From: Chitinophagaceae bacterium
GTDB lineage: Bacteria > Bacteroidota > Bacteroidia > Chitinophagales > Chitinophagaceae
Length of the DNA stretch: 64,000 nt
Assembly (NCBI GenBank): GCA_020847395.1
Contig: JADLCD010000040.1
Coordinates: 46,738-110,737 of the forward strand
Direction: 5' to 3'
This document shows, piece by piece, positions 1 through 64,000 of the stretch. Each line of letters starts with the position of its first letter. Position 1 is the stretch's first letter. Under the pieces are notes generated by a model, which saw nothing but the letters and a program-made list of their open reading frames with translations, ran no database searches and had not been told where the DNA came from. Position numbers and translations under genes: made by a program.

Positions 1-288
1 TTGTGGATCCTGGGTATCAAATCGGATAGACATCACTATTTCTTCTGCGGGTTTAATCGCAATTAATTTTGCAGTGTGCCGGTGTTCGATACCTGTAGTT
101 TTTTCATGATGAGCAATATGTCCATGATAAAACAGCGACATTAAATAGCCACCGCCTTCCCGCCAGTCAAAATGCTGAATTTTTCCGGTCATATGATCTG
201 GTATCAGCCAGTTTTCAAGCGCTTTTGCATTACTAAAAGCACGGTATATAACATCAGCGTTTGCCCTGATAAATTTTACGTTATACAT
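1..288 (-). CDS. SRPBCC/AHSA1-like domain protein, C-terminus cut off by window edge
   Basis: Open minus-strand frame from ATG (CAT at 286-288): MYNVKFIRANADVIYRAFSNAKALENWLIPDHMTGKIQHFDWREGGGYLMSLFYHG...; resembles the AHSA1/START N-terminus. Not in the ORF track because it is truncated. Confidence 0.7.
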   Translation of the reverse strand, partial: MYNVKFIRANADVIYRAFSNAKALENWLIPDHMTGKIQHFDWREGGGYLMSLFYHGHIAHHEKTTGIEHRHTAKLIAIKPAEEIVMSIRFDTQDPQ

Positions 289-536
289 TGTTTGTTGCAA
301 GATGTTTATTATTAAAATACTAATCCTTCAAACTTCATACCGCCAATGCACATTGTAGCTATTAAATTTAAAGTGAAAACCTGGAATTGTATGAGAAGTG
401 TTTAAATAACGAGGCCGTTTGTAAAGGATTAATGAAAGTACTGCCAAAAAATTAATCGCGGGGAAATACCAAACATCCGAGAAATGCTGCTTTCAAAATC
501 GGTTCAATTCAAAGCAAACGGCATTTATGATTTTAG

Positions 537-608
537 TAGCCTCGACAGGAATCGAACCTGTATCTGGAGCTTCGGAAACTCTTATACTATCCATTGTACT
601 ACGAGGCC
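537..608 (-). tRNA. tRNA-Arg (anticodon CCG)
   Basis: Reverse complement GGCCTCGTAGTACAATGGATAGTATAAGAGTTTCCGAAGCTCCAGATACAGGTTCGATTCCTGTCGAGGCTA folds as a cloverleaf: 7-bp acceptor, T-arm ACAGG-TTCGATT-CCTGT, anticodon loop TTCCGAA. Confidence 0.9.
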
Positions 609-640
609 AAGGCAATTTGCTGATCTGAAAAATCTCAATT

Positions 641-1234
641 TCAAATTAAACCGGGTGCATTGCTGGCAAAAATTTTTACAGCAATAGCGAGCAATATTAC
701 GCCAAAAAATTTACGTACGGCGAGTAACCCTGCATTTCCCAGTAAACGGGCTATAAAACCGAGTGATTTTAATACTACAAATATGATAATAAGGTTGATG
801 ATGATTGCTACCAGTAAAGTAGTTTGCCCATAATTTGCCTTTAATGAAATAATCGTAGTTAGAGTACCTGAACCCGCTATTAAAGGAAAAGCAATAGGTA
901 CAAGTGTAGCGGCTTTTACATCTTTTTCACTTTTAAAAAATTCCATGCCAAGCACCATTTCCAAACCAAGTATAAATATTACAATAGAGCCTCCTACGGC
1001 AAAGGAACGTACATCAAGCCCCAGCACATGCAGGAATGGTTGCCCAACATATAAAAATATAACCATTAATGCCCCGGAAATAACGGTAGCTCTTACCTCA
1101 TTAATAGGTCCGGATTTTTCGCGTATAGAGATGAGGATAGGTACGGAACCTACAATATCTATTACTGCAAAAAGGGTAAACACTACCGTGAGTAATTCAT
1201 TAAAATCAATAACCATAGAAAGTGATTTGCGCAA
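641..1234 (-). CDS. MarC family integral membrane protein
   Basis: 197 aa with several TM segments; MarC-like sequence (DIVGSVPILISI..., GLEMVLGMEFF, PIAFPLIAGSGTLTTII). Confidence 0.85.
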   Translation of the reverse strand: MRKSLSMVIDFNELLTVVFTLFAVIDIVGSVPILISIREKSGPINEVRATVISGALMVIFLYVGQPFLHVLGLDVRSFAVGGSIVIFILGLEMVLGMEFFKSEKDVKAATLVPIAFPLIAGSGTLTTIISLKANYGQTTLLVAIIINLIIIFVVLKSLGFIARLLGNAGLLAVRKFFGVILLAIAVKIFASNAPGLI

Positions 1235-1398
1235 AGGTATATAAAGGAGGCAGAGAAGTTACTGTTCCTTCCTGGTAAAGGCACATCAAATAAGGAGACT
1301 TTATAAAATAATATTACTTATGCCCTTGCACAAACAAGTATTTCTGCCCACTAATTATGGGTATAATATACAGGAAGTTCAGGAATAGGAGTACCTCA

Positions 1399-1797
1399 TC
1401 AAGTCAATTCATACAAACGTTGATTTTTTGCATTGCTGGCTATAAACAATGCAAATCCGGCAATAGCAAGATCTTTTAATATATTCACTAAAGCAACTTG
1501 CCGCATTGCAGGGTCTCCTGAGTTGCGCCAATTAGGCAAATGAATAAGTAAAACAAAAAAGATCAACAGTGCGGCAAGAATAAAGCCCGCAACTGCTACC
1601 CAACGGTTCAGGATAAAAGCAAGCCCTACGAGGATAAAAGCTATACCAACCACGTACACCCAAATTATTCCTCCGGGAATATAGAGCGGAACATAAACTA
1701 ACATTGCATCCGGGTTTTTGAAGTGCATAATCCCGAATACAATCATTACAATCGCTAAAAGCCAAACGGCTATTCGTGAGATCATATGGCGTGTCAT
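1399..1797 (-). CDS. DoxX-like family membrane protein
   Basis: 132 aa, four TM segments, DoxX-like pattern (IVMIVFGIMHFKNPDAM...GIAFILVGLAFIL). Confidence 0.75.
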   Translation of the reverse strand: MTRHMISRIAVWLLAIVMIVFGIMHFKNPDAMLVYVPLYIPGGIIWVYVVGIAFILVGLAFILNRWVAVAGFILAALLIFFVLLIHLPNWRNSGDPAMRQVALVNILKDLAIAGFALFIASNAKNQRLYELT

Positions 1798-1917
1798 AAA
1801 AAAAGAACTTTAGTTGCTATTAAGTTAGTTCATTTATTTAATAATGCCTATTATTCTTTTAAACAACACGCAGGTTAGAGGATTTAATTATTTTTTAGCG
1901 AAATAAAGTTCCCGGCT

Positions 1918-2478
1918 TTAAGCAACATACGCTTTCAGCAATGCTATAATTTCTTTTTGCGTACTTAAAGATTTATCATCATTATAATAATTCTGAATAG
2001 CCAGTTTTGTCTCTTCAAAATCAGCGTTGCGTTCCCGTAATGAATTATAAAGTTCCTGGCCCTTTTCGGGTCTTGGCCCCCAGTGAAACAGGTCTTCGTT
2101 GTTTTCATTCCGAACAATCAGCATAGGAATAGATTTTGTTCCGTTGGTAAGATATTTGTCTATTTCGGAACCACTGTCGCGCAATTGAAGCTTAAGCGTG
2201 ATATTATTATTGAGAACACTCATCAAATAAATAACCGGCACTATATGCGCCGCATCGCCACACCAGGGTTCGGTAATAACAACCCATTGCTGTGGTTTTT
2301 GTATTTGTTGTAAAACAATCTTTGTTTCATCCGTTACAGGATTTGTTTTAACCCACCGTTTCATGCGGGTATCATTCATTTTTGTGTAGTGATAATAATC
2401 CGGGTTATTATAAGGGGGTTGTGGATTTTCGCTGCTCAAAATTTCATGTGTATAATCAAGGTATTCCTGCCAGTTCAT
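1918..2478 (-). CDS. Thioredoxin-fold family protein
   Basis: 186 aa; VITEPWCGDAAHIVPV active-site-like motif and cis-Pro region KSIPMLIV. Confidence 0.7.
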   Translation of the reverse strand: MNWQEYLDYTHEILSSENPQPPYNNPDYYHYTKMNDTRMKRWVKTNPVTDETKIVLQQIQKPQQWVVITEPWCGDAAHIVPVIYLMSVLNNNITLKLQLRDSGSEIDKYLTNGTKSIPMLIVRNENNEDLFHWGPRPEKGQELYNSLRERNADFEETKLAIQNYYNDDKSLSTQKEIIALLKAYVA

Positions 2479-2591
2479 TATAGGTTTATTTTTTGAGCCG
2501 CAAAAGTACGTTGAATAAGCGGAATATATTTTAGCTATACGTTGTTATTTTGAAGAGATGGCAATCTTTTAACTTACGCAGCGTACAAAAC

Positions 2592-2632
2592 AAAACAGCG
2601 AACGCAAAAGAAAATGCTGCGTTTGCTGTTTT
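2592..2632 (-). terminator. Putative intrinsic terminator after the T9SS repeat protein
   Basis: Inverted repeat AAAACAGCGAACGCA / TGCGTTTGCTGTTTT, T-rich (TTTTGTTTTG) downstream on the minus strand. Confidence 0.6.
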
Positions 2633-2661
2633 AAAATTTATTGAAGAACTCGCGTACTATA

Positions 2662-5600
2662 TTATCGCCTGATAATTATTTGCTGAGCCTGAGGAGCGTT
2701 TTTCTCCGTTGTATATTTTAATAAGTATATACCATTTGAGAGGCGGGTATCAAATTTTGCAACACCATTTTGAATAGCTGCTGATTGTACTAAAACTTTT
2801 CTTCCGCTTACATCATACCATTCCGCTTTTGCTGTATTGCCTTCAAGCCCGCTGATACATATTGAACCAACGGAAGGATTTGGATAAATTGAAACAGTTT
2901 GTCTTTTATCGAATGATACTACTGCTATTTTTGAGTAAACATATTTACCGTTCAGATCTGTTTGTTTTAAGCGATAATAGCTGCGCCCGTTAAAGGGATT
3001 TCTATCCTGTGCGGTATAATATAAATTAACCTTGCTATTGCCATTAACAGCTTTGGTATTCACAGTTTGCAACAGTTCAAAATTTACGCCGTCATTACTC
3101 CTTTCAATGCTGAAAAAGTCATTATTTATTTCAGATGCTGTTGTCCATGCAAGATCAACATAATTATTATTGGTCTTTGCTGTAAACTCCGGTAATGTTA
3201 TTGGCAAAACAGTAATTACCCTGAAGCCAATAGCAAAAGTTGAGAATGAATTAAAGGCTGTTGGCGTAGAAGTTGAAGTAATGCTTCCGGTAAGATTTAT
3301 ACCACCTGCATAAGGGGGACCACCTGCTCCGCCTACATCAACCCAGGATGTAGCAGCGGTATAAGTATTCTTTACAACAGTTATATTGCTGCCATCTGTA
3401 ACCAGGTCGTTTGCCCCAAAAAATATTTGTATGGTTTGATTGCCACCAAGCCCTGCAGTAGGCTGATTGTTACCTGAACCATCTGTTCGTCCTATTGTAT
3501 AATAATGCACTGTTGAAACTGAAGTTACCGTTGATGGCAAAGTATATCCCAGCGCTGCAGCACTTGCATTAAATAATTGTGCTTGGTACGTATACAATGT
3601 ACCGTTAGTATGATTTACAGTAAGAGAAACCGGTCTGCAATCGCTGCCATTACCTACAGGAAAGTTTAATGTAGTACTGCCTGAAGCGGATTTTTGATAA
3701 CGCATCGGGCCATTTACATAGCTGGCAGATAAAGCATTGCCCGCTGCAACTGTTGAATTATTCAGCATGGTTAAAATATAGCTGGTGGTGGTTTTCAATA
3801 AACCTGATGTTAATACCAGGCTTTGAGAAACATTAATAGAAGTGTTGCTTAAATTCACGCCGGAACCACTGTTATTAATGGATAATCTTGTAAACACAGG
3901 CGTTGGAGTGCCGGTTGTTATGGATATATTCTGCGTGCCTGACCCGTTAAATACCGCTGTTCCTGAACCTGCGCCAAATGTTATGGCGGTAGTTGAAGCA
4001 ATGGTTACACTTCCTGCATAGTTACTGCTTTGGTTATAATTCGGATAAACCAATCCTGTATTTCCTTTTGTAAAACTCACATCATCATTATAAGTATCTC
4101 CATATGAATTTGTCATTAAAAGCTGACCTGTACCATTATTTATAAAATAAGCCTTACCATTAAATATATTATTACCACTGCTTGCATCACCGGTTGAACC
4201 GGTTTTTGTTGCATTCACTACCCCGGAAAATGTACAACCATTAAAATACAAAGAAGGGCTTGAAGATGTAAGATTTCCACCAAAGGCAGAAGAAGGCCCG
4301 AAGGTTAATATGCCTGAACCTGTGAGCGAAATATTTTGTGCTGTACTGCCTGTTTGCGTGAATTGCCGCAGTAATAATGTGCCCGCTGTAAAGCCAGCAC
4401 CACCAACGCTGATGGTTTTACCTGCTGATAAATTTGCTGAGGCTGTTGTATTTCCTGAACAAAATTGCACACCTTGTCCGTTGGCAGATGAAACAATTAT
4501 GTTGTCGTTAAATACCGTTCCTGCACTATACGTACTAACATAAATAGCAGTATTGGCAACAGGCGAATTATTAAATGTGGTTGTTCCTCCAAAAATATTA
4601 TTACTGCTATTATAAGCAACATATATACTATTGCTACCGGTATTATTGAATGTGGTATTAGCATTAAACTGATCCAAATTTCCATTACCCAGTAACACAT
4701 ATCCTGATCCGGCATTGGTTATAGTGGTATTTCCGTTGAAAATATTATTACCATTGCTTGCATCGCTGGTAATGCCGGTTTTAACTGAATTTACCGTGCC
4801 GGAAAAAGTACATCCATTAAAATATAAGCCGGGGCTGGAAGATGTTACATTTCCTTCAAATAAAGAAGATGGGCCAAAGGTTAGTGCTGCCGCTCCGGTA
4901 AGCGACAGGTTTTGAGCGGTGCTTCCCGATTGCGTGAATTGCCTCAACAATAATGTACCAGATGAGAAGCCTGCACTTCCAATTGAAATTGTTTTGCCGG
5001 CAGATAAAGTAGCCGAAGCAGTTGCATTTCCGGTGCAAAATTGTACTCCTTGTCCACTGGTGGAAGTAACAATAATATTATCATTAAAAACAGAACCGAC
5101 ACTATATGTACCAACAGATATTAAAGTATTGCCAACAGGTGTATTATTAAAAGTGGTTACGCCGCCAAAAATATTATTGCTGCTATTATATGCTACATAT
5201 ATATTATTGCTTCCGGTGTTGTTAAAAGTGGCAGTGCTGTTAAATTGGTCTGCATTTCCGTTTCCAAATAATAAATATCCTGCGCCGGCATTGGTAATGA
5301 TTGTATTGTTATTAAATATATTATTACCACTACTTGCGTCGCTGTTGTTCCCGGTTTTTGTTGCGTTTACAGTGCCGGAAAATGTACAACCATTGAAGAA
5401 AAGACCGGGGCTGGTAGACGTTACATTTCCTCCTAATGAAGAAGAAGGCCCGAATTGCAAATTGGTAGCAGTGCTGCTGAGCGTAAGATTTATTGGTGCA
5501 TTACCCAATTGTGTAAACTGCCGCAAAATTAAATATCCTGCAGTAAGCCCGGTAGTACCGGCTTGTATTGTTTTGCCTGCCGCTAATGTTGCCGTTGCGG

Positions 5601-8253
5601 TATTGTTGCCACCACAAAACTGAATGCCACCGGCACTGCCTGATGTATTTACATATATATTGCCATTAAACTGGTTACCTGCCGATGACCAGCATGGCAA
5701 CAATCTTTCGGAGCCGTTATCAGAAAAAATAACATCGTCATTCCATATGTCAGGCAGGTTATTTCCAAGCAATAAATAACTGCTGCCGCTATTAGTAATG
5801 GCACAATGCTGGTTAAAAATGTTTCCGCCAACAGAGGCGTTTGGTGCGGCGCCTGTTTTTGTTGCATCTACCGTTCCATTGAATGTACATCCATCAAAAT
5901 AAATATTTGGACTGCTAACGGTAAGGTTTCCGCCTATAACAGAATTGCGCGCAAAGCGTAGCATAGAAGTAGTACCCGTAAAGGCAAGATTTATTGGCGC
6001 GCTTCCTAACTGGGTAAATGTATTTAAACTTAAGAAGCCATCGCTAAAGCCGGCAGCACCGGTGAGTAATGTTTTTCCGGCCGCTAATGTGGGCGTTCCT
6101 GTACCAGAAGAATACCCTAAATAAATTCCACCTGTACCGGTTGAGGTTACGGTAATATCATCATTAAACAAATCATTGGAATTATACCCGAGCATAAAAT
6201 AACCCGTGCTGCTTTGCTGGTTAATCGTTAGAGGTGCATTGAAAATATTTTGAACGCTATTATTGTGATTGCTGCTGCCGCCGGTTTTAGTAAAAGTTGA
6301 AGCGCTATTAAAAATACCGCCGCGTAAATAAATATCCGGTGCTGTTACGGTTAATGCTCCATTAAAAGTAGATGGAGTGCCGGGATTAACAACATAAAAA
6401 GATGATGTACCGGTTAAGTTCAGGTTGATGGGATTACTGCCGGTTTGGGTAAATCCGCCTAACTGCAGGTAGCCGGCACCGTAACCTCCTGCTCCCACAG
6501 AAATTGTTTTGCCGGCAGCGAGTGTAGGGTTGCCTGCACCACTCGTCCATCCAAGACTGATACCGCCGGTACCGGTTGAACTAACCGTAATATTGCCATT
6601 GAACTGGTCATTAGCATTATAGCCCAGCATAAAATAACCGCCGCTGCTTTGCTGGTCTATAGATACATTACCATTGAAAATATTTTGTTTACTATTATTA
6701 TGATTGCTGCCGCCACCGGTTTTTGTTATAAATGCATCGCTGTTAAAAGTTGTTCCTCTTATATAAATATCAGGAGCGCTTACAGTAAACGCTCCTCCTA
6801 TAACAGTGGGATTGTACGTGTTACCCTCACCGGTATATACAGAGGACGAACCGGTAGTGGTTAAATTTATGGGAACATTTCCATTTTGGGTTAACCCCTG
6901 TATATAAAGATAGCCGGCACTATATCCTGCACCACCAATTGATATTGCTTTGCCGGCAGCCATCACCGCGGTTGATCCGTTATTCCAGGTAAGTGATGTG
7001 CCTCTTGAAGAACCGGTTTGGGTTACGATAAGATTACCATTAAACTGGTTATTGGTTGAGTTATGCCCGAAGATGATTCTGTCGAGACTATTATTATTCG
7101 AGTATACATCTCCGTTATAAACATCCGGTAAGCCATTGCCAAACGACCAATAGCCTGTTCCATTAGCAGATGTATAATTAACAGTAAGGGTTGAGTTGAA
7201 GGTGTTTCCTCCTGAGGATGCGTTACTGGTTGTACCGTCTGTTTTTGTAAAATTAACTACACTGTTAAAAACAGTAGAAGATGTATAAATATTGGGAGAA
7301 CTAACGGTTACAGGTCCTCCAAAATTAGCAGTAGGGCCAAATCTTAGTTCTGCGGTACCGCTTAAAGCGATATTAACCGGTGTAGTGCCCGCTTGTGTGA
7401 GTTGCCTTAAAGAAAGAGAACCAGACGAAAAGCCTGTGCTGCCAATACCAATGGTGTGACCGGCAGCTATTGTTGCCGATGCCGTTGTGCTTCCTCCGCA
7501 AAACTGTACGCCATTACCACCGGCAGAATTCACTATTATATCATTATTAAAAGCAACGCCTGCTGAATACCAACCTACATATATTGGCCCGCTTGATGTA
7601 TTATTAAAAGTGGTTAGCCCGGAAAAAATATTACTGCTGCTGTTATACGCAACGTGCATGCTGTTACTACCTGAATTATTAAATGTAGCATCATTATAGA
7701 ATTTATCTGCGCCTGTAGCGCCTAATATTAACGTACCGGAACCTGCATTGGTTATAGTGCTGATGCCGCTAAAAATATTATTTCCATTATTAGCATCGCC
7801 TGTTGAGCCGGTTTTTGTTATGTTAACTGTTCCCTGGAAAGTAGTATTTCGTATACTTATGGTTGCCGTGCTTATTGTTACAGCGCAGTTCATTGTAACT
7901 GTGCCTGTACCAAAAATACTTGTGCCGGCAGATGGTACGACTATATTTCCGTTTTGAATAGTGCCGGACGAAAAAGTAGCTGTTGTGCCATTTGCTGTAA
8001 GTGTAAAACTATTGAGGTCTAATGTGCCGCTGGTAAGCGTAATATTATTAACCGTTGTGTTTGCAGCAAGCCTGCATAAGTTTGACGCTGTTACTATTTT
8101 CACGTCGTCTGTTATGCCGGGAACACCGGATGGCGTCCAGTTACCCGGCGTTGTCCAGGCAGAAGAAACAGCGCCGTTCCAGGTATAAGAAATTTGGGAT
8201 TGAGTGGTTTGCAACAGAACTAATAATACTGCCGATAGTAATATTGCCTTCAT
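2662..8253 (-). CDS. Large repetitive secreted/surface protein with T9SS type A sorting domain
   Basis: 1863 aa: signal peptide (MKAILLSAVLLVLLQTTQSQ), seven degenerate repeats marked by AGKTI..G..G(F/Y)..G.L.L..(F/L)TQ.G, C-terminal SIYPNPSVGSICI...NGIYLLKYTTEK...QQIIIRR. Confidence 0.9.
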   Translation of the reverse strand: MKAILLSAVLLVLLQTTQSQISYTWNGAVSSAWTTPGNWTPSGVPGITDDVKIVTASNLCRLAANTTVNNITLTSGTLDLNSFTLTANGTTATFSSGTIQNGNIVVPSAGTSIFGTGTVTMNCAVTISTATISIRNTTFQGTVNITKTGSTGDANNGNNIFSGISTITNAGSGTLILGATGADKFYNDATFNNSGSNSMHVAYNSSSNIFSGLTTFNNTSSGPIYVGWYSAGVAFNNDIIVNSAGGNGVQFCGGSTTASATIAAGHTIGIGSTGFSSGSLSLRQLTQAGTTPVNIALSGTAELRFGPTANFGGPVTVSSPNIYTSSTVFNSVVNFTKTDGTTSNASSGGNTFNSTLTVNYTSANGTGYWSFGNGLPDVYNGDVYSNNNSLDRIIFGHNSTNNQFNGNLIVTQTGSSRGTSLTWNNGSTAVMAAGKAISIGGAGYSAGYLYIQGLTQNGNVPINLTTTGSSSVYTGEGNTYNPTVIGGAFTVSAPDIYIRGTTFNSDAFITKTGGGSNHNNSKQNIFNGNVSIDQQSSGGYFMLGYNANDQFNGNITVSSTGTGGISLGWTSGAGNPTLAAGKTISVGAGGYGAGYLQLGGFTQTGSNPINLNLTGTSSFYVVNPGTPSTFNGALTVTAPDIYLRGGIFNSASTFTKTGGSSNHNNSVQNIFNAPLTINQQSSTGYFMLGYNSNDLFNDDITVTSTGTGGIYLGYSSGTGTPTLAAGKTLLTGAAGFSDGFLSLNTFTQLGSAPINLAFTGTTSMLRFARNSVIGGNLTVSSPNIYFDGCTFNGTVDATKTGAAPNASVGGNIFNQHCAITNSGSSYLLLGNNLPDIWNDDVIFSDNGSERLLPCWSSAGNQFNGNIYVNTSGSAGGIQFCGGNNTATATLAAGKTIQAGTTGLTAGYLILRQFTQLGNAPINLTLSSTATNLQFGPSSSLGGNVTSTSPGLFFNGCTFSGTVNATKTGNNSDASSGNNIFNNNTIITNAGAGYLLFGNGNADQFNSTATFNNTGSNNIYVAYNSSNNIFGGVTTFNNTPVGNTLISVGTYSVGSVFNDNIIVTSTSGQGVQFCTGNATASATLSAGKTISIGSAGFSSGTLLLRQFTQSGSTAQNLSLTGAAALTFGPSSLFEGNVTSSSPGLYFNGCTFSGTVNSVKTGITSDASNGNNIFNGNTTITNAGSGYVLLGNGNLDQFNANTTFNNTGSNSIYVAYNSSNNIFGGTTTFNNSPVANTAIYVSTYSAGTVFNDNIIVSSANGQGVQFCSGNTTASANLSAGKTISVGGAGFTAGTLLLRQFTQTGSTAQNISLTGSGILTFGPSSAFGGNLTSSSPSLYFNGCTFSGVVNATKTGSTGDASSGNNIFNGKAYFINNGTGQLLMTNSYGDTYNDDVSFTKGNTGLVYPNYNQSSNYAGSVTIASTTAITFGAGSGTAVFNGSGTQNISITTGTPTPVFTRLSINNSGSGVNLSNTSINVSQSLVLTSGLLKTTTSYILTMLNNSTVAAGNALSASYVNGPMRYQKSASGSTTLNFPVGNGSDCRPVSLTVNHTNGTLYTYQAQLFNASAAALGYTLPSTVTSVSTVHYYTIGRTDGSGNNQPTAGLGGNQTIQIFFGANDLVTDGSNITVVKNTYTAATSWVDVGGAGGPPYAGGINLTGSITSTSTPTAFNSFSTFAIGFRVITVLPITLPEFTAKTNNNYVDLAWTTASEINNDFFSIERSNDGVNFELLQTVNTKAVNGNSKVNLYYTAQDRNPFNGRSYYRLKQTDLNGKYVYSKIAVVSFDKRQTVSIYPNPSVGSICISGLEGNTAKAEWYDVSGRKVLVQSAAIQNGVAKFDTRLSNGIYLLKYTTEKNAPQAQQIIIRR

Positions 8254-8559
8254 TTTGCTGGATTCGATAAATTAAATTGGTAGACTTTATGGCGGGTAGC
8301 AGAACCTTAGCCATTCCTTTGACTTTACCTGTAGTATTAATATAATCCGCACTAAGTGTTTATACCAAACGCCATAATAAAACACTTAGTTTTATCTAAA
8401 TATTGTACTATACTCTATCTTTTTTTTGTTTCATTTACCAAACCTCAATTTTTATCCAGTTATCGCTTCGCATGGGAAAAGGGGGAGCCTTCTCCAGCCA
8501 GAAAACTGAACAGGAAAAAATATAAATACGCCGAATAAAAAATTATTCCTGAAGATGAG

Positions 8560-9291
8560 TTATTTCTTTTCTTTGAGTTCTGTTGCAGCAGCTATATCGG
8601 TAAACCAATGCAATTCACCTCGTACAGGTTGTATTATTTGTGAAGGATAAATATCCGGATTATATTTTCCCTCAAGCACTTCTTTTAACGCATGTGCCTT
8701 ACCGCTGCCGAAAGTTAAAAAAGCAATTTTAGCAGCGCGGTTTACAATAGGTGCAGTAAGTGTTATTCTGAACATTTGCTGAGGAGCAAGATAAAATGCT
8801 TTGACCCATAATTTCTTTTCATGAATTACTGCCGTGCCCGGAAAAAGAGATAGTGTATGTCCATCGTCTCCCATGCCGGATAAAACGATATCAAAACTTT
8901 TACCTGTTTCTTCAAAGTAGCCATGCAATATTTTTTCATATTCAGTAGCAGATTGCTCTGGTTCAATATCAGTACGCATAATATGCACATGCTCCCCTAA
9001 TACCGGCACTTTGCTGAGTAAATGCTCATACGTCATTTTAGCATTGTTGCGGTCATCCGTAAAAGGAACAGCGCGTTCATCACCCCAAAAAATATGCACC
9101 CTGCGCCAGTCAATACGTTCTTTGTATGGACTGGTTGCCAATAATTCATATAACCGTTTGGGAGAATTTCCGCCGGTTAACACCAATGTACATTTATCCT
9201 GTTTTTGTAAAACAGATTCAATAGAAGCTGTTATCCATTCAGCCAGTTCAAGGCTTACTGCTTCGGGATTTTGTTGTATATGAAGATTCAT
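8560..9291 (-). CDS. pgl: 6-phosphogluconolactonase
   Basis: 243 aa; TLVLTGGNSPKRLYELL, WGDERAVPFTDDRNN, LSGMGDDGHTLSLFPG motifs; next to zwf and gnd. Confidence 0.93.
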   Translation of the reverse strand: MNLHIQQNPEAVSLELAEWITASIESVLQKQDKCTLVLTGGNSPKRLYELLATSPYKERIDWRRVHIFWGDERAVPFTDDRNNAKMTYEHLLSKVPVLGEHVHIMRTDIEPEQSATEYEKILHGYFEETGKSFDIVLSGMGDDGHTLSLFPGTAVIHEKKLWVKAFYLAPQQMFRITLTAPIVNRAAKIAFLTFGSGKAHALKEVLEGKYNPDIYPSQIIQPVRGELHWFTDIAAATELKEKK

Positions 9292-9302
9292 AATTTAAAA
9301 AA

Positions 9303-9348
9303 GGCAGCCTCTCCCTCCTCCTCCCTCTCCGAAGGAAAGGGAGCGGCG
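9303..9348. repeat. REP-like palindromic element (left of pair)
   Basis: Pyrimidine/purine-rich imperfect hairpin CTCCCTCTCCGAAGGAAAGGGAG in the pgl-zwf spacer. Confidence 0.45.
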
Positions 9349-9488
9349 CTGCAGAATATATCCAAACTTTTTGTTTTACCACATTATCTATCGAATATAT
9401 CCGGGCTTGACGTTTAGTATTTTTGCACTCTTTTGCATTCACAACCTCCCGCTCACTGTATCTCGTCAACCTCTTTTGAACTTAGGCA

Positions 9489-9534
9489 CCCCTCTCTCCC
9501 GCCCAGGCGGGATGGAGAGGGGCAGGGGGTGAGG
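9489..9534. repeat. REP-like palindromic element (right of pair)
   Basis: CCCCTCTCTCCCGCC-CA-GGCGGGATGGAGAGGGG hairpin (9489-9522) followed by GCAGGGGGTGAGG. Confidence 0.6.
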
Positions 9535-9537
9535 GCT

Positions 9538-11043
9538 TTATTTCACATCACTCAGCATTGCCCAGTTAAACCCATCTCTTGCAATCAACGCTTCTGCATC
9601 TTCCGGGCCCCATGAGCCTGGCGAATAGTTAGGAAAGTCAACAGGTTCTCTTGTTTCCCAGGTTTCCAGTATCGGCATAATAATTTTCCATGCTGCTTCC
9701 ACCTGGTCTGCACGCATAAACAAAGTAGCATTTCCTTCCATCACATCCAGCAGCAGGGTTTCATATGCTTCAGGTTCATGTTCATCGTAAGCGTCGTAAT
9801 TAAAAGTCATGTCAACCGGGCTAAGCACCAGGTTTTGCCCCGGGCGTTTTGCCTGGAAGCGAAGCCTTATATCCATTTCCGGCTGAATACCTATAGTAAG
9901 GCGGTTAGGCCTCCAGCTATTGGCTGCTTCCGGGGGAAACGCATAGTTAGGAGCCGGACGGAATTGTATAGTAATAAAGGTGCTTTTGCTGTTCATCCTT
10001 TTGCCTGTACGCACATAAAAAGGCACATCCTGCCAGCGCCAGTTATCAATATAAAATTTAAGCGCAGCAAAGGTTTCAATGTTTGAATGTGGGTCAACAT
10101 TTTTTTCGCTTCTGTAACCCGGCACTTGTTCGCCCTGCATCCAGCCTTCGCTATACTGACCACGAACAGCATAATCCTGCACTTCATTATGATCAATCTT
10201 GCGGATGGCATTCAATACATCAACCTTTTTATTGCGTATTTCATTCGCGTCAAAAGATACCGGGGCTTCCATGCCAATCATACACATTAACTGCAGAATA
10301 TGATTTTGCACCATATCACGCAATGCGCCGGATTTTTCATAATAAGCGCCGCGGCTCTCTGCTCCCACGGTTTCCGAAGCGGTTATCTGAACATTGGCTA
10401 TATAGTTCCGGTTCCAGATAGGCTCAAACAGCGCATTTGCAAAACGCAACGCCAATATATTCTGCACTGTTTCTTTGCCGAGATAGTGATCTATGCGGAA
10501 TACCTGGTTTTCATCAAACATAGTGCTGAGCAGTTGGTTAATTTCCTGCGCACTTTTAAGATCATGACCAAAAGGTTTTTCAACAACAATGCGGGTGCAT
10601 TTTGTGTCTGCACAAATATTCAAAGGGCCGAGTTTGCTTGCAATATCGGGAACTAATTGAGGCGCTACCGCGAGGTAGAAAATCACATTAGGATGTTCCC
10701 CATATTCCTGCTCCTTAGCTTTTACAAAATCACTGATTTTGGGGTAAGAGGCATCATTCTCCGCATCCATCTGCAAATAGCTTACATGCTGTGCAAAATC
10801 ATTCCACTTATTATCTACTTCATCCTTGCGGCGGGAAAATTTTTTAATCCCCTCCAGCAAATGTCCCCTGTATGTTTCATCAGAATAATCAGATCTTCCT
10901 ATACCTACTATGCCAAACTTTTCCGGCATCCATTCGTCAAGAAACAAATTATATAATGCCGGCGTTAGTTTACGAAGATTAAGATCTCCACTTCCTCCAA
11001 AAATAAAAATCAGCGAGGCAGGTGGTCGTTTATGGTTTTGCAT
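9538..11043 (-). CDS. zwf: Glucose-6-phosphate 1-dehydrogenase
   Basis: 501 aa; FIFGGSGDLNLRKLTPALYNL, VVEKPFGHD, RIDHYLGKETVQN motifs. Confidence 0.97.
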   Translation of the reverse strand: MQNHKRPPASLIFIFGGSGDLNLRKLTPALYNLFLDEWMPEKFGIVGIGRSDYSDETYRGHLLEGIKKFSRRKDEVDNKWNDFAQHVSYLQMDAENDASYPKISDFVKAKEQEYGEHPNVIFYLAVAPQLVPDIASKLGPLNICADTKCTRIVVEKPFGHDLKSAQEINQLLSTMFDENQVFRIDHYLGKETVQNILALRFANALFEPIWNRNYIANVQITASETVGAESRGAYYEKSGALRDMVQNHILQLMCMIGMEAPVSFDANEIRNKKVDVLNAIRKIDHNEVQDYAVRGQYSEGWMQGEQVPGYRSEKNVDPHSNIETFAALKFYIDNWRWQDVPFYVRTGKRMNSKSTFITIQFRPAPNYAFPPEAANSWRPNRLTIGIQPEMDIRLRFQAKRPGQNLVLSPVDMTFNYDAYDEHEPEAYETLLLDVMEGNATLFMRADQVEAAWKIIMPILETWETREPVDFPNYSPGSWGPEDAEALIARDGFNWAMLSDVK

Positions 11044-11136
11044 TTTTTAAGAATTCAAAACTGATTGTAGTATGCCGCGAATGCACAAATAAAACAGACT
11101 TTATAATTCGTGCATTCGTGGCTTTATTAAATTAAC

Positions 11137-12582
11137 TTATTGCCAGTTGGTGTGGAATATTCCAGGTTCGTCAATACGTTGGAAGGTGTGCGCTCCAAAA
11201 AAGTCGCGCTGTGCCTGTATCAGGTTTGTTGGCATGGTTTCGCTTCTGTAAGCATCAAAATACCCTAATGATACACTCAGCGCAGCAGCAGGAATACCAG
11301 CCTGAACAGCAGTAGCAATAAATTTCCTTGTATTTGCTTCTCTCGATTTAATTAACGCGGCTATATTGGCGTCAAGCAAAATATTTGATAATGCAGGATT
11401 GCCGGTATATGCTTTGTAATAAATTTCAAGCAATGTTGAACGGATAATACATCCTCCCCTCCATATTTTTACAACTTCGGGCAAAGGAATTTCCATATTG
11501 TATTCTTTGGAAGCTACATATAATAATGCCAGCCCCTGTGCATAGCTGATAAGCGTGCCGAAGAATAAGGCTTCTCTCGCCTGTTGAATAATCTCTTCTT
11601 TAGAAACGCCGGTTATTTTAATATTGGATGGATAGATTTTAGATGCAGCCACTCTTTCATCTTTTAAAGCAGAAAGATTGCGCATACTCACGGCTATATC
11701 AATAGTTGGGATGGCTATACCCAAATCCATTGCATCCTGCGAAGTCCATTTGCCTGTGCCCTTTGAACCGGCTTTATCCAATATAAGGTCTACCAGCCTC
11801 TTGCCGGTTTTATCATCAACTTTAGGGAAGATATCGCGGGTAATTTCAACAAGAAAAGATTGCAGCTCACCTTCATTCCATGCTTTAAATACCTGGTGCA
11901 GTTCATCGTTGGTAAGCCCGTAGCCACGGTGCAGCACATCATACACCTCACTAATGAGTTGCATAATACCATATTCAATACCATTATGCACCATTTTTAC
12001 ATAATGACCTGCAGCACCATTACCAAGATATGCCACGCAAGGCTCACCGTTTACTTTTGCAGAAACCGCTTCGAGCATGGGTTTTACATGAGGATATACT
12101 TCCTTATCGCCACCGGGCATAATGCTGGGCCCCCTTCTTGCCCCTTCTTCTCCGCCGGAAACACCCACACCCATAAAATGAAAGCCTTTTTCCTGCATAT
12201 ATTGTACCCTGCGTAATGTATCGGTATAGTGAGAGTTTCCGCCATCAATTACGATATCACCTTTATCAAGCAATGGAATAAGCTCGGCCAGCACATCGTC
12301 TACCGGCTTACCGGCCTGCACCAGCATCATAATTCTGCGGGGCGTTTTCAGTTCCTTAACCATTTCGCCAAGGTTTGAAGTGCCTTTTACCGTTGTGCCG
12401 GGAACAATTTCCGATTCAAGCTCGGTTACTTTTTGCGGACTCCTGTTATATCCTATCACTGCAAAACCATGATCTGCCATATTGAGTAAGAGGTTGCGGC
12501 CCATTACGCCCAAACCTATTAACCCGAAATCGAATGATTGATTTGCCATAATTGTTGAAGATGTGATGAAAAAGGATGGCAA
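11137..12582 (-). CDS. gnd: 6-phosphogluconate dehydrogenase (decarboxylating)
   Basis: 481 aa; GLGVMGRNLLLNMADHGF, GVSGGEEGARRGPSIMPGG, VKMVHNGIEYG motifs. Start may be ATG at MANQSFDFG, slightly inside the ORF. Confidence 0.97.
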   Translation of the reverse strand: MPSFFITSSTIMANQSFDFGLIGLGVMGRNLLLNMADHGFAVIGYNRSPQKVTELESEIVPGTTVKGTSNLGEMVKELKTPRRIMMLVQAGKPVDDVLAELIPLLDKGDIVIDGGNSHYTDTLRRVQYMQEKGFHFMGVGVSGGEEGARRGPSIMPGGDKEVYPHVKPMLEAVSAKVNGEPCVAYLGNGAAGHYVKMVHNGIEYGIMQLISEVYDVLHRGYGLTNDELHQVFKAWNEGELQSFLVEITRDIFPKVDDKTGKRLVDLILDKAGSKGTGKWTSQDAMDLGIAIPTIDIAVSMRNLSALKDERVAASKIYPSNIKITGVSKEEIIQQAREALFFGTLISYAQGLALLYVASKEYNMEIPLPEVVKIWRGGCIIRSTLLEIYYKAYTGNPALSNILLDANIAALIKSREANTRKFIATAVQAGIPAAALSVSLGYFDAYRSETMPTNLIQAQRDFFGAHTFQRIDEPGIFHTNWQ

Positions 12583-12589
12583 ATGTAGG

Positions 12590-12829
12590 TTATTTCACCT
12601 CTTCAAAGTCAATATATTCTCCAACTGAAGTGTTATTGACTGACTTTTCTGTTTGCTGTGTATTGCCTGTATCAGCCTGTTGCTGTTTCATTTGTTCCTC
12701 CATGCGCTGCTGCATATCATTGAACTGCCTTTTAATTTGTTTACCCGTTCTGAAAACAGGTATTAAAAAGCCGGTTATGAACCTGAACAGCAGGTAGCCC
12801 AGAAAAAAATATAGTATAAACTTCCACAT
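12590..12829 (-). CDS. DUF4834-like small membrane protein
   Basis: 79 aa; N-terminal TM, ...GEYIDFEEVK C-terminus. Confidence 0.6.
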   Translation of the reverse strand: MWKFILYFFLGYLLFRFITGFLIPVFRTGKQIKRQFNDMQQRMEEQMKQQQADTGNTQQTEKSVNNTSVGEYIDFEEVK

Positions 12830-12896
12830 AAACGAACTGCGAATATACTGAATTTGCTATGGTGGAACCGGATAAAAGATGTTAAAGCTTTTAATA

Positions 12897-12904
12897 TATA
12901 TTTG
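12897..12904 (+). promoter_or_regulatory. Bacteroidota-type -7 promoter element (TATATTTG) ahead of the wbpD-wbpB-like unit
   Basis: TATATTTGCGCACGAAATAC matches TAnnTTTG; near-identical block at 14719. Confidence 0.55.
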
Positions 12905-12980
12905 CGCACGAAATACGCGAACAATGCGTTATTAATTACTTGTGATTTAATATTTAATCGCTCCGGTTATTTTAATAATT

Positions 12981-13553
12981 ATGGACTACTTTGCTCACCC
13001 CACCGCAGTTATCGACGAGAATTGTATAATAGGAAAAGGAACTAAAATCTGGCATTTTTCTCACATTATGTCCCGCTGCATTATTGGAGAAAATTGTAAT
13101 ATCGGGCAGAATGTAGTTGTATCGCCTGAGGTTATTTTAGGCAATAATATTAAAGTACAAAACAATGTTTCTGTTTATACCGGTGTTATATGTGAGGATG
13201 ATGTTTTCCTTGGGCCATCTATGGTTTTTACCAATGTGTTTAACCCTAGAAGCGCTGTTTCCCGCAAAGATGAATACAGGAAAACAATAGTACGAAAAGG
13301 GGCCAGCATTGGGGCTAACGCTACCATAGTTTGCGGATACGAAATTGGAGAATACGCATTTATTGGAGCCGGCGCAGTTATTACCAAACCTGTGCCTGCT
13401 TATGCGTTAATGGTTGGAAATCCGGCAAAACAAATTGGCTGGATGAGTAAAAACGGCCATAAACTTGTTTTTAATAATGAAGGCGTTGCCTTTTGCCCTG
13501 AAACAAATGAAAAATATATTTTAAAAGATAAAATAGTAACAGCAGTTTTATGA
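12981..13553 (+). CDS. Left-handed beta-helix acyltransferase, WbpD/WlbB-like (UDP-3-amino-GlcNAcA N-acetyltransferase)
   Basis: 190 aa hexapeptide repeats; [37 protein letters not shown] typical of the WbpD/WlbB family. Confidence 0.85.
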
Positions 13554-14572
13554 AAGAAGAAAATAAAATAAAATTTGCAGTAGCAGGACTGGGACATATT
13601 GGAAAACGCCACGGAGCTATGATTAGCCAGAATGCTGAATGTGAATGGGTTGCCGGATGTGATGTACTGCCAGAAGCAGATGTTAAATTTAACACTCACA
13701 AACCGGCACATTACTTTAATTCACTGGAGAGTTTGCTGAAGAGCAATACCGGTTTTGATGTTTTAAGCATAGCTACCCCAAACGGATTTCATGAAGAGCA
13801 TGCTTTGATGGGCTTAAAAGCCGGAAAGCATGTGGTTATTGAAAAGCCCATGGCATTAACCAAAGCCGGTTGCGAAAAAATTATTTACGAAGCGCTCCAC
13901 CAGCATAAGCAGGTGTTTTGTGTAATGCAAAACAGGTATTCGCCCACTTCGGTTTGGTTGAAAGATGTTTTACGACAAGGTATTTTGGGCAAGATATTCC
14001 TTGTGCAGGTTAATTGCTATTGGAACAGGGACGAACGCTATTATACTAAAGGCAACTGGCACGGCACGTCAAAATTAGACGGAGGCACTTTATTTACACA
14101 GTTCTCGCATTTTATTGATATTATGTTCTGGTTGTTTGGAGACATCAGTAACATCAGCGGGCGTTTTGCGAATTTTAACCACAGCGGGTTAACCGAATTT
14201 GAAGACTCCGGTTTTGTGCAGTTTGACTTTGTAAATGGCGGCATGGGCAACTTCAGCTATTCAACATCCTGCTGGAATAAAAACCTGGAAAGCAGCGTAA
14301 CCGTAATAGCTGAAAATGGTATGGTAAAAGTTGGGGGGCAGTATATGAATGAAGTGGAGTTTTGCCATATAAAAGATTATGTTATGCCTGAGCTCCCGCC
14401 GGCAAACCCGCCAAACGATTATGGTCCTTATAAAGGCTCCGCAGCAAATCATCATTATATTTTTGAAAATGTTGTTGATGTGCTTAAAGGACGTTCGCCC
14501 ATAACAACCAATGCCCTTGAAGGGTTAAAAGTGGTGGAGATAATGGAGAGAATATATAATTTGAAGAAATAA
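13550..14572 (+). CDS. Gfo/Idh/MocA oxidoreductase, WbpB/WlbA-like
   Basis: 340 aa; [20 protein letters not shown]; 4-nt overlap with the upstream WbpD-like gene. Confidence 0.85.
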
Positions 14573-14718
14573 GGGAAATATCCAAAGGCGAGGCAGGTGC
14601 ACTAATTCTGATTATTATTAAAAAGATAAAGTTGTAAGCTTATATAAAATCAAATACCGATCTTACCTGATTTTCGGAAGGCCTGAAACTCAAAAATTAC
14701 TGGAATCTTTTTTACATC

Positions 14719-14726
14719 TATATTTG
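14719..14726 (+). promoter_or_regulatory. Bacteroidota-type -7 promoter element (TATATTTG) ahead of upxY
   Basis: TATATTTGCGTACGAAAATAC about 280 bp upstream of the upxY start. Confidence 0.55.
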
Positions 14727-14930
14727 CGTACGAAAATACAAGGTGGTTTCGTTCATATAACCGCCTGACTTTGTTTGAGTTCTTGTAATTGCAGTGATGA
14801 TAATATAATGCCGGCAGCTACATGCGGATGAGAATAAAAATAGCCCAGTCCAATGTCATTATAAAACCCGGAAATGTCAGCACACAATGTTAATACAAGC
14901 CCAAACAAGGTTACCTAAGCAGTTACAAAA

Positions 14931-14988
14931 AAAGCATTATGTGACTGAGAGGGCGAAGCCATGCTGTAAATCAATGCTTTATTTTTTT
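14931..14988 (+). terminator. Terminator-like/attenuator hairpin in the upxY leader
   Basis: AAAGCATT (14931-14938) pairs with AATGCTTT (14973-14980), followed by ATTTTTTT; nested GGC-GAA-GCC in the loop; ends 17 bp before the upxY ATG. Confidence 0.45.
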
Positions 14989-15005
14989 AATTATCGTTAC
15001 AATAC

Positions 15006-15503
15006 ATGAGCAGCACGCAAAGATGGCATGCAGTATATACCAAACCCAGGTGGGAAAAAAAGGTATTTGCCTTATTGATGGAAAAGGGGATAACTGCTTA
15101 CTGTCCTTTGAACAAGGTGAGAAGGAGATGGAGTGACAGGTATAAGATTATCAATGAGCCGCTGTTTAAGTCATACGTTTTTGTGCATATTACCGATGAG
15201 GAAATGAAAAAGGTGAGAATGATACCTGGGGTTGTTAACTTTATTTACTGGAACGGCAAGCCTGCAGTGATAAGAGAAAAAGAGATCAACACCATCAAAA
15301 AATTTCTCAACGAATATGAGTTTGTTTTGGCAGAGCCAATCAGGCTTATGCCCAATCAGCGAATAAAAATAATGACCGGTGTATTGATGAACGAAGAAGC
15401 GGTAGTGATACGTTCAGAAAAAAATAAAGTACAGGTAATACTGGAAAGCCTTGGTTTTAAATTAACGGCGGGGCTGGAGAAAAATGAAATACAAGTGATA
15501 TAG
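15006..15503 (+). CDS. UpxY/RfaH-like NusG-family transcription antiterminator
   Basis: 165 aa; WHAVYTKPRWEKKVFALLMEKGITAYCPL NGN-domain; first gene of the capsule export unit. Confidence 0.9.
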   Translation: MSSTQRWHAVYTKPRWEKKVFALLMEKGITAYCPLNKVRRRWSDRYKIINEPLFKSYVFVHITDEEMKKVRMIPGVVNFIYWNGKPAVIREKEINTIKKFLNEYEFVLAEPIRLMPNQRIKIMTGVLMNEEAVVIRSEKNKVQVILESLGFKLTAGLEKNEIQVI

Positions 15504-15557
15504 CTTCTTAAATATATTTTTACAACCTTCATATGAACCAAACCAGCAACAACAAGC

Positions 15558-16379
15558 ATGAAAAACCAAACTCAACCCGATATTATACATAGCCCACCAT
15601 GCCGGCTACTTTTCTTTATTCCTCTAATTTTTCTTCTTTTCTCGTCTTGCCGCACGCAAAAGCAGTTGCAGTATTTGCAAGGGCCTATTGATACTGTTAA
15701 TCTTAGCAAATTAAATTTTCCTGAGCCAACAATTCAAAAAGCAGATGTGCTCAGCATAGTTGTTTACAGTGACAACCCTGAGCTTACGGCTTTTTACAAT
15801 CAACAATCATCCGCAAGTACAGGAACGTCTGGAAATATTCCATCCAGCACATCAACTACGTCTGGCTACCTTGTCGACAATGAGGGGTACATATATTTCC
15901 AAACAATAGGTCAGATTTTTGTTGAGGGGCTAACTACAAAGCAACTTCAGGACAGCTTAAAAGAAAAGCTTAATCCTTTTCTAAAAAATTCGTATGCTAC
16001 GATTCGTATTTTAAATAAAAAATTTACGGTTCTTGGCGAGGTTTTAAAACAGGGGCTTTTTTCTTTTCCAAGCGAAAGGGTAAATATTTTAGAGGCATTA
16101 GGATTAGCTGGAGATATTACTCTATATGGACTTAAAGATTCAATAATGGTAATAAGAGAAACGAATGGGAAAAGAGTTTTCGGCAATTTAAATGTAAATG
16201 ACCCTAATGTTTTACTTTCTCCTTATTATTATATTCAACAAAATGATATCATCATAGTAAAATCAACACCCAAAAAGCCTAATGTTTCCGACCAGGCAAC
16301 AACCCGAAACTTAGCATTAGTTGCAACGATCGCAACGATACTTACATCAATTGCTGTTATATTCAATATTTTCAAATAA
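15558..16379 (+). CDS. Polysaccharide export outer-membrane lipoprotein (Wza/BexD-like)
   Basis: 273 aa; lipobox FSSCRTQKQLQYLQGP, SLBB-like region (FTVLGEVLKQGLFSFPSERVNILEALGLAGD), C-terminal TM. Confidence 0.9.
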   Translation: MKNQTQPDIIHSPPCRLLFFIPLIFLLFSSCRTQKQLQYLQGPIDTVNLSKLNFPEPTIQKADVLSIVVYSDNPELTAFYNQQSSASTGTSGNIPSSTSTTSGYLVDNEGYIYFQTIGQIFVEGLTTKQLQDSLKEKLNPFLKNSYATIRILNKKFTVLGEVLKQGLFSFPSERVNILEALGLAGDITLYGLKDSIMVIRETNGKRVFGNLNVNDPNVLLSPYYYIQQNDIIIVKSTPKKPNVSDQATTRNLALVATIATILTSIAVIFNIFK

Positions 16380-16430
16380 TTGAGCGTAATGCAGCGGAAA
16401 ATAATCAGCCTAACGTATTATCGATAAACG

Positions 16431-18833
16431 ATGCAATATAAGAACGATATCAGTATAGAAGACAGTAGTTTAGGAACAGATTTTAATCTTAAAGAGTTTG
16501 TTTTTAAATATATAAGGTATATTCCACTAATTGCTGCCTTTGTTTTAATTGCACTGGTTTTTGCATTTATGAAAATACGCTACGCCACTCCGATTTATAG
16601 TGTTAGCGGTTCTTTATATATAGAAAAGGAAGGAAAAATGGGCGGTAGCAGGGAAGGGCTTGAAGATATGTTTTTATTTTCCAATAATGTTAATCTCAAT
16701 AATGAACAAGAGTTTTTACATTCAAGGCAACTGGTTGCCAGGGTTGTTAAAAATTTAGGGTTACAATTAAGCTACTATAATGTTGGAAAAGTAAGATCTA
16801 CAAATGTATATAAAGGATCTCCTTTAAAATTGGAAATAATATCATTGAAAGATTCATCATCGTCATTCAGCTTTGAAATAGAAGCTAATGAAAATAAGTT
16901 TAAGTTTTTCAAATCAAACTCGTTTATTAATTACGGTGAGATATTTGAAACCGCGGACGGGCTTTTCAAGCTTCATCGTTTATCAAACGTTTCTCTCAAT
17001 GTTTTCGCAAGTCCTGTGTTTACGATTTCTTACAACTCACCCGAACAAGCTACCATATCTCTTGCTAAATCTATTAATGTTAGTCAAAATATTGAACAGG
17101 CCACTATCCTGGGAATATCTATTGAAACAGACAATACGGATTTTGGAAAAGACGTAATTAATGAATTGATGAAAGAATATGGCAGAATGAATGTGGAAGA
17201 TAAGAAGGAGATATCCAGGGTTACTATGCAATTTATAGATGAACGCCTCGATACTATAAAAGAAGAGCTGGGAACAGTAGAATCTGGCTTACTTAGATTT
17301 CGCGAAAAAAATGAAGTGATTGATTTGCCGGAGCAATCCAGGCTTTACTATAGTGAACTTACAGAAAATAATAAACAATTAATTGAACAGCAGGTTCGCA
17401 TGAATGTAATTGACTACCTGATCAACTACATTAATAAACCCGAAAACCAGTTTAATATAGTTCCTGCTGACTTGGGAATTGAAGAACCCGTATTGCTTCC
17501 TTTACTTACCCAATATAATCAACTCATTCTGCAAAGGGTAAATATGCTACAGTCAACCGGGCCTTCAAATCACGCTCTCGTACTTCTAAATACAAATATT
17601 CAAAAAGTAAGGGAGCAGATGCTTGAAGCGCTAAAAAATGTAAAGCAATCCTATTCCATTGCAAATAAAAAGCTTATAGACCAGGCAAATGCTACAAAAT
17701 CAAATATCCGCAGCGTTCCATCAAAAGCAAAAAACCTTCTGGATATTGAGCGGCAGCAGAAAATAAAACAGGATCTTTATTTATTCCTTTTGCAAAAACG
17801 GGAAGAAGCCGCTATTTCTGCTGCAGCAACTATATCCAGCTCCCGCCCGTTAGAAGCCGCTACCGCCTCAGGCGTTCCTGTGCAACCTAATAAAAAAAAT
17901 ATCTATGTTATTGCTATTATAGTTGGCATTATAATACCTGTTTTAATCATAGCCCTATCTGAGTTTCTAAATGATAAGATTACGGAAAAACAGGAAATAA
18001 GTAAGAAAACACAAACGCCGGTAGTAGGAGAGATAGGACACGCCGGTACAGAAGCGTTAGTAGTGAAAACTGGTAGCAGAACCGTAATATCTGAACAGTT
18101 CAGAATTTTACGCACAAATGTGCAATATCTAATTAATAAAACAGATAAACCTGTAATACTTGTTACCTCTTCGGTAAGCGGAGAAGGTAAATCTTTTATT
18201 GCAACTAATTTTGGAGCAGTAATGGCTTTAGCAGGTAAAAAAACCGTTATTCTTGAATTTGATATTCGTAAACCAAGGCTTATAAAAGGATTAGGCATTA
18301 AAGCTGAAAAAGGGCTTACCAATTACATTTTGGGTAATGTTACTCCTGAAGAAATGATTATGCCAGTAAATGAAATACCTAACCTTTTTGTTATTGCCTG
18401 CGGCCCAATACCTCCTAACCCTTCTGAATTACTACTAGATAACCATGTTGATAAATTATTCAATTTTCTTAAATCAAATTTTGACGCTATTATTATTGAT
18501 ACAGCACCTGTAGGACTGGTAAGCGATGGGTTTACATTAAGTAAATATGCAGATGCCTGTTTATATATTGTAAGGCAGGGGTATACATTACGTAAGCAAT
18601 TAAATATGATTGAAGAGCTATATCAGAAAAAACGACTTCCCAATATGGCTTTATTGGTAAACGATATTAAAACAAAGGGTAGATATAAAGGGTACTACGG
18701 ATACGGAGGTGGAATATATGGTAATTATGGATATGGTTATGGATATGGTTATGGATACGGAGAATACTTTCAGGCAGAAAAAAAAGAAGATTCTTTTTTG
18801 AAAAAAGTGATGGCGCTATTTATAAAAAAATAA
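16431..18833 (+). CDS. Wzc-type BY-kinase/chain-length regulator
   Basis: 800 aa; Wzz domain, Walker A-like SSVSGEGKSFIATNFG, DFDIRKPR-like EFDIRKPRL, DTAPVG, Tyr-rich C-terminus. Confidence 0.93.
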   Translation: MQYKNDISIEDSSLGTDFNLKEFVFKYIRYIPLIAAFVLIALVFAFMKIRYATPIYSVSGSLYIEKEGKMGGSREGLEDMFLFSNNVNLNNEQEFLHSRQLVARVVKNLGLQLSYYNVGKVRSTNVYKGSPLKLEIISLKDSSSSFSFEIEANENKFKFFKSNSFINYGEIFETADGLFKLHRLSNVSLNVFASPVFTISYNSPEQATISLAKSINVSQNIEQATILGISIETDNTDFGKDVINELMKEYGRMNVEDKKEISRVTMQFIDERLDTIKEELGTVESGLLRFREKNEVIDLPEQSRLYYSELTENNKQLIEQQVRMNVIDYLINYINKPENQFNIVPADLGIEEPVLLPLLTQYNQLILQRVNMLQSTGPSNHALVLLNTNIQKVREQMLEALKNVKQSYSIANKKLIDQANATKSNIRSVPSKAKNLLDIERQQKIKQDLYLFLLQKREEAAISAAATISSSRPLEAATASGVPVQPNKKNIYVIAIIVGIIIPVLIIALSEFLNDKITEKQEISKKTQTPVVGEIGHAGTEALVVKTGSRTVISEQFRILRTNVQYLINKTDKPVILVTSSVSGEGKSFIATNFGAVMALAGKKTVILEFDIRKPRLIKGLGIKAEKGLTNYILGNVTPEEMIMPVNEIPNLFVIACGPIPPNPSELLLDNHVDKLFNFLKSNFDAIIIDTAPVGLVSDGFTLSKYADACLYIVRQGYTLRKQLNMIEELYQKKRLPNMALLVNDIKTKGRYKGYYGYGGGIYGNYGYGYGYGYGYGEYFQAEKKEDSFLKKVMALFIKK
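18727..18760 (+). repeat. Short tandem repeat (12-bp unit GGATATGGTTAT) encoding (GY)n in the Wzc tail
   Basis: TATGGATATGGTTATGGATATGGTTATGGATACGG. Confidence 0.8.
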
Positions 18834-18840
18834 AAATCTG

Positions 18841-19839
18841 ATGACACTTTCGGGGAAAAAGGTTTTGGTAACAGGTGCGGACGGGTTTATTGGTAGCCAT
18901 TTGGTTGAAAGGCTATTAGAGGAAAACTGCGAAATACGGGCATTCGTTTATTATAATTCTTTTAATAACTGGGGATGGTTAGATTCGTTCGAAAAAGAAA
19001 AGCAGTCAGAAATTGAGATTTTTTCAGGTGATATTAGAGACCCTAATGGAATAAGGGTTGCTATGCAAAATGTAGATATTGTATTTCATTTGGGCGCATT
19101 AATAGCAATACCCTATAGTTACCATTCTCCTGATAATTATATTGATACAAATATTAAGGGTACATTGAATGTTTTGCAAGCTGCGAGAGATGCAAAAGTG
19201 CAAAAGATATTGACAACTTCTACCTCCGAAGTATACGGAACAGCACTATATGTACCTATTGATGAAAAGCATCCAAGGCAGGCTCAGTCGCCTTATTCTG
19301 CTACCAAAATTGGAGCAGATAGTATAGCCGAGTCGTTTTACAGAAGTTTTGATTTGCCAGTAACGATTGTGCGGCCTTTTAACACGTATGGCCCAAGGCA
19401 GTCTGCAAGAGCCATTATACCAACTATTATAACACAATTGCTTTCTGGAAAAACAGAGATAAAATTAGGAGCACTTCACCCAACAAGAGATCTGTTGTTT
19501 GTAAAAGATACCGCTAACGGATTTGTACAGATTGCTTTATCCGATAATGTAATTGGGGAAGAAATAAATATTGCAACACAGCAGGAAATAAGTGTAAAAG
19601 AATTAGCTGAAACTATCATTAAGCTCATTAATCCATCAGCAAAAATTATTGTAGAAGACGAACGTTTGCGCCCTGCAAAAAGCGAAGTAGAACGGCTTTT
19701 AGGATCTAATGAAAAAATAAGGAGATTAACAAAATGGCAACCAGAGGTTACGCTTGAAAAAGGAATAGAAAAAACTATTGAGTGGTTTTCTATAAAAGAA
19801 AATCTTTCAAGATATAAGGCACATATATATAATATTTAA
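18841..19839 (+). CDS. NAD-dependent 4,6-dehydratase, LegB-like
   Basis: 332 aa extended SDR: VLVTGADGFIGSHLVERLL, TSTSEVYGTALYVPIDEKHPRQAQSPYSATKIGAD; heads the NulO gene set. Confidence 0.85.
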   Translation: MTLSGKKVLVTGADGFIGSHLVERLLEENCEIRAFVYYNSFNNWGWLDSFEKEKQSEIEIFSGDIRDPNGIRVAMQNVDIVFHLGALIAIPYSYHSPDNYIDTNIKGTLNVLQAARDAKVQKILTTSTSEVYGTALYVPIDEKHPRQAQSPYSATKIGADSIAESFYRSFDLPVTIVRPFNTYGPRQSARAIIPTIITQLLSGKTEIKLGALHPTRDLLFVKDTANGFVQIALSDNVIGEEINIATQQEISVKELAETIIKLINPSAKIIVEDERLRPAKSEVERLLGSNEKIRRLTKWQPEVTLEKGIEKTIEWFSIKENLSRYKAHIYNI

Positions 19840-19885
19840 CGAGATATTGCATTTACAACAATGAAACTGTTGCTGTATACATAAA

Positions 19886-20533
19886 ATGGGAAAAAACAAA
19901 ATTGTTTTAGTTGGTGCAGGGGGGCATTGTAAATCAAGTATTGAAATAATTGAGTCCCTCGGCAGCTATGAAATTGAAGGAATAATAGATAAAATATCGT
20001 CTGATAAAAAAATTTTGTCTTACCCGGTTTTAGGAGATGATAGCAGCATTCCCGGTCTAATAAAACAATCTTGTCATTTTTTAATAACAGTTGGACAAAT
20101 AAAGTCTTCTTTTGTAAGGAAAACCCTTTTTGAAGATATAAAGCGCAATAACGGAATATTAGCAACCATTAAAAGTCCATCGGCAATTATTTCAAAACGC
20201 TGCGTATTTGGTGAAGGAAGTATTGTGTTTAACCTTGCTATAATCAATTGTGATGTTTCCATTGGTAAAAATATAATTATAAATAACAAGGCGCTTATTG
20301 AACATGATAGTATAATTGGCGACCACAGTCATATTTCAACAGGTGCAATAATAAATGGAAATTGCACAATTGGGAATGAAGTATTTATTGGAAGTAATAG
20401 TGTTGTTGCTCAAGGCATTAATATCGTATCAAATACAATTGTTGGCGCAGGAAGCGTTGTTATAAAAAATATTAATGAGCCGGGTGTATATGCAGGAAAT
20501 CCCGCAAAAAAAATTGCAAAAATTGAACAATAG
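19886..20533 (+). CDS. NeuD/LegH/PglD-type sugar O/N-acyltransferase
   Basis: 215 aa; N-terminal Rossmann-like IVLVGAGGHCKSSIEII, C-terminal hexapeptide repeats, GNPAKKIAK. Confidence 0.85.
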   Translation: MGKNKIVLVGAGGHCKSSIEIIESLGSYEIEGIIDKISSDKKILSYPVLGDDSSIPGLIKQSCHFLITVGQIKSSFVRKTLFEDIKRNNGILATIKSPSAIISKRCVFGEGSIVFNLAIINCDVSIGKNIIINNKALIEHDSIIGDHSHISTGAIINGNCTIGNEVFIGSNSVVAQGINIVSNTIVGAGSVVIKNINEPGVYAGNPAKKIAKIEQ

Positions 20534-21530
20534 GTGCATCATTATAGCAGAGGCGGGAGTTAATCATAATGGGAGTATTGCTTTAGCAAAGCAACTTATT
20601 GATGTTGCTGCTGAAGCAAAAGCAGACTTTGTTAAATTTCAAACCTTTAAGGCAAACAAACTTGTTACCAATACAGCAAATAAAGCCAGCTATCAAAAAA
20701 TCACAACTTCTTCAGATGAAACCCAGTTACAGATGTTAGCAAAGCTGGAGTTAAAAGAAGAAGATCACTATGAGCTAATAAAGTATTGCTCAAAAAAAGG
20801 AATTTCTTTTCTCTCCACGGCTTTTGATTTTGAGAGTATTGATCTCTTAAAAAAATTGAATATAAAATTAGGTAAGGTTCCATCAGGAGAAATTACTAAT
20901 CTTCCTTACTTGAGAAAGATGGCAAAAAGTTTTGAGCAAATAATTCTTTCTACTGGCATGTCGGATTTGGATGAAATTGAACAAGCCTTAACCGCTATAA
21001 TAAATGCCGGCTTATCCAAAGAAAATATAACAATACTTCATTGCAATACAGAATATCCCACACCCTTTAAAGATGTGAATTTAAGGGCTATGAACACAAT
21101 AAAAGATAAATTGGGTGTAGCAATAGGATATTCGGATCATACCCTCGGCATAGAAGTGCCTGTAGCAGCAGTTGCATTAGGAGCTAAAATAATTGAAAAG
21201 CACTTTACCCTAAGCAGAAATATGGAAGGTCCGGATCACAAAGCATCACTTGAACCGGGAGAATTAATCCAAATGATTAAATCCATACGTAATATTGAAG
21301 AAGCATTAGGGAATTCTGAAAAAATTGCTTCTGATTCTGAACAAAAAAACAAAGTGATAGCTCGTAAAAGTATAGTTGCTGCTATAGACATAAAGAAAGG
21401 GGAATTGTTTACTGAATTTAATCTAACAGTCAAGAGGCCGGGGGGCGGCATCAATCCTATGCAATGGGATAATATTGTTGGTGGAATTGCCGCTAAAGAT
21501 TTTAAGGCAGATGATTTGATAGAGCTATGA
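20475..21530 (+). CDS. neuB: NeuB-family N-acetylneuraminate/legionaminate synthase
   Basis: IIIAEAGVNHNGSIALAKQLIDVA, KFQTFKA, ILSTGMSDLDEI, IGYSDHT, KHFTLSRNMEGPDHKASLEP. True start is probably an internal TTG near 20514-20523 rather than the ORF start. Confidence 0.93.
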   Translation: MSRVYMQEIPQKKLQKLNNRCIIIAEAGVNHNGSIALAKQLIDVAAEAKADFVKFQTFKANKLVTNTANKASYQKITTSSDETQLQMLAKLELKEEDHYELIKYCSKKGISFLSTAFDFESIDLLKKLNIKLGKVPSGEITNLPYLRKMAKSFEQIILSTGMSDLDEIEQALTAIINAGLSKENITILHCNTEYPTPFKDVNLRAMNTIKDKLGVAIGYSDHTLGIEVPVAAVALGAKIIEKHFTLSRNMEGPDHKASLEPGELIQMIKSIRNIEEALGNSEKIASDSEQKNKVIARKSIVAAIDIKKGELFTEFNLTVKRPGGGINPMQWDNIVGGIAAKDFKADDLIEL

Positions 21531-22702
21531 AGAATGGAAAACTAAAATGCTGTATAATAACGGGCTCAAGGGCCGAGTATGGACTCTTTCTTCCTTTGTT
21601 AAAAAGGATAACAAAAGAAGCACGCATGGAATTACAGTTGATAGCAACCGGTATGCATCTTTCTCCAGAGTTTGGTTTAACCTATCAACAAATTGAAGAT
21701 GATGGCTTTGTTATTGATGCCAAAATTGAAATGCTATTGTCTGCGGATTCAGCTGCTGCAATAACAAAATCTACCGGGTTGGGGTTAATAGGATTTGCAG
21801 ATGCCTTTGAAAGATTAAAGCCTCATTGGGTTATATTATTGGGAGACCGGTTTGAAACCTTTGCTGCTGCAACTGCTGCGCATATAGCTAAAATTCCGAT
21901 TGCCCATTTACATGGTGGAGAAATAACAGAAGGCGCAGTTGATGATGCATTCAGGCACGCAATATCTAAAATGGCATATCTGCATTTTACATCTACCGAA
22001 ACATACAGGAAAAGAGTAATTCAATTAGGAGAATCGCCTGAAAGGGTTTTTAATGTTGGAGCAATAGGAGTAGATAACCTTAGTACGGTAAAGTTGCTTT
22101 CTTTGCCTGCGTTAAAGAAAGAATTAAAATTTGATATAGATAGTAAAAATACAGTTCTTGTAACATTCCATCCTGTTACATTGGAGAATAACAGTTCAAA
22201 GCGCCAAATGAATAATTTACTGAGAGCTTTGGAGCATTTTCCTTATTTAAAAATTATTTTTACATTACCCAATGCTGATGGTGATGGTAGAGTAATAACA
22301 AACCTCATTCAGCAGTTTGTTGAGAAGCACCCTCTTTCATCAAAATCTTTTACAAGCTTAGGAACAATAAGATATTTATCTCTTCTTAAAATTGTTAAAG
22401 CAGTGATAGGCAATTCTTCAAGCGGTATAATAGAAGCGCCTTATTTTTATATCCCGGCGGTTAATATTGGAGATAGACAAAAGGGTAGAATAAAGCCCTC
22501 CACTGTTATTGATACTTCGCCAGAAACAAAAGATATTGTAAAAGCTATTCAAAAAGCGGTGTCTCCAGGTTTTTTAAAAACCTGCAAGCAGCGTATAAGC
22601 CAGTATGGTAATGGTAATACATCAAAGCAAATTGTTCAACACCTTCTTGAAAAAGGTATAATAAAAACAACAAAAAAATCATTTTTTGACATAAGTTGTT
22701 AA
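21527..22702 (+). CDS. neuC: NeuC-family UDP-GlcNAc 2-epimerase (hydrolysing), LegG-like
   Basis: 391 aa; TGSRAEYGLFLPLLKRI, LLGDRFETFAAA, HLHGGEITEGAVDDAFRHAISKMA, GNSSSGIIEAP. Confidence 0.92.
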   Translation: MKNGKLKCCIITGSRAEYGLFLPLLKRITKEARMELQLIATGMHLSPEFGLTYQQIEDDGFVIDAKIEMLLSADSAAAITKSTGLGLIGFADAFERLKPHWVILLGDRFETFAAATAAHIAKIPIAHLHGGEITEGAVDDAFRHAISKMAYLHFTSTETYRKRVIQLGESPERVFNVGAIGVDNLSTVKLLSLPALKKELKFDIDSKNTVLVTFHPVTLENNSSKRQMNNLLRALEHFPYLKIIFTLPNADGDGRVITNLIQQFVEKHPLSSKSFTSLGTIRYLSLLKIVKAVIGNSSSGIIEAPYFYIPAVNIGDRQKGRIKPSTVIDTSPETKDIVKAIQKAVSPGFLKTCKQRISQYGNGNTSKQIVQHLLEKGIIKTTKKSFFDISC

Positions 22703-23757
22703 GAATGAAAAATTGGTCGAAAAATATTATTTATACTGATGCTACCGTAAAAAAAGCATTGGAAATCCTTGACAAAATAGGCGTGGCATCAAATGTTCTT
22801 TTTGTAGTCAATAGCAATAATATACTCCTTGGCTCAGTAACAGACGGTGACATCAGAAGAGGGTTATTGAATGATGCACATGTATCTGATAGTATAACTT
22901 CAGTGATGAACAAGAATTGCTTAACACTTATAAATAACAATTATAACACTGAGTTTATTAAAGCATGCAAGAAAAAGGAAATAACAATAATTCCGGTTGT
23001 AGACGATGATGGCAAAATGCTTGATATATTAAACCTCACCGAATATAAAGCGGTATTACCTGTAACCGTAGTAATAATGGCAGGAGGGAAAGGCGAAAGG
23101 TTAATGCCATTAACAAAGGATACTCCTAAACCAATGTTGAAAATTGGAGATAAACCAATTTTAGAGCATAATATTGACAGGTTAATAATGTATGGTATAC
23201 GACATTTTCACATTTGTGTTAATTATTTAAGTGACAAGATCGTTAGTTATTTTGGTAATGGGGAAGAGAAAGGAGTGAAAATTGAATATGTTTATGAACC
23301 AGAAGCACTAGGCACTATAGGTTCTGTTTCAGAAATTGATCACTATTCTCAGGAGTATGTACTTGTAATGAACTCGGATTTGTTGACCAACATAGATTTT
23401 AATGATTTCTTTGACGAATTTATCTCTAATAATGCAGACGCTGCCGTCGCGTCAATTCCTTATCGGATTGATCTTCCTTATGCTATTTTGGAAGTAGATG
23501 GAAATAAAATTGTATCGCTTAAAGAAAAACCGAAATATACCTACTTTGCAAATGCAGGAATATATCTTATTAAAAAAGAGGTTTTATTAAAAGCAATTCC
23601 CCAAAAAACATTTTTTAACGCCACAGACCTTATTGAGTATTTAATAAAGAAAAAATATAAAGTTGTTAACTATACCATTTTGGAGTATTGGCTTGATATA
23701 GGCAGGCATGAAGACTTTGAAAGAGCACAAAATGACATTAAACATATTTCCCTTTAA
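22696..23757 (+). CDS. CBS-domain nucleotidyltransferase, PtmE-like
   Basis: 353 aa; CBS pair, then VVIMAGGKGERLMPLTKDTPKPMLKIGDKPILEH. Confidence 0.87.
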   Translation: MLRMKNWSKNIIYTDATVKKALEILDKIGVASNVLFVVNSNNILLGSVTDGDIRRGLLNDAHVSDSITSVMNKNCLTLINNNYNTEFIKACKKKEITIIPVVDDDGKMLDILNLTEYKAVLPVTVVIMAGGKGERLMPLTKDTPKPMLKIGDKPILEHNIDRLIMYGIRHFHICVNYLSDKIVSYFGNGEEKGVKIEYVYEPEALGTIGSVSEIDHYSQEYVLVMNSDLLTNIDFNDFFDEFISNNADAAVASIPYRIDLPYAILEVDGNKIVSLKEKPKYTYFANAGIYLIKKEVLLKAIPQKTFFNATDLIEYLIKKKYKVVNYTILEYWLDIGRHEDFERAQNDIKHISL

Positions 23758-24476
23758 TGAGTCCTCAAATATTATGGCTTATAGCTGCCCGATCGGGGTC
23801 CAAATCAATTCCTAATAAGAACATTAAATTGTTGAATGGAGTTCCTCTGCTTACATACCGGGTAAAAACAGCATTACATTTTTTGCATACAAACAATATC
23901 TGGTGCTCTACCGACAGTAAAGAATATGCAGAAATCGCCATACAATCCGGAGCACTCGTTCCTTTCTTACGTCCTCTTGAATTGGCTGGAGATAATAGCT
24001 CTTCAATAGATGTAGTATTACATGCTATGGATTTTGCTGAACAAAATAATTATACGTTTGATGGCATTGCTTTATTAGAGCCCACTTCTCCATTTGTGTA
24101 TTATGAAGATATCGATAATGCTATACAATTACTTTTTAATGACGAACAGGCAACCAGTATTGTGGCGGTAAAAGAAAACAGGCCAAATACAATTTTTGTA
24201 CAAAATAGTTCAGCTTATTTAGAAGTTCTTGCACAAAAGCTCGAAGAGATTAAATGTATGGGACGCCAAAACTTTGAAACACAAATTACCCCATCAGGAG
24301 GATTCTATATTAGCAAATGGAAAGATTTTCGTTCATATAAAACATTTTATACGCCAAAAACTTTACCATATTTAGTACCTCCGGAATGTTCCTTAGAAAT
24401 AGATGAGGAAATTGATTGGGGATGGGCAGAATATTTAATAAATAATGGTATTGTTAATACAATGAAGATTTTTTGA
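23757..24476 (+). CDS. Acylneuraminate cytidylyltransferase family (NeuA/LegF/PtmB-like)
   Basis: 239 aa; IAARSGSKSIPNKNIKLLNGVPLLTYRV, LLEPTSPF. Confidence 0.88.
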   Translation: MSPQILWLIAARSGSKSIPNKNIKLLNGVPLLTYRVKTALHFLHTNNIWCSTDSKEYAEIAIQSGALVPFLRPLELAGDNSSSIDVVLHAMDFAEQNNYTFDGIALLEPTSPFVYYEDIDNAIQLLFNDEQATSIVAVKENRPNTIFVQNSSAYLEVLAQKLEEIKCMGRQNFETQITPSGGFYISKWKDFRSYKTFYTPKTLPYLVPPECSLEIDEEIDWGWAEYLINNGIVNTMKIF

Positions 24477-24477
24477 C

Positions 24478-25830
24478 ATGAATTACTCGGAAAAATTACA
24501 TTCTTTAATTCCAGGTGGAGCTCATACTTATTCCCGGGGCGATGATCAATTTCCAGATAATGCTCCTCAAATATTATCACATGGAATAGGTTGTCATGTA
24601 TGGGATGCTGAAGGACGGAAGTTTATTGATTATGGTATGGGACTTCGATCCGTTAACATTGGATATGGAAACAAAGAAATAGCTGATGCGGCTCTTCAGG
24701 AAATATTAAAAGGTAATAATCTCACAAGGGCATCATTAACAGAATTAAAAGCCGCGGAAACATTAACAGAATTGATTTCTTCCGCCGACATGGTGAAGTT
24801 TGCAAAACATGGTTCAACTGTTACAACAGCGGCGTTAAAACTTGCCAGGGCATATACTAAAAGGAAGTTTGTAGCTGTTCCTTATGAGCATCCTTTTTTT
24901 TCGTTTGATGACTGGTTTATTGGGTCTACAGTAATGAACCTTGGTGTGCCTGACGACATCAGTAAGTTGACTCTAAAGTTTCATTATAATGATATAACAT
25001 CTTTACAAAAACTTTTTGATGAATATCCGGAACAAATTGCATGTGTAATGCTTGAACCTGCAACAACTGTAAGCCCAATTTTAGAAAATGGAGAATTGGG
25101 GGGCAAAAATTTCTCCCAAAATGAGGCCACGTCTACAAAACGAAATTTTTTACATTCCGTAAAAAACCTGTGTCATAAAAATGGAGCAGTATTTATTATT
25201 GATGAAATGATTACTGGCTTTCGATGGCATATCAATGGTGCACAGAAGTACTTTGATATAACTCCGGATTTAAGCACATTTGGAAAAGCGATGGCAAACG
25301 GCTTTGCAGTTGCTGCTTTAACTGGCAAGAGAGAAATTATGCAACTGGGAGGTATAAAAAATGAAGGAATGGAAAGAATATTCCTTACATCTACTACTCA
25401 CGGTGCAGAAATGAGTGCCTTAGGCGCTTTTATTAAAACTATTGACATATTAAGGCGTGATAATGGAGTTGAATATATTTGGAATTACGGCTCAAAATTA
25501 ATGAGTGGTTTAAATGACGAAGCGAAGAAGCTATCTATTAATGACTTTTTTTATTGTGAGGGTTATCCATGTTCACCGGCTTTTGTAACAAAAGACGCGG
25601 AGGGAAAAATTTCTCTGCCCTTTAGAACATTATTTCAGCAGGAAATGATTAATAATGGCATTCTTATACCTTACATAGCAATTTCCCTGGCACATACTGA
25701 GGATGATTTAAATAAAACAATAGAAGCCGCAAGAATTTCTTTAAGGGTTTACAAAAAAGCCCTGGAATCCGGTATGGATGGGCTATTAAAGTCACGCGTC
25801 ATTAAACCAGTATTTAGAAAGTATAACTGA
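24478..25830 (+). CDS. Class-III aminotransferase (glutamate-1-semialdehyde aminomutase-like)
   Basis: 450 aa; SLIPGGAHTYSRGDDQFP, IIDEMITGFRW, STFGKAMANGF (PLP lysine). Confidence 0.88.
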   Translation: MNYSEKLHSLIPGGAHTYSRGDDQFPDNAPQILSHGIGCHVWDAEGRKFIDYGMGLRSVNIGYGNKEIADAALQEILKGNNLTRASLTELKAAETLTELISSADMVKFAKHGSTVTTAALKLARAYTKRKFVAVPYEHPFFSFDDWFIGSTVMNLGVPDDISKLTLKFHYNDITSLQKLFDEYPEQIACVMLEPATTVSPILENGELGGKNFSQNEATSTKRNFLHSVKNLCHKNGAVFIIDEMITGFRWHINGAQKYFDITPDLSTFGKAMANGFAVAALTGKREIMQLGGIKNEGMERIFLTSTTHGAEMSALGAFIKTIDILRRDNGVEYIWNYGSKLMSGLNDEAKKLSINDFFYCEGYPCSPAFVTKDAEGKISLPFRTLFQQEMINNGILIPYIAISLAHTEDDLNKTIEAARISLRVYKKALESGMDGLLKSRVIKPVFRKYN

Positions 25831-25835
25831 AAGAA

Positions 25836-26570
25836 ATGGGACTTGAGAACAAAATAATAGTTGTAACAGGAGGGAATGGGTTGCTGGGTTCACATATTTG
25901 TAATTACCTTCAAAAAAAAGGTGCAGTCGTAGTATCGGCAGATATAAATCAAAAAGAAGTTAATAAACTCAACCGAGTAGCTGATATTACAAATGAAAAG
26001 TCGATTGATGAGCTTATAACTAATATTGAAAGAGATTTTGGGCATATTGATGGATGGGTTAACAATGCATATCCACGAACAAAAGACTGGGGTAGTAAAT
26101 TTGAAGATATACTAATTGATTCGTGGAAAGCAAATGTTGATATGCATCTTAACGGATATTTTCTTTGCTGTAAACGTATAATTGAAAGCATGAAAAAATA
26201 TCAATTTGGCTCAATAGTAAATATGTCATCTATATATGGAATTGTTGGTCCTGACTTTACTATTTATGAAGGAACATCAATGACAATGCCAGCGGCTTAT
26301 TCTGCTATAAAAGGAGGCTTAATAAACTTCACAAGATATTTAGCTTCATACGTTGGTTCATATAATATCAGAGTAAATGCCGTTTCGCCTGGTGGCATTT
26401 TTGATAACCAGCCTTCTGTATTCATTAAACAATACGAGAAAAAAGTTCCTTTAAAACGATTAGGACAACCCCAGGATATAGCACCGGGAGTTGCTTTTTT
26501 GTTATCTGACGAAGCATCCTATATTACCGGCCATAATTTAGTAATTGATGGAGGGTGGACAGCCATTTAA
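25836..26570 (+). CDS. Short-chain dehydrogenase/reductase, PtmA-like
   Basis: 244 aa; VVTGGNGLLGSHICNYLQ, VNNAYPR, YSAIKGG, NAVSPGGI, DGGWTA. Confidence 0.87.
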   Translation: MGLENKIIVVTGGNGLLGSHICNYLQKKGAVVVSADINQKEVNKLNRVADITNEKSIDELITNIERDFGHIDGWVNNAYPRTKDWGSKFEDILIDSWKANVDMHLNGYFLCCKRIIESMKKYQFGSIVNMSSIYGIVGPDFTIYEGTSMTMPAAYSAIKGGLINFTRYLASYVGSYNIRVNAVSPGGIFDNQPSVFIKQYEKKVPLKRLGQPQDIAPGVAFLLSDEASYITGHNLVIDGGWTAI

Positions 26571-26572
26571 AT

Positions 26573-27979
26573 ATGGACAAAATTTTTGAAATAGAAGAAA
26601 GGTATCCTGAAGCAAATAATTTACAGGTTAATGGAATTAATATTTGGCCACTTTACAGATATATTCTAAGGTTCCTTTTAATTAGAAATTCCACCGCTTC
26701 CAAAATTGTTTACAACAAAAGTAATCTGTCCGCACTTTTTCACCGGAGTTACAATAGCCTGAAGATTTTTGGGAAAATAGTTATTGAAATTCCAAAATTC
26801 AAAAAATGGTTCTCGCGGTATGACTATATAGTTTTTTCTAATTCGTTAGAGCATAAAAAAATCGGAGACATAACCATTGATAAACTTGCTACAGGTATTA
26901 TTAATGAGCTTGGAGAAAGCAAAGTCCTATTAATAAATTATCCTGGAGACATTCAAAAAAAGCAATCACTCTCGCATAAATATGTCTTAGATGGATCTAT
27001 TATCAATCAAATTGCAAGGTTGTTTGTTGCGTTTACTATATATCCAGACAGCAAACGGGATACTTTTATTAATGGAATAAAACTTAATTATAATCTCTTT
27101 GATACGGGAATAAATGATATTTACTTCTTTTTTAGGAAAAATAAAGTCCTCTCTTTTTTATTAAAGCGATGGCAACCTAAATGTATATTTACCAGTTGTT
27201 ACACCTATTATTCTGAAGTATATACATCAAAAAAGTTAGGCATTAAAACTGTTGAATTACAACATGGCATAATTAGTCCGTTACATCCAGGATATGAATC
27301 TAGATTAAAACTAAATCAAGCATTTACTGCCGATAGTCTTTGGACTTTTGGGAAGAATAGTATTCGAGATGTAAGTAATAATGTTATTGAAAGAGCGCAT
27401 ATTTCTATAATAGGTAACTATTATATTGAAAAACTGGCAACATTGCCATATAATGAGGATATAATAAAAAGAGTTTCACAATTCAGAAAATCAGTTTGTA
27501 TACCAACAGATTATATTACAGAAACTCATATTCTTGAGTTTATTATACCAGTGGCTTCTACATTAAAAGACATAGGGTTTTTTGTTATTCCAAGAGCATC
27601 GCTATCTGAAACCTTACAACAAAAAATTAAGAGTATTAAAAATATAATAATTGTTAGGGATACACCCTTTCAGGAATTTGTCAGGCATTGTACTTTTCAT
27701 ACTGCTACAAATTCAACATGCTGTCTTGAAGCGTTGAGTTTAGGAGTACGTAACATATTGATTAACGATGATAATGTAGCATATCAATTTTATTCACAGT
27801 TGACAGATACGAGATTCACCAAATTTGTTTTAACTATAGAAGAATATATAACAGCAGTAGAAACAAATGAGGAGGTAAGCAAGGAATATATAATACAAAG
27901 TAATAAGGATAATTTTAGCAGCGGATATAAGGATGCAATTAAAATTGCATTAAAACAAATACCACAAAGGAATAGCTAA
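26573..27979 (+). CDS. Putative surface-carbohydrate glycosyltransferase (GT-B-like; possible nonulosonate transferase)
   Basis: About 469 aa from ATG 26573; ELQHGIISPLHPGY and late ...TNSTCCLEALSLGVRNILIN resemble capsule transferases of the CDP-glycerol transferase/KpsS type. The ORF track start at 26555 overlaps the SDR. Confidence 0.5.
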   Translation: MDKIFEIEERYPEANNLQVNGINIWPLYRYILRFLLIRNSTASKIVYNKSNLSALFHRSYNSLKIFGKIVIEIPKFKKWFSRYDYIVFSNSLEHKKIGDITIDKLATGIINELGESKVLLINYPGDIQKKQSLSHKYVLDGSIINQIARLFVAFTIYPDSKRDTFINGIKLNYNLFDTGINDIYFFFRKNKVLSFLLKRWQPKCIFTSCYTYYSEVYTSKKLGIKTVELQHGIISPLHPGYESRLKLNQAFTADSLWTFGKNSIRDVSNNVIERAHISIIGNYYIEKLATLPYNEDIIKRVSQFRKSVCIPTDYITETHILEFIIPVASTLKDIGFFVIPRASLSETLQQKIKSIKNIIIVRDTPFQEFVRHCTFHTATNSTCCLEALSLGVRNILINDDNVAYQFYSQLTDTRFTKFVLTIEEYITAVETNEEVSKEYIIQSNKDNFSSGYKDAIKIALKQIPQRNS

Positions 27980-27981
27980 TA

Positions 27982-29406
27982 ATGTTAAAGAAAATTTTTT
28001 CTCATTCATTAATCTATTCTGTTGGTCCACAATTACCCAGATTAGTTAACATTTTAGTTCTTCCTCTGATCACGCCATTTTTAAGTTCAACAGATTACGG
28101 AGTATATGGTTTGGTTACAGCATATTTAGGTGTTTTAGGAGGGCTGGGAGATTTGGGCATGGCAATAGTTATGGTAAATACTTTTTACAAACATCCGGCT
28201 CATTGGCAGATCGTTTGGCGACAAATCCACGGATATTTATTTGTCTGGTCCTTTTTATTTGCAATATTGCAAGCGCTGCTTTTGTATTTTATAATACCCA
28301 AGGAAGTTGTATTTAATTTGGGGTATATAATCCTGCTAAACTGTTTGCCTACTGCTTTTTTTAACACCACAATTACTTTTGGCTCAAGATATTACCAGTT
28401 TTCTCAAAAGCCAACTTACATCGCTGTTTTAACTGCTCTAACCGGTACAATTTCTATAATAATAAATTATGTTTCTATCGCTATTTTTCATTTGGGCTAT
28501 ATGGGTTGGTTTTTGTCATCTTTCATTACATCAGCCATTTTATTTTTATTTTATCTATACCCTGTTTTTTTTAAATATAAAATACATCCATTAATAGCAT
28601 TCAAAAAAAAATTCATCTTTAAGCATTTAAAAGTTGCCTTGCCAACTATTCCACACGATTATTCTGCGTATTTAATAAACACTTCAGACAGAATTGTATT
28701 TAATGTTGTTGGTATTGATATTGCAAAGCAAGGCAACTATAATTTAGCCTATACATTTGGCAACTATTTTGAATTTTTTGGCAACGCAGTTGGAATGGCA
28801 ATAGGTCCATTTTATACCAAGCTATTCGCGAAAAAAACGTTCAAAGCAAAACTTGATGTAAGGACTATGACATTTTTCTTTCAGGTAATCTTTCTTACAA
28901 TAGGTTTTTTGATATGCTTATGGTGCAAGGAGTTATTTTTACTGTTGATAAAAAATAATGAACTAAGCCAGGCATACCCATTAGCAATTATAATAATAAT
29001 GGGCTATGTTTATCGCCCCATGTACTGGGCTTCTGCAAATCAATTATTCTTTTTAGAAAAGACAACTCAACTTTGGAAAATTTCATTTATCGCCGGTGTG
29101 CTTAACATAGGGCTCAATTTTATTTTGGTTCCCGTATATGGAATAAAAGCAGCAGCAATTACAACTTTTTTTGCTTTATTATACATGGGCTTTTCCGGGT
29201 TTTTTTTACGTGTCTATAAAGAAGAAGAATCACCACCTTATTATCCTTTACTATGGCTAAGCGGAATAATTGTGCTTTCAGGTTTAGTCTTTCTTTTACG
29301 CGATATAGCAATAGCATATAAAATAATAATAAGTATCCTTTATCTTATTTCCGGATTCTTTCTTTTTATGAAGTTCAAGCGGGAGTTAAAACAACTTTGG
29401 GCATGA
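27982..29406 (+). CDS. Wzx-like polysaccharide flippase
   Basis: 474 aa, about 12-14 hydrophobic segments, MATE/PST-like (MLKKIFSHSLIYSVGPQLPRLVNILVLPLITPFLSSTDYGVYGLV). Confidence 0.88.
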   Translation: MLKKIFSHSLIYSVGPQLPRLVNILVLPLITPFLSSTDYGVYGLVTAYLGVLGGLGDLGMAIVMVNTFYKHPAHWQIVWRQIHGYLFVWSFLFAILQALLLYFIIPKEVVFNLGYIILLNCLPTAFFNTTITFGSRYYQFSQKPTYIAVLTALTGTISIIINYVSIAIFHLGYMGWFLSSFITSAILFLFYLYPVFFKYKIHPLIAFKKKFIFKHLKVALPTIPHDYSAYLINTSDRIVFNVVGIDIAKQGNYNLAYTFGNYFEFFGNAVGMAIGPFYTKLFAKKTFKAKLDVRTMTFFFQVIFLTIGFLICLWCKELFLLLIKNNELSQAYPLAIIIIMGYVYRPMYWASANQLFFLEKTTQLWKISFIAGVLNIGLNFILVPVYGIKAAAITTFFALLYMGFSGFFLRVYKEEESPPYYPLLWLSGIIVLSGLVFLLRDIAIAYKIIISILYLISGFFLFMKFKRELKQLWA

Positions 29407-30020
29407 TAACAATTATTGATTATGGTATAGGTAACCTTACATCAATACAAAATATGCTTAAAAAAATCGGGGTTGAATCTGTTATATCAACGCAAAGAGA
29501 AGTTGTTGCAGGTGCGGATAAGCTTATTTTACCCGGAGTAGGTTCTTTTGATTATGGAATGCAACAATTACATCAAGCCGGATTTGTTGAAGTTTTGAAT
29601 GAGCGCGTTTTAAGCAAAAGGGTTCCAATACTTGGGCTATGTTTAGGCGTACAGTTATTAACAGCAAAAAGTGAGGAGGGTGTGGAAAGTGGACTTGGAT
29701 GGATAAAAGGTAAAACAATAGCATTCGATAAATCAAAATTATCATCCAATGAAAAAATACCGCATATGGGATGGTCGGAGATAAAAGGCTTTGAAAGGTC
29801 AACACTTTTTACAGGAATGTATGATGAGCCAAGATTTTATTTTGTTCATTCATACCACCTGCAACTTGAAAATACCGAAGATACACTCGCTATTACCAAC
29901 TATGGTTACGATTTTAGTGTAGGAATTGAACGCGGTAATATACTGGGTGTTCAGTTTCACCCTGAAAAAAGCCATAAGTTTGGAATGAAACTCCTGGAAA
30001 ATTTTGCAAAATATTATTAG
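29403..30020 (+). CDS. hisH: HisH-like glutamine amidotransferase (sugar amidination set)
   Basis: ITIIDYGIGNLTSIQNMLKKIG, GLCLGVQLL (catalytic Cys), GVQFHPEKSH. Confidence 0.93.
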   Translation: MITIIDYGIGNLTSIQNMLKKIGVESVISTQREVVAGADKLILPGVGSFDYGMQQLHQAGFVEVLNERVLSKRVPILGLCLGVQLLTAKSEEGVESGLGWIKGKTIAFDKSKLSSNEKIPHMGWSEIKGFERSTLFTGMYDEPRFYFVHSYHLQLENTEDTLAITNYGYDFSVGIERGNILGVQFHPEKSHKFGMKLLENFAKYY

Positions 30021-30785
30021 GTGAGACGGATAAGGGTGATACCAACTTTATTATTGCATAAAGGCGGATTAATTAAATCGGTAACGTTTAAAGACTATAA
30101 ATATGTTGGCGATCCTATTAATGCGGTAAAAATCTTTAATGAAAAAGAAGTTGATGAAATAGCTGTTATAGATATTGATGCAAGTCGCGAAAAACGTGGT
30201 CCGGATATAAAAAAAATTGCTGAAATCGCCAGTGAAGCATTTATACCGATGGCTTACGGAGGGGGCATTACCTCAATTGATCAGATAAAGTCAATATATT
30301 ATAATGGCATTGAAAAAGTAATCATTAATAAGGCTGCGGTGGAAACTCCCGGGTTAATTACTAAAGCTGCTAAATTATTTGGAAGCCAAAGTGTGATGGT
30401 ATCAATAGATGTGAAGAAAAGTTTCATAAAAGGATCCAGAGTTTATACAGATAATGGTAAAACAAATACAGGACTTTCACCTATTGATTTTGCTAAACAG
30501 ATGGAAGATGCCGGAGCAGGAGAAATACTACTAACCAGCATTGATAAAGACGGCTCTTTTGAAGGATATGACTATGAATTAATACAAAAAGTCAGCAGTG
30601 TATTAAATATTCCACTTATTGCCTGTGGAGGGGCCTCTGGTGTAGAAGATTTTAAGAAAGCAATTCAATCTGGAGCATCTGCTGTTGCCGCGGGAAGCAT
30701 GTTCGTTTTTCAACGTCCGCACAGAGCCGTACTAATAAGTTATCCATCTCAGCAGGCACTTAAAGATCAATTATATAATTTGTGA
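30021..30785 (+). CDS. hisF: HisF-like cyclase subunit (sugar amidination set)
   Basis: 254 aa, GTG start; RVIPTLLLHKGGLIKSVTFKDYKYVGDPINAVKIFNEKEVDEIAVIDIDA, IACGGASGVEDF. Confidence 0.93.
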   Translation: MRRIRVIPTLLLHKGGLIKSVTFKDYKYVGDPINAVKIFNEKEVDEIAVIDIDASREKRGPDIKKIAEIASEAFIPMAYGGGITSIDQIKSIYYNGIEKVIINKAAVETPGLITKAAKLFGSQSVMVSIDVKKSFIKGSRVYTDNGKTNTGLSPIDFAKQMEDAGAGEILLTSIDKDGSFEGYDYELIQKVSSVLNIPLIACGGASGVEDFKKAIQSGASAVAAGSMFVFQRPHRAVLISYPSQQALKDQLYNL

Positions 30786-33700
30786 TCTGCCCAATCAATA
30801 TACCAGGTAAAGCAATAGTTTTTTTTGTTGTTCTTACAATTACTGTATTCTCTATTCAGGCTCAGCCTGTCTCAAATGTTTTATTGGCCAGAGTGGGTAA
30901 TGCCATTAAAATTTCTAATGGATTATTAGGTATTGTAATCCCTTCCGAAAATGCATACGAAAAAGGCAAACCTTGCCCTGCTCCTATACAATCATTTATA
31001 TACAGCGACGGTTCATATTCAGATGATACTTTTAATGAGTTATCTGCCGGAGGTGTTCTAACGGGAATGAAGGTTAAAATATTGGAAAATAGCAGTCAGC
31101 AGGTAATCGTTAAAATTGAATATACATTCAATAAAAATGAATTTAAATACGGCAGCGAGGCTTATCCTGGCGGTGAGGCCGGGCCAGGTTTTTATTACTG
31201 CACTATTACAGTAAAAAAGGGAGAAAAAACCATCATTATAGAAGAAGATTCAGATAACGATATACAATACTTTGTAAAAATAAGTAACGGTTTAATGCCC
31301 AATGTGGCGCGATACAGAGGTTGGTCCTCAATAGCAATAAAATACGGTTATGAGACACCTGGGAAAGTATATCGACCTGAAAACGAAAGAGGATATCCTT
31401 TGGATGCTACTATAGATCTTGATTATTCTACTTCGTTTTCTTATCCTTCACTGGTTTTGTGGGAACCTGCAGGGGGAGAACAAAACTCAGGTAGGTATTG
31501 GCAGGTTTTTAATAATAAAGCAAACCCCAACTCAAATCTGTTTGGCTTTTTTCAGGGCAAGCCAAACAGGTTGATGGGAGGAAAATTCTCAGGAGTGCAG
31601 TTACAGGTTTATTCAAAAGATAAGTCGCCCGAGAAAAAAGAGTTTGCAGATATAAAAGTTTTTATTCAACGCAGAGGACCCGACAATTCATGGTTTCCGA
31701 GAAAACGGTTTCAATGGGTGGCATTCATCAGTAAAAAATCAGATGTTCGTTCACCAGAACAGCAGCAACCCATAGCGAATGAGCTTAATAAAATCTCAGG
31801 GCTTGGCACTGTTATAAAATCGTATAAATTAAACCCGGTGAAAGTTGTACCCGCTTTTTATAAAGGGGCTGTATACATGCCGGAAGAACAGGTAGCTGCA
31901 TTATACACAAAAATAAAAACCGATGAAACATTCTATAAATATATATGTGCGCTCGAAAGCAGCGGCAAACCAATTTTTGATGCCTGGCGTTATCCGGATT
32001 CGGCAAAATCATTAATAAAAAGATTAATTGATCTGGGAAACAATCTTCAACAGATATATGAAACTGGCGAAGGAACTTATAGTTTTGCACTACGTTATTG
32101 GATGGGAACACTACAATTTAAAACTTATGCGTTATATGCTTCATGCATTTTTGCTGATAAAACTATTAAATTATCCAATGAAGAAAAAAAAGGCTTAGAA
32201 CAATTCATAGCTATGCTGGCGAGAATAGTATGGGACGATAATAATGTGCCTCTTTTTGAAAAATCTGGCGTAAACTTCGGACCAGCTAATATGTCCTTCC
32301 AGTATCGTAACAATGGAAGAATATTTTTTTCTCTATTACTTGCAAACGATCCTGAATTTTCAGACAGGGCAAAAGATGCGTTGAAAAAGGTTAATGAAGA
32401 TATAAATCAGTCAATTTATGAAAATGGATCCAGCTTCGGCTCACCACATTATACACAGGCAACACTTGATCCTATATTATTTTCAATGCTGCAATTAAAA
32501 CAGGCTGGCATAGCCGATTTGTTTAAAACCAATCCTAAAGTAAAACAATTCGCAAGGTTTTATACAACGCTTATTACTCCTCCCTCTGTAAGATTCAGCG
32601 GCAACCGAAAACTTATTTCGTTTGGCGATGGCTCTGAAGAAAGTGCTGCAACATTTGCATTATTGGCTACAGGATTAAAAAATGTAGATCCAGATTTAAG
32701 TGCTACACTAAATTATATTTTTAACAATGGTCCCCAAAGGTTTACATTGTCGGGATTAACAAGTCTTGCAGTTGATCTTACCAATAAAAATACTGGAAAG
32801 TTTACAGCAACCACATCCAATTATTGTGGTTATATTTCGCATTTTCGTTCAGGGTTAAACACAGAAAATGAAACTGCTGTATGGATTTTAAATGGTGACT
32901 CTTTGTATGATCATAGAAATGACGATGCAGGCGAAATAGCTATATATGCATTAAACGCGCCATTATCTTTAAGCCGAAGTTCATTTTATTATCCGTCGGC
33001 TACTGATTCGAGAATCAGGTCTGTAGTGGTGCCAGAAAAAAAATTTCCTGAATGGAACCAGTCAGCACAACCTATAAATGAACGGTCGCTAACTAATAGA
33101 ACCTGGCCACAGTCGTTCCTAAACTCGTTCGTTAATTTAGGTATTGCAAGTTCTGCAAGCATATCAATGAAAACAAAAGAAGGAACGTTGTGGAACAGGA
33201 AAATAAGCTCGATCAATTTATATAATGATCTGCCAATTATTATTTTTTATGATAGTGTTTCCGGAAATGCATCAAATGTCTGGAGTATGATGATGATGTC
33301 TGAGGGAGCTATAGAAACCCCTCTGGGATTAGTTACTCCAGAAAAAATGCTTTATAATAACAACTCGTCAAAACAATTACCTAAATCAACCCCCCAAAAA
33401 ACATTAAAAAACGGGCTTAATAAATTTGTATTTACAGGGCAAAAATGGATTGCACATCCATCAAAAGGCATTAACTGGAATTTATATGCCGTTTCTAAGA
33501 CACAAACAGATTTTACAATGGCTGAATGGGCCACTACCTGGCAAAATGATATTGAAGTTTTGGAATTTCTTAAAACCAATAAAAGTCAATATTTCGAAGA
33601 TCAACAAATAATAAGGCTTAGAAGCGATAAACCTTTTTTTAATTTTGTTCTTCCATATGCAAAAGGAACGAATCCATATAGCGATCAAAATGTGAGGTAT

Positions 33701-34096
33701 CTTGGCAACAACATAGTAGAATTAGCCCAACATAATATGCAGATAGTGATAAATCCTTTCTATTATTGCGGTGAAGATGCTGATAGGGTTGTTTTAGGAT
33801 TATTATCAGAGAATGGAGAATGTAATTATGAAGGATTCAGTATTTCAGGGGGGTATATTGAATTGGAGTATAAAGAGGATATTGTAAAAATTAGAATACA
33901 TGGAAACGCAGGTACAAGAAAAGTTAAGCTGCCCTTCCAGGTATCTACCGCCTTAAATCAAAAAGAAGTTGAAGTGAATAATATTGGAACACAAGAATGC
34001 ATCGTGAACATAAAATACACATCCGGTAGTTTAGATCTGCCCAATGGAAGTTCAGGCTATATTAAATATTCTTTCAATAAAAGGCGGGAAAAGTAA
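30782..34096 (+). CDS. Heparinase II/III-like polysaccharide lyase-fold protein (putative)
   Basis: 1104 aa, N-terminal signal-like segment (IVFFVVLTITVFSIQAQ); alpha/alpha-toroid-like middle (SFGSPHYTQATLDPILFSMLQL, SFGDGSEESAATFALLATG); downstream YDHRNDDAGEIAIYALNAPLSLSRSSFY like the heparinase II/III beta-sheet domain. GTG start overlaps the hisF stop by 4 nt. Confidence 0.6.
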   Translation: MICPINIPGKAIVFFVVLTITVFSIQAQPVSNVLLARVGNAIKISNGLLGIVIPSENAYEKGKPCPAPIQSFIYSDGSYSDDTFNELSAGGVLTGMKVKILENSSQQVIVKIEYTFNKNEFKYGSEAYPGGEAGPGFYYCTITVKKGEKTIIIEEDSDNDIQYFVKISNGLMPNVARYRGWSSIAIKYGYETPGKVYRPENERGYPLDATIDLDYSTSFSYPSLVLWEPAGGEQNSGRYWQVFNNKANPNSNLFGFFQGKPNRLMGGKFSGVQLQVYSKDKSPEKKEFADIKVFIQRRGPDNSWFPRKRFQWVAFISKKSDVRSPEQQQPIANELNKISGLGTVIKSYKLNPVKVVPAFYKGAVYMPEEQVAALYTKIKTDETFYKYICALESSGKPIFDAWRYPDSAKSLIKRLIDLGNNLQQIYETGEGTYSFALRYWMGTLQFKTYALYASCIFADKTIKLSNEEKKGLEQFIAMLARIVWDDNNVPLFEKSGVNFGPANMSFQYRNNGRIFFSLLLANDPEFSDRAKDALKKVNEDINQSIYENGSSFGSPHYTQATLDPILFSMLQLKQAGIADLFKTNPKVKQFARFYTTLITPPSVRFSGNRKLISFGDGSEESAATFALLATGLKNVDPDLSATLNYIFNNGPQRFTLSGLTSLAVDLTNKNTGKFTATTSNYCGYISHFRSGLNTENETAVWILNGDSLYDHRNDDAGEIAIYALNAPLSLSRSSFYYPSATDSRIRSVVVPEKKFPEWNQSAQPINERSLTNRTWPQSFLNSFVNLGIASSASISMKTKEGTLWNRKISSINLYNDLPIIIFYDSVSGNASNVWSMMMMSEGAIETPLGLVTPEKMLYNNNSSKQLPKSTPQKTLKNGLNKFVFTGQKWIAHPSKGINWNLYAVSKTQTDFTMAEWATTWQNDIEVLEFLKTNKSQYFEDQQIIRLRSDKPFFNFVLPYAKGTNPYSDQNVRYLGNNIVELAQHNMQIVINPFYYCGEDADRVVLGLLSENGECNYEGFSISGGYIELEYKEDIVKIRIHGNAGTRKVKLPFQVSTALNQKEVEVNNIGTQECIVNIKYTSGSLDLPNGSSGYIKYSFNKRREK

Positions 34097-34130
34097 ATAG
34101 CCTAAGTATAAAATAAAAGAAAGCAGGAGT

Positions 34131-35306
34131 ATGAGAATGTATGATGAGGAAAAATTAAAATTGAGTATTACAGCAAATTTTGGACGACCGTATCAGCAAT
34201 GCAGCATAAGCGTGATGGATACAATTGCTGACCCTGATATTACTTTTGATTCAAAAGGAATTTCAAACTATTATTACGAGTATAAAGCCAAAGAAAAAGC
34301 AGAAGTTCCCAAGGGTGTGGAGGCACAAAAAAAGCTCGAGGAAGTTGTAAACCTGATAAAGGAAAGGGGAAAGAATAATAAGTATGACTGTATAACAGGG
34401 GTAAGTGGAGGAGTTGACAGCACATATCTTGCATATATGGCAAAAAAGCTTGGACTTAAACCGTTAATAGTACATTTTGATAATGGCTGGAATTCTGAGT
34501 TGGCGGTAAAGAACATTGAAAATATTATTTCTAAGCTTGGGTTTGATTTGTATACACTTGTAGTAGATTGGGAAGAGTTTAAAGATATTCAATTGGCTTA
34601 TCTTAAAGCTTCGGTTATTGATATAGAAGCGATAACCGATCATGCCATTATTGGAACTTTATACAAACTTGCGGCAGAAAATAATATTAAATATATTTTA
34701 AGCGGCGCTAATGTGGTAACAGAGAATACGCTTCCAAAGAGTTGGATATTTAATAAAATCGATCATGTAAACATTAAAGATATTCATGATCGCTACGGTT
34801 CGGTAAAGTTGAAAACATACCCTCTATTTAATGCTACTAAGAAAAGATTATACACCAGGCTTAAGAATATTGAAAGTGTGTATTTATTGAATTATCTGCC
34901 ATATACTAAGAAGAATGTTAAGGAGCTTATCAAAAACGAATTAGATTGGAAAGATTACGGAGGAAAGCATTATGAATCAATTTTTACAAGGTTTTATCAG
35001 GGATATATTCTTCCGGTAAAATTTGGTGTAGATAAAAGAAAAGCGCACCTGTCTGACCTGATATTTTCCGGGCAAATTTCAAAAGAAGAAGCGTTAGAGG
35101 AGTTAAAAAAATCTATTTACGATCAAGCTCAGCTCAACACAGATCGTGATTTTGTGTTAAAAAAATTTAATCTTACGGAAAAGGAATTTGAACAGATCCT
35201 TGATCTCCCAAGAAAAGAACATGCCGAATTCAAAACTGAAAAAGGTTTCTGGGAAAAATATCCATTATTAAAACCGCTGAAATTTATAACCGCACTAACC
35301 AGGTAA
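34131..35306 (+). CDS. N-acetyl sugar amidotransferase (WbpG/PseA-like)
   Basis: 391 aa; YDCITGVSGGVDSTYLAYMAKKLGLKPLIVHFDNGWNSELAVKNI (ATP-PPase). Confidence 0.9.
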   Translation: MRMYDEEKLKLSITANFGRPYQQCSISVMDTIADPDITFDSKGISNYYYEYKAKEKAEVPKGVEAQKKLEEVVNLIKERGKNNKYDCITGVSGGVDSTYLAYMAKKLGLKPLIVHFDNGWNSELAVKNIENIISKLGFDLYTLVVDWEEFKDIQLAYLKASVIDIEAITDHAIIGTLYKLAAENNIKYILSGANVVTENTLPKSWIFNKIDHVNIKDIHDRYGSVKLKTYPLFNATKKRLYTRLKNIESVYLLNYLPYTKKNVKELIKNELDWKDYGGKHYESIFTRFYQGYILPVKFGVDKRKAHLSDLIFSGQISKEEALEELKKSIYDQAQLNTDRDFVLKKFNLTEKEFEQILDLPRKEHAEFKTEKGFWEKYPLLKPLKFITALTR

Positions 35307-35310
35307 TTGC

Positions 35311-36435
35311 GTGTTCAAATTTGAAGGGAAAAAAATCTTGATTATTTCACCACAAGGATGGTCACATTTAAGTATTTCCAAGCATCACTATGCCATGGAG
35401 TTATCGTTAAAGAATGAAGTTTGGTTTCTTAATGCACCGCAAGAAAAAACAGGGTTGGATTTTAAAACAGAAAGAATTTCATCATACCCAGGCTTACATA
35501 TAATTAAATATTCTTTACCGGTGCCCAAATTTTTGTTTTTCCATTTCCGTTCATTGTATAAAAAAATTAATCTACTGTTCTTATCAAGAAAATTAAGGAA
35601 AATTGTTTCTCAATTTGATATTTGTATTGATTTTGGCAATTATATGCTATATGACAATACAAATTTTGTTAATGCCAATCTTAAAATCTATTTCCCTGTT
35701 GACGATTTTGAAGATTTGAAACCTTCAATGAGGGGAAGCACTCTTGCTTTCTCTGTTTCTGCGAATATTATAGAAAAGTTTAAAAAAAATGGATTAAAAT
35801 GTCATTTCATTAACCATGGATTAAATAGCATTTTTGCAGAGCATGCAAAACAACAATTGTGTGATATAAAACAATGGGTAAGAAAAGATGTTTTGCATAT
35901 AGCGTATGCTGGAAACCTATTCATACCTTTTATTGATGTGAATGCATTGGAAAAAGTAATAAGGCAAAATCCGGATATAGTATTTCATTTTTTTGGATCA
36001 ACCATACATAATCCTGAGGTTTCCTGGCATGTTCGCTGGTATAAGTTTTTGTCAGAAACAAAAAATGTAAAGCTATATGGCTCTATTAGTTCATCTGAAT
36101 TGGCAGAGGCATTTGCAAACAAGGATGCGTTTCTGCTCTGCTATAAGCCTGATAATAAAAATTATCATGCAGAAAACTCTCATAAAATTTTTGAATACTT
36201 TAGTACCGGGAAAGTTATTATATCAACACCCATTACACTTTATGTTGAAAATGAATTGTTTTGTATGAGCAATGGGAACGAAAATTTTGAAAACACATTT
36301 AGCAGAGGTATAGCAGGCATTGAAAAATACAATAGTATTGAGTATTTAAAGAAGAGAATATTGTTTTCACTAGAAAATGAATATTCAAACCAGGTGAAGA
36401 AAATGGAAAAAATAATTAATCAAAAAGAGGATTGA
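35311..36435 (+). CDS. Glycosyltransferase (GT-B, group 1-like)
   Basis: 374 aa, GTG start; ILIISPQGWSHLSISKHHYAMELSL..., C-terminal HAENSHKIFEYFSTGKVIISTPI. Confidence 0.75.
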   Translation: MFKFEGKKILIISPQGWSHLSISKHHYAMELSLKNEVWFLNAPQEKTGLDFKTERISSYPGLHIIKYSLPVPKFLFFHFRSLYKKINLLFLSRKLRKIVSQFDICIDFGNYMLYDNTNFVNANLKIYFPVDDFEDLKPSMRGSTLAFSVSANIIEKFKKNGLKCHFINHGLNSIFAEHAKQQLCDIKQWVRKDVLHIAYAGNLFIPFIDVNALEKVIRQNPDIVFHFFGSTIHNPEVSWHVRWYKFLSETKNVKLYGSISSSELAEAFANKDAFLLCYKPDNKNYHAENSHKIFEYFSTGKVIISTPITLYVENELFCMSNGNENFENTFSRGIAGIEKYNSIEYLKKRILFSLENEYSNQVKKMEKIINQKED

Positions 36436-36478
36436 TTACTTCAAAACGAACTTATGATTCTTGTTAGCGATATAAATT

Positions 36479-37513
36479 ATGCAGATCAATAAAATCTTAT
36501 TTCTGGGCGCATCCGGGAAGGGTGCATTGGAGTTATCCTATTTAAACGCAGCAAAAGAACTTGGGATAGAGTTCAAAATTTTTGACCCTGCAAAAGAAGA
36601 AATAAAATATATAAAGGGCGGTAGTATCGGAAAAAAACTTCACGCTTTTTTACCTGTTGAACAGTGGATAAGAAAAATGAATAGGGAGATTATACTCCTT
36701 GTAAAAAAATTTAATCCCGGTTTAGTTCTGCTTTTTACTAATACGCGGGTATTACCTGGCACACTGGCATGTATAAGAACTATGAATCCGAAAGTAAAAA
36801 TTGCCTGGCTATGGCCGGATACCCCCCTTAACCTGGAGAAACATAATTTTTTGAATGCGCCCTTTGTAGATATGACTTGCACATACAGTAGTGCTACCTT
36901 GCCTGTATTTGAACGCGCCGGCTTTCCTAACATTCATTGGGTACCTCTTGCAGGAGACTTCCAAATGCATGGAATAGATAATATAAATGAAACTTTCGAT
37001 GTAGACATTTCATTTGTTGGCGGATGGAGGCCCGAAAGAGAAAGAGTAATGAATATTATTTGCGAACATTTTAAAAATGCGAATATTGAAATATATGGAC
37101 CTTACTGGAAAAGGGATTGCAAACATGCGGCTGTAAGGAGTAAAATAAAAGGAGAAGGGTTATATGAAAAACAATTAGCGGACTTTTTTAATAGATCAAG
37201 AATTAATGTAAACGTTATAGATGATACGAATTATCCGGCGGCAAACATGAGGTTTTTTGAGGTTTTTACTGCAGGAGGTTTGCAATTAGCATCAGCATGT
37301 CCCGAACAGGAAAATATTTTCAGACATCGTGAACATATCGTATACTTTAAATCTGAAGAGGATATTATTCCTGAAATTGAATGGATATTATCTCATAAAG
37401 AGGAATGCAACCAAATTAGATCAAAATCACATAACCTCTTAAAAAAAGATCATACTTACACACAAAGACTAAAATATATAACAGAGCATATAAATTTCAA
37501 AGAAAGCTTATGA
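36479..37513 (+). CDS. Glycosyltransferase, CgeB/Glyco_trans_1_2-like
   Basis: 344 aa; DVDISFVGGWRPERERVMNII, NVNVIDDTNYPAANMRFFEVFTAGGLQLAS. Confidence 0.75.
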   Translation: MQINKILFLGASGKGALELSYLNAAKELGIEFKIFDPAKEEIKYIKGGSIGKKLHAFLPVEQWIRKMNREIILLVKKFNPGLVLLFTNTRVLPGTLACIRTMNPKVKIAWLWPDTPLNLEKHNFLNAPFVDMTCTYSSATLPVFERAGFPNIHWVPLAGDFQMHGIDNINETFDVDISFVGGWRPERERVMNIICEHFKNANIEIYGPYWKRDCKHAAVRSKIKGEGLYEKQLADFFNRSRINVNVIDDTNYPAANMRFFEVFTAGGLQLASACPEQENIFRHREHIVYFKSEEDIIPEIEWILSHKEECNQIRSKSHNLLKKDHTYTQRLKYITEHINFKESL

Positions 37514-38430
37514 TAAATGTTTTGATAACCGGCGGCGCCGGCTTTATTCCAAGTTCACTTGCTGATACATTACTTGCCAAAGGAAAATACTTTGTTGTTG
37601 CTACTGATAATTTACTCACAGGTAATAAAAGCAATATCTCACAACACGAGCATTATAAATTCATTAAATGCGATGTTAATAATTACCAGGATATTTCAGC
37701 GGTAATGCTCAATTATAACTTTGACTATGTTTTTCATTATGCTGCGGTTGTAGGAGTATTAAGAACTTTAGATAATCCCAAAATGGTGTTAGATGATATT
37801 AAAGGCCTGCAAAACATTTTTGAACTATCTAAAAATACCGGGGTTAAAAGAGTTTTTTTCAGTTCTTCTTCAGAGGTTTATGGAGAGCCTGTGCACTTAC
37901 CCCAACATGAATATCAAACTCCTTTAAATTCACGACTACCCTATGCGGTTGTAAAAAATATTGGTGAGTGCTTTTGCAGGTCTTACTGGGATGAATTTGG
38001 CCTTAATTATACAATTCTACGGTTTTTTAACACTTATGGGCCACGCCAAAGTGAAGATTTTGTGGTATCTAAATTTTTGCATGCAGCAATAAACAATGAT
38101 GATATAACAATTTATGGTGATGGAAGCCAAACCAGAACGTTTTGCTATATAGACGACAATCTTGAATTTGAAACAAAGATATTAGAGAATAATTTATTTA
38201 TTAATGATGTGGTGAATGTGGGTAATGACAAACTTACGTCTGTCGGTGAACTGGCCAAAACCATTATACGTTGTACCGGATCGTCTTCTAAAATTATACA
38301 TTTACCTCCATTAAAGGAGGGGGATATGACACGCCGCCAACCTGATAATGCCAAAATGCTTTCTGTACTGAATCGTCCCCTAATATCATTAGAGGAAGGA
38401 GTAAAAAAGATCTTAAGTTTCAGGAGCTAA
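37510..38430 (+). CDS. NAD-dependent epimerase/dehydratase (extended SDR)
   Basis: 306 aa; LITGGAGFIPSSLAD, SSSSEVYGEPVHLPQ, YAVVK, RFFNTYGPRQ. Confidence 0.85.
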   Translation: MINVLITGGAGFIPSSLADTLLAKGKYFVVATDNLLTGNKSNISQHEHYKFIKCDVNNYQDISAVMLNYNFDYVFHYAAVVGVLRTLDNPKMVLDDIKGLQNIFELSKNTGVKRVFFSSSSEVYGEPVHLPQHEYQTPLNSRLPYAVVKNIGECFCRSYWDEFGLNYTILRFFNTYGPRQSEDFVVSKFLHAAINNDDITIYGDGSQTRTFCYIDDNLEFETKILENNLFINDVVNVGNDKLTSVGELAKTIIRCTGSSSKIIHLPPLKEGDMTRRQPDNAKMLSVLNRPLISLEEGVKKILSFRS

Positions 38431-38575
38431 GAATACTGAACAACGCTTAAACTATTATTTAATAACTAATAAATATAGTCTGGTAAATTCAAAAAAAAAA
38501 TATCGTAAGAGAATAGCCATTATTCATTTTAACCCTATTGATAAATACCCTCCTGCTGTAAATTGTGTTCGATAT

Positions 38576-39628
38576 TTGGCCTCGAAATTCAAAGGAAATA
38601 CTGAAATAATTGTTCTTACAACAGCTCCTCCAAAAGCGCACTGGCAATTGAGCATTCCTAACGTAACAATTAATCAGTTAACCTCGCTCCCTAATAATGC
38701 GCTGAATCGCTTTCAACGCGTAGTAAAATATATAGCTTTTAACTTAAAAGCATTTTACAAACTGTTGATAATGCACCCAAATATTATTTTATATTATGAG
38801 ACATTATCAGCGTGGGCTCCGTACGTGTATACCCGGTGGATTAATAGATCCTGCCGGGTTTTTATCCATTATCATGAATACATGAGCCCTCAAGAATATT
38901 CAAATGAAATGCTGTTAAATAAATGGCTGCACAAACTTGAGCTGCATATTTATGAAAATGCTTCATGGATATCTCATACAAACAACGATCGGATGAGTAT
39001 GTTTTTAAATGATATTAAACCTATCAACCCTTTACATACATATATTTTACCTAACTATCCTCCTGCATCATGGAAAAATCAGAAAAAGAAAATAGAAAAA
39101 GATAAAAGCCGTACTGGCTTTATATATGTAGGAGCCTTGAGTTTAAAAACAATGTATACAAAAGAAATGGCGGAGTTTATAGCTGCAAATCCTGAAAAAT
39201 ATTACTGGGATATTTACTCTGACACCCATGAACCTGATGTTATTGGATACTTAAATTCTTTTAAAACAGGAAATATATCTTTTAAAGGTGCTGTAAAATA
39301 CGACGACTTACCCATTATTTTAACTCAGTATAACATAGGTGTAATTTTGTATAAAGGACATATCCCTAATTTTGTATATAATGCACCAAACAAATTATTT
39401 GAATATTATGCTTGCGGGCTTAATGTTTGGTTTCCAGATAAAATGAAAGGAGTATGGCCTTACAAATGTGGCGATAAAACACCGCAGATAGTGCCGATAG
39501 ATTTTGAGAACATGGCAATCAATCCATTTAATTTGGCTGCAACGGATAAAACGCTTCCGCCTGGTACAAAATATTATGCAGAAGATGTATTAGAGATGAT
39601 ATGGGAAAAAATAAATAATAATATTTAA
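38576..39628 (+). CDS. Glycosyltransferase; N-terminus probably extends upstream of the ORF-track start
   Basis: C-terminal GT-B pattern (YNAPNKLFEYYACGLNVWFP). The same frame upstream reads KKKYRKRIAIIHFNPIDKYPPAVNCVRYLASKF without a stop back to 38417. Confidence 0.75.
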   Translation: MASKFKGNTEIIVLTTAPPKAHWQLSIPNVTINQLTSLPNNALNRFQRVVKYIAFNLKAFYKLLIMHPNIILYYETLSAWAPYVYTRWINRSCRVFIHYHEYMSPQEYSNEMLLNKWLHKLELHIYENASWISHTNNDRMSMFLNDIKPINPLHTYILPNYPPASWKNQKKKIEKDKSRTGFIYVGALSLKTMYTKEMAEFIAANPEKYYWDIYSDTHEPDVIGYLNSFKTGNISFKGAVKYDDLPIILTQYNIGVILYKGHIPNFVYNAPNKLFEYYACGLNVWFPDKMKGVWPYKCGDKTPQIVPIDFENMAINPFNLAATDKTLPPGTKYYAEDVLEMIWEKINNNI

Positions 39629-41080
39629 ATGAGCGGAAAACCGTACACATACAGTATTTTTTTCGCACTATTGTTTATCCTTGCCATTATAACAGATTGG
39701 TACAAAGAGATTTCCCTATGCCTTTTTGTTTCATTGCTTATTCTTATGCTTGATAAGTTAGGTAAGGGTACTGTGCTTAGAGAAATGATATCATTGTTTG
39801 CCTGCTTTATTTGCCTTGTAATGCCGCTATTAGGTTATACTGTTTATAATAAGGAAAATGCGTTGGCGCAGCTTTGGGTAAGATTTATGCCTGTTCCGGA
39901 AAGTAACTATTTTTCATTTGCATTACCCGCACTCTGTGCCTTTAATCTTTCTTTGTGCTGGCCAATTAATGGCAAAAACTATAGCGATGAAGGAATAAAA
40001 CTATTTGCCGCAATTGAGAAAATAAAGTTATCTCTTAGGCGAATACCCCGTATAGGACTATTTCTTATGATTACAGGAGTTGTAACTTTTTTGTTTATAG
40101 AAATGGTACCCACAGTGTTGAAATTTATTGTTACCCTTATATATTTTACTTCTTTTGCCGGGTTAATGTACGTTTATTTTTCTCCTGGATTTCGAAATAA
40201 AACTCTATTGATTATTCTATTTGCCATTTTTATTGTTGGTAATGCTATCCGTTCCGGAATGTTCACCATCGTTGCCTATATGGGTATTACAATTTTTTCT
40301 GTGCTCTTCATAGGTCAAAAAACGACACTTTTAAAAAAAGTATTTATGTTTCTTTTAGGCGCCACATCTCTGTTAATGATACAAAGCGTAAAACAAGCAT
40401 ATCGTAAAGTGGTGTGGAAAGAAAATTTTGCTGGTAATAAAGCCGTATTGTTTGCAAATTTGATGGCCGACAGAATTACATCAACTGAAAACCTTATATC
40501 TCCCGATAATTTCTTCCCCATATACTATCGTACCAACCAAGGGTTTAATATAGCGTTAGTTATGAAAAGGATTCCACGAGTGCAACCTTATGACAAAGGT
40601 AATAGGTTAGCAATCACATTTGCATCTTCTCTCGTTCCTCGTGTGTTGTGGCCGGACAAACCTGAAGCCGGCGGAAAATTTAATATGGAATATTATGCGG
40701 GAGTAAAATTACGAGGCTGGTCTACGAATGTAGGCCCGCTGGGCGAAGCTTATGGCAGCTTTGGCGTAACCGGGGGTATTATATTTATGTTTTTTCTTGG
40801 GGCATTTATTCGTTGGTCATATAAAATGGTTTTTGTGGTCGCTCAATCTGTTCCCTTAATAATATTATGGATACCTGTTTTATTTTACCAGGTAACTTAC
40901 TCTGCAGAGTCTGATACGCTTCAAATATTCAATTCTCTTTTTAAGTCTGCATTATTTATATGGATGTTGTATAAAATATTTCCGTCATGGTTTGGTGTTT
41001 TTAGATCCCAAAACCAAAGGAATAAAACCAACTCTTTCGCAAAGAAAACTTTTCCATCAACTCAGGCAGCAATAGAATAG
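39629..41080 (+). CDS. Wzy-like polysaccharide polymerase (putative)
   Basis: 483 aa polytopic membrane protein; large loop with LVPRVLWPDKPEAGGKFNMEYYAG...TNVGPLGEAYGSFGVTG. Confidence 0.65.
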   Translation: MSGKPYTYSIFFALLFILAIITDWYKEISLCLFVSLLILMLDKLGKGTVLREMISLFACFICLVMPLLGYTVYNKENALAQLWVRFMPVPESNYFSFALPALCAFNLSLCWPINGKNYSDEGIKLFAAIEKIKLSLRRIPRIGLFLMITGVVTFLFIEMVPTVLKFIVTLIYFTSFAGLMYVYFSPGFRNKTLLIILFAIFIVGNAIRSGMFTIVAYMGITIFSVLFIGQKTTLLKKVFMFLLGATSLLMIQSVKQAYRKVVWKENFAGNKAVLFANLMADRITSTENLISPDNFFPIYYRTNQGFNIALVMKRIPRVQPYDKGNRLAITFASSLVPRVLWPDKPEAGGKFNMEYYAGVKLRGWSTNVGPLGEAYGSFGVTGGIIFMFFLGAFIRWSYKMVFVVAQSVPLIILWIPVLFYQVTYSAESDTLQIFNSLFKSALFIWMLYKIFPSWFGVFRSQNQRNKTNSFAKKTFPSTQAAIE

Positions 41081-41101
41081 TGTATTTTAAATCTTATACA
41101 G

Positions 41102-42268
41102 GTGCAGGCTGGAAATTATATTAACGCTGAAATTAATTGTGGGAATATTCCCTTTTCTGTCAATGTAAAATTATGGTTGATCAATACAAAGCTTTGTATT
41201 GAAAACAACATTTTGAAGTTTTTTATATGGCTATTATTCAAAAAACCTAATACTTATAAAAAAGTATTGATTTTTCGTACAGGTTCTTTGGGAGATTCTA
41301 TAAACGCTATTCCTTCTATTCAATCAGTTGTAGACTCTTACCCCGCTGCCAAAGTAGATATATTAACTAATGCGGGGAGAAAAAATTTAGTTGGCATTAG
41401 ATACCTAATTCCTGAAAATTTATATAGCGAAATTATTGACTATAACGAATTATCAAAAAAAGATTTGTTCAAGAGTTTAAAAAAAAGGAATTACGATCTT
41501 GTTATTCAGCTTCCACAAGTAGATGCTAACTTTTTAAGATTATTAAGGGACCTTCTCATTTTCAGTAGGATAGCAACCCAGGGAATGGGCTGGTTTATAA
41601 GTCAGACAACATGGTTCAGAAAAACACAGGCAAAATATTTAATTTTTGAAAATGAAAATAAACGACTTTTAAAATACCTGAAAACAAAAGGGCTTATTAC
41701 AAAAAATACTACTGCGAAATTAAATATTTCAAAGCAAGACAAAGAGTATGTACAAAAGTTAATTTCAAATTTTAACTTCGGCGCAGGTAAAAAAAAGATT
41801 AGCATTATTGTTGGAGCAAAACGTTCCCAAAACAGGTGGCCAATTGAATATTTTAAGAAAGTTGTGGATCATTTTTCCCGGCAGGTTGTAATAATATTAA
41901 TTGGCTCAAAAGAAGATCAAATATTAGCTATACCTTTAGTAGAAATTCCTGGCATTATTAATTTTTGTGGATTGTTAACGCCTATGCAAAGTGCAGCAAT
42001 GATAAGCCTTTGCGATGTTACATTGAGCAATGACACCGGCCCAATGCATATGTCATATGCAGTACAAACACCAACAATCGCTTTATTCAGTAGCAGAGAT
42101 TTACCAGGCAAATGGTATCCCCCTGAGGAAAATAATATAGTATTTAGGGCAAATGGAATAAAATGTGAGGCTTGTTTTAGTGAAATCTGCACAAACAATA
42201 TATGTATGCAGGCAATAAAGCCCGAAGATGTTATAACAGCTATTGAAAAGATAATACAAAAGAATTGA
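41102..42268 (+). CDS. Glycosyltransferase family 9 (heptosyltransferase-like)
   Basis: 388 aa; LIFRTGSLGDSINAIPSIQSV, VTLSNDTGPMHMSYAVQTPTIALFSSRD. Confidence 0.88.
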   Translation: MQAGNYINAEINCGNIPFSVNVKLWLINTKLCIENNILKFFIWLLFKKPNTYKKVLIFRTGSLGDSINAIPSIQSVVDSYPAAKVDILTNAGRKNLVGIRYLIPENLYSEIIDYNELSKKDLFKSLKKRNYDLVIQLPQVDANFLRLLRDLLIFSRIATQGMGWFISQTTWFRKTQAKYLIFENENKRLLKYLKTKGLITKNTTAKLNISKQDKEYVQKLISNFNFGAGKKKISIIVGAKRSQNRWPIEYFKKVVDHFSRQVVIILIGSKEDQILAIPLVEIPGIINFCGLLTPMQSAAMISLCDVTLSNDTGPMHMSYAVQTPTIALFSSRDLPGKWYPPEENNIVFRANGIKCEACFSEICTNNICMQAIKPEDVITAIEKIIQKN

Positions 42269-42339
42269 GGCTTACATCAACCATTTCAGGTATAATTATT
42301 GATTTATTCATTAACTGTTAGTTTTATATACTTTTTGTT

Positions 42340-43272
42340 TTGGTTAAGAAATTAAAAAAATATTATCAGTCAGCTGGTAAGCTTAATGCCTTGTTCTTTT
42401 TAACGGGAATTTTATTAGGGTTACTAATATTTTTTTACTCAGAAAACAGCTATGAGGATAAAATTTTTGAAGCCTTAGCAACAGATGTAATAAAACTGTC
42501 AGCACATGTTGATGAGAATGATGCTGATACAACAATAATAGCAAACAGCCTTCGTATTGTTCATAGCTCTTTACAAAGCAGGCAGGGATTGTTTTATGAT
42601 ATAGGAGGAATTAAAGCCGGTATCATAAGGCCTATAACCGTTGACCTTATGACAGCAGATGGTGAATGCGGAAGCTATGCTATCGTGTTAGCCAGACTTT
42701 TAAAAGAGCTGAATTACAATGTCAGGATGGTATTGATGAAAGTGGATGGAAAGTTCGGTGGACATATATTGTTAGAGGCCAAGAATAAAAACGGGTGGGT
42801 TGCACTTGATCCTTCTTATAACTTATATTTTAAACGCCCGGATGGTAAACTGGCAAGTTTTGATGATATTCAAACGAATTGGGATTTCTATAAGATGCAG
42901 GTGCCGCTAAACTATAACATGAAATACAGGTATGAGGATAAACAATATACTAACTGGAATAAGATTCCTGTATTTATGCCTGCAGCAAAAAAAGTTCTTG
43001 ACTGGGCAATGGGAAAAGAAAAGGCCGACGACATTTCTTTACGAGCTATTATGCTCCGGAAGTCCTATCTCTTTTTTACAGTAACATTAATTATTTTTTT
43101 AAGTGTTTTAAGTTATATGGTTTACTATATATACAGAAAACAAAAGCATAAAGCTATCGCAGTTCCTTCTAATGATGAAATGGCGGTTAGTTCAACTAAA
43201 AAACCTACCATAATAGCTTTTAATATCAATTCTAAAAATACAACAGAGAGCCTCCTCAAAGCTGAAGATTGA
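42340..43272 (+). CDS. Transglutaminase-like domain membrane protein
   Basis: 310 aa; TM near the N-terminus and near residue 245; GECGSYAIVLARLLKELNYNVRMV...GGHILLEAKNKNGWVALDPSYN fits a Cys-His-Asp transglutaminase-like triad. TTG start. Confidence 0.7.
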   Translation: MVKKLKKYYQSAGKLNALFFLTGILLGLLIFFYSENSYEDKIFEALATDVIKLSAHVDENDADTTIIANSLRIVHSSLQSRQGLFYDIGGIKAGIIRPITVDLMTADGECGSYAIVLARLLKELNYNVRMVLMKVDGKFGGHILLEAKNKNGWVALDPSYNLYFKRPDGKLASFDDIQTNWDFYKMQVPLNYNMKYRYEDKQYTNWNKIPVFMPAAKKVLDWAMGKEKADDISLRAIMLRKSYLFFTVTLIIFLSVLSYMVYYIYRKQKHKAIAVPSNDEMAVSSTKKPTIIAFNINSKNTTESLLKAED

Positions 43273-43317
43273 CCTTTTAGTCATTCTTCTTAACCCGAAA
43301 CAGGTTTCTAAATACTT

Positions 43318-45186
43318 ATGTGCGGTATAGCTGGCATTTTATACTTCAAGGCATCTTCCAGTCATAGTCCTGATTCCATCGTAAAAATGACTAACGCCCT
43401 CTCTCACAGAGGGCCGGATGCAGACGGCTTTTTTGTAGAAAATGAAATTTCCCTGGGACATAGAAGATTATCAATAATTGATCTTTCAATTGCAGCAAAT
43501 CAACCATTTATTGATCATTCCGGCAGGTATATAATGGTATATAATGGAGAAATGTATAACTACCAGGAGGTAAGAGCTAAATTGAAAGATTATCCCTTTA
43601 AAACATCGGGAGATACTGAAACACTTATAGCTGCATATGCCCAATGGGGTATTAAATGCATTGAGCAATTTAAAGGAATGTTTGCCTTTGCGATTTGGGA
43701 CAGGCAGGAAAAAGAACTTTGCATTGTAAGAGATAGGATGGGTGTTAAACCGCTTTATTATTATGTGGACGATGAAAAATTGTTGTTTGCTTCTGAAGTA
43801 AGATCCATTCTTGCAAGCGGTTTGGTTGATCGCAAAATCAGTAAAGAAGGGTTGTTTGAATATTTTTCATATCAATCAGTAAGCTATCCCCTTACTATAA
43901 TAGAAGGAATTAAACAACTGGAAGCTGGTTCTTATTTTACCATAAAAAACGGGGCTACAACAAAAAAGAATTATTGGAGTATAACAAATAAGAAAAATAA
44001 TTTTGAATATCCCAGTAAGAAGGTTGTCCAGAATAATATCAGCGACTTACTCATAAAATCTGTTCAACGAAGATTAGTAAGTGATGTGCCGGTTGGTGCT
44101 TTTCTATCCGGAGGAATAGATTCAAGTGTTGTTGTTGGATTAATGGCAACGGCGTGTAATGTACAACCCGCCACTTTTAATATTTCTTTCAGCGAAAAAG
44201 AGTACGATGAATCCGCTTATGCAGAAATAGTAGCAAAAAAATTTAATACCAATCATACAAAAATTAAATTATCTCCTACAGTAATGTTAGATGAGTTGGA
44301 GAATGCATTATCGGCAATGGATACGCCAAGCGGAGATGGCATAAACACCTTTGTTGTTTCTAAGGCAATCAGAAATGCCGGTATTAAAGTAGCGCTGTCT
44401 GGTATTGGCGGAGATGAATTATTTGCAGGGTATCCTATTTTTAATCAGTTTCAAAAGCTGCACGCTAAAAAGGGGATGTGGAAGAATACCGGATTGATCA
44501 GAAAAATTGCGGCGGCGCTAATGCCAGCTAAGCAATTTTCGAATAAAAAATACCGGATGCAGCAGTTATTAAACTGCTCTTCACCCGAAATAGAAGAGAT
44601 TTATCCTGTACTCCGGCAGATTTTATCGTCCAAACTTATTCATGAATTACTAAATATCCCTCAAATAAATACTACGGCCCTGCAGGATAAACTTTTATCT
44701 GTAAAATCAGATTTGCACCACCTTCCTGTATTAAGCCAGGTATCTGCCGCAGAATATTTGGGATATACACAACATACATTGCTGAAAGATACCGACCAGA
44801 TGAGCATGGCCGTTGCACTGGAAGCAAGAGAACCATTTTTTGACACTGACCTGGTTGAATATGTATTGGGAATACCCGATCAGTTTAAACAACCGGTTTA
44901 TTCCAAAAGCTTGTTAGTAGAATCTGTAAAACCATTACTTCCGGATGAAATTGTTTTCAGAAAAAAGCAGGGATTTGTATTTCCCTGGGAGTTATGGATG
45001 AAAAAAGAGTTGAGATCGTTTTGTGAAACAAGGATTAATAAAATGAGTGAAAGAGCGTATTTTAAACCCTCCATGTTAAAATTATACTGGCAAAGATTCC
45101 TGAATAATGATCCGGCTATTCGCTGGGCTGATATATGGCTCTTTGTTGTATTGGAATATTGGCTTGAAAAGAATGGAGTTGATTAA
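43318..45186 (+). CDS. asnB: Asparagine synthase (glutamine-hydrolysing) family
   Basis: 622 aa; MCGIAGILYFKAS, SHRGPDADG, AFLSGGIDSSVVVGL. Confidence 0.95.
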   Translation: MCGIAGILYFKASSSHSPDSIVKMTNALSHRGPDADGFFVENEISLGHRRLSIIDLSIAANQPFIDHSGRYIMVYNGEMYNYQEVRAKLKDYPFKTSGDTETLIAAYAQWGIKCIEQFKGMFAFAIWDRQEKELCIVRDRMGVKPLYYYVDDEKLLFASEVRSILASGLVDRKISKEGLFEYFSYQSVSYPLTIIEGIKQLEAGSYFTIKNGATTKKNYWSITNKKNNFEYPSKKVVQNNISDLLIKSVQRRLVSDVPVGAFLSGGIDSSVVVGLMATACNVQPATFNISFSEKEYDESAYAEIVAKKFNTNHTKIKLSPTVMLDELENALSAMDTPSGDGINTFVVSKAIRNAGIKVALSGIGGDELFAGYPIFNQFQKLHAKKGMWKNTGLIRKIAAALMPAKQFSNKKYRMQQLLNCSSPEIEEIYPVLRQILSSKLIHELLNIPQINTTALQDKLLSVKSDLHHLPVLSQVSAAEYLGYTQHTLLKDTDQMSMAVALEAREPFFDTDLVEYVLGIPDQFKQPVYSKSLLVESVKPLLPDEIVFRKKQGFVFPWELWMKKELRSFCETRINKMSERAYFKPSMLKLYWQRFLNNDPAIRWADIWLFVVLEYWLEKNGVD

Positions 45187-46321
45187 GAAAAAGAAAATTC
45201 TCGTTTTTACAGACTGGTACAAACCTGGTTTCAAAGCCGGAGGTCCGATAAGATCCTGTGTAAACTTTTCAGATAACATGAACCGGGATTATGATGTTTT
45301 TGTATTTACAACCGACCGTGATCTCGGCGAAACCCAACCCTATATTAATGTTGAACGCGATAAATGGATCAGCAGAGAAGGTATAACTATTTTATATGCT
45401 TCGCCCTCATTTCTGACATGGAAAAATACCAGAAAGATTTTTAATGAGATCAAGCCCGATTATGTTTATATAAACAGTATGTATTCGCGATATTTTACCA
45501 TCTATCCTTTATTAATAAAATGGCTGGGACTAACAGATACTAATGTTATTCTTGCTCCAAGAGGAATGCTAAAAAAAACTGCATTACAGTTTAAGGCAAC
45601 CAGGAAAAAGATTTTTTTATTTTTATTCAAAGTTTTATGCATTCACAAGCAAGTTGTGTTTCATGCAACCGACAGCACAGAAATAGTAGATATAAAGGCA
45701 ACATTTGGTTCCAATACAAAATGCAGCCGGGTATCTAATTTCCCTCCTCTTCAACAAGCCGCATTTAATTATATAGAAAAACAAAAAGGGTCATTAAAAA
45801 TTATTTTTGTGGGTCGTATACACCCGATAAAAAATCTTACTTTATTACTTGGTTATTTGAAAAATTTACATATAGAGGTTCTGTTTACAATTGTTGGTAC
45901 AATAGAAGATGAAACATATTGGAATAAATGTCAACAATTGATAAAATCATTCCCGGAAAACATTCAGGTTATATTTAAAAAAGACATTCCAAATACAGCT
46001 ATCGAAACTCTTATAGCAGATCATCATATTTTTGCGCTCCCAACGGAAGGCGAGAACTTTGGACATGCTATTTTCGAAGCGCTTTCGGTTGGCCGCCCGG
46101 TTTTAATAAGCGATCAAACACCGTGGAAAAATTTATCTAAGGTAAATGCCGGGTGGGACTTACCTTTAAGTGCGCCCGGGGCATTTGTTGATGTCTTAAA
46201 TAATGTTGCGGAAATGGATGATGAAGCATTTAAGATTTGGTGCAGGGGTGCATGGCAACTGGCCAATGATTATATTACAAAATCTGATCTTAAAAATCAG
46301 TATTTAAAACTATTTAGCTGA
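45173..46321 (+). CDS. Glycosyltransferase (GT4-like)
   Basis: MELIKKKKILVFTDWYKPGFKAGGPIRS...; LPTEGENFGHAIFEALSVGRPVLISD. Start chosen at ATG 45173; the ORF track start overlaps asnB. Confidence 0.88.
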   Translation: MELIKKKKILVFTDWYKPGFKAGGPIRSCVNFSDNMNRDYDVFVFTTDRDLGETQPYINVERDKWISREGITILYASPSFLTWKNTRKIFNEIKPDYVYINSMYSRYFTIYPLLIKWLGLTDTNVILAPRGMLKKTALQFKATRKKIFLFLFKVLCIHKQVVFHATDSTEIVDIKATFGSNTKCSRVSNFPPLQQAAFNYIEKQKGSLKIIFVGRIHPIKNLTLLLGYLKNLHIEVLFTIVGTIEDETYWNKCQQLIKSFPENIQVIFKKDIPNTAIETLIADHHIFALPTEGENFGHAIFEALSVGRPVLISDQTPWKNLSKVNAGWDLPLSAPGAFVDVLNNVAEMDDEAFKIWCRGAWQLANDYITKSDLKNQYLKLFS

Positions 46322-46322
46322 T

Positions 46323-48050
46323 ATGTATATTTTAGGAATAAATGCTTACCATGCAGATTCATCTGCCGCCATTTTTAAAGATGGTGAAATGATTGCTGCA
46401 ACAGAAGAAGAACGCTTTACCCGTGTTAAACATTGGGCCGGCTTTCCGGCTTTGGCAATACAATTTTGTTTAAAAGAAGCCGGCATCTGTTTAAACAAGG
46501 TAGATTATATCACAATTGGCAGAGATACCAATGCCAAGTTGATGAAGAAGGTTGGTTATCTTCTGGCTAATCCATCTCTTGTAAGCGGTGCTATTAAAAG
46601 ATATCAAAACGCTAAAGAGGTTACAAGTCTTGAAGAGGAGTTTAAAAAAATTGATGCCTCTGTTGATTATAAAGCACTAAAGAAAAAGATAAAAAATATT
46701 GAGCATCATCGCAGCCATTTAGCCTCTGCTTTTTTTGCTTCGCCTTTTGAAGAGGCTGCGTTGCTTTCTATTGACGGTTCTGGCGATTTTACAACAACCA
46801 TGATTGGTATTGGCAGAAAAAATAAAATTGAAGTATTGGATAGTGTTGATTTTCCTGTTTCCTGTGGATTATTTTATACTGCTTTTACACAGTTTCTTGG
46901 TTTCCCGCATTATGGTGATGAGTATAAAGTGATGGGCTTAGCTCCTTATGGTGAGCCAAAGTATGTAGATAAGGTTAAAGAAGTACTTACTTTTTTGCCG
47001 GATGGTTTATACACGTGGAAATCAGAATATTTTATTCCGCCCACCAAAGCCGGGTTTAAGTATGAAAATAATATACCTTATGTTGGCAATCTTTTTTCAG
47101 AAAAATTTATAGAAGCTTTTGGTCAGCCACGTAAAAAAGAAGAGGAGCTTACACAATATCATAAAGACCTTGCTACTTCTGTTCAACGTGTTACTGAAGA
47201 ATTGATATTTTATATTCTCAAAAAATTAAGGGAAAGAACAGGGCTGGAGAACGTTTGTATAGCCGGCGGAGTGGCACAAAATTCTGTTGCGAATGGTAAA
47301 GTGGCTGAAGCAACCGGCTTTAAAAATGTATATATTCCTTCTGCAGGTCACGATGCCGGCATTTCTATGGGGTCAGCACTATATCTTTATAATCATGTAT
47401 TAGATCAGCCACGAGCTAAACCTATTTGGTCTGCCTATACCGGAAGCAGGTTTACTAATGATGAAATTGAAGAATTTCTCCAGTCAAGAAATATCAACTA
47501 CAAAAAACTACCCGACGAAGAGTTGTTTGAAGTAGTTACAGAAAAGCTGATTGAACCCGGAGTTGTAGGCTGGTTTAATGGAAGAGCAGAGTTCGGCCCC
47601 CGTGCATTAGGAGCAAGGTCTATAATTGCTGATCCGCGAAATTCAAAAGCAAAAGATCTGCTTAACTTAAAAATAAAGAGAAGGGAAAGTTTCAGGCCTT
47701 TTGCTCCTTCTATTTTGAAGGAATATACAGAAGAATTTTTTACAAAAAATGATGAAGTGCCTTTTATGGAAAAAGTATTTCCAATAAAGAAAGAAAAGCA
47801 TGCTTTAATTCCGGCTGTAACGCATGTAGATGGTACAGGTAGATTGCAAACGGTTGACAGGAATGTTTCTCCAAGATATTATGGTTTAATAGAAGCATTT
47901 AGAAAAAAAACGGGAGTACCCATTTTGTTGAATACATCTTTCAATGAAAATGAGCCGATAGTAAATACGCCTGCAGAGGCTCTGGATTGTTTTTTAAGAA
48001 CACAAATGGACATGCTGGTTTTGGAAAATTGTGTAATTGAAAGGAAATGA
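46323..48050 (+). CDS. NodU/CmcH-type carbamoyltransferase
   Basis: 575 aa; [66 protein letters not shown]. Confidence 0.94.
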
Positions 48051-48078
48051 ACCGATAAAAATTATTGAGAAAAACAGA

Positions 48079-49131
48079 ATGAAAAAAATTCTTATAACAG
48101 GCTCCTCCGGACTAATTGGTTCAGAAGTCTGCGTTTTTTTTGCAAACAAAGGTTGGGAAATTCATGGAGTTGATAATAATCAGCGGGCTATATTTTTTGG
48201 TAATCAGGGGGATACCCGATGGAACCAGCAGCGATTAGAAACAACTTTGAAAAACTTTCACCACCATGAAATTGATATTCGTAACCGGGAGGGGATTATA
48301 AAATTGATAGCCGAAATAGCCCCCGATGCTATTGTTCATACTGCTGCACAACCGAGCCATGACAGGGCTGCCGCGATTCCATTTGAAGATTTTGATACGA
48401 ATGCCGTAGGTACCTTTAACTTGCTTGAAGCAACCCGCCGCTATAGTACAAATATTCCATTCGTGCATATGTCTACCAATAAAGTATATGGCGATGCGCC
48501 CAACGAGATAGCTATGAAGGAATTAGAAACACGTTGGGATTATGCAGATGATGCATATTCAAATGGTATTTCGGAAACGTTCAGGATTGATCAGTCAAAG
48601 CATTCGCTTTTTGGGGCATCAAAAGTATCTTCCGATATTTCTGTACAGGAATATGGACGATATTTTAACATGCCTACTGCTTGCTTGCGTGGAGGATGCC
48701 TTACCGGGCCTAACCATAGTGGCGTTGAATTACATGGATTTTTAAGTTATTTGATCCGTTGTAATCTTGAAGAAAAGCAGTATACTGTTTTTGGCTATAA
48801 AGGAAAACAGGTTAGAGATAATATACACTCATACGATGTTGCAAATTTTATTCATGAATTTATATCAGCCCCCAGGGTTGGCGAAGTATACAACATCGGA
48901 GGTGGAAAGGAAAATACCTGTTCTCTTATTGAAGCGTTTGATATTATATCTTCTATCTCGGGCAAGCCAATGCAATATAAATACGATTCTAATAATCGTA
49001 TAGGCGATCATATTTGCTATTATAGTGATCTTCGGAAAATGAAAGAACATTATCCAAAATGGGATATTACCAAAAACCTTCAGACAACATTTATGGAGAT
49101 ATATGAGTCATGGATGAAAAGAAACAAATAA
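48079..49131 (+). CDS. CDP-paratose 2-epimerase-like extended SDR
   Basis: [77 protein letters not shown]. Confidence 0.85.
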
Positions 49132-50261
49132 GCGTAACAATTGTAAATAAAAACTACCCTCCCAATCCGGGTATAACAGGAGAATCGGCTAATGAACTTG
49201 CCTCCTGGTTAATAGCACGGGGGTGTAAAGTAAAAACAATCCATACTGACGGACTTTATGCAGGTGGCTCAAGTGCTACAAATTCTGCCGGGGAATCAAT
49301 TACTTTAAAAAGTATTTATAATGGTAAGAATAAATTCATTCGCCTTGTTGCAAGTTTTATTGAGAGTTACAGGCTTATAAAAAAAGCGCGTGATTCTGGC
49401 GAAGGGCTTCGTATTATAATGACGGATCCGCCTTTTTTAATTTTCTGGAGTTCTTTATTATTAAAAAATAACACTTGGGCATATTGGAGTATGGACCTTT
49501 ATCCTGAAGCTTTTGTATCAGGCAACCTGGTTACAAAAAAAAACATTCTTTACAAACAATTTAAAAGAATTACCAGGAATAATCCGCCAACCTATCTTAT
49601 AGCATTAGGAGAACGTCAACTTAATTTTCTGCAAGCAGAATATAAATCCGGTATAAAAAGTAGTACGGTTTTGCCTTGTGGTATCAATACAAGTGATTTC
49701 AGCATAGTGATGACTAAGCCTGATTGGAAAAAAGATGACGGAAAAATATATATTGGTTATTGTGGAAATTTGGGAGAAGCTCACTCGGCAATGTTTGTTT
49801 TTAATGTTATAAGCTTTTTAGATCCTGAAAAATTTACCATGATACTCTCTGTATATGGCTCGAAAGCACAGCAAGTATTAAGCATTGCCCAAAATAAACC
49901 AGGTATAATTATTGTTCCTCGTGTTGAAAGATACCAATTGCCATTGATTGATGTACATATGGTTACGCTTTTGCCAAGATGGGATAATATATGTGTGCCA
50001 TCTAAGGCTGTAAGTGCAGTTTGCGAGGGTGGAACAATATTGTTCTGCGGTAGTAAGGATAATGATAATTGGTATTATTTGCAAAACGCGGGATGGTTTA
50101 TAGAGGATTCCGATACTATAGAAATCGCAGTAAAAAAATGGCTATCGGACATTTCAACTGACGAAATTCTTATAAAGAAAAAAGAGGCAAAAAAAATTGC
50201 TATAAATCTGCATCAAATTAAAAAGGAAGCGTTTATTCAAATAGAGTCATTTGCCAGTTGA
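49110..50261 (+). CDS. Glycosyltransferase (WbuB-like GT4)
   Basis: 383 aa; [51 protein letters not shown]. Confidence 0.8.
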
Positions 50262-50313
50262 ACGCAGAGATTAAATAGTGAGCCATTAATTCTTAGTTTG
50301 TAATAAAATCTAT

Positions 50314-51054
50314 ATGTTCTCCTTCTTTAAAAAAAAGCAACCCGTGTTTTCCGGAGACCTGAGCATCCTGCATACAGATATGCACTCTCATCTTCTCCCT
50401 GGAATTGATGACGGCTCTCCGGATACAGATACATCTATAAAGTTAATTGAAGGATTAATGGAGTTAGGATATAAAAAATTTATTACTACTCCGCATTTAA
50501 TGATTGACCTCTACCCCAACAACAGGCAAACTATAACGAGCGCATACAATAAACTAACTGCCGAGCTGGAAAAAAGAAAAATGAATGTAGAAATAAAAGC
50601 CGCGGCAGAATATTTTCTTGATGATCACTTTGACAGTTTGCTTGAAAAAAAAGAGCCGCTGCTTACCATTAAAGACAACCTGGTACTGGTTGAATTTTCG
50701 TTTGCAAGCATTCCTTATGATTATAAACAAAAAATATTTCAAATACAGTTGAATGGATATAAACCTGTTCTCGCTCATCCTGAACGATATATTTACCTCC
50801 ATACAAAGCCAGAGATTTATGAAGAATTGCGGGATTTGGGTTGTTTGTTTCAGATAAACCTGCTTTCTCTTATTGGTTATTACGGCAAAAGCATTGCCCA
50901 GGCTGCTGATCGTCTTATTAAGAAAAAACAAATTGAGTTACTTGGCACAGACCTTCATCATGACAGGCATCTTAATAATCTTTTCAGAACAGAACTACTT
51001 CAAAAAGCAAATGAAATTGCAAATGCACTTCCACTGCTTAATGCGCAACTATAA
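50314..51054 (+). CDS. PHP-type tyrosine-protein phosphatase (CpsB/YwqE-like)
   Basis: 246 aa; LHTDMHSHLLPGIDDGSPDTDTS, ITTPHLM, PVLAHPERYIYL, LGTDLHHDRH. Confidence 0.92.
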   Translation: MFSFFKKKQPVFSGDLSILHTDMHSHLLPGIDDGSPDTDTSIKLIEGLMELGYKKFITTPHLMIDLYPNNRQTITSAYNKLTAELEKRKMNVEIKAAAEYFLDDHFDSLLEKKEPLLTIKDNLVLVEFSFASIPYDYKQKIFQIQLNGYKPVLAHPERYIYLHTKPEIYEELRDLGCLFQINLLSLIGYYGKSIAQAADRLIKKKQIELLGTDLHHDRHLNNLFRTELLQKANEIANALPLLNAQL

Positions 51055-51056
51055 AC

Positions 51057-51581
51057 TTATTGTTCCGCTAAATACTTCTCAATTTTTGGTAAAGCAATAA
51101 TAAACCACGCAGTATATAACTGTGGTTTTGTTAACAATTCTTCTTTAATTATTTCCATAGGCTTATAGCAATAATCCATTACTTCATCCGGATTTGGTTC
51201 AATCGGCCCGTCATATATACCGGTAAATACATGATCAAATTCGTTTTCCGTGAGCCCATTGTCAAAACTTGCGCTATAAGTAAAGTCAAATGCTTTCTTA
51301 ATATCAACGGTAAATCCCAGCTCTTCCCTTAATCTTCTTTTCGCCCCGTTTATTGTTTCTTCTCCAGGACGAGGGTGACTACAGCAGGCATTTGTCCATA
51401 GCCCTGCGCTATGATATTTGGTTAACGCTCTTTGCTGCAACAACATTTCTCCTTTTGCATTAAAAATAAACACGCTAAAAGCTCTATGCAATAACGCTTT
51501 ATAATGAGCTTCCATTTTTTCCGCAGTACCTACCTGTTCATCTGTTTCATTTACAAGTATAATTTCGTGTGTGTTGCTCAT
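51057..51581 (-). CDS. idi: Isopentenyl-diphosphate delta-isomerase (type I)
   Basis: 174 aa Nudix; LLQQRALTKYHSAGLWTNACCSHPRPGE. Confidence 0.94.
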   Translation of the reverse strand: MSNTHEIILVNETDEQVGTAEKMEAHYKALLHRAFSVFIFNAKGEMLLQQRALTKYHSAGLWTNACCSHPRPGEETINGAKRRLREELGFTVDIKKAFDFTYSASFDNGLTENEFDHVFTGIYDGPIEPNPDEVMDYCYKPMEIIKEELLTKPQLYTAWFIIALPKIEKYLAEQ

Positions 51582-51775
51582 TGCCTTGCACTATAATTTA
51601 CAAATATGCAAATATCTGCAATTCCATTGCATTTGTTATGATGAATTTATTGCCGTAAGTATAATTTGTTTTGCCCTGCCAGGCACCTTTTCCAAAAAAA
51701 AGAGGATGCATCAAAAATAAAAAAGGAGCTTGAGAATCGCATAAATGGGTACATGCCTCCATCAGGTATCCGAAG

Positions 51776-51815
51776 AAAAAGAGGCTGACTCAAAAATATG
51801 AGTCAGCCTCTTTTT
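51776..51815. terminator. Strong bidirectional intrinsic terminator
   Basis: AAAAAGAGGCTGACTCA-AAAATA-TGAGTCAGCCTCTTTTT; 12-bp GC-containing stem plus A/T flanks, between idi and typA. Confidence 0.9.
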
Positions 51816-51835
51816 CTTTATTTTTAAAAAAATTC

Positions 51836-53647
51836 TTACGCTTCCTGCGCACTCATTTGTTTAGACTGTCTCTTACGATCTTCTTCATTCAATATTAGTT
51901 TACGCATACGAATAAAGTTCGGTGTTACTTCAATACATTCATCAAACTGTATATACTCCATGCACTCTTCAAGTGTCATCAATGTTTTGGGAGCAATGCG
52001 GGTTGCGTCATCGCTACCACTGGCGCGGTGGTTTGTCAACTTTTTACCTTCGGTAGCATTTACTACGAGGTCGCCGGGCTTAATATGTTCGGCTATAATT
52101 TGTCCTGCATATACATCCTCACCCGGGTCAACAAAAAACGTTCCGCGATCCTGCAATTTATCTATTGAATAGCCAGTTGTTTTTTCCTGGTTCTTTGAAA
52201 GCAATACTCCGTTATTTCTTCCTGGAATGGGCCCCTTCCAGGGCTTGTATTCATTAAAGCGGTGAGCCATTACAGCTTCGCCGGTTGTTGCAGTAAGCAT
52301 TTGCGTACGCAAACCAATTAACCCGCGTGAAGGAATTTCAAATTCAAGGTGCTGCATATTGCCTTTAGTTTCCATCACCAGCATTTCGCCTTTACGGCGT
52401 GATACAAGATCAATTACTTTACTGGCAAATTCTTCAGGTACATCAACCACCAATGTTTCATAAGGTTCACATTTTTTGCCATCAATGGCTTTTACAATTA
52501 CCTGCGGCTGACCTACAGTTAACTCATATCCTTCACGACGCATGGTTTCAATTAAAATACCGAGGTGTAGAATACCACGGCCATATACCATAAAACTATC
52601 ACCGTTATCTGTATCAAACACACGCAGCGCCAGGTTTTTTTCTGTTTCCTTCATTAACCTGTCGCGCAGGTGACGGCTGGTTACAAATTTACCATCTTTA
52701 CCATAAAATGGTGAGTTGTTAATGCTGAACAACATGTTCATAGTTGGCTCATCCACACTAATTACAGGTAATGCTTCAGGAACTTCCGCATCGGCAATAG
52801 TATCGCCGATATTGAAATCTTCCAACCCTACCACTGCACAAATATCGCCGGCTATTACTTCGGTAGCTTTCTTTTTACCTAATGCTTCAAATATGTATAA
52901 TTCTTTTACTCTCGATTTTTTAACAGAGCCATCCGCCTGCACCAACGCAATCGGCTGGTTTTCTTTAATACTGCCACGGGTTACTTTTCCTACAGCAATA
53001 CGACCAAGGAAAGAAGAGTAATCCAATGATGTAATCTGCATCTGCAGCGGACCTTCATTTACTTTTGGCTCAGGTACATACTTGATTATACCATCAAGTA
53101 ACGGGGTAATATCTTCACTCTGTATAAGTGAATCGTTAAACCAACCATTTTTACCAGAACCATAAAAAGTTGGGAAATCCAATTGTTCTTCGGTAGCATC
53201 AAGATTGAAAAAAAGTTCAAACACCGCGTCATGCACTTCGTCGGGGCGACAGTTGGGTTTGTCTACTTTATTAATAATTACGATAGGTTTCAGGTTTAGT
53301 TGCAAAGCTTTCTGCAACACAAAACGGGTTTGCGGCATCGGTCCTTCAAACGCATCTACCAACAGTAATACACCATCTGCCATTTTCAATACTCTTTCCA
53401 CTTCACCACCAAAGTCGGCGTGGCCCGGAGTATCAATCACGTTAATTTTTACATCCTTGTACACAACAGATGCATTTTTACTGAAAATAGTAATCCCCCT
53501 TTCTCTTTCGAGGTCGTTACTATCCATGATTAATTCACCGCTTTCCTGGTTGGCGCGGAATACATTGGTTTGATGTAAAATCTTGTCAACCAATGTGGTT
53601 TTACCGTGGTCAACGTGTGCGATAATCGCGATGTTTCTAATCTGCAT
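51836..53647 (-). CDS. typA: Translational GTPase TypA/BipA
   Basis: 603 aa; AHVDHGKTTLVDKIL, DSNDLERERGITI, DTPGHADFGGEVERVL, C-terminal BipA signature. Confidence 0.97.
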   Translation of the reverse strand: MQIRNIAIIAHVDHGKTTLVDKILHQTNVFRANQESGELIMDSNDLERERGITIFSKNASVVYKDVKINVIDTPGHADFGGEVERVLKMADGVLLLVDAFEGPMPQTRFVLQKALQLNLKPIVIINKVDKPNCRPDEVHDAVFELFFNLDATEEQLDFPTFYGSGKNGWFNDSLIQSEDITPLLDGIIKYVPEPKVNEGPLQMQITSLDYSSFLGRIAVGKVTRGSIKENQPIALVQADGSVKKSRVKELYIFEALGKKKATEVIAGDICAVVGLEDFNIGDTIADAEVPEALPVISVDEPTMNMLFSINNSPFYGKDGKFVTSRHLRDRLMKETEKNLALRVFDTDNGDSFMVYGRGILHLGILIETMRREGYELTVGQPQVIVKAIDGKKCEPYETLVVDVPEEFASKVIDLVSRRKGEMLVMETKGNMQHLEFEIPSRGLIGLRTQMLTATTGEAVMAHRFNEYKPWKGPIPGRNNGVLLSKNQEKTTGYSIDKLQDRGTFFVDPGEDVYAGQIIAEHIKPGDLVVNATEGKKLTNHRASGSDDATRIAPKTLMTLEECMEYIQFDECIEVTPNFIRMRKLILNEEDRKRQSKQMSAQEA

Positions 53648-53961
53648 TGTTATTTCTTTAACTTCAATTTTAGTGGCGGCAGCAATGCTTATGGTTGAAT
53701 AATAGGCCTACGCCCAATTTTAAGCGTGCAAAGGTAATATAAATATGCCAGCTATGGAATATTTGGAAAACTTAATTATTTGATGATATGAGCTATATAA
53801 AGTTCCTTCCTGTACTGCTTATTCTTATAGGTGTTTGAAACCTTTTTTTGTGGAGATCCTATACCCGGAGTTCATAGGGGAACACATAGCAGCGTGCCTA
53901 TTTTCTAACAACCAAATGTTTCGCCCGAAAATATTTCAAACACTTATCCAAAATTCCGATA

Positions 53962-54540
53962 CTACGATTTCTTCTCTTCCTTATATTTCTTCTCTGCTGC
54001 TGAAGCTTTTTCAAAATCAAGGATAACGCCATTTATACAATAGCGTAAACCTGTAGGTGGCGGGCCATCTTCAAAAACATGCCCCAGGTGAGCTTTGCAG
54101 CGACCACATTCAACCTCTGTTCTGTCCATGCCATTTGTGTGGTCGGGAAGATATATGATACTGCTTTTGCTGATGGGTTCATAAAAACTCGGCCAGCCGC
54201 AGCCGCTTTCAAACTTGGTATCACTTCTAAACAATGGATTTCCGCAGGCAGCACAATAGTAGGTACCCACTTCATTAAACTTTTCAAATTTGCTTGTCCA
54301 GGGTCTTTCGGTTCCCTTCATTCTTGCTATATAATAAACATCCTCCGGAAGTGTTTTTTTCCATTCTTCATCAGTAAGGTTGACCTTTGATGTATCTGTA
54401 CGGGAATATACTTTGCCTTTATCATTTTTATTATTATCCATAATAGTTGTTGTATTTTTTTTAGACGACTGTGAAAAGCTGCATTGATGCATAATTAATG
54501 GCAGCACAAGAATAAAAACCGTGAGTAAGCGCATATACAC
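53962..54540 (-). CDS. msrB: Peptide-methionine (R)-S-oxide reductase, exported/lipoprotein form
   Basis: 192 aa; signal/lipobox-like N-terminus, YYCAACGNPLFRSDTKFESGCGWPSF, RTEVECGRCKAHLGHVFEDG, RYCING. Confidence 0.95.
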   Translation of the reverse strand: MYMRLLTVFILVLPLIMHQCSFSQSSKKNTTTIMDNNKNDKGKVYSRTDTSKVNLTDEEWKKTLPEDVYYIARMKGTERPWTSKFEKFNEVGTYYCAACGNPLFRSDTKFESGCGWPSFYEPISKSSIIYLPDHTNGMDRTEVECGRCKAHLGHVFEDGPPPTGLRYCINGVILDFEKASAAEKKYKEEKKS

Positions 54541-54656
54541 TGTTTTTAGAGGTACAAAATTACAAAAGCATACGATGCATTCTATGCCAATTTCTGTGTT
54601 GGATAGTTAAAAATAGCTGTCGCAAAATTTGTTAATGGTTTATTAATACGTTCCTT

Positions 54657-54664
54657 TATATTTG
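54657..54664 (+). promoter_or_regulatory. Bacteroidota-type -7 element (TATATTTG) upstream of adk
   Basis: TATATTTGCC 26 bp upstream of the adk start codon. Confidence 0.45.
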
Positions 54665-54689
54665 CCACTCACCTAAGGTTAGTAAGTAC

Positions 54690-55265
54690 ATGTTCAATTT
54701 AATTTTGTTTGGGCCTCCGGGTAGCGGCAAGGGTACGCAATCTGAAAAGCTCATTGCCAAATATGGTTTAAAGCATCTTTCTACAGGCGATTTGCTGCGC
54801 AGCGAAATAGCGGCGCAAACCCCATTAGGCATTGAAGCCAAGAGCTTTATGGATAAAGGTCAGCTTGTGCCAGACGAAGTAGTTATCGGAATGATCAGTT
54901 CTGCATTGGATAGCAATCCCGATGCAAAAGGTTTTTTGTTTGATGGTTTTCCACGTACGGAAGCCCAGGCGGAAGCGCTTGACAAACTGCTGAAACTTAA
55001 AAAAACGGCTATTCATTTAATGCTGGCAATGGATGTGTCTGAAGCCGAACTTATAAAACGTTTACTCGGCCGTGGCAAAACTTCCGGCAGAAGTGATGAT
55101 ACCAATGAAGAAGTAATTAAAGCCCGTATAGCGGAGTATCACAAAAAAACCACCGCTGTTGCAGATTACTATATGAAGTTTGACAAAGTGAAACACATTA
55201 AAGGTGAAGGTACTGTTGACGAAATATTTGCGGCCATCAGTAAAGAGATAGAAGGAAAAATATAA
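54690..55265 (+). CDS. adk: Adenylate kinase
   Basis: 191 aa; LILFGPPGSGKGTQSEKL, STGDLLRSEIA, FDGFPRTEAQAEAL, GRGKTSGRSDDT. Confidence 0.97.
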   Translation: MFNLILFGPPGSGKGTQSEKLIAKYGLKHLSTGDLLRSEIAAQTPLGIEAKSFMDKGQLVPDEVVIGMISSALDSNPDAKGFLFDGFPRTEAQAEALDKLLKLKKTAIHLMLAMDVSEAELIKRLLGRGKTSGRSDDTNEEVIKARIAEYHKKTTAVADYYMKFDKVKHIKGEGTVDEIFAAISKEIEGKI

Positions 55266-55289
55266 TTGCGTTTTAAAATTTCTATAGAT

Positions 55290-55318
55290 GAATTACGGCT
55301 TACCTGCCGTAATTTTTT
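55290..55318. terminator. Terminator hairpin shared by adk and the convergent lipoprotein gene
   Basis: AATTACGGC-TTACCT-GCCGTAATTTTTTTT; overlaps the stop codon of the minus-strand gene. Confidence 0.8.
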
Positions 55319-55751
55319 TTGCCGCTTCTATACTGTTGCTGATACGCGCATTTACGGTATCTATTTTTTCTTTTTCTTTTTTAAAAAAATTAAGCCTTTC
55401 TTCTTCTGAATTACCTGCATTATCAGGGTTAAAATCCACCATCCATTTATGCATCAATTCGTCTGCATAAACAAGGTTATTAAATAGTGTATCAAGCGTT
55501 GCTATATTATGTTGGTCTTTTGTTTTCAGTTTTGCGATAGAATCCTTTCTTTGTGTGATTTCTTCTTTCAGCCGAACAAGCTCTCCTGTTTTTTCCATAC
55601 CCTCATCATGCCCTTTCATTACAGATTTGTAAACACTGTCTGATGCTGTTTTAGGTATTGCTGCATTATGCTCATCAGTTGGCTGGTTGTTGTTTGGATT
55701 GCCACAAGCATACGCACTCATTAAAAGAAAAAAAGCAATATAATTTTTCAT
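55293..55751 (-). CDS. Hypothetical lipoprotein
   Basis: 152 aa; MKNYIAFFLLMSAYACGN lipobox, coiled-coil-like charged body. Confidence 0.75.
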   Translation of the reverse strand: MKNYIAFFLLMSAYACGNPNNNQPTDEHNAAIPKTASDSVYKSVMKGHDEGMEKTGELVRLKEEITQRKDSIAKLKTKDQHNIATLDTLFNNLVYADELMHKWMVDFNPDNAGNSEEERLNFFKKEKEKIDTVNARISNSIEAAKKITAGKP

Positions 55752-56015
55752 GAACGCTTTAATTTATTTGCCGCAAAGATACCGGTAAACGTTTCTTATC
55801 TTTTAAATTTATATTTAAATTGTGTGTTGAAAACATTCCACAATAGCTGGGTAATTTTTCAATATTGCTTCCGGAATTTGCAATAATAATCGCAAAAAAA
55901 TCAACGGACTGATATTTGTGTAGTTATAAAGTGATTATTTGGTTAAAGCCAGGTAAATATTTTCTTCTTCAACCAGGATTTCTTTACTTAAAATAATAAT
56001 TAAATATTTAATAGT

Positions 56016-56789
56016 ATGATACACCAGATTAAGGAAGGACAAGTTAAAGTTGAACCAAAGTATGGAATTACAACTATAGAGTTTTACCATCCTCAGGGCA
56101 ATGCATTGCCAGCCGCAATACTTGCAGACCTGGCGCAGGAAATACATAGCGCCGGTTTGGATGCGGAAACAAAAGTAATTGTGTTACGCTCCGGGGGCGA
56201 TAAAGCCTTTTGTGCCGGGGCTTCATTTAACGAAATAAAAGCCATAACTACTCCCGAAGAAGGGCGGGTATTTTTCAGTGGTTTCGCCAATGTAATTAAC
56301 GCTATGCGCAAATGCCCCAAACTGATTATTGCAAGAATACATGGCAAATGTGTGGGCGGAGGTGTTGGGCTTGCTGCGGCAGCAGATTATGCCATTGCAC
56401 TTGAGGGCGCTGATGTAAAGTTAAGCGAGCTGTCTATAGGTTTCGGGCCTTTTGTTGTTGCTCCTGCTATAGAAAAAAGAATCGGGTTAGCCGCTTTCAG
56501 CCAGTTGGCTATTGATGCGGCCATGTGGCGCCCGGCAGAATGGGCAAGAAAAAAAGGGTTATATGCAGAACTGCATTCCAATCTTGAGAATATGGATGAA
56601 TCCATTCAGCGGCTTGCCGGTGAGCTGGTGCATGCCAATCCGGAAGCAATGGCAGAGCTAAAGAAAATCTTGTGGAGAGATACGGAAGATTGGGATACGC
56701 TCCTTTCCGAACGTGCAGTTGTAAGCGGCAGGCTGGTTGTAAGCAAGTATGCTAAAGAGGCGCTGGAGAAGATAAAGAGTAAGTTGTAA
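56016..56789 (+). CDS. Enoyl-CoA hydratase/isomerase family protein
   Basis: 257 aa; GGDKAFCAGASFNE, IHGKCVGGGVGLAAAADYAIA. Confidence 0.92.
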   Translation: MIHQIKEGQVKVEPKYGITTIEFYHPQGNALPAAILADLAQEIHSAGLDAETKVIVLRSGGDKAFCAGASFNEIKAITTPEEGRVFFSGFANVINAMRKCPKLIIARIHGKCVGGGVGLAAAADYAIALEGADVKLSELSIGFGPFVVAPAIEKRIGLAAFSQLAIDAAMWRPAEWARKKGLYAELHSNLENMDESIQRLAGELVHANPEAMAELKKILWRDTEDWDTLLSERAVVSGRLVVSKYAKEALEKIKSKL

Positions 56790-56921
56790 ATATGGTGCTG
56801 TCTCTTAAAAATTTTAGTGGCCCGTGCTCATTATGATGGGGTTGTTGATATTATTTTGTGCGTCAATATAGGGTTAAAAAATCATTCACTTTAGAAAATA
56901 CCTGACTTCGAAATAACGTGT

Positions 56922-58034
<1,113 letters not shown>

Positions 58035-58092
58035 GATGTATAGTTTTATTGATATGCAAAAATTGAATAAATGAATGGAACCGGTGATATAC

Positions 58093-58125
58093 AAATCACT
58101 GATTGTTGTACCAAAATCACTGATT
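58093..58125. promoter_or_regulatory. 12-bp direct repeat with 21-bp periodicity in the araC / aldo-keto reductase intergenic region
   Basis: AAATCACTGATT at 58093-58104 and again at 58114-58125. Confidence 0.7.
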
Positions 58126-58186
58126 TGATAAATTGATGGCTATGCGCCTAGTTAAACCCACTAAATTTGAATGGTAAATAGAGGTT

Positions 58187-59098
58187 ATGGTAAAGATCAA
58201 ACATTTGAAATCAATTGCTGAACATGATAAAATATTCGGCATTGAAACCTTACACCCACTTATTAGTATTGTGGATTACGCTAAAACAAAAATATCTGAA
58301 GAAGATAGTAACGTAGATGCAATTTGTTTTGATTTTTATTCAATCTATCTAAAGGATGGAAGGAGTTGTAAAGTAAACTATGGGAGAAAAGCATATGACT
58401 TTCAGGAGGGGTCTTTAGTGTTTATTTCTCCTGGTAAGGTGATTGAAATGATAGGGGAAGAGCCTGGGGAAAAAGGGCCTTCAGGGTATGGATTATTTTT
58501 CCATTCTGATTTATTAAAAAACACTTCGCTTGGAAAAATAATTTATGAGTACTCCTTTTTCAATTATGAATTGAGTGAGTCCGTTCATTTGTCTAAAAAA
58601 GAAAGAAAAATTGTATTCGATTGTTTTAAAAAGATAAAGCATGAATTGGCTCAGCCTATTGATAAGTTTAGCAAAAAATTGATAGTATCGCATCTTGAAT
58701 TGTTCCTGAATTATTGTGCAAGATTTTACGAAAGGCAATTTGAAACAAGGGATTACATTCATAGAGGTATTGTCGAAAAATTTGAAACATACTTAAATGA
58801 ATATTTTGAAAATGAAAGCAACTCAAATAAGGGAATTCCAACCGTAAGTGATTGTGCAAAAGAGTTCAACCTTTCAGCTAATTATTTTTCTGATTTGGTT
58901 AAAATGGAAACCGGCAAGTCAGCACAGCACATTATACATAATAAAATTATTGAGAAAGCCAAAGTCAAAATATTTGATTATAATAAGTCAATCAGCCAAA
59001 TTGCATATGAGTTAGGGTTTAAATACCCAAATCATTTTGTCCGCTTTTTCAAACAAAAAGTAGGTCAATCTCCTAACGGGTACAGGAGTTTAAATTAG
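58187..59098 (+). CDS. AraC family transcriptional regulator
   Basis: 303 aa; C-terminal double HTH (VSDCAKEFNLSANYFSDLVKMETGKSAQHII...ISQIAYELGFKYPNHFVRFFKQKVGQSPNGYR). Confidence 0.93.
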   Translation: MVKIKHLKSIAEHDKIFGIETLHPLISIVDYAKTKISEEDSNVDAICFDFYSIYLKDGRSCKVNYGRKAYDFQEGSLVFISPGKVIEMIGEEPGEKGPSGYGLFFHSDLLKNTSLGKIIYEYSFFNYELSESVHLSKKERKIVFDCFKKIKHELAQPIDKFSKKLIVSHLELFLNYCARFYERQFETRDYIHRGIVEKFETYLNEYFENESNSNKGIPTVSDCAKEFNLSANYFSDLVKMETGKSAQHIIHNKIIEKAKVKIFDYNKSISQIAYELGFKYPNHFVRFFKQKVGQSPNGYRSLN

Positions 59099-59252
59099 GG
59101 GTAAGATGTTGCGGTGCCAATATGGTAAAGTGCAGTATTAGGTATCTTGTTTAAGCCGCCGGGTTATGTCTTATAGGGTTGCTGGTAAAGGTTTGGGGCT
59201 TTGCGATGGCTGGGCAATCGAATGAATTTTCTTTATCGTCATTTTTTGCAAA

Positions 59253-59576
59253 TTACATTTTAGGTATTACAGATAAAACCAATAATATTATTGAGATGAT
59301 TAATGCGCCAAAAATGGTCGTCTTTCTTATGTAAAGGGCAAGAACTATAAAAAATATAGTTTGAAAAGCGTTTGCACCAATTGTTAGATTAGAAATAAGG
59401 GTGTTAGAAACATTCAGGTTAATATAGTTCAGGAAACCGTTAAATATTAAACCTAATGAGGCTGAAAAAAACCAAAGCGCTTCGGCTGATACCTGCTTGT
59501 ATTTTTTAAATGCAAATACAGAATGTCCAAAGCCTAAAAATAAAATTGCCCAAATTGCTATTTTATATATTTCCAT
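59253..59576 (-). CDS. Small multi-pass membrane protein, unknown function
   Basis: MEIYKIAIWAILFLGFGHSVFAFKKYKQ...; four hydrophobic segments. Confidence 0.65.
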   Translation of the reverse strand: MEIYKIAIWAILFLGFGHSVFAFKKYKQVSAEALWFFSASLGLIFNGFLNYINLNVSNTLISNLTIGANAFQTIFFIVLALYIRKTTIFGALIISIILLVLSVIPKM

Positions 59577-59608
59577 TTTTTGCTTACGGTGTTTGTTTAC
59601 AATTATCA

Positions 59609-59790
59609 CTAACGGTAGGGCTTGCTGCTGTGCTGGCGCTCAATAAACGTTTCGTCCGAACGTCAGACCAGTAGCAAACCAAAAGCCGAAGATAACTACA
59701 AAAGCCGAATAAAAAACGTTACGCCCGCAACTGAGGCTGAATGGCGAGCTGATGATGATGCTAACAACGCCCCGAGCCGCTTGCACCAAT
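59609..59790. repeat. Recurring intergenic element, copy 1
   Basis: TAACGGT start; block CGTTACGCCCGCAACTGAGGCTGAAT shared with copy 3. Confidence 0.5.
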
Positions 59791-59857
59791 ATTGTGTGTT
59801 GTATTTATTGTCCTTAACGTTTAAAATTAAATTGATGAAGTTGTCAGCAGTAGAAAA

Positions 59858-60505
59858 TTAATGAATGCCAGCCACTCCTTTATAAATTAGCATACGTAAT
59901 ACATCAGCTTCTCTCAAGTACCAACTTCCCCACGAAATAGGTGTATCACCATTTGAGTCTTTCATAGAAGGATCAGCGCCAGCCTCCAACAACATTTTTA
60001 TAATAGGCACATTTCCAAATGCCGCAGCCCTGTGTAATGGCGATTCTCCTTTAAGGTAGGCGTCACGCATAAAGCAAAGGGTTGGTTTACCTGCTGTAGT
60101 TTTTTTATTAACATCTGTACCTGCCGCTATTAAAATCTTTACAATCTCTGCCCTTTCGCCCATTTCACTTGTCTTGCTAATTGTATAATGCAAGGCGTTT
60201 TCCCCGGTATCTGTAAAAGAAAAATTAGCATTCTCGCCTTTATCTAATAACCATTTAACTGAATCTACCTTACCGTTGTAGGCTGCATTACAAAGCAGGT
60301 TAGCACTTTCAAAGGATATTTTTGCCCCTAAATTGTAAAATAAATCCAATGCTTTTGTATTGCCATCCCAAGCAGCAGAAAACGCAGCAAAATTACCCCA
60401 GGCGTCGGTGTAGTTGATATTTGCACCTTTCAAAACCAATTCTTCAACAATGGTTAAATCGCCATTTGAAGCTGCTGCTAACATTTTTTCATCCAGATTT
60501 TCCAT
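59858..60505 (-). CDS. Ankyrin-repeat protein
   Basis: 215 aa; repeats such as GESPLHRAAAFGNVPIIKMLLEAGADPSMKDSNGDTPI. Confidence 0.9.
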   Translation of the reverse strand: MENLDEKMLAAASNGDLTIVEELVLKGANINYTDAWGNFAAFSAAWDGNTKALDLFYNLGAKISFESANLLCNAAYNGKVDSVKWLLDKGENANFSFTDTGENALHYTISKTSEMGERAEIVKILIAAGTDVNKKTTAGKPTLCFMRDAYLKGESPLHRAAAFGNVPIIKMLLEAGADPSMKDSNGDTPISWGSWYLREADVLRMLIYKGVAGIH

Positions 60506-60580
60506 TACTGATATTTATTTCAATGTATCAATATTTTTGATGCGGCGAACAGCGAATGCGCCTGTTTTTTCTCCCCCATT

Positions 60581-60805
60581 TTAATGATAAAGGGATTGTG
60601 AGTTTTTCCCAAAGCGTGAAAACCAGGCTGTACTACTGCTATTTTCTGTTGCTATCCAATAAAACCCGTGAGCCTCTAAGCAGCGATACCCGCCATCAAG
60701 GCCTCTATTTCCACCGTCATAAAGCGGAAGTTTTTTGATGTCTCGTTCATGGCCACAGGAAGTTAACAAAAGCCCGAAATGCAGTGTCAATATAAAGGTT
60801 TTCAT
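60581..60805 (-). CDS. Putative small lipoprotein
   Basis: 74 aa; MKTFILTLHFGLLLTSCGHE lipobox. Confidence 0.5.
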   Translation of the reverse strand: MKTFILTLHFGLLLTSCGHERDIKKLPLYDGGNRGLDGGYRCLEAHGFYWIATENSSSTAWFSRFGKNSQSLYH

Positions 60806-60847
60806 TCAGTCACTTTTTAAAGAGAAAGATGCTACAAAAAATAGTAC

Positions 60848-60960
60848 ACAACGGTTTACAGATTGGCGAAGGCAGGACTTTGAAAAACGTCGGCAAAAAT
60901 ATAGCACAAATGTTGACAGAAATACAAATGCTCAATTACTTCTGTCTGCCCTGCTTTTGC
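60848..60960. repeat. Recurring intergenic element, copy 2
   Basis: ACAACGGTTTACA...GGCAGGACTTTGAAAAACGTCGGC aligns with copy 3. Confidence 0.5.
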
Positions 60961-60975
60961 TGATGTTGCAGGCAG

Positions 60976-61953
60976 TTAAAATTTATTAATTTCAACCCTT
61001 GTATTTGATTGTCGCCCCTTTTCTGTATCGTTGCTTACTAATGGTTTGGTGTCGCCCAACCCTTTAATGTCAATTAAACTTGGTTTTATACCTAAAGTAA
61101 CAAGTTCATTTTTTATTGCTGCTGCTCTTTTCTCTGTTAATGCCAAAGTATAGTCAGGCTTACCAATAGGGGCACTATGTATCTCTATTTTTAATTTCCA
61201 ATCTGGGTGTGCCTGGAAAATACCGACAATATTTAATATTTCGTCTTTTGATTCGGTTAGTAAAGTAGCGTTATCTAATTCAAAAAATAAATTCGTAATT
61301 GTTTTTCCTTTAGTTTCTATTTCTTTTAAAATGCTATTTTCCTTGTTTATATTGGTTGTAAGCAATTGTGTTTGCTTCTCAACAACGAGCAGGTTATAAA
61401 AACCAGAACCGATGGTAGCAGGCACTAATTGAATCCAAACCTCTTTGTCAGGTGTTTTTATCACATATTCTACAACCCCGTAGTAAGCACTCGGGGCAAC
61501 CTGGTGTTTAGAACCTAAACTAACAAAGTCATAATTTGATATTTTTTTCAACTGGTCTTCAGGCAATTTTCCGGCATAAATTTTTTCGCCACCTAACGTA
61601 GAAACAACTTTGTCAAACTCTTGAATGATTTGAAATTCAGATGGAAGTTTTTTTTCTCTGTCAACTACATTTAATATTTGAATAGAAACTTGCCCTATAA
61701 CTGAAAAAATTTTTTTACCGTCATAAAAATAAACTTCGTTTTGCTCAACTGTAATTGAGTCACTTGAATTTAAAGGCTTGAAATTCGGCAATGTTTTAAA
61801 ATAGGGAAAAACTCCTAAATCAGCCTTTGAAACAGGTGTCGCCTTGTTTGAGCCTACTGTTGAACCTGTTGTTTTTGTTGTTTGAGCATTAGCATTTATT
61901 ATTACTAAAAGTGAAAAAGTAACTGTAAAAAGTAGTTTGTCCATGTGTTTCAT
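60976..61953 (-). CDS. OmpA-family protein
   Basis: 325 aa; signal peptide; C-terminal FELDNATLLTESKDEILNIVGIFQAHPDWKLKIEIHSAPIGKPDYTLALTEKRAAAIKNELVTLGI. Confidence 0.85.
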   Translation of the reverse strand: MKHMDKLLFTVTFSLLVIINANAQTTKTTGSTVGSNKATPVSKADLGVFPYFKTLPNFKPLNSSDSITVEQNEVYFYDGKKIFSVIGQVSIQILNVVDREKKLPSEFQIIQEFDKVVSTLGGEKIYAGKLPEDQLKKISNYDFVSLGSKHQVAPSAYYGVVEYVIKTPDKEVWIQLVPATIGSGFYNLLVVEKQTQLLTTNINKENSILKEIETKGKTITNLFFELDNATLLTESKDEILNIVGIFQAHPDWKLKIEIHSAPIGKPDYTLALTEKRAAAIKNELVTLGIKPSLIDIKGLGDTKPLVSNDTEKGRQSNTRVEINKF

Positions 61954-61987
61954 TATTAATATTTTAAGCTACCCGAATTAATTGCTT

Positions 61988-62200
61988 ACAACGGTACACC
62001 TTTGCGATATGGCGGTATTTGAAAATCGTCAGCCCGCAACCGCTGCTGAATAAAGTTACAAAGTTCATTGTTAATTCTATTATCTGGCGTTGTTCGTCGG
62101 CTGAAACTAAAGCCGATTAGCGAACAAAATGGTGAGCATATATTCGTCACCCCGCCATATAGCCAACCCGCCGGTTAGCGGTTCGTGCTTTTTGTTGTGA
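61988..62200. repeat. Recurring intergenic element, copy 3, with internal hairpins
   Basis: ACAACGGTACACC...GGCGGTATTTGAAAATCGTCAGCCCGCAACCGCTGCTGAAT; inverted repeats TTGTTCGTCGGCT/AGCCGA..CGAACAA and ATATGGCGG/CCGCCATAT. Confidence 0.55.
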
Positions 62201-62245
62201 AGCTATTGTCTCAATATAATTCTCTGGTGAAACAACTCTTTTTTC

Positions 62246-62839
62246 TCAAGGCCCAACATTGCCTGTTACAATCTCTCCAGCCCGTTTATAATTAGTTATA
62301 ATAACTCCTTTTGAGGTAACATGGCTTTCTGTTAATATAAACGCTGCCGGAATTGCGCCGTTGTCAAAAAGTTTCTTTCCTTCGCCAAGTGTCAACGGAT
62401 AAATTTTGAGCCGGAGTTCATCCACCAAATCATGCTTTAGCAACAGTTGAATTAGTTTGCTACTGCCCCAAACCTGAATGTCCGCGCCTTCTGAATTTTT
62501 CAGCTTTTCAATATCCGTTAAACCTTTAATGAAAACGGTATTTTTCCAATCTGAATTTTTAATAGTCTGCGATAGAATATATTTAGTACCGTCATTGATA
62601 CCTGGCCAAAACCCGGCATGTTGCGGCCAATAAGATTCAAAAATCTCAAATGTTTTTCTGCCTAAAATGTAATCTGCCGGTTTCATCTCTTCTGCCATAA
62701 TTTTACCAAAATCCTCATCACCGTAAGATGCTGTCCAGCCTCCATATTTGAAACCGCCCGATGTGTCTTCCCCCGGCCCGCCGGGTGCCTGCATAACACC
62801 ATCCAAAGAAATCATTGACAGTACAGTTATTTTTCTCAT
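62246..62839 (-). CDS. Dihydrofolate reductase-like (RibD C-terminal domain) protein
   Basis: 197 aa; MRKITVLSMISLDGVMQAPGGPGED, LGRKTFEIFESYWP, VWGSSKLIQLLLKHDLVDELRLKIYPLTLGEGKKLF. Confidence 0.9.
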   Translation of the reverse strand: MRKITVLSMISLDGVMQAPGGPGEDTSGGFKYGGWTASYGDEDFGKIMAEEMKPADYILGRKTFEIFESYWPQHAGFWPGINDGTKYILSQTIKNSDWKNTVFIKGLTDIEKLKNSEGADIQVWGSSKLIQLLLKHDLVDELRLKIYPLTLGEGKKLFDNGAIPAAFILTESHVTSKGVIITNYKRAGEIVTGNVGP

Positions 62840-62888
62840 TGTATTATATTTTTTTGATTAAAATAAATTTTAAAAGCAATCCTGATGC

Positions 62889-63767
62889 CTATTTTAAAAA
62901 GCTGTTTATATAGTTCAAAATTGTTGCTGTTTGCATCATCAGGCTTACATGCCCTTGCGAAGGAACAATAGCCAATTGCGATTTTGGCATTGGTGCTAAA
63001 TCAGCAGATACACCACCTCCAAGTAATTGATAAGTTTTCATCAACTCAATTTTATCCAATCCATCATTATCGCCAGATATAATTAAGACCGGTGAAGCAA
63101 TTTTCGCAATATTTGAATCGCCAATATTGAATGATACTCCGGCAAAAGCAACCATTTGTGATATAAATTTTTTCCAATTAGTTTTATCAGGTGCTACAGC
63201 ATCGTATTCAGTTTTGACAGGTGTGTTATCAAAAAAATCAGGCTTAAAATTTTTAAACCCACTGTTTACTACTGGTAGCCAGCCGTTTGTTTTATATGTA
63301 GAGGAAATGATTACTAATTTTTTTAACCGTTTAGGGCTTTGTACAGCAAACTGGTAAGCGACGGAGCCGCCCATGCTAAATCCTGCTACATCAGCACTGT
63401 CTATTTTCAGGTAATCCATTACTCCTTCCACATCACTTGCTAAAGTTTTAATCGCTAATTTTCTATCAGAATAAGGTGTATGTCCATGTCCCTGCATTTC
63501 AATGGCAATAACTTTCCTGTTTTTTGATAGTTCTGGTATTAGCTGCCCCCAATTCATGTTAATAGTCCAAAAAGCACCATGCAGTAAAATGATAGGCTTA
63601 CCCTCGCCATATATTTCGTAGTAAACTTTGATGCCGTTGACAGGTGCATAGCCGCTGTCGGCGGGCCTGTTTGGTTGTCCGTATGATTGAGATACTAAAT
63701 AAATTATACTAATTGCAATTAGCAGAATTGATTTGAGTGAATTATCTGTTTTGAATAAATTTTTCAT
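62889..63767 (-). CDS. Alpha/beta hydrolase
   Basis: 292 aa; signal-like N-terminus, PIILLHGAFWTINMNW, VAGFSMGGSVAYQFA, GHVSLMMQ. Confidence 0.92.
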   Translation of the reverse strand: MKNLFKTDNSLKSILLIAISIIYLVSQSYGQPNRPADSGYAPVNGIKVYYEIYGEGKPIILLHGAFWTINMNWGQLIPELSKNRKVIAIEMQGHGHTPYSDRKLAIKTLASDVEGVMDYLKIDSADVAGFSMGGSVAYQFAVQSPKRLKKLVIISSTYKTNGWLPVVNSGFKNFKPDFFDNTPVKTEYDAVAPDKTNWKKFISQMVAFAGVSFNIGDSNIAKIASPVLIISGDNDGLDKIELMKTYQLLGGGVSADLAPMPKSQLAIVPSQGHVSLMMQTATILNYINSFLK

Positions 63768-64000
63768 GATATCGTTTATATTTTAGTTTGAATTTTATTG
63801 ACAATACAAAAATGCAATTCATTATAGGATTTTGCGTAGTGCAAAAACGACAACTTAGGGCGGTCATTACGACAAACATTAGACCTCTTGCATTAATCGA
63901 AAAAGCTATATAACTCATAATTGTAAATACCGGCAATTAAGTTTACTCTTAAGCCGAACCGCTTTCTTCTGTTGCGATATCGCTCACCTAATATCCTGAA

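Follow-up and report, generated by a model that had tools for sequence, protein, structure and literature searches.

The window analyzed here is the whole stretch of 64,000 nucleotides from G000:C41:46738-110737, and its right end coincides with the end of the contig. Toward this end, genes on the minus strand are interspersed with copies of an attC-like element, as listed below with E-values from Pfam or from a covariance model of the element (R1).

59186–59216, plus strand: possible remnant of the element, a lone 5′ arm (AAAGGTTTGGGGCTTTGCGATGGCTGGG) with a mutated AAC and without the 3′ half, recognized by sequence.
59253–59609, minus strand: gene for a 118-aa membrane protein, a candidate cassette gene before element 1; open reading frame (ORF) without a Pfam family.
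59611–59800, plus strand: element 1, attC-like, with AAC at 59611–59613 (R1, E 1.6e-15; nhmmer, 57 bits).
59858–60505, minus strand: ankyrin-repeat protein, cassette gene (Ank_2, 2e-29).
60581–60805, minus strand: 74-aa ORF with a lipoprotein-like signal, in the cassette of the ankyrin gene; without a Pfam family.
60838–60852, plus strand: R″ arm of element 2 (AAAATAGTACACAAC), by sequence.
60850–60972, plus strand: element 2, a shortened copy of the ~120-bp size class, from AAC to GTT (R1, E 3e-4).
60965–60979, plus strand: R′ arm GTTGCAGGCAGTTAA, the GTT end of element 2, by sequence.
60976–61953, minus strand: OmpA-domain protein of 325 aa, cassette gene (OmpA, 3e-12).
61978–61992, plus strand: R″ arm of element 3 (TTAATTGCTTACAAC), by sequence.
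61990–62176, plus strand: element 3, a full-length attC-like site (R1, E 5e-33; 81% identical copy on contig C66).
62174–62188, plus strand: R′ arm (GTTAGCGGTTCGTGC), the GTT end of element 3, by sequence.
62246–62839, minus strand: RibD_C-domain (dihydrofolate reductase-like) protein, cassette gene or flank (RibD_C, 5e-18).
62889–63767, minus strand: alpha/beta hydrolase, cassette gene or flank (Abhydrolase_1, 5e-18).

Element 3 has the layout AAC, spacer, L stem, variable part, L stem, spacer, and GTT, and the partner of its R′ arm GTTAGCGGTTCGTGC would fall past the contig end. The GTT end of element 1 has decayed to ATT at 59791. The first-pass annotation, made from the window alone, had noticed that three spacers share sequence and had picked out two sets of common motifs. 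R1 matches each of the three spacers; they are copies of a single element, which includes both sets of motifs and is fuller than was then described, at ~190 bp with a 3′ half that the annotation lacked. The weaker resemblance that it reported near 59198 holds for the 5′ arm but does not extend to a 3′ half, and R1 did not match the site, which is at best a remnant.

R1 was built mostly from copies in relatives together with the window copy at 61990, and its training excluded the copies at 59611 and 60850, so that the matches to these two are independent. As the annotation had suggested, the element was sought elsewhere with a covariance model and by BLASTN of the third spacer. The former gave 39 matches scattered on many contigs of the 5.17-Mb genome, including all three spacers, and the latter a 196-bp copy with 81% identity on C66 (E 8e-45) along with matches at eight other places, with several copies clustered on C64. 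A search of the region against Rfam returned only sub-threshold miRNA matches (E 2 and 4).

The element spans AAC to GTT and is mostly 185–193 bp long, with shorter size classes of ~121 and ~153 bp and a longer one of ~231 bp. Its core ends read GTTRNNNG at 134 and 131 of 138 ends, and GTTRRRY at 8 and 11 of 138. Inside the ends lie a spacer and then an L stem of 15–17 bp. Among 175 non-redundant copies, 91% of the L-stem cells were paired, compared with 61.6% (sd 1.0) after shuffling, and up to five pair types occurred per position; one stem position was usually a C·A mismatch (103/175). In a separate alignment of 26 sequences, compensated double changes were found at 12 of 17 stem pairs. The matching R boxes described below and the covarying L stem give the layout of an imperfect hairpin (R box, unpaired spacer, L box), and a folded single strand may be the substrate of recombination.

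Element length also varied in a stepwise manner: in loci L158, L181, L186, L195, and others, the lengths differ by ~32 bp (121, 153, 185), as if internal modules (CGTCnnnCCnGAACTGmwGCyGAAT) were gained or lost. Shorter elements of ~100–125 bp, with unchanged ends and long stems that are almost perfect, were observed in L195 (Cytophagales), L198, and L210, and in L195 a second palindrome, GTTCAAAATGCGAGG...CCTCGCATTTTGAAC, precedes each element.

Arrays of the element were found in relatives, with ~40 copies in 30 kb of G003:C14, 10 in G015:C46, ~20 in G002:C1, and two arrays in G034. Neighboring elements were co-oriented in 213 cases and opposed in 1, at a median spacing of 710 bp, and the main ORF between elements lay on the strand opposite to the element as written in 188 cases and on the same strand in 15. 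The arrays consist of co-oriented single-gene cassettes bounded at GTT. The first-pass annotation had placed each element at the 5′ side of its gene; this must be corrected, as the element, read on the gene strand, sits downstream of its own gene, and the one seen at the 5′ side is that of the preceding cassette. The cargo includes Mrr-type and HSDR_N nucleases, HEPN, HTH antitoxin-like, Fic, HATPase, OmpA, and ankyrin proteins, and many cassette genes have no family assignment. Many draft contigs of the window's genome end inside or beside arrays (C22, C41, C64, C66, and C111), so that the cassette content of this strain is probably underestimated.

In integrons, the core site is split so that the bases after GTT belong to the next cassette, and it is the two ends of one cassette that match, not the two ends of one site. 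The same pattern was found here. Over 138 cassettes, the 14 bases that follow GTT matched the reverse-complemented bases preceding the next AAC at 8.99 positions, compared with 5.19 (sd 0.14) for shuffled partners and 5.43 when both ends were taken from one element. The four variable end bases were identical in 126 of 165 cassettes, compared with 7.7 by shuffling and a maximum of 17 in 1000 shuffles. In the window, the ends of the OmpA cassette, GTTGCAGGCAGTTAA and the reverse complement of the R″ arm of element 3 (GTTGTAAGCAATTAA), match at 12 of 15 positions. At position 10, 100 of 165 cassettes have G in the arm that carries GTT and A in the opposite arm, a regular difference that makes the paired arms asymmetric. 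The annotation's proposal of mobile gene units with a common end agrees with these results: the cassettes carry differing genes, and the sequence they share is a candidate hairpin-forming recombination site.

A gene-less repeat of ~195 bp, whose ends match (TTGAACTAAACTTTCAGTAGCC ... GGCTACTGAAAGTTTCGTTCAACA) and which contains a ~40-bp hairpin of its own that ends in GTTA, was observed at six places (L015:10758 and 11892; L016, minus strand, 5410, 6720, and 8013; L017:8014), in most of them at the G/TT junction of elements. It is either a minimal cassette or an insertion element targeting these elements. At L015:12839 and L019:10625, which are the ends of contigs C64 and C111, the left end of this repeat with CCTTCGGTAGCC runs into an ORF starting with MEAKTTKRQYTTVLSQ directly after the GTT of an element; the ORF probably encodes a transposase, and both contigs stop there.

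At the head of the arrays in G003, G017, G010, and G005 lies the gene for a PF00589 tyrosine recombinase of ~400 aa; in G005:C1 and G007:C4, disrupted copies of this gene adjoin elements. The annotation had also recommended looking for an integrase elsewhere in the genome. An intact one with the catalytic residues present is encoded on C174, which ends 340 bp after the gene, so that its linkage to an array is unseen in this genome. The window holds an integrase-less part of a cassette array, and the genome's integrase and attI-like site lie on C174.

A scan of GTDB genomes with six integrases as queries yielded 80 best loci, mostly from Chitinophagaceae and also from Cytophagales, Sphingobacteriales, and Flavobacteriales. 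In the loci fetched by the integrase, elements lay downstream in one orientation in ~30 and upstream in very few, and many loci stop less than 2 kb from the integrase, as repeats would cause. A model-free scan of one strand for AAC/GTT ends and a stem found 51 candidates in 329 kb downstream of the integrase, compared with 1 in 587 kb upstream. Locus L222, from a record titled Phycisphaerales MAG05, contains both the integrase and elements, by transfer or mis-binning.

When the far end of the first cassette was compared with the stretch between the integrase and the first gene, the best agreement was 11–16 of 18 positions, and an equal stretch upstream gave 10–13. The sequence beside the integrase suggests an attI-like site, in which a left flank, CRTAWATWTAYGW, precedes GTTRNNNG (conserved as CRTAWAT...GTTRNNNG), usually ~100–130 bp past the integrase stop codon; in the window's genome, it lies 112 bp after the C174 integrase. 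Downstream, the pattern matched 31 of 82 stretches, and upstream it matched 1; this count is not blind because the pattern was derived from the first cases, which are part of the same data.

The distance from the beta-hairpin lysine to HxLRH was 63–67 aa in the cassette integrases, 73–74 aa in Xer proteins, and 104–107 aa in IntI. The IntI-specific insertion was absent in all cassette integrases measured, and the alignment to the solved IntI4 structure skips this region. No protein of the window's genome and no cassette integrase scored above the curated cut-off of TIGR02249; the sub-cut-off candidates in this genome were general tyrosine recombinases and were rejected. The best NCBIfam score of the integrase was for recomb_XerA_Arch, also below the cut-off. 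In the tree, IntI and the cassette integrases formed separate clades, each on one side of a branch. With viral and plasmid relatives added, the best tree grouped the cassette clade with TnpF and viral recombinases, and a joint clade of IntI and the cassette integrases was not rejected (AU p 0.37).

The N-terminal domain of ~85 aa was predicted alone with a pLDDT of 95. Interpretation was restricted to this domain because the model of the full-length integrase reached a pTM of only 0.52. A Pfam search of the domain gave only weak DUF5710-type matches below the cut-off. Its top Foldseek match was the HARP domain of SMARCAL1 (PDB 4o66; probability 0.87, weak E-value of 0.11, 11% identity), which is a substrate-recognition domain, and the HARP-like domain may recognize the folded site.

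Elements identical by more than 85% occur in other genera, and one 82% copy was found in another family, which fits horizontal transfer. In ten relatives, the site orthologous to the window, next to an enoyl-CoA-hydratase-like gene, has no elements, and most of them share a conserved continuation; in its place the window has the cassettes together with an aldo-keto reductase and an AraC regulator. Conserved synteny, which the annotation had regarded as speaking against mobility, was not found for the genes at this site in these ten genomes. G002 and G004 share a syntenic locus with flanks 84–90% identical and differing cassettes, so that a single locus is polymorphic in its array. The two have one cassette in common at 99.6% identity, and the identity ends just past the GTT of the neighbor element; a lone transfer of this cassette was ruled out by the syntenic flanks. 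One element used as a query gave no match in the plasmid and phage record collections, and there is thus no evidence for arrays riding on sequenced plasmids or phages.

These data bear on two other explanations. If the element were a dispersed repeat linked to transcription (a terminator, structured RNA, or REP- or MITE-like sequence) that lies between genes by chance, its intergenic position and ability to fold would be accounted for. However, it belongs to no Rfam family, and such a repeat would not explain why the complementarity joins cassette ends rather than element ends, why the copies lie only downstream of one integrase family, or why they coincide with breakpoints, and we regard this explanation as extremely improbable. 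The second, which is compatible with an integron-like identity of the elements, is that the arrays are relics of past recombination, with the system inactive in the window's genome and perhaps in most hosts. The missing GTT of element 1, the possible remnant at 59186, the integrases disrupted next to elements in two relatives, and the scattering of copies over many contigs point in this direction. The intact C174 integrase with its catalytic residues does not, and the 99.6% identical cassette lying beside different neighbors in two species and elements more than 90% identical between species indicate recent movement in the group. We consider inactivity doubtful.

In a sample of 297 genomes from the phylum, 47 carried elements. 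The integrase family was found in 33 of these 47 and in 55 of the 250 others (odds ratio 8.4, p 3e-10), and canonical IntI in 7 of the 47 and 77 of the 250; the figures of 33 and 7 come from a manual count of the lists, and related genomes are counted separately. Some array-bearing genomes, such as G034, had no match to the integrase family, and for many integrases of Flavobacteriaceae and Sphingobacteriaceae no array was found by these models. G054, of the same order as the window's genome, encodes a canonical IntI above the cut-off (422 bits), the only Bacteroidia genome among the matches listed, and carries none of these elements.

A canonical integron, or a CALIN (an array without an integrase), with long attC sites mobilized by an IntI that is missing from the assembly or encoded elsewhere would have the same layout, with a GTT core, a spacer between two paired boxes, and single-gene cassettes, and IntI does occur in the phylum (84 of 297 genomes, in the GTDB sense). 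Several results argue against it: no IntI scored above the curated cut-off in the window's own genome, only one sampled genome within Bacteroidia has IntI among the matches listed, the arrays adjoin a non-IntI integrase with which the elements co-occur while IntI is if anything depleted, and the core is GTTRNNNG, with GTTRRRY at only the few ends given above. We judge this origin of the arrays very unlikely. The annotation's view that the units are analogous to integron attC cassettes without being the same is borne out by an integrase that lacks the IntI domain and by the differing core consensus. Since two features that define integrons, the IntI domain and the GTTRRRY core, were both tested for and do not hold, the system is filed here as integron-like and not as an integron.

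The sequences themselves show the array, matching ends of cassettes, an attI-like site, a stem that covaries, linkage to the integrase, and natural polymorphism breaking at GTT. From these features we infer, with a probability of roughly 90%, that the spacers serve a gene-cassette system of integron-like type as its recombination sites, on which the ~400-aa tyrosine recombinase probably acts. A cassette would consist of one gene, or a small pair such as a toxin-antitoxin pair, and the ~190-bp element downstream of it. In the free circular cassette, the two ends would meet and could form a long imperfect hairpin with an outer R box of ~14 bp, in which GTTRNNNG... pairs with ...CNNNYAAC, followed by an unpaired spacer of ~5 and 3 nt, the L stem of 15–17 bp, and a variable top. 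The recombinase at the array head would insert the cassette at the GTT of the adjacent attI-like site or, alternatively, between cassettes at the GTT of another element, and would excise cassettes in the same way.

How the system arose is a more tentative matter. We give slightly less than an even chance to a second origin of cassette capture, separate from that of integrons, in which a Xer-like recombinase gained a HARP-like domain recognizing folded DNA in place of the IntI insertion, built its own counterparts of attI and attC, and came to serve as the gene-cassette platform of Bacteroidota. Integrons are reportedly rare in Bacteroidetes proper, for which IntegronFinder 2.0 names one complete integron, in Salinibacter (PMC9024848), and surveys define integrons by the IntI domain and an attC model (PMC2426708, PMC9668308). 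Surveys keyed to these two features would overlook a platform that uses a different integrase and different sites. A search restricted to an open-access library found no description of such a system, and this gene-capture system, widespread in Bacteroidota, is apparently undescribed. If active, it would constitute an extensive pool of mobile genes (accessory, toxin-antitoxin, and restriction-like) in Bacteroidota of soil and water and provide a natural comparison for the route by which tyrosine recombinases come to use folded DNA sites.

Among known systems, the arrays resemble sedentary chromosomal integrons (IntI/attI/attC, for example the Vibrio superintegron) in having an integrase and an attI-like site at the array head, long arrays of co-oriented single-gene cassettes in which a gene is followed by its site with a junction at GTT, sites composed of an R box, an unpaired spacer, an L box, and a variable top, and toxin-antitoxin pairs and genes of unknown function as cargo. 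They differ in that the integrase lacks the IntI-specific insertion, has an extra N-terminal domain, forms a separate clade, and is co-oriented with the cassettes, that the R box is ~14 bp with GTTRNNNG instead of 7 bp with GTTRRRY, and that the elements are mostly ~185–193 bp long. With recombinases of the XerA/XerC/XerD type, the integrase shares the CB and catalytic domains and the absence of an insertion between the beta-hairpin lysine and HxLRH, but it has the additional ~85-aa N-terminal domain and is linked to cassette arrays, not to dif. The TnpF-like recombinase next to tet(X3) on Acinetobacter plasmids is 53% identical over the catalytic half, but it consists of 221 aa and has no N-terminal domain. 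The N-terminal domain of the integrase resembles the SMARCAL1 HARP domain in its Foldseek match and in the motif GAxWSxTxKCWYxP; the match has an E-value of only 0.11 and 11% identity, and the domain has no Pfam assignment.
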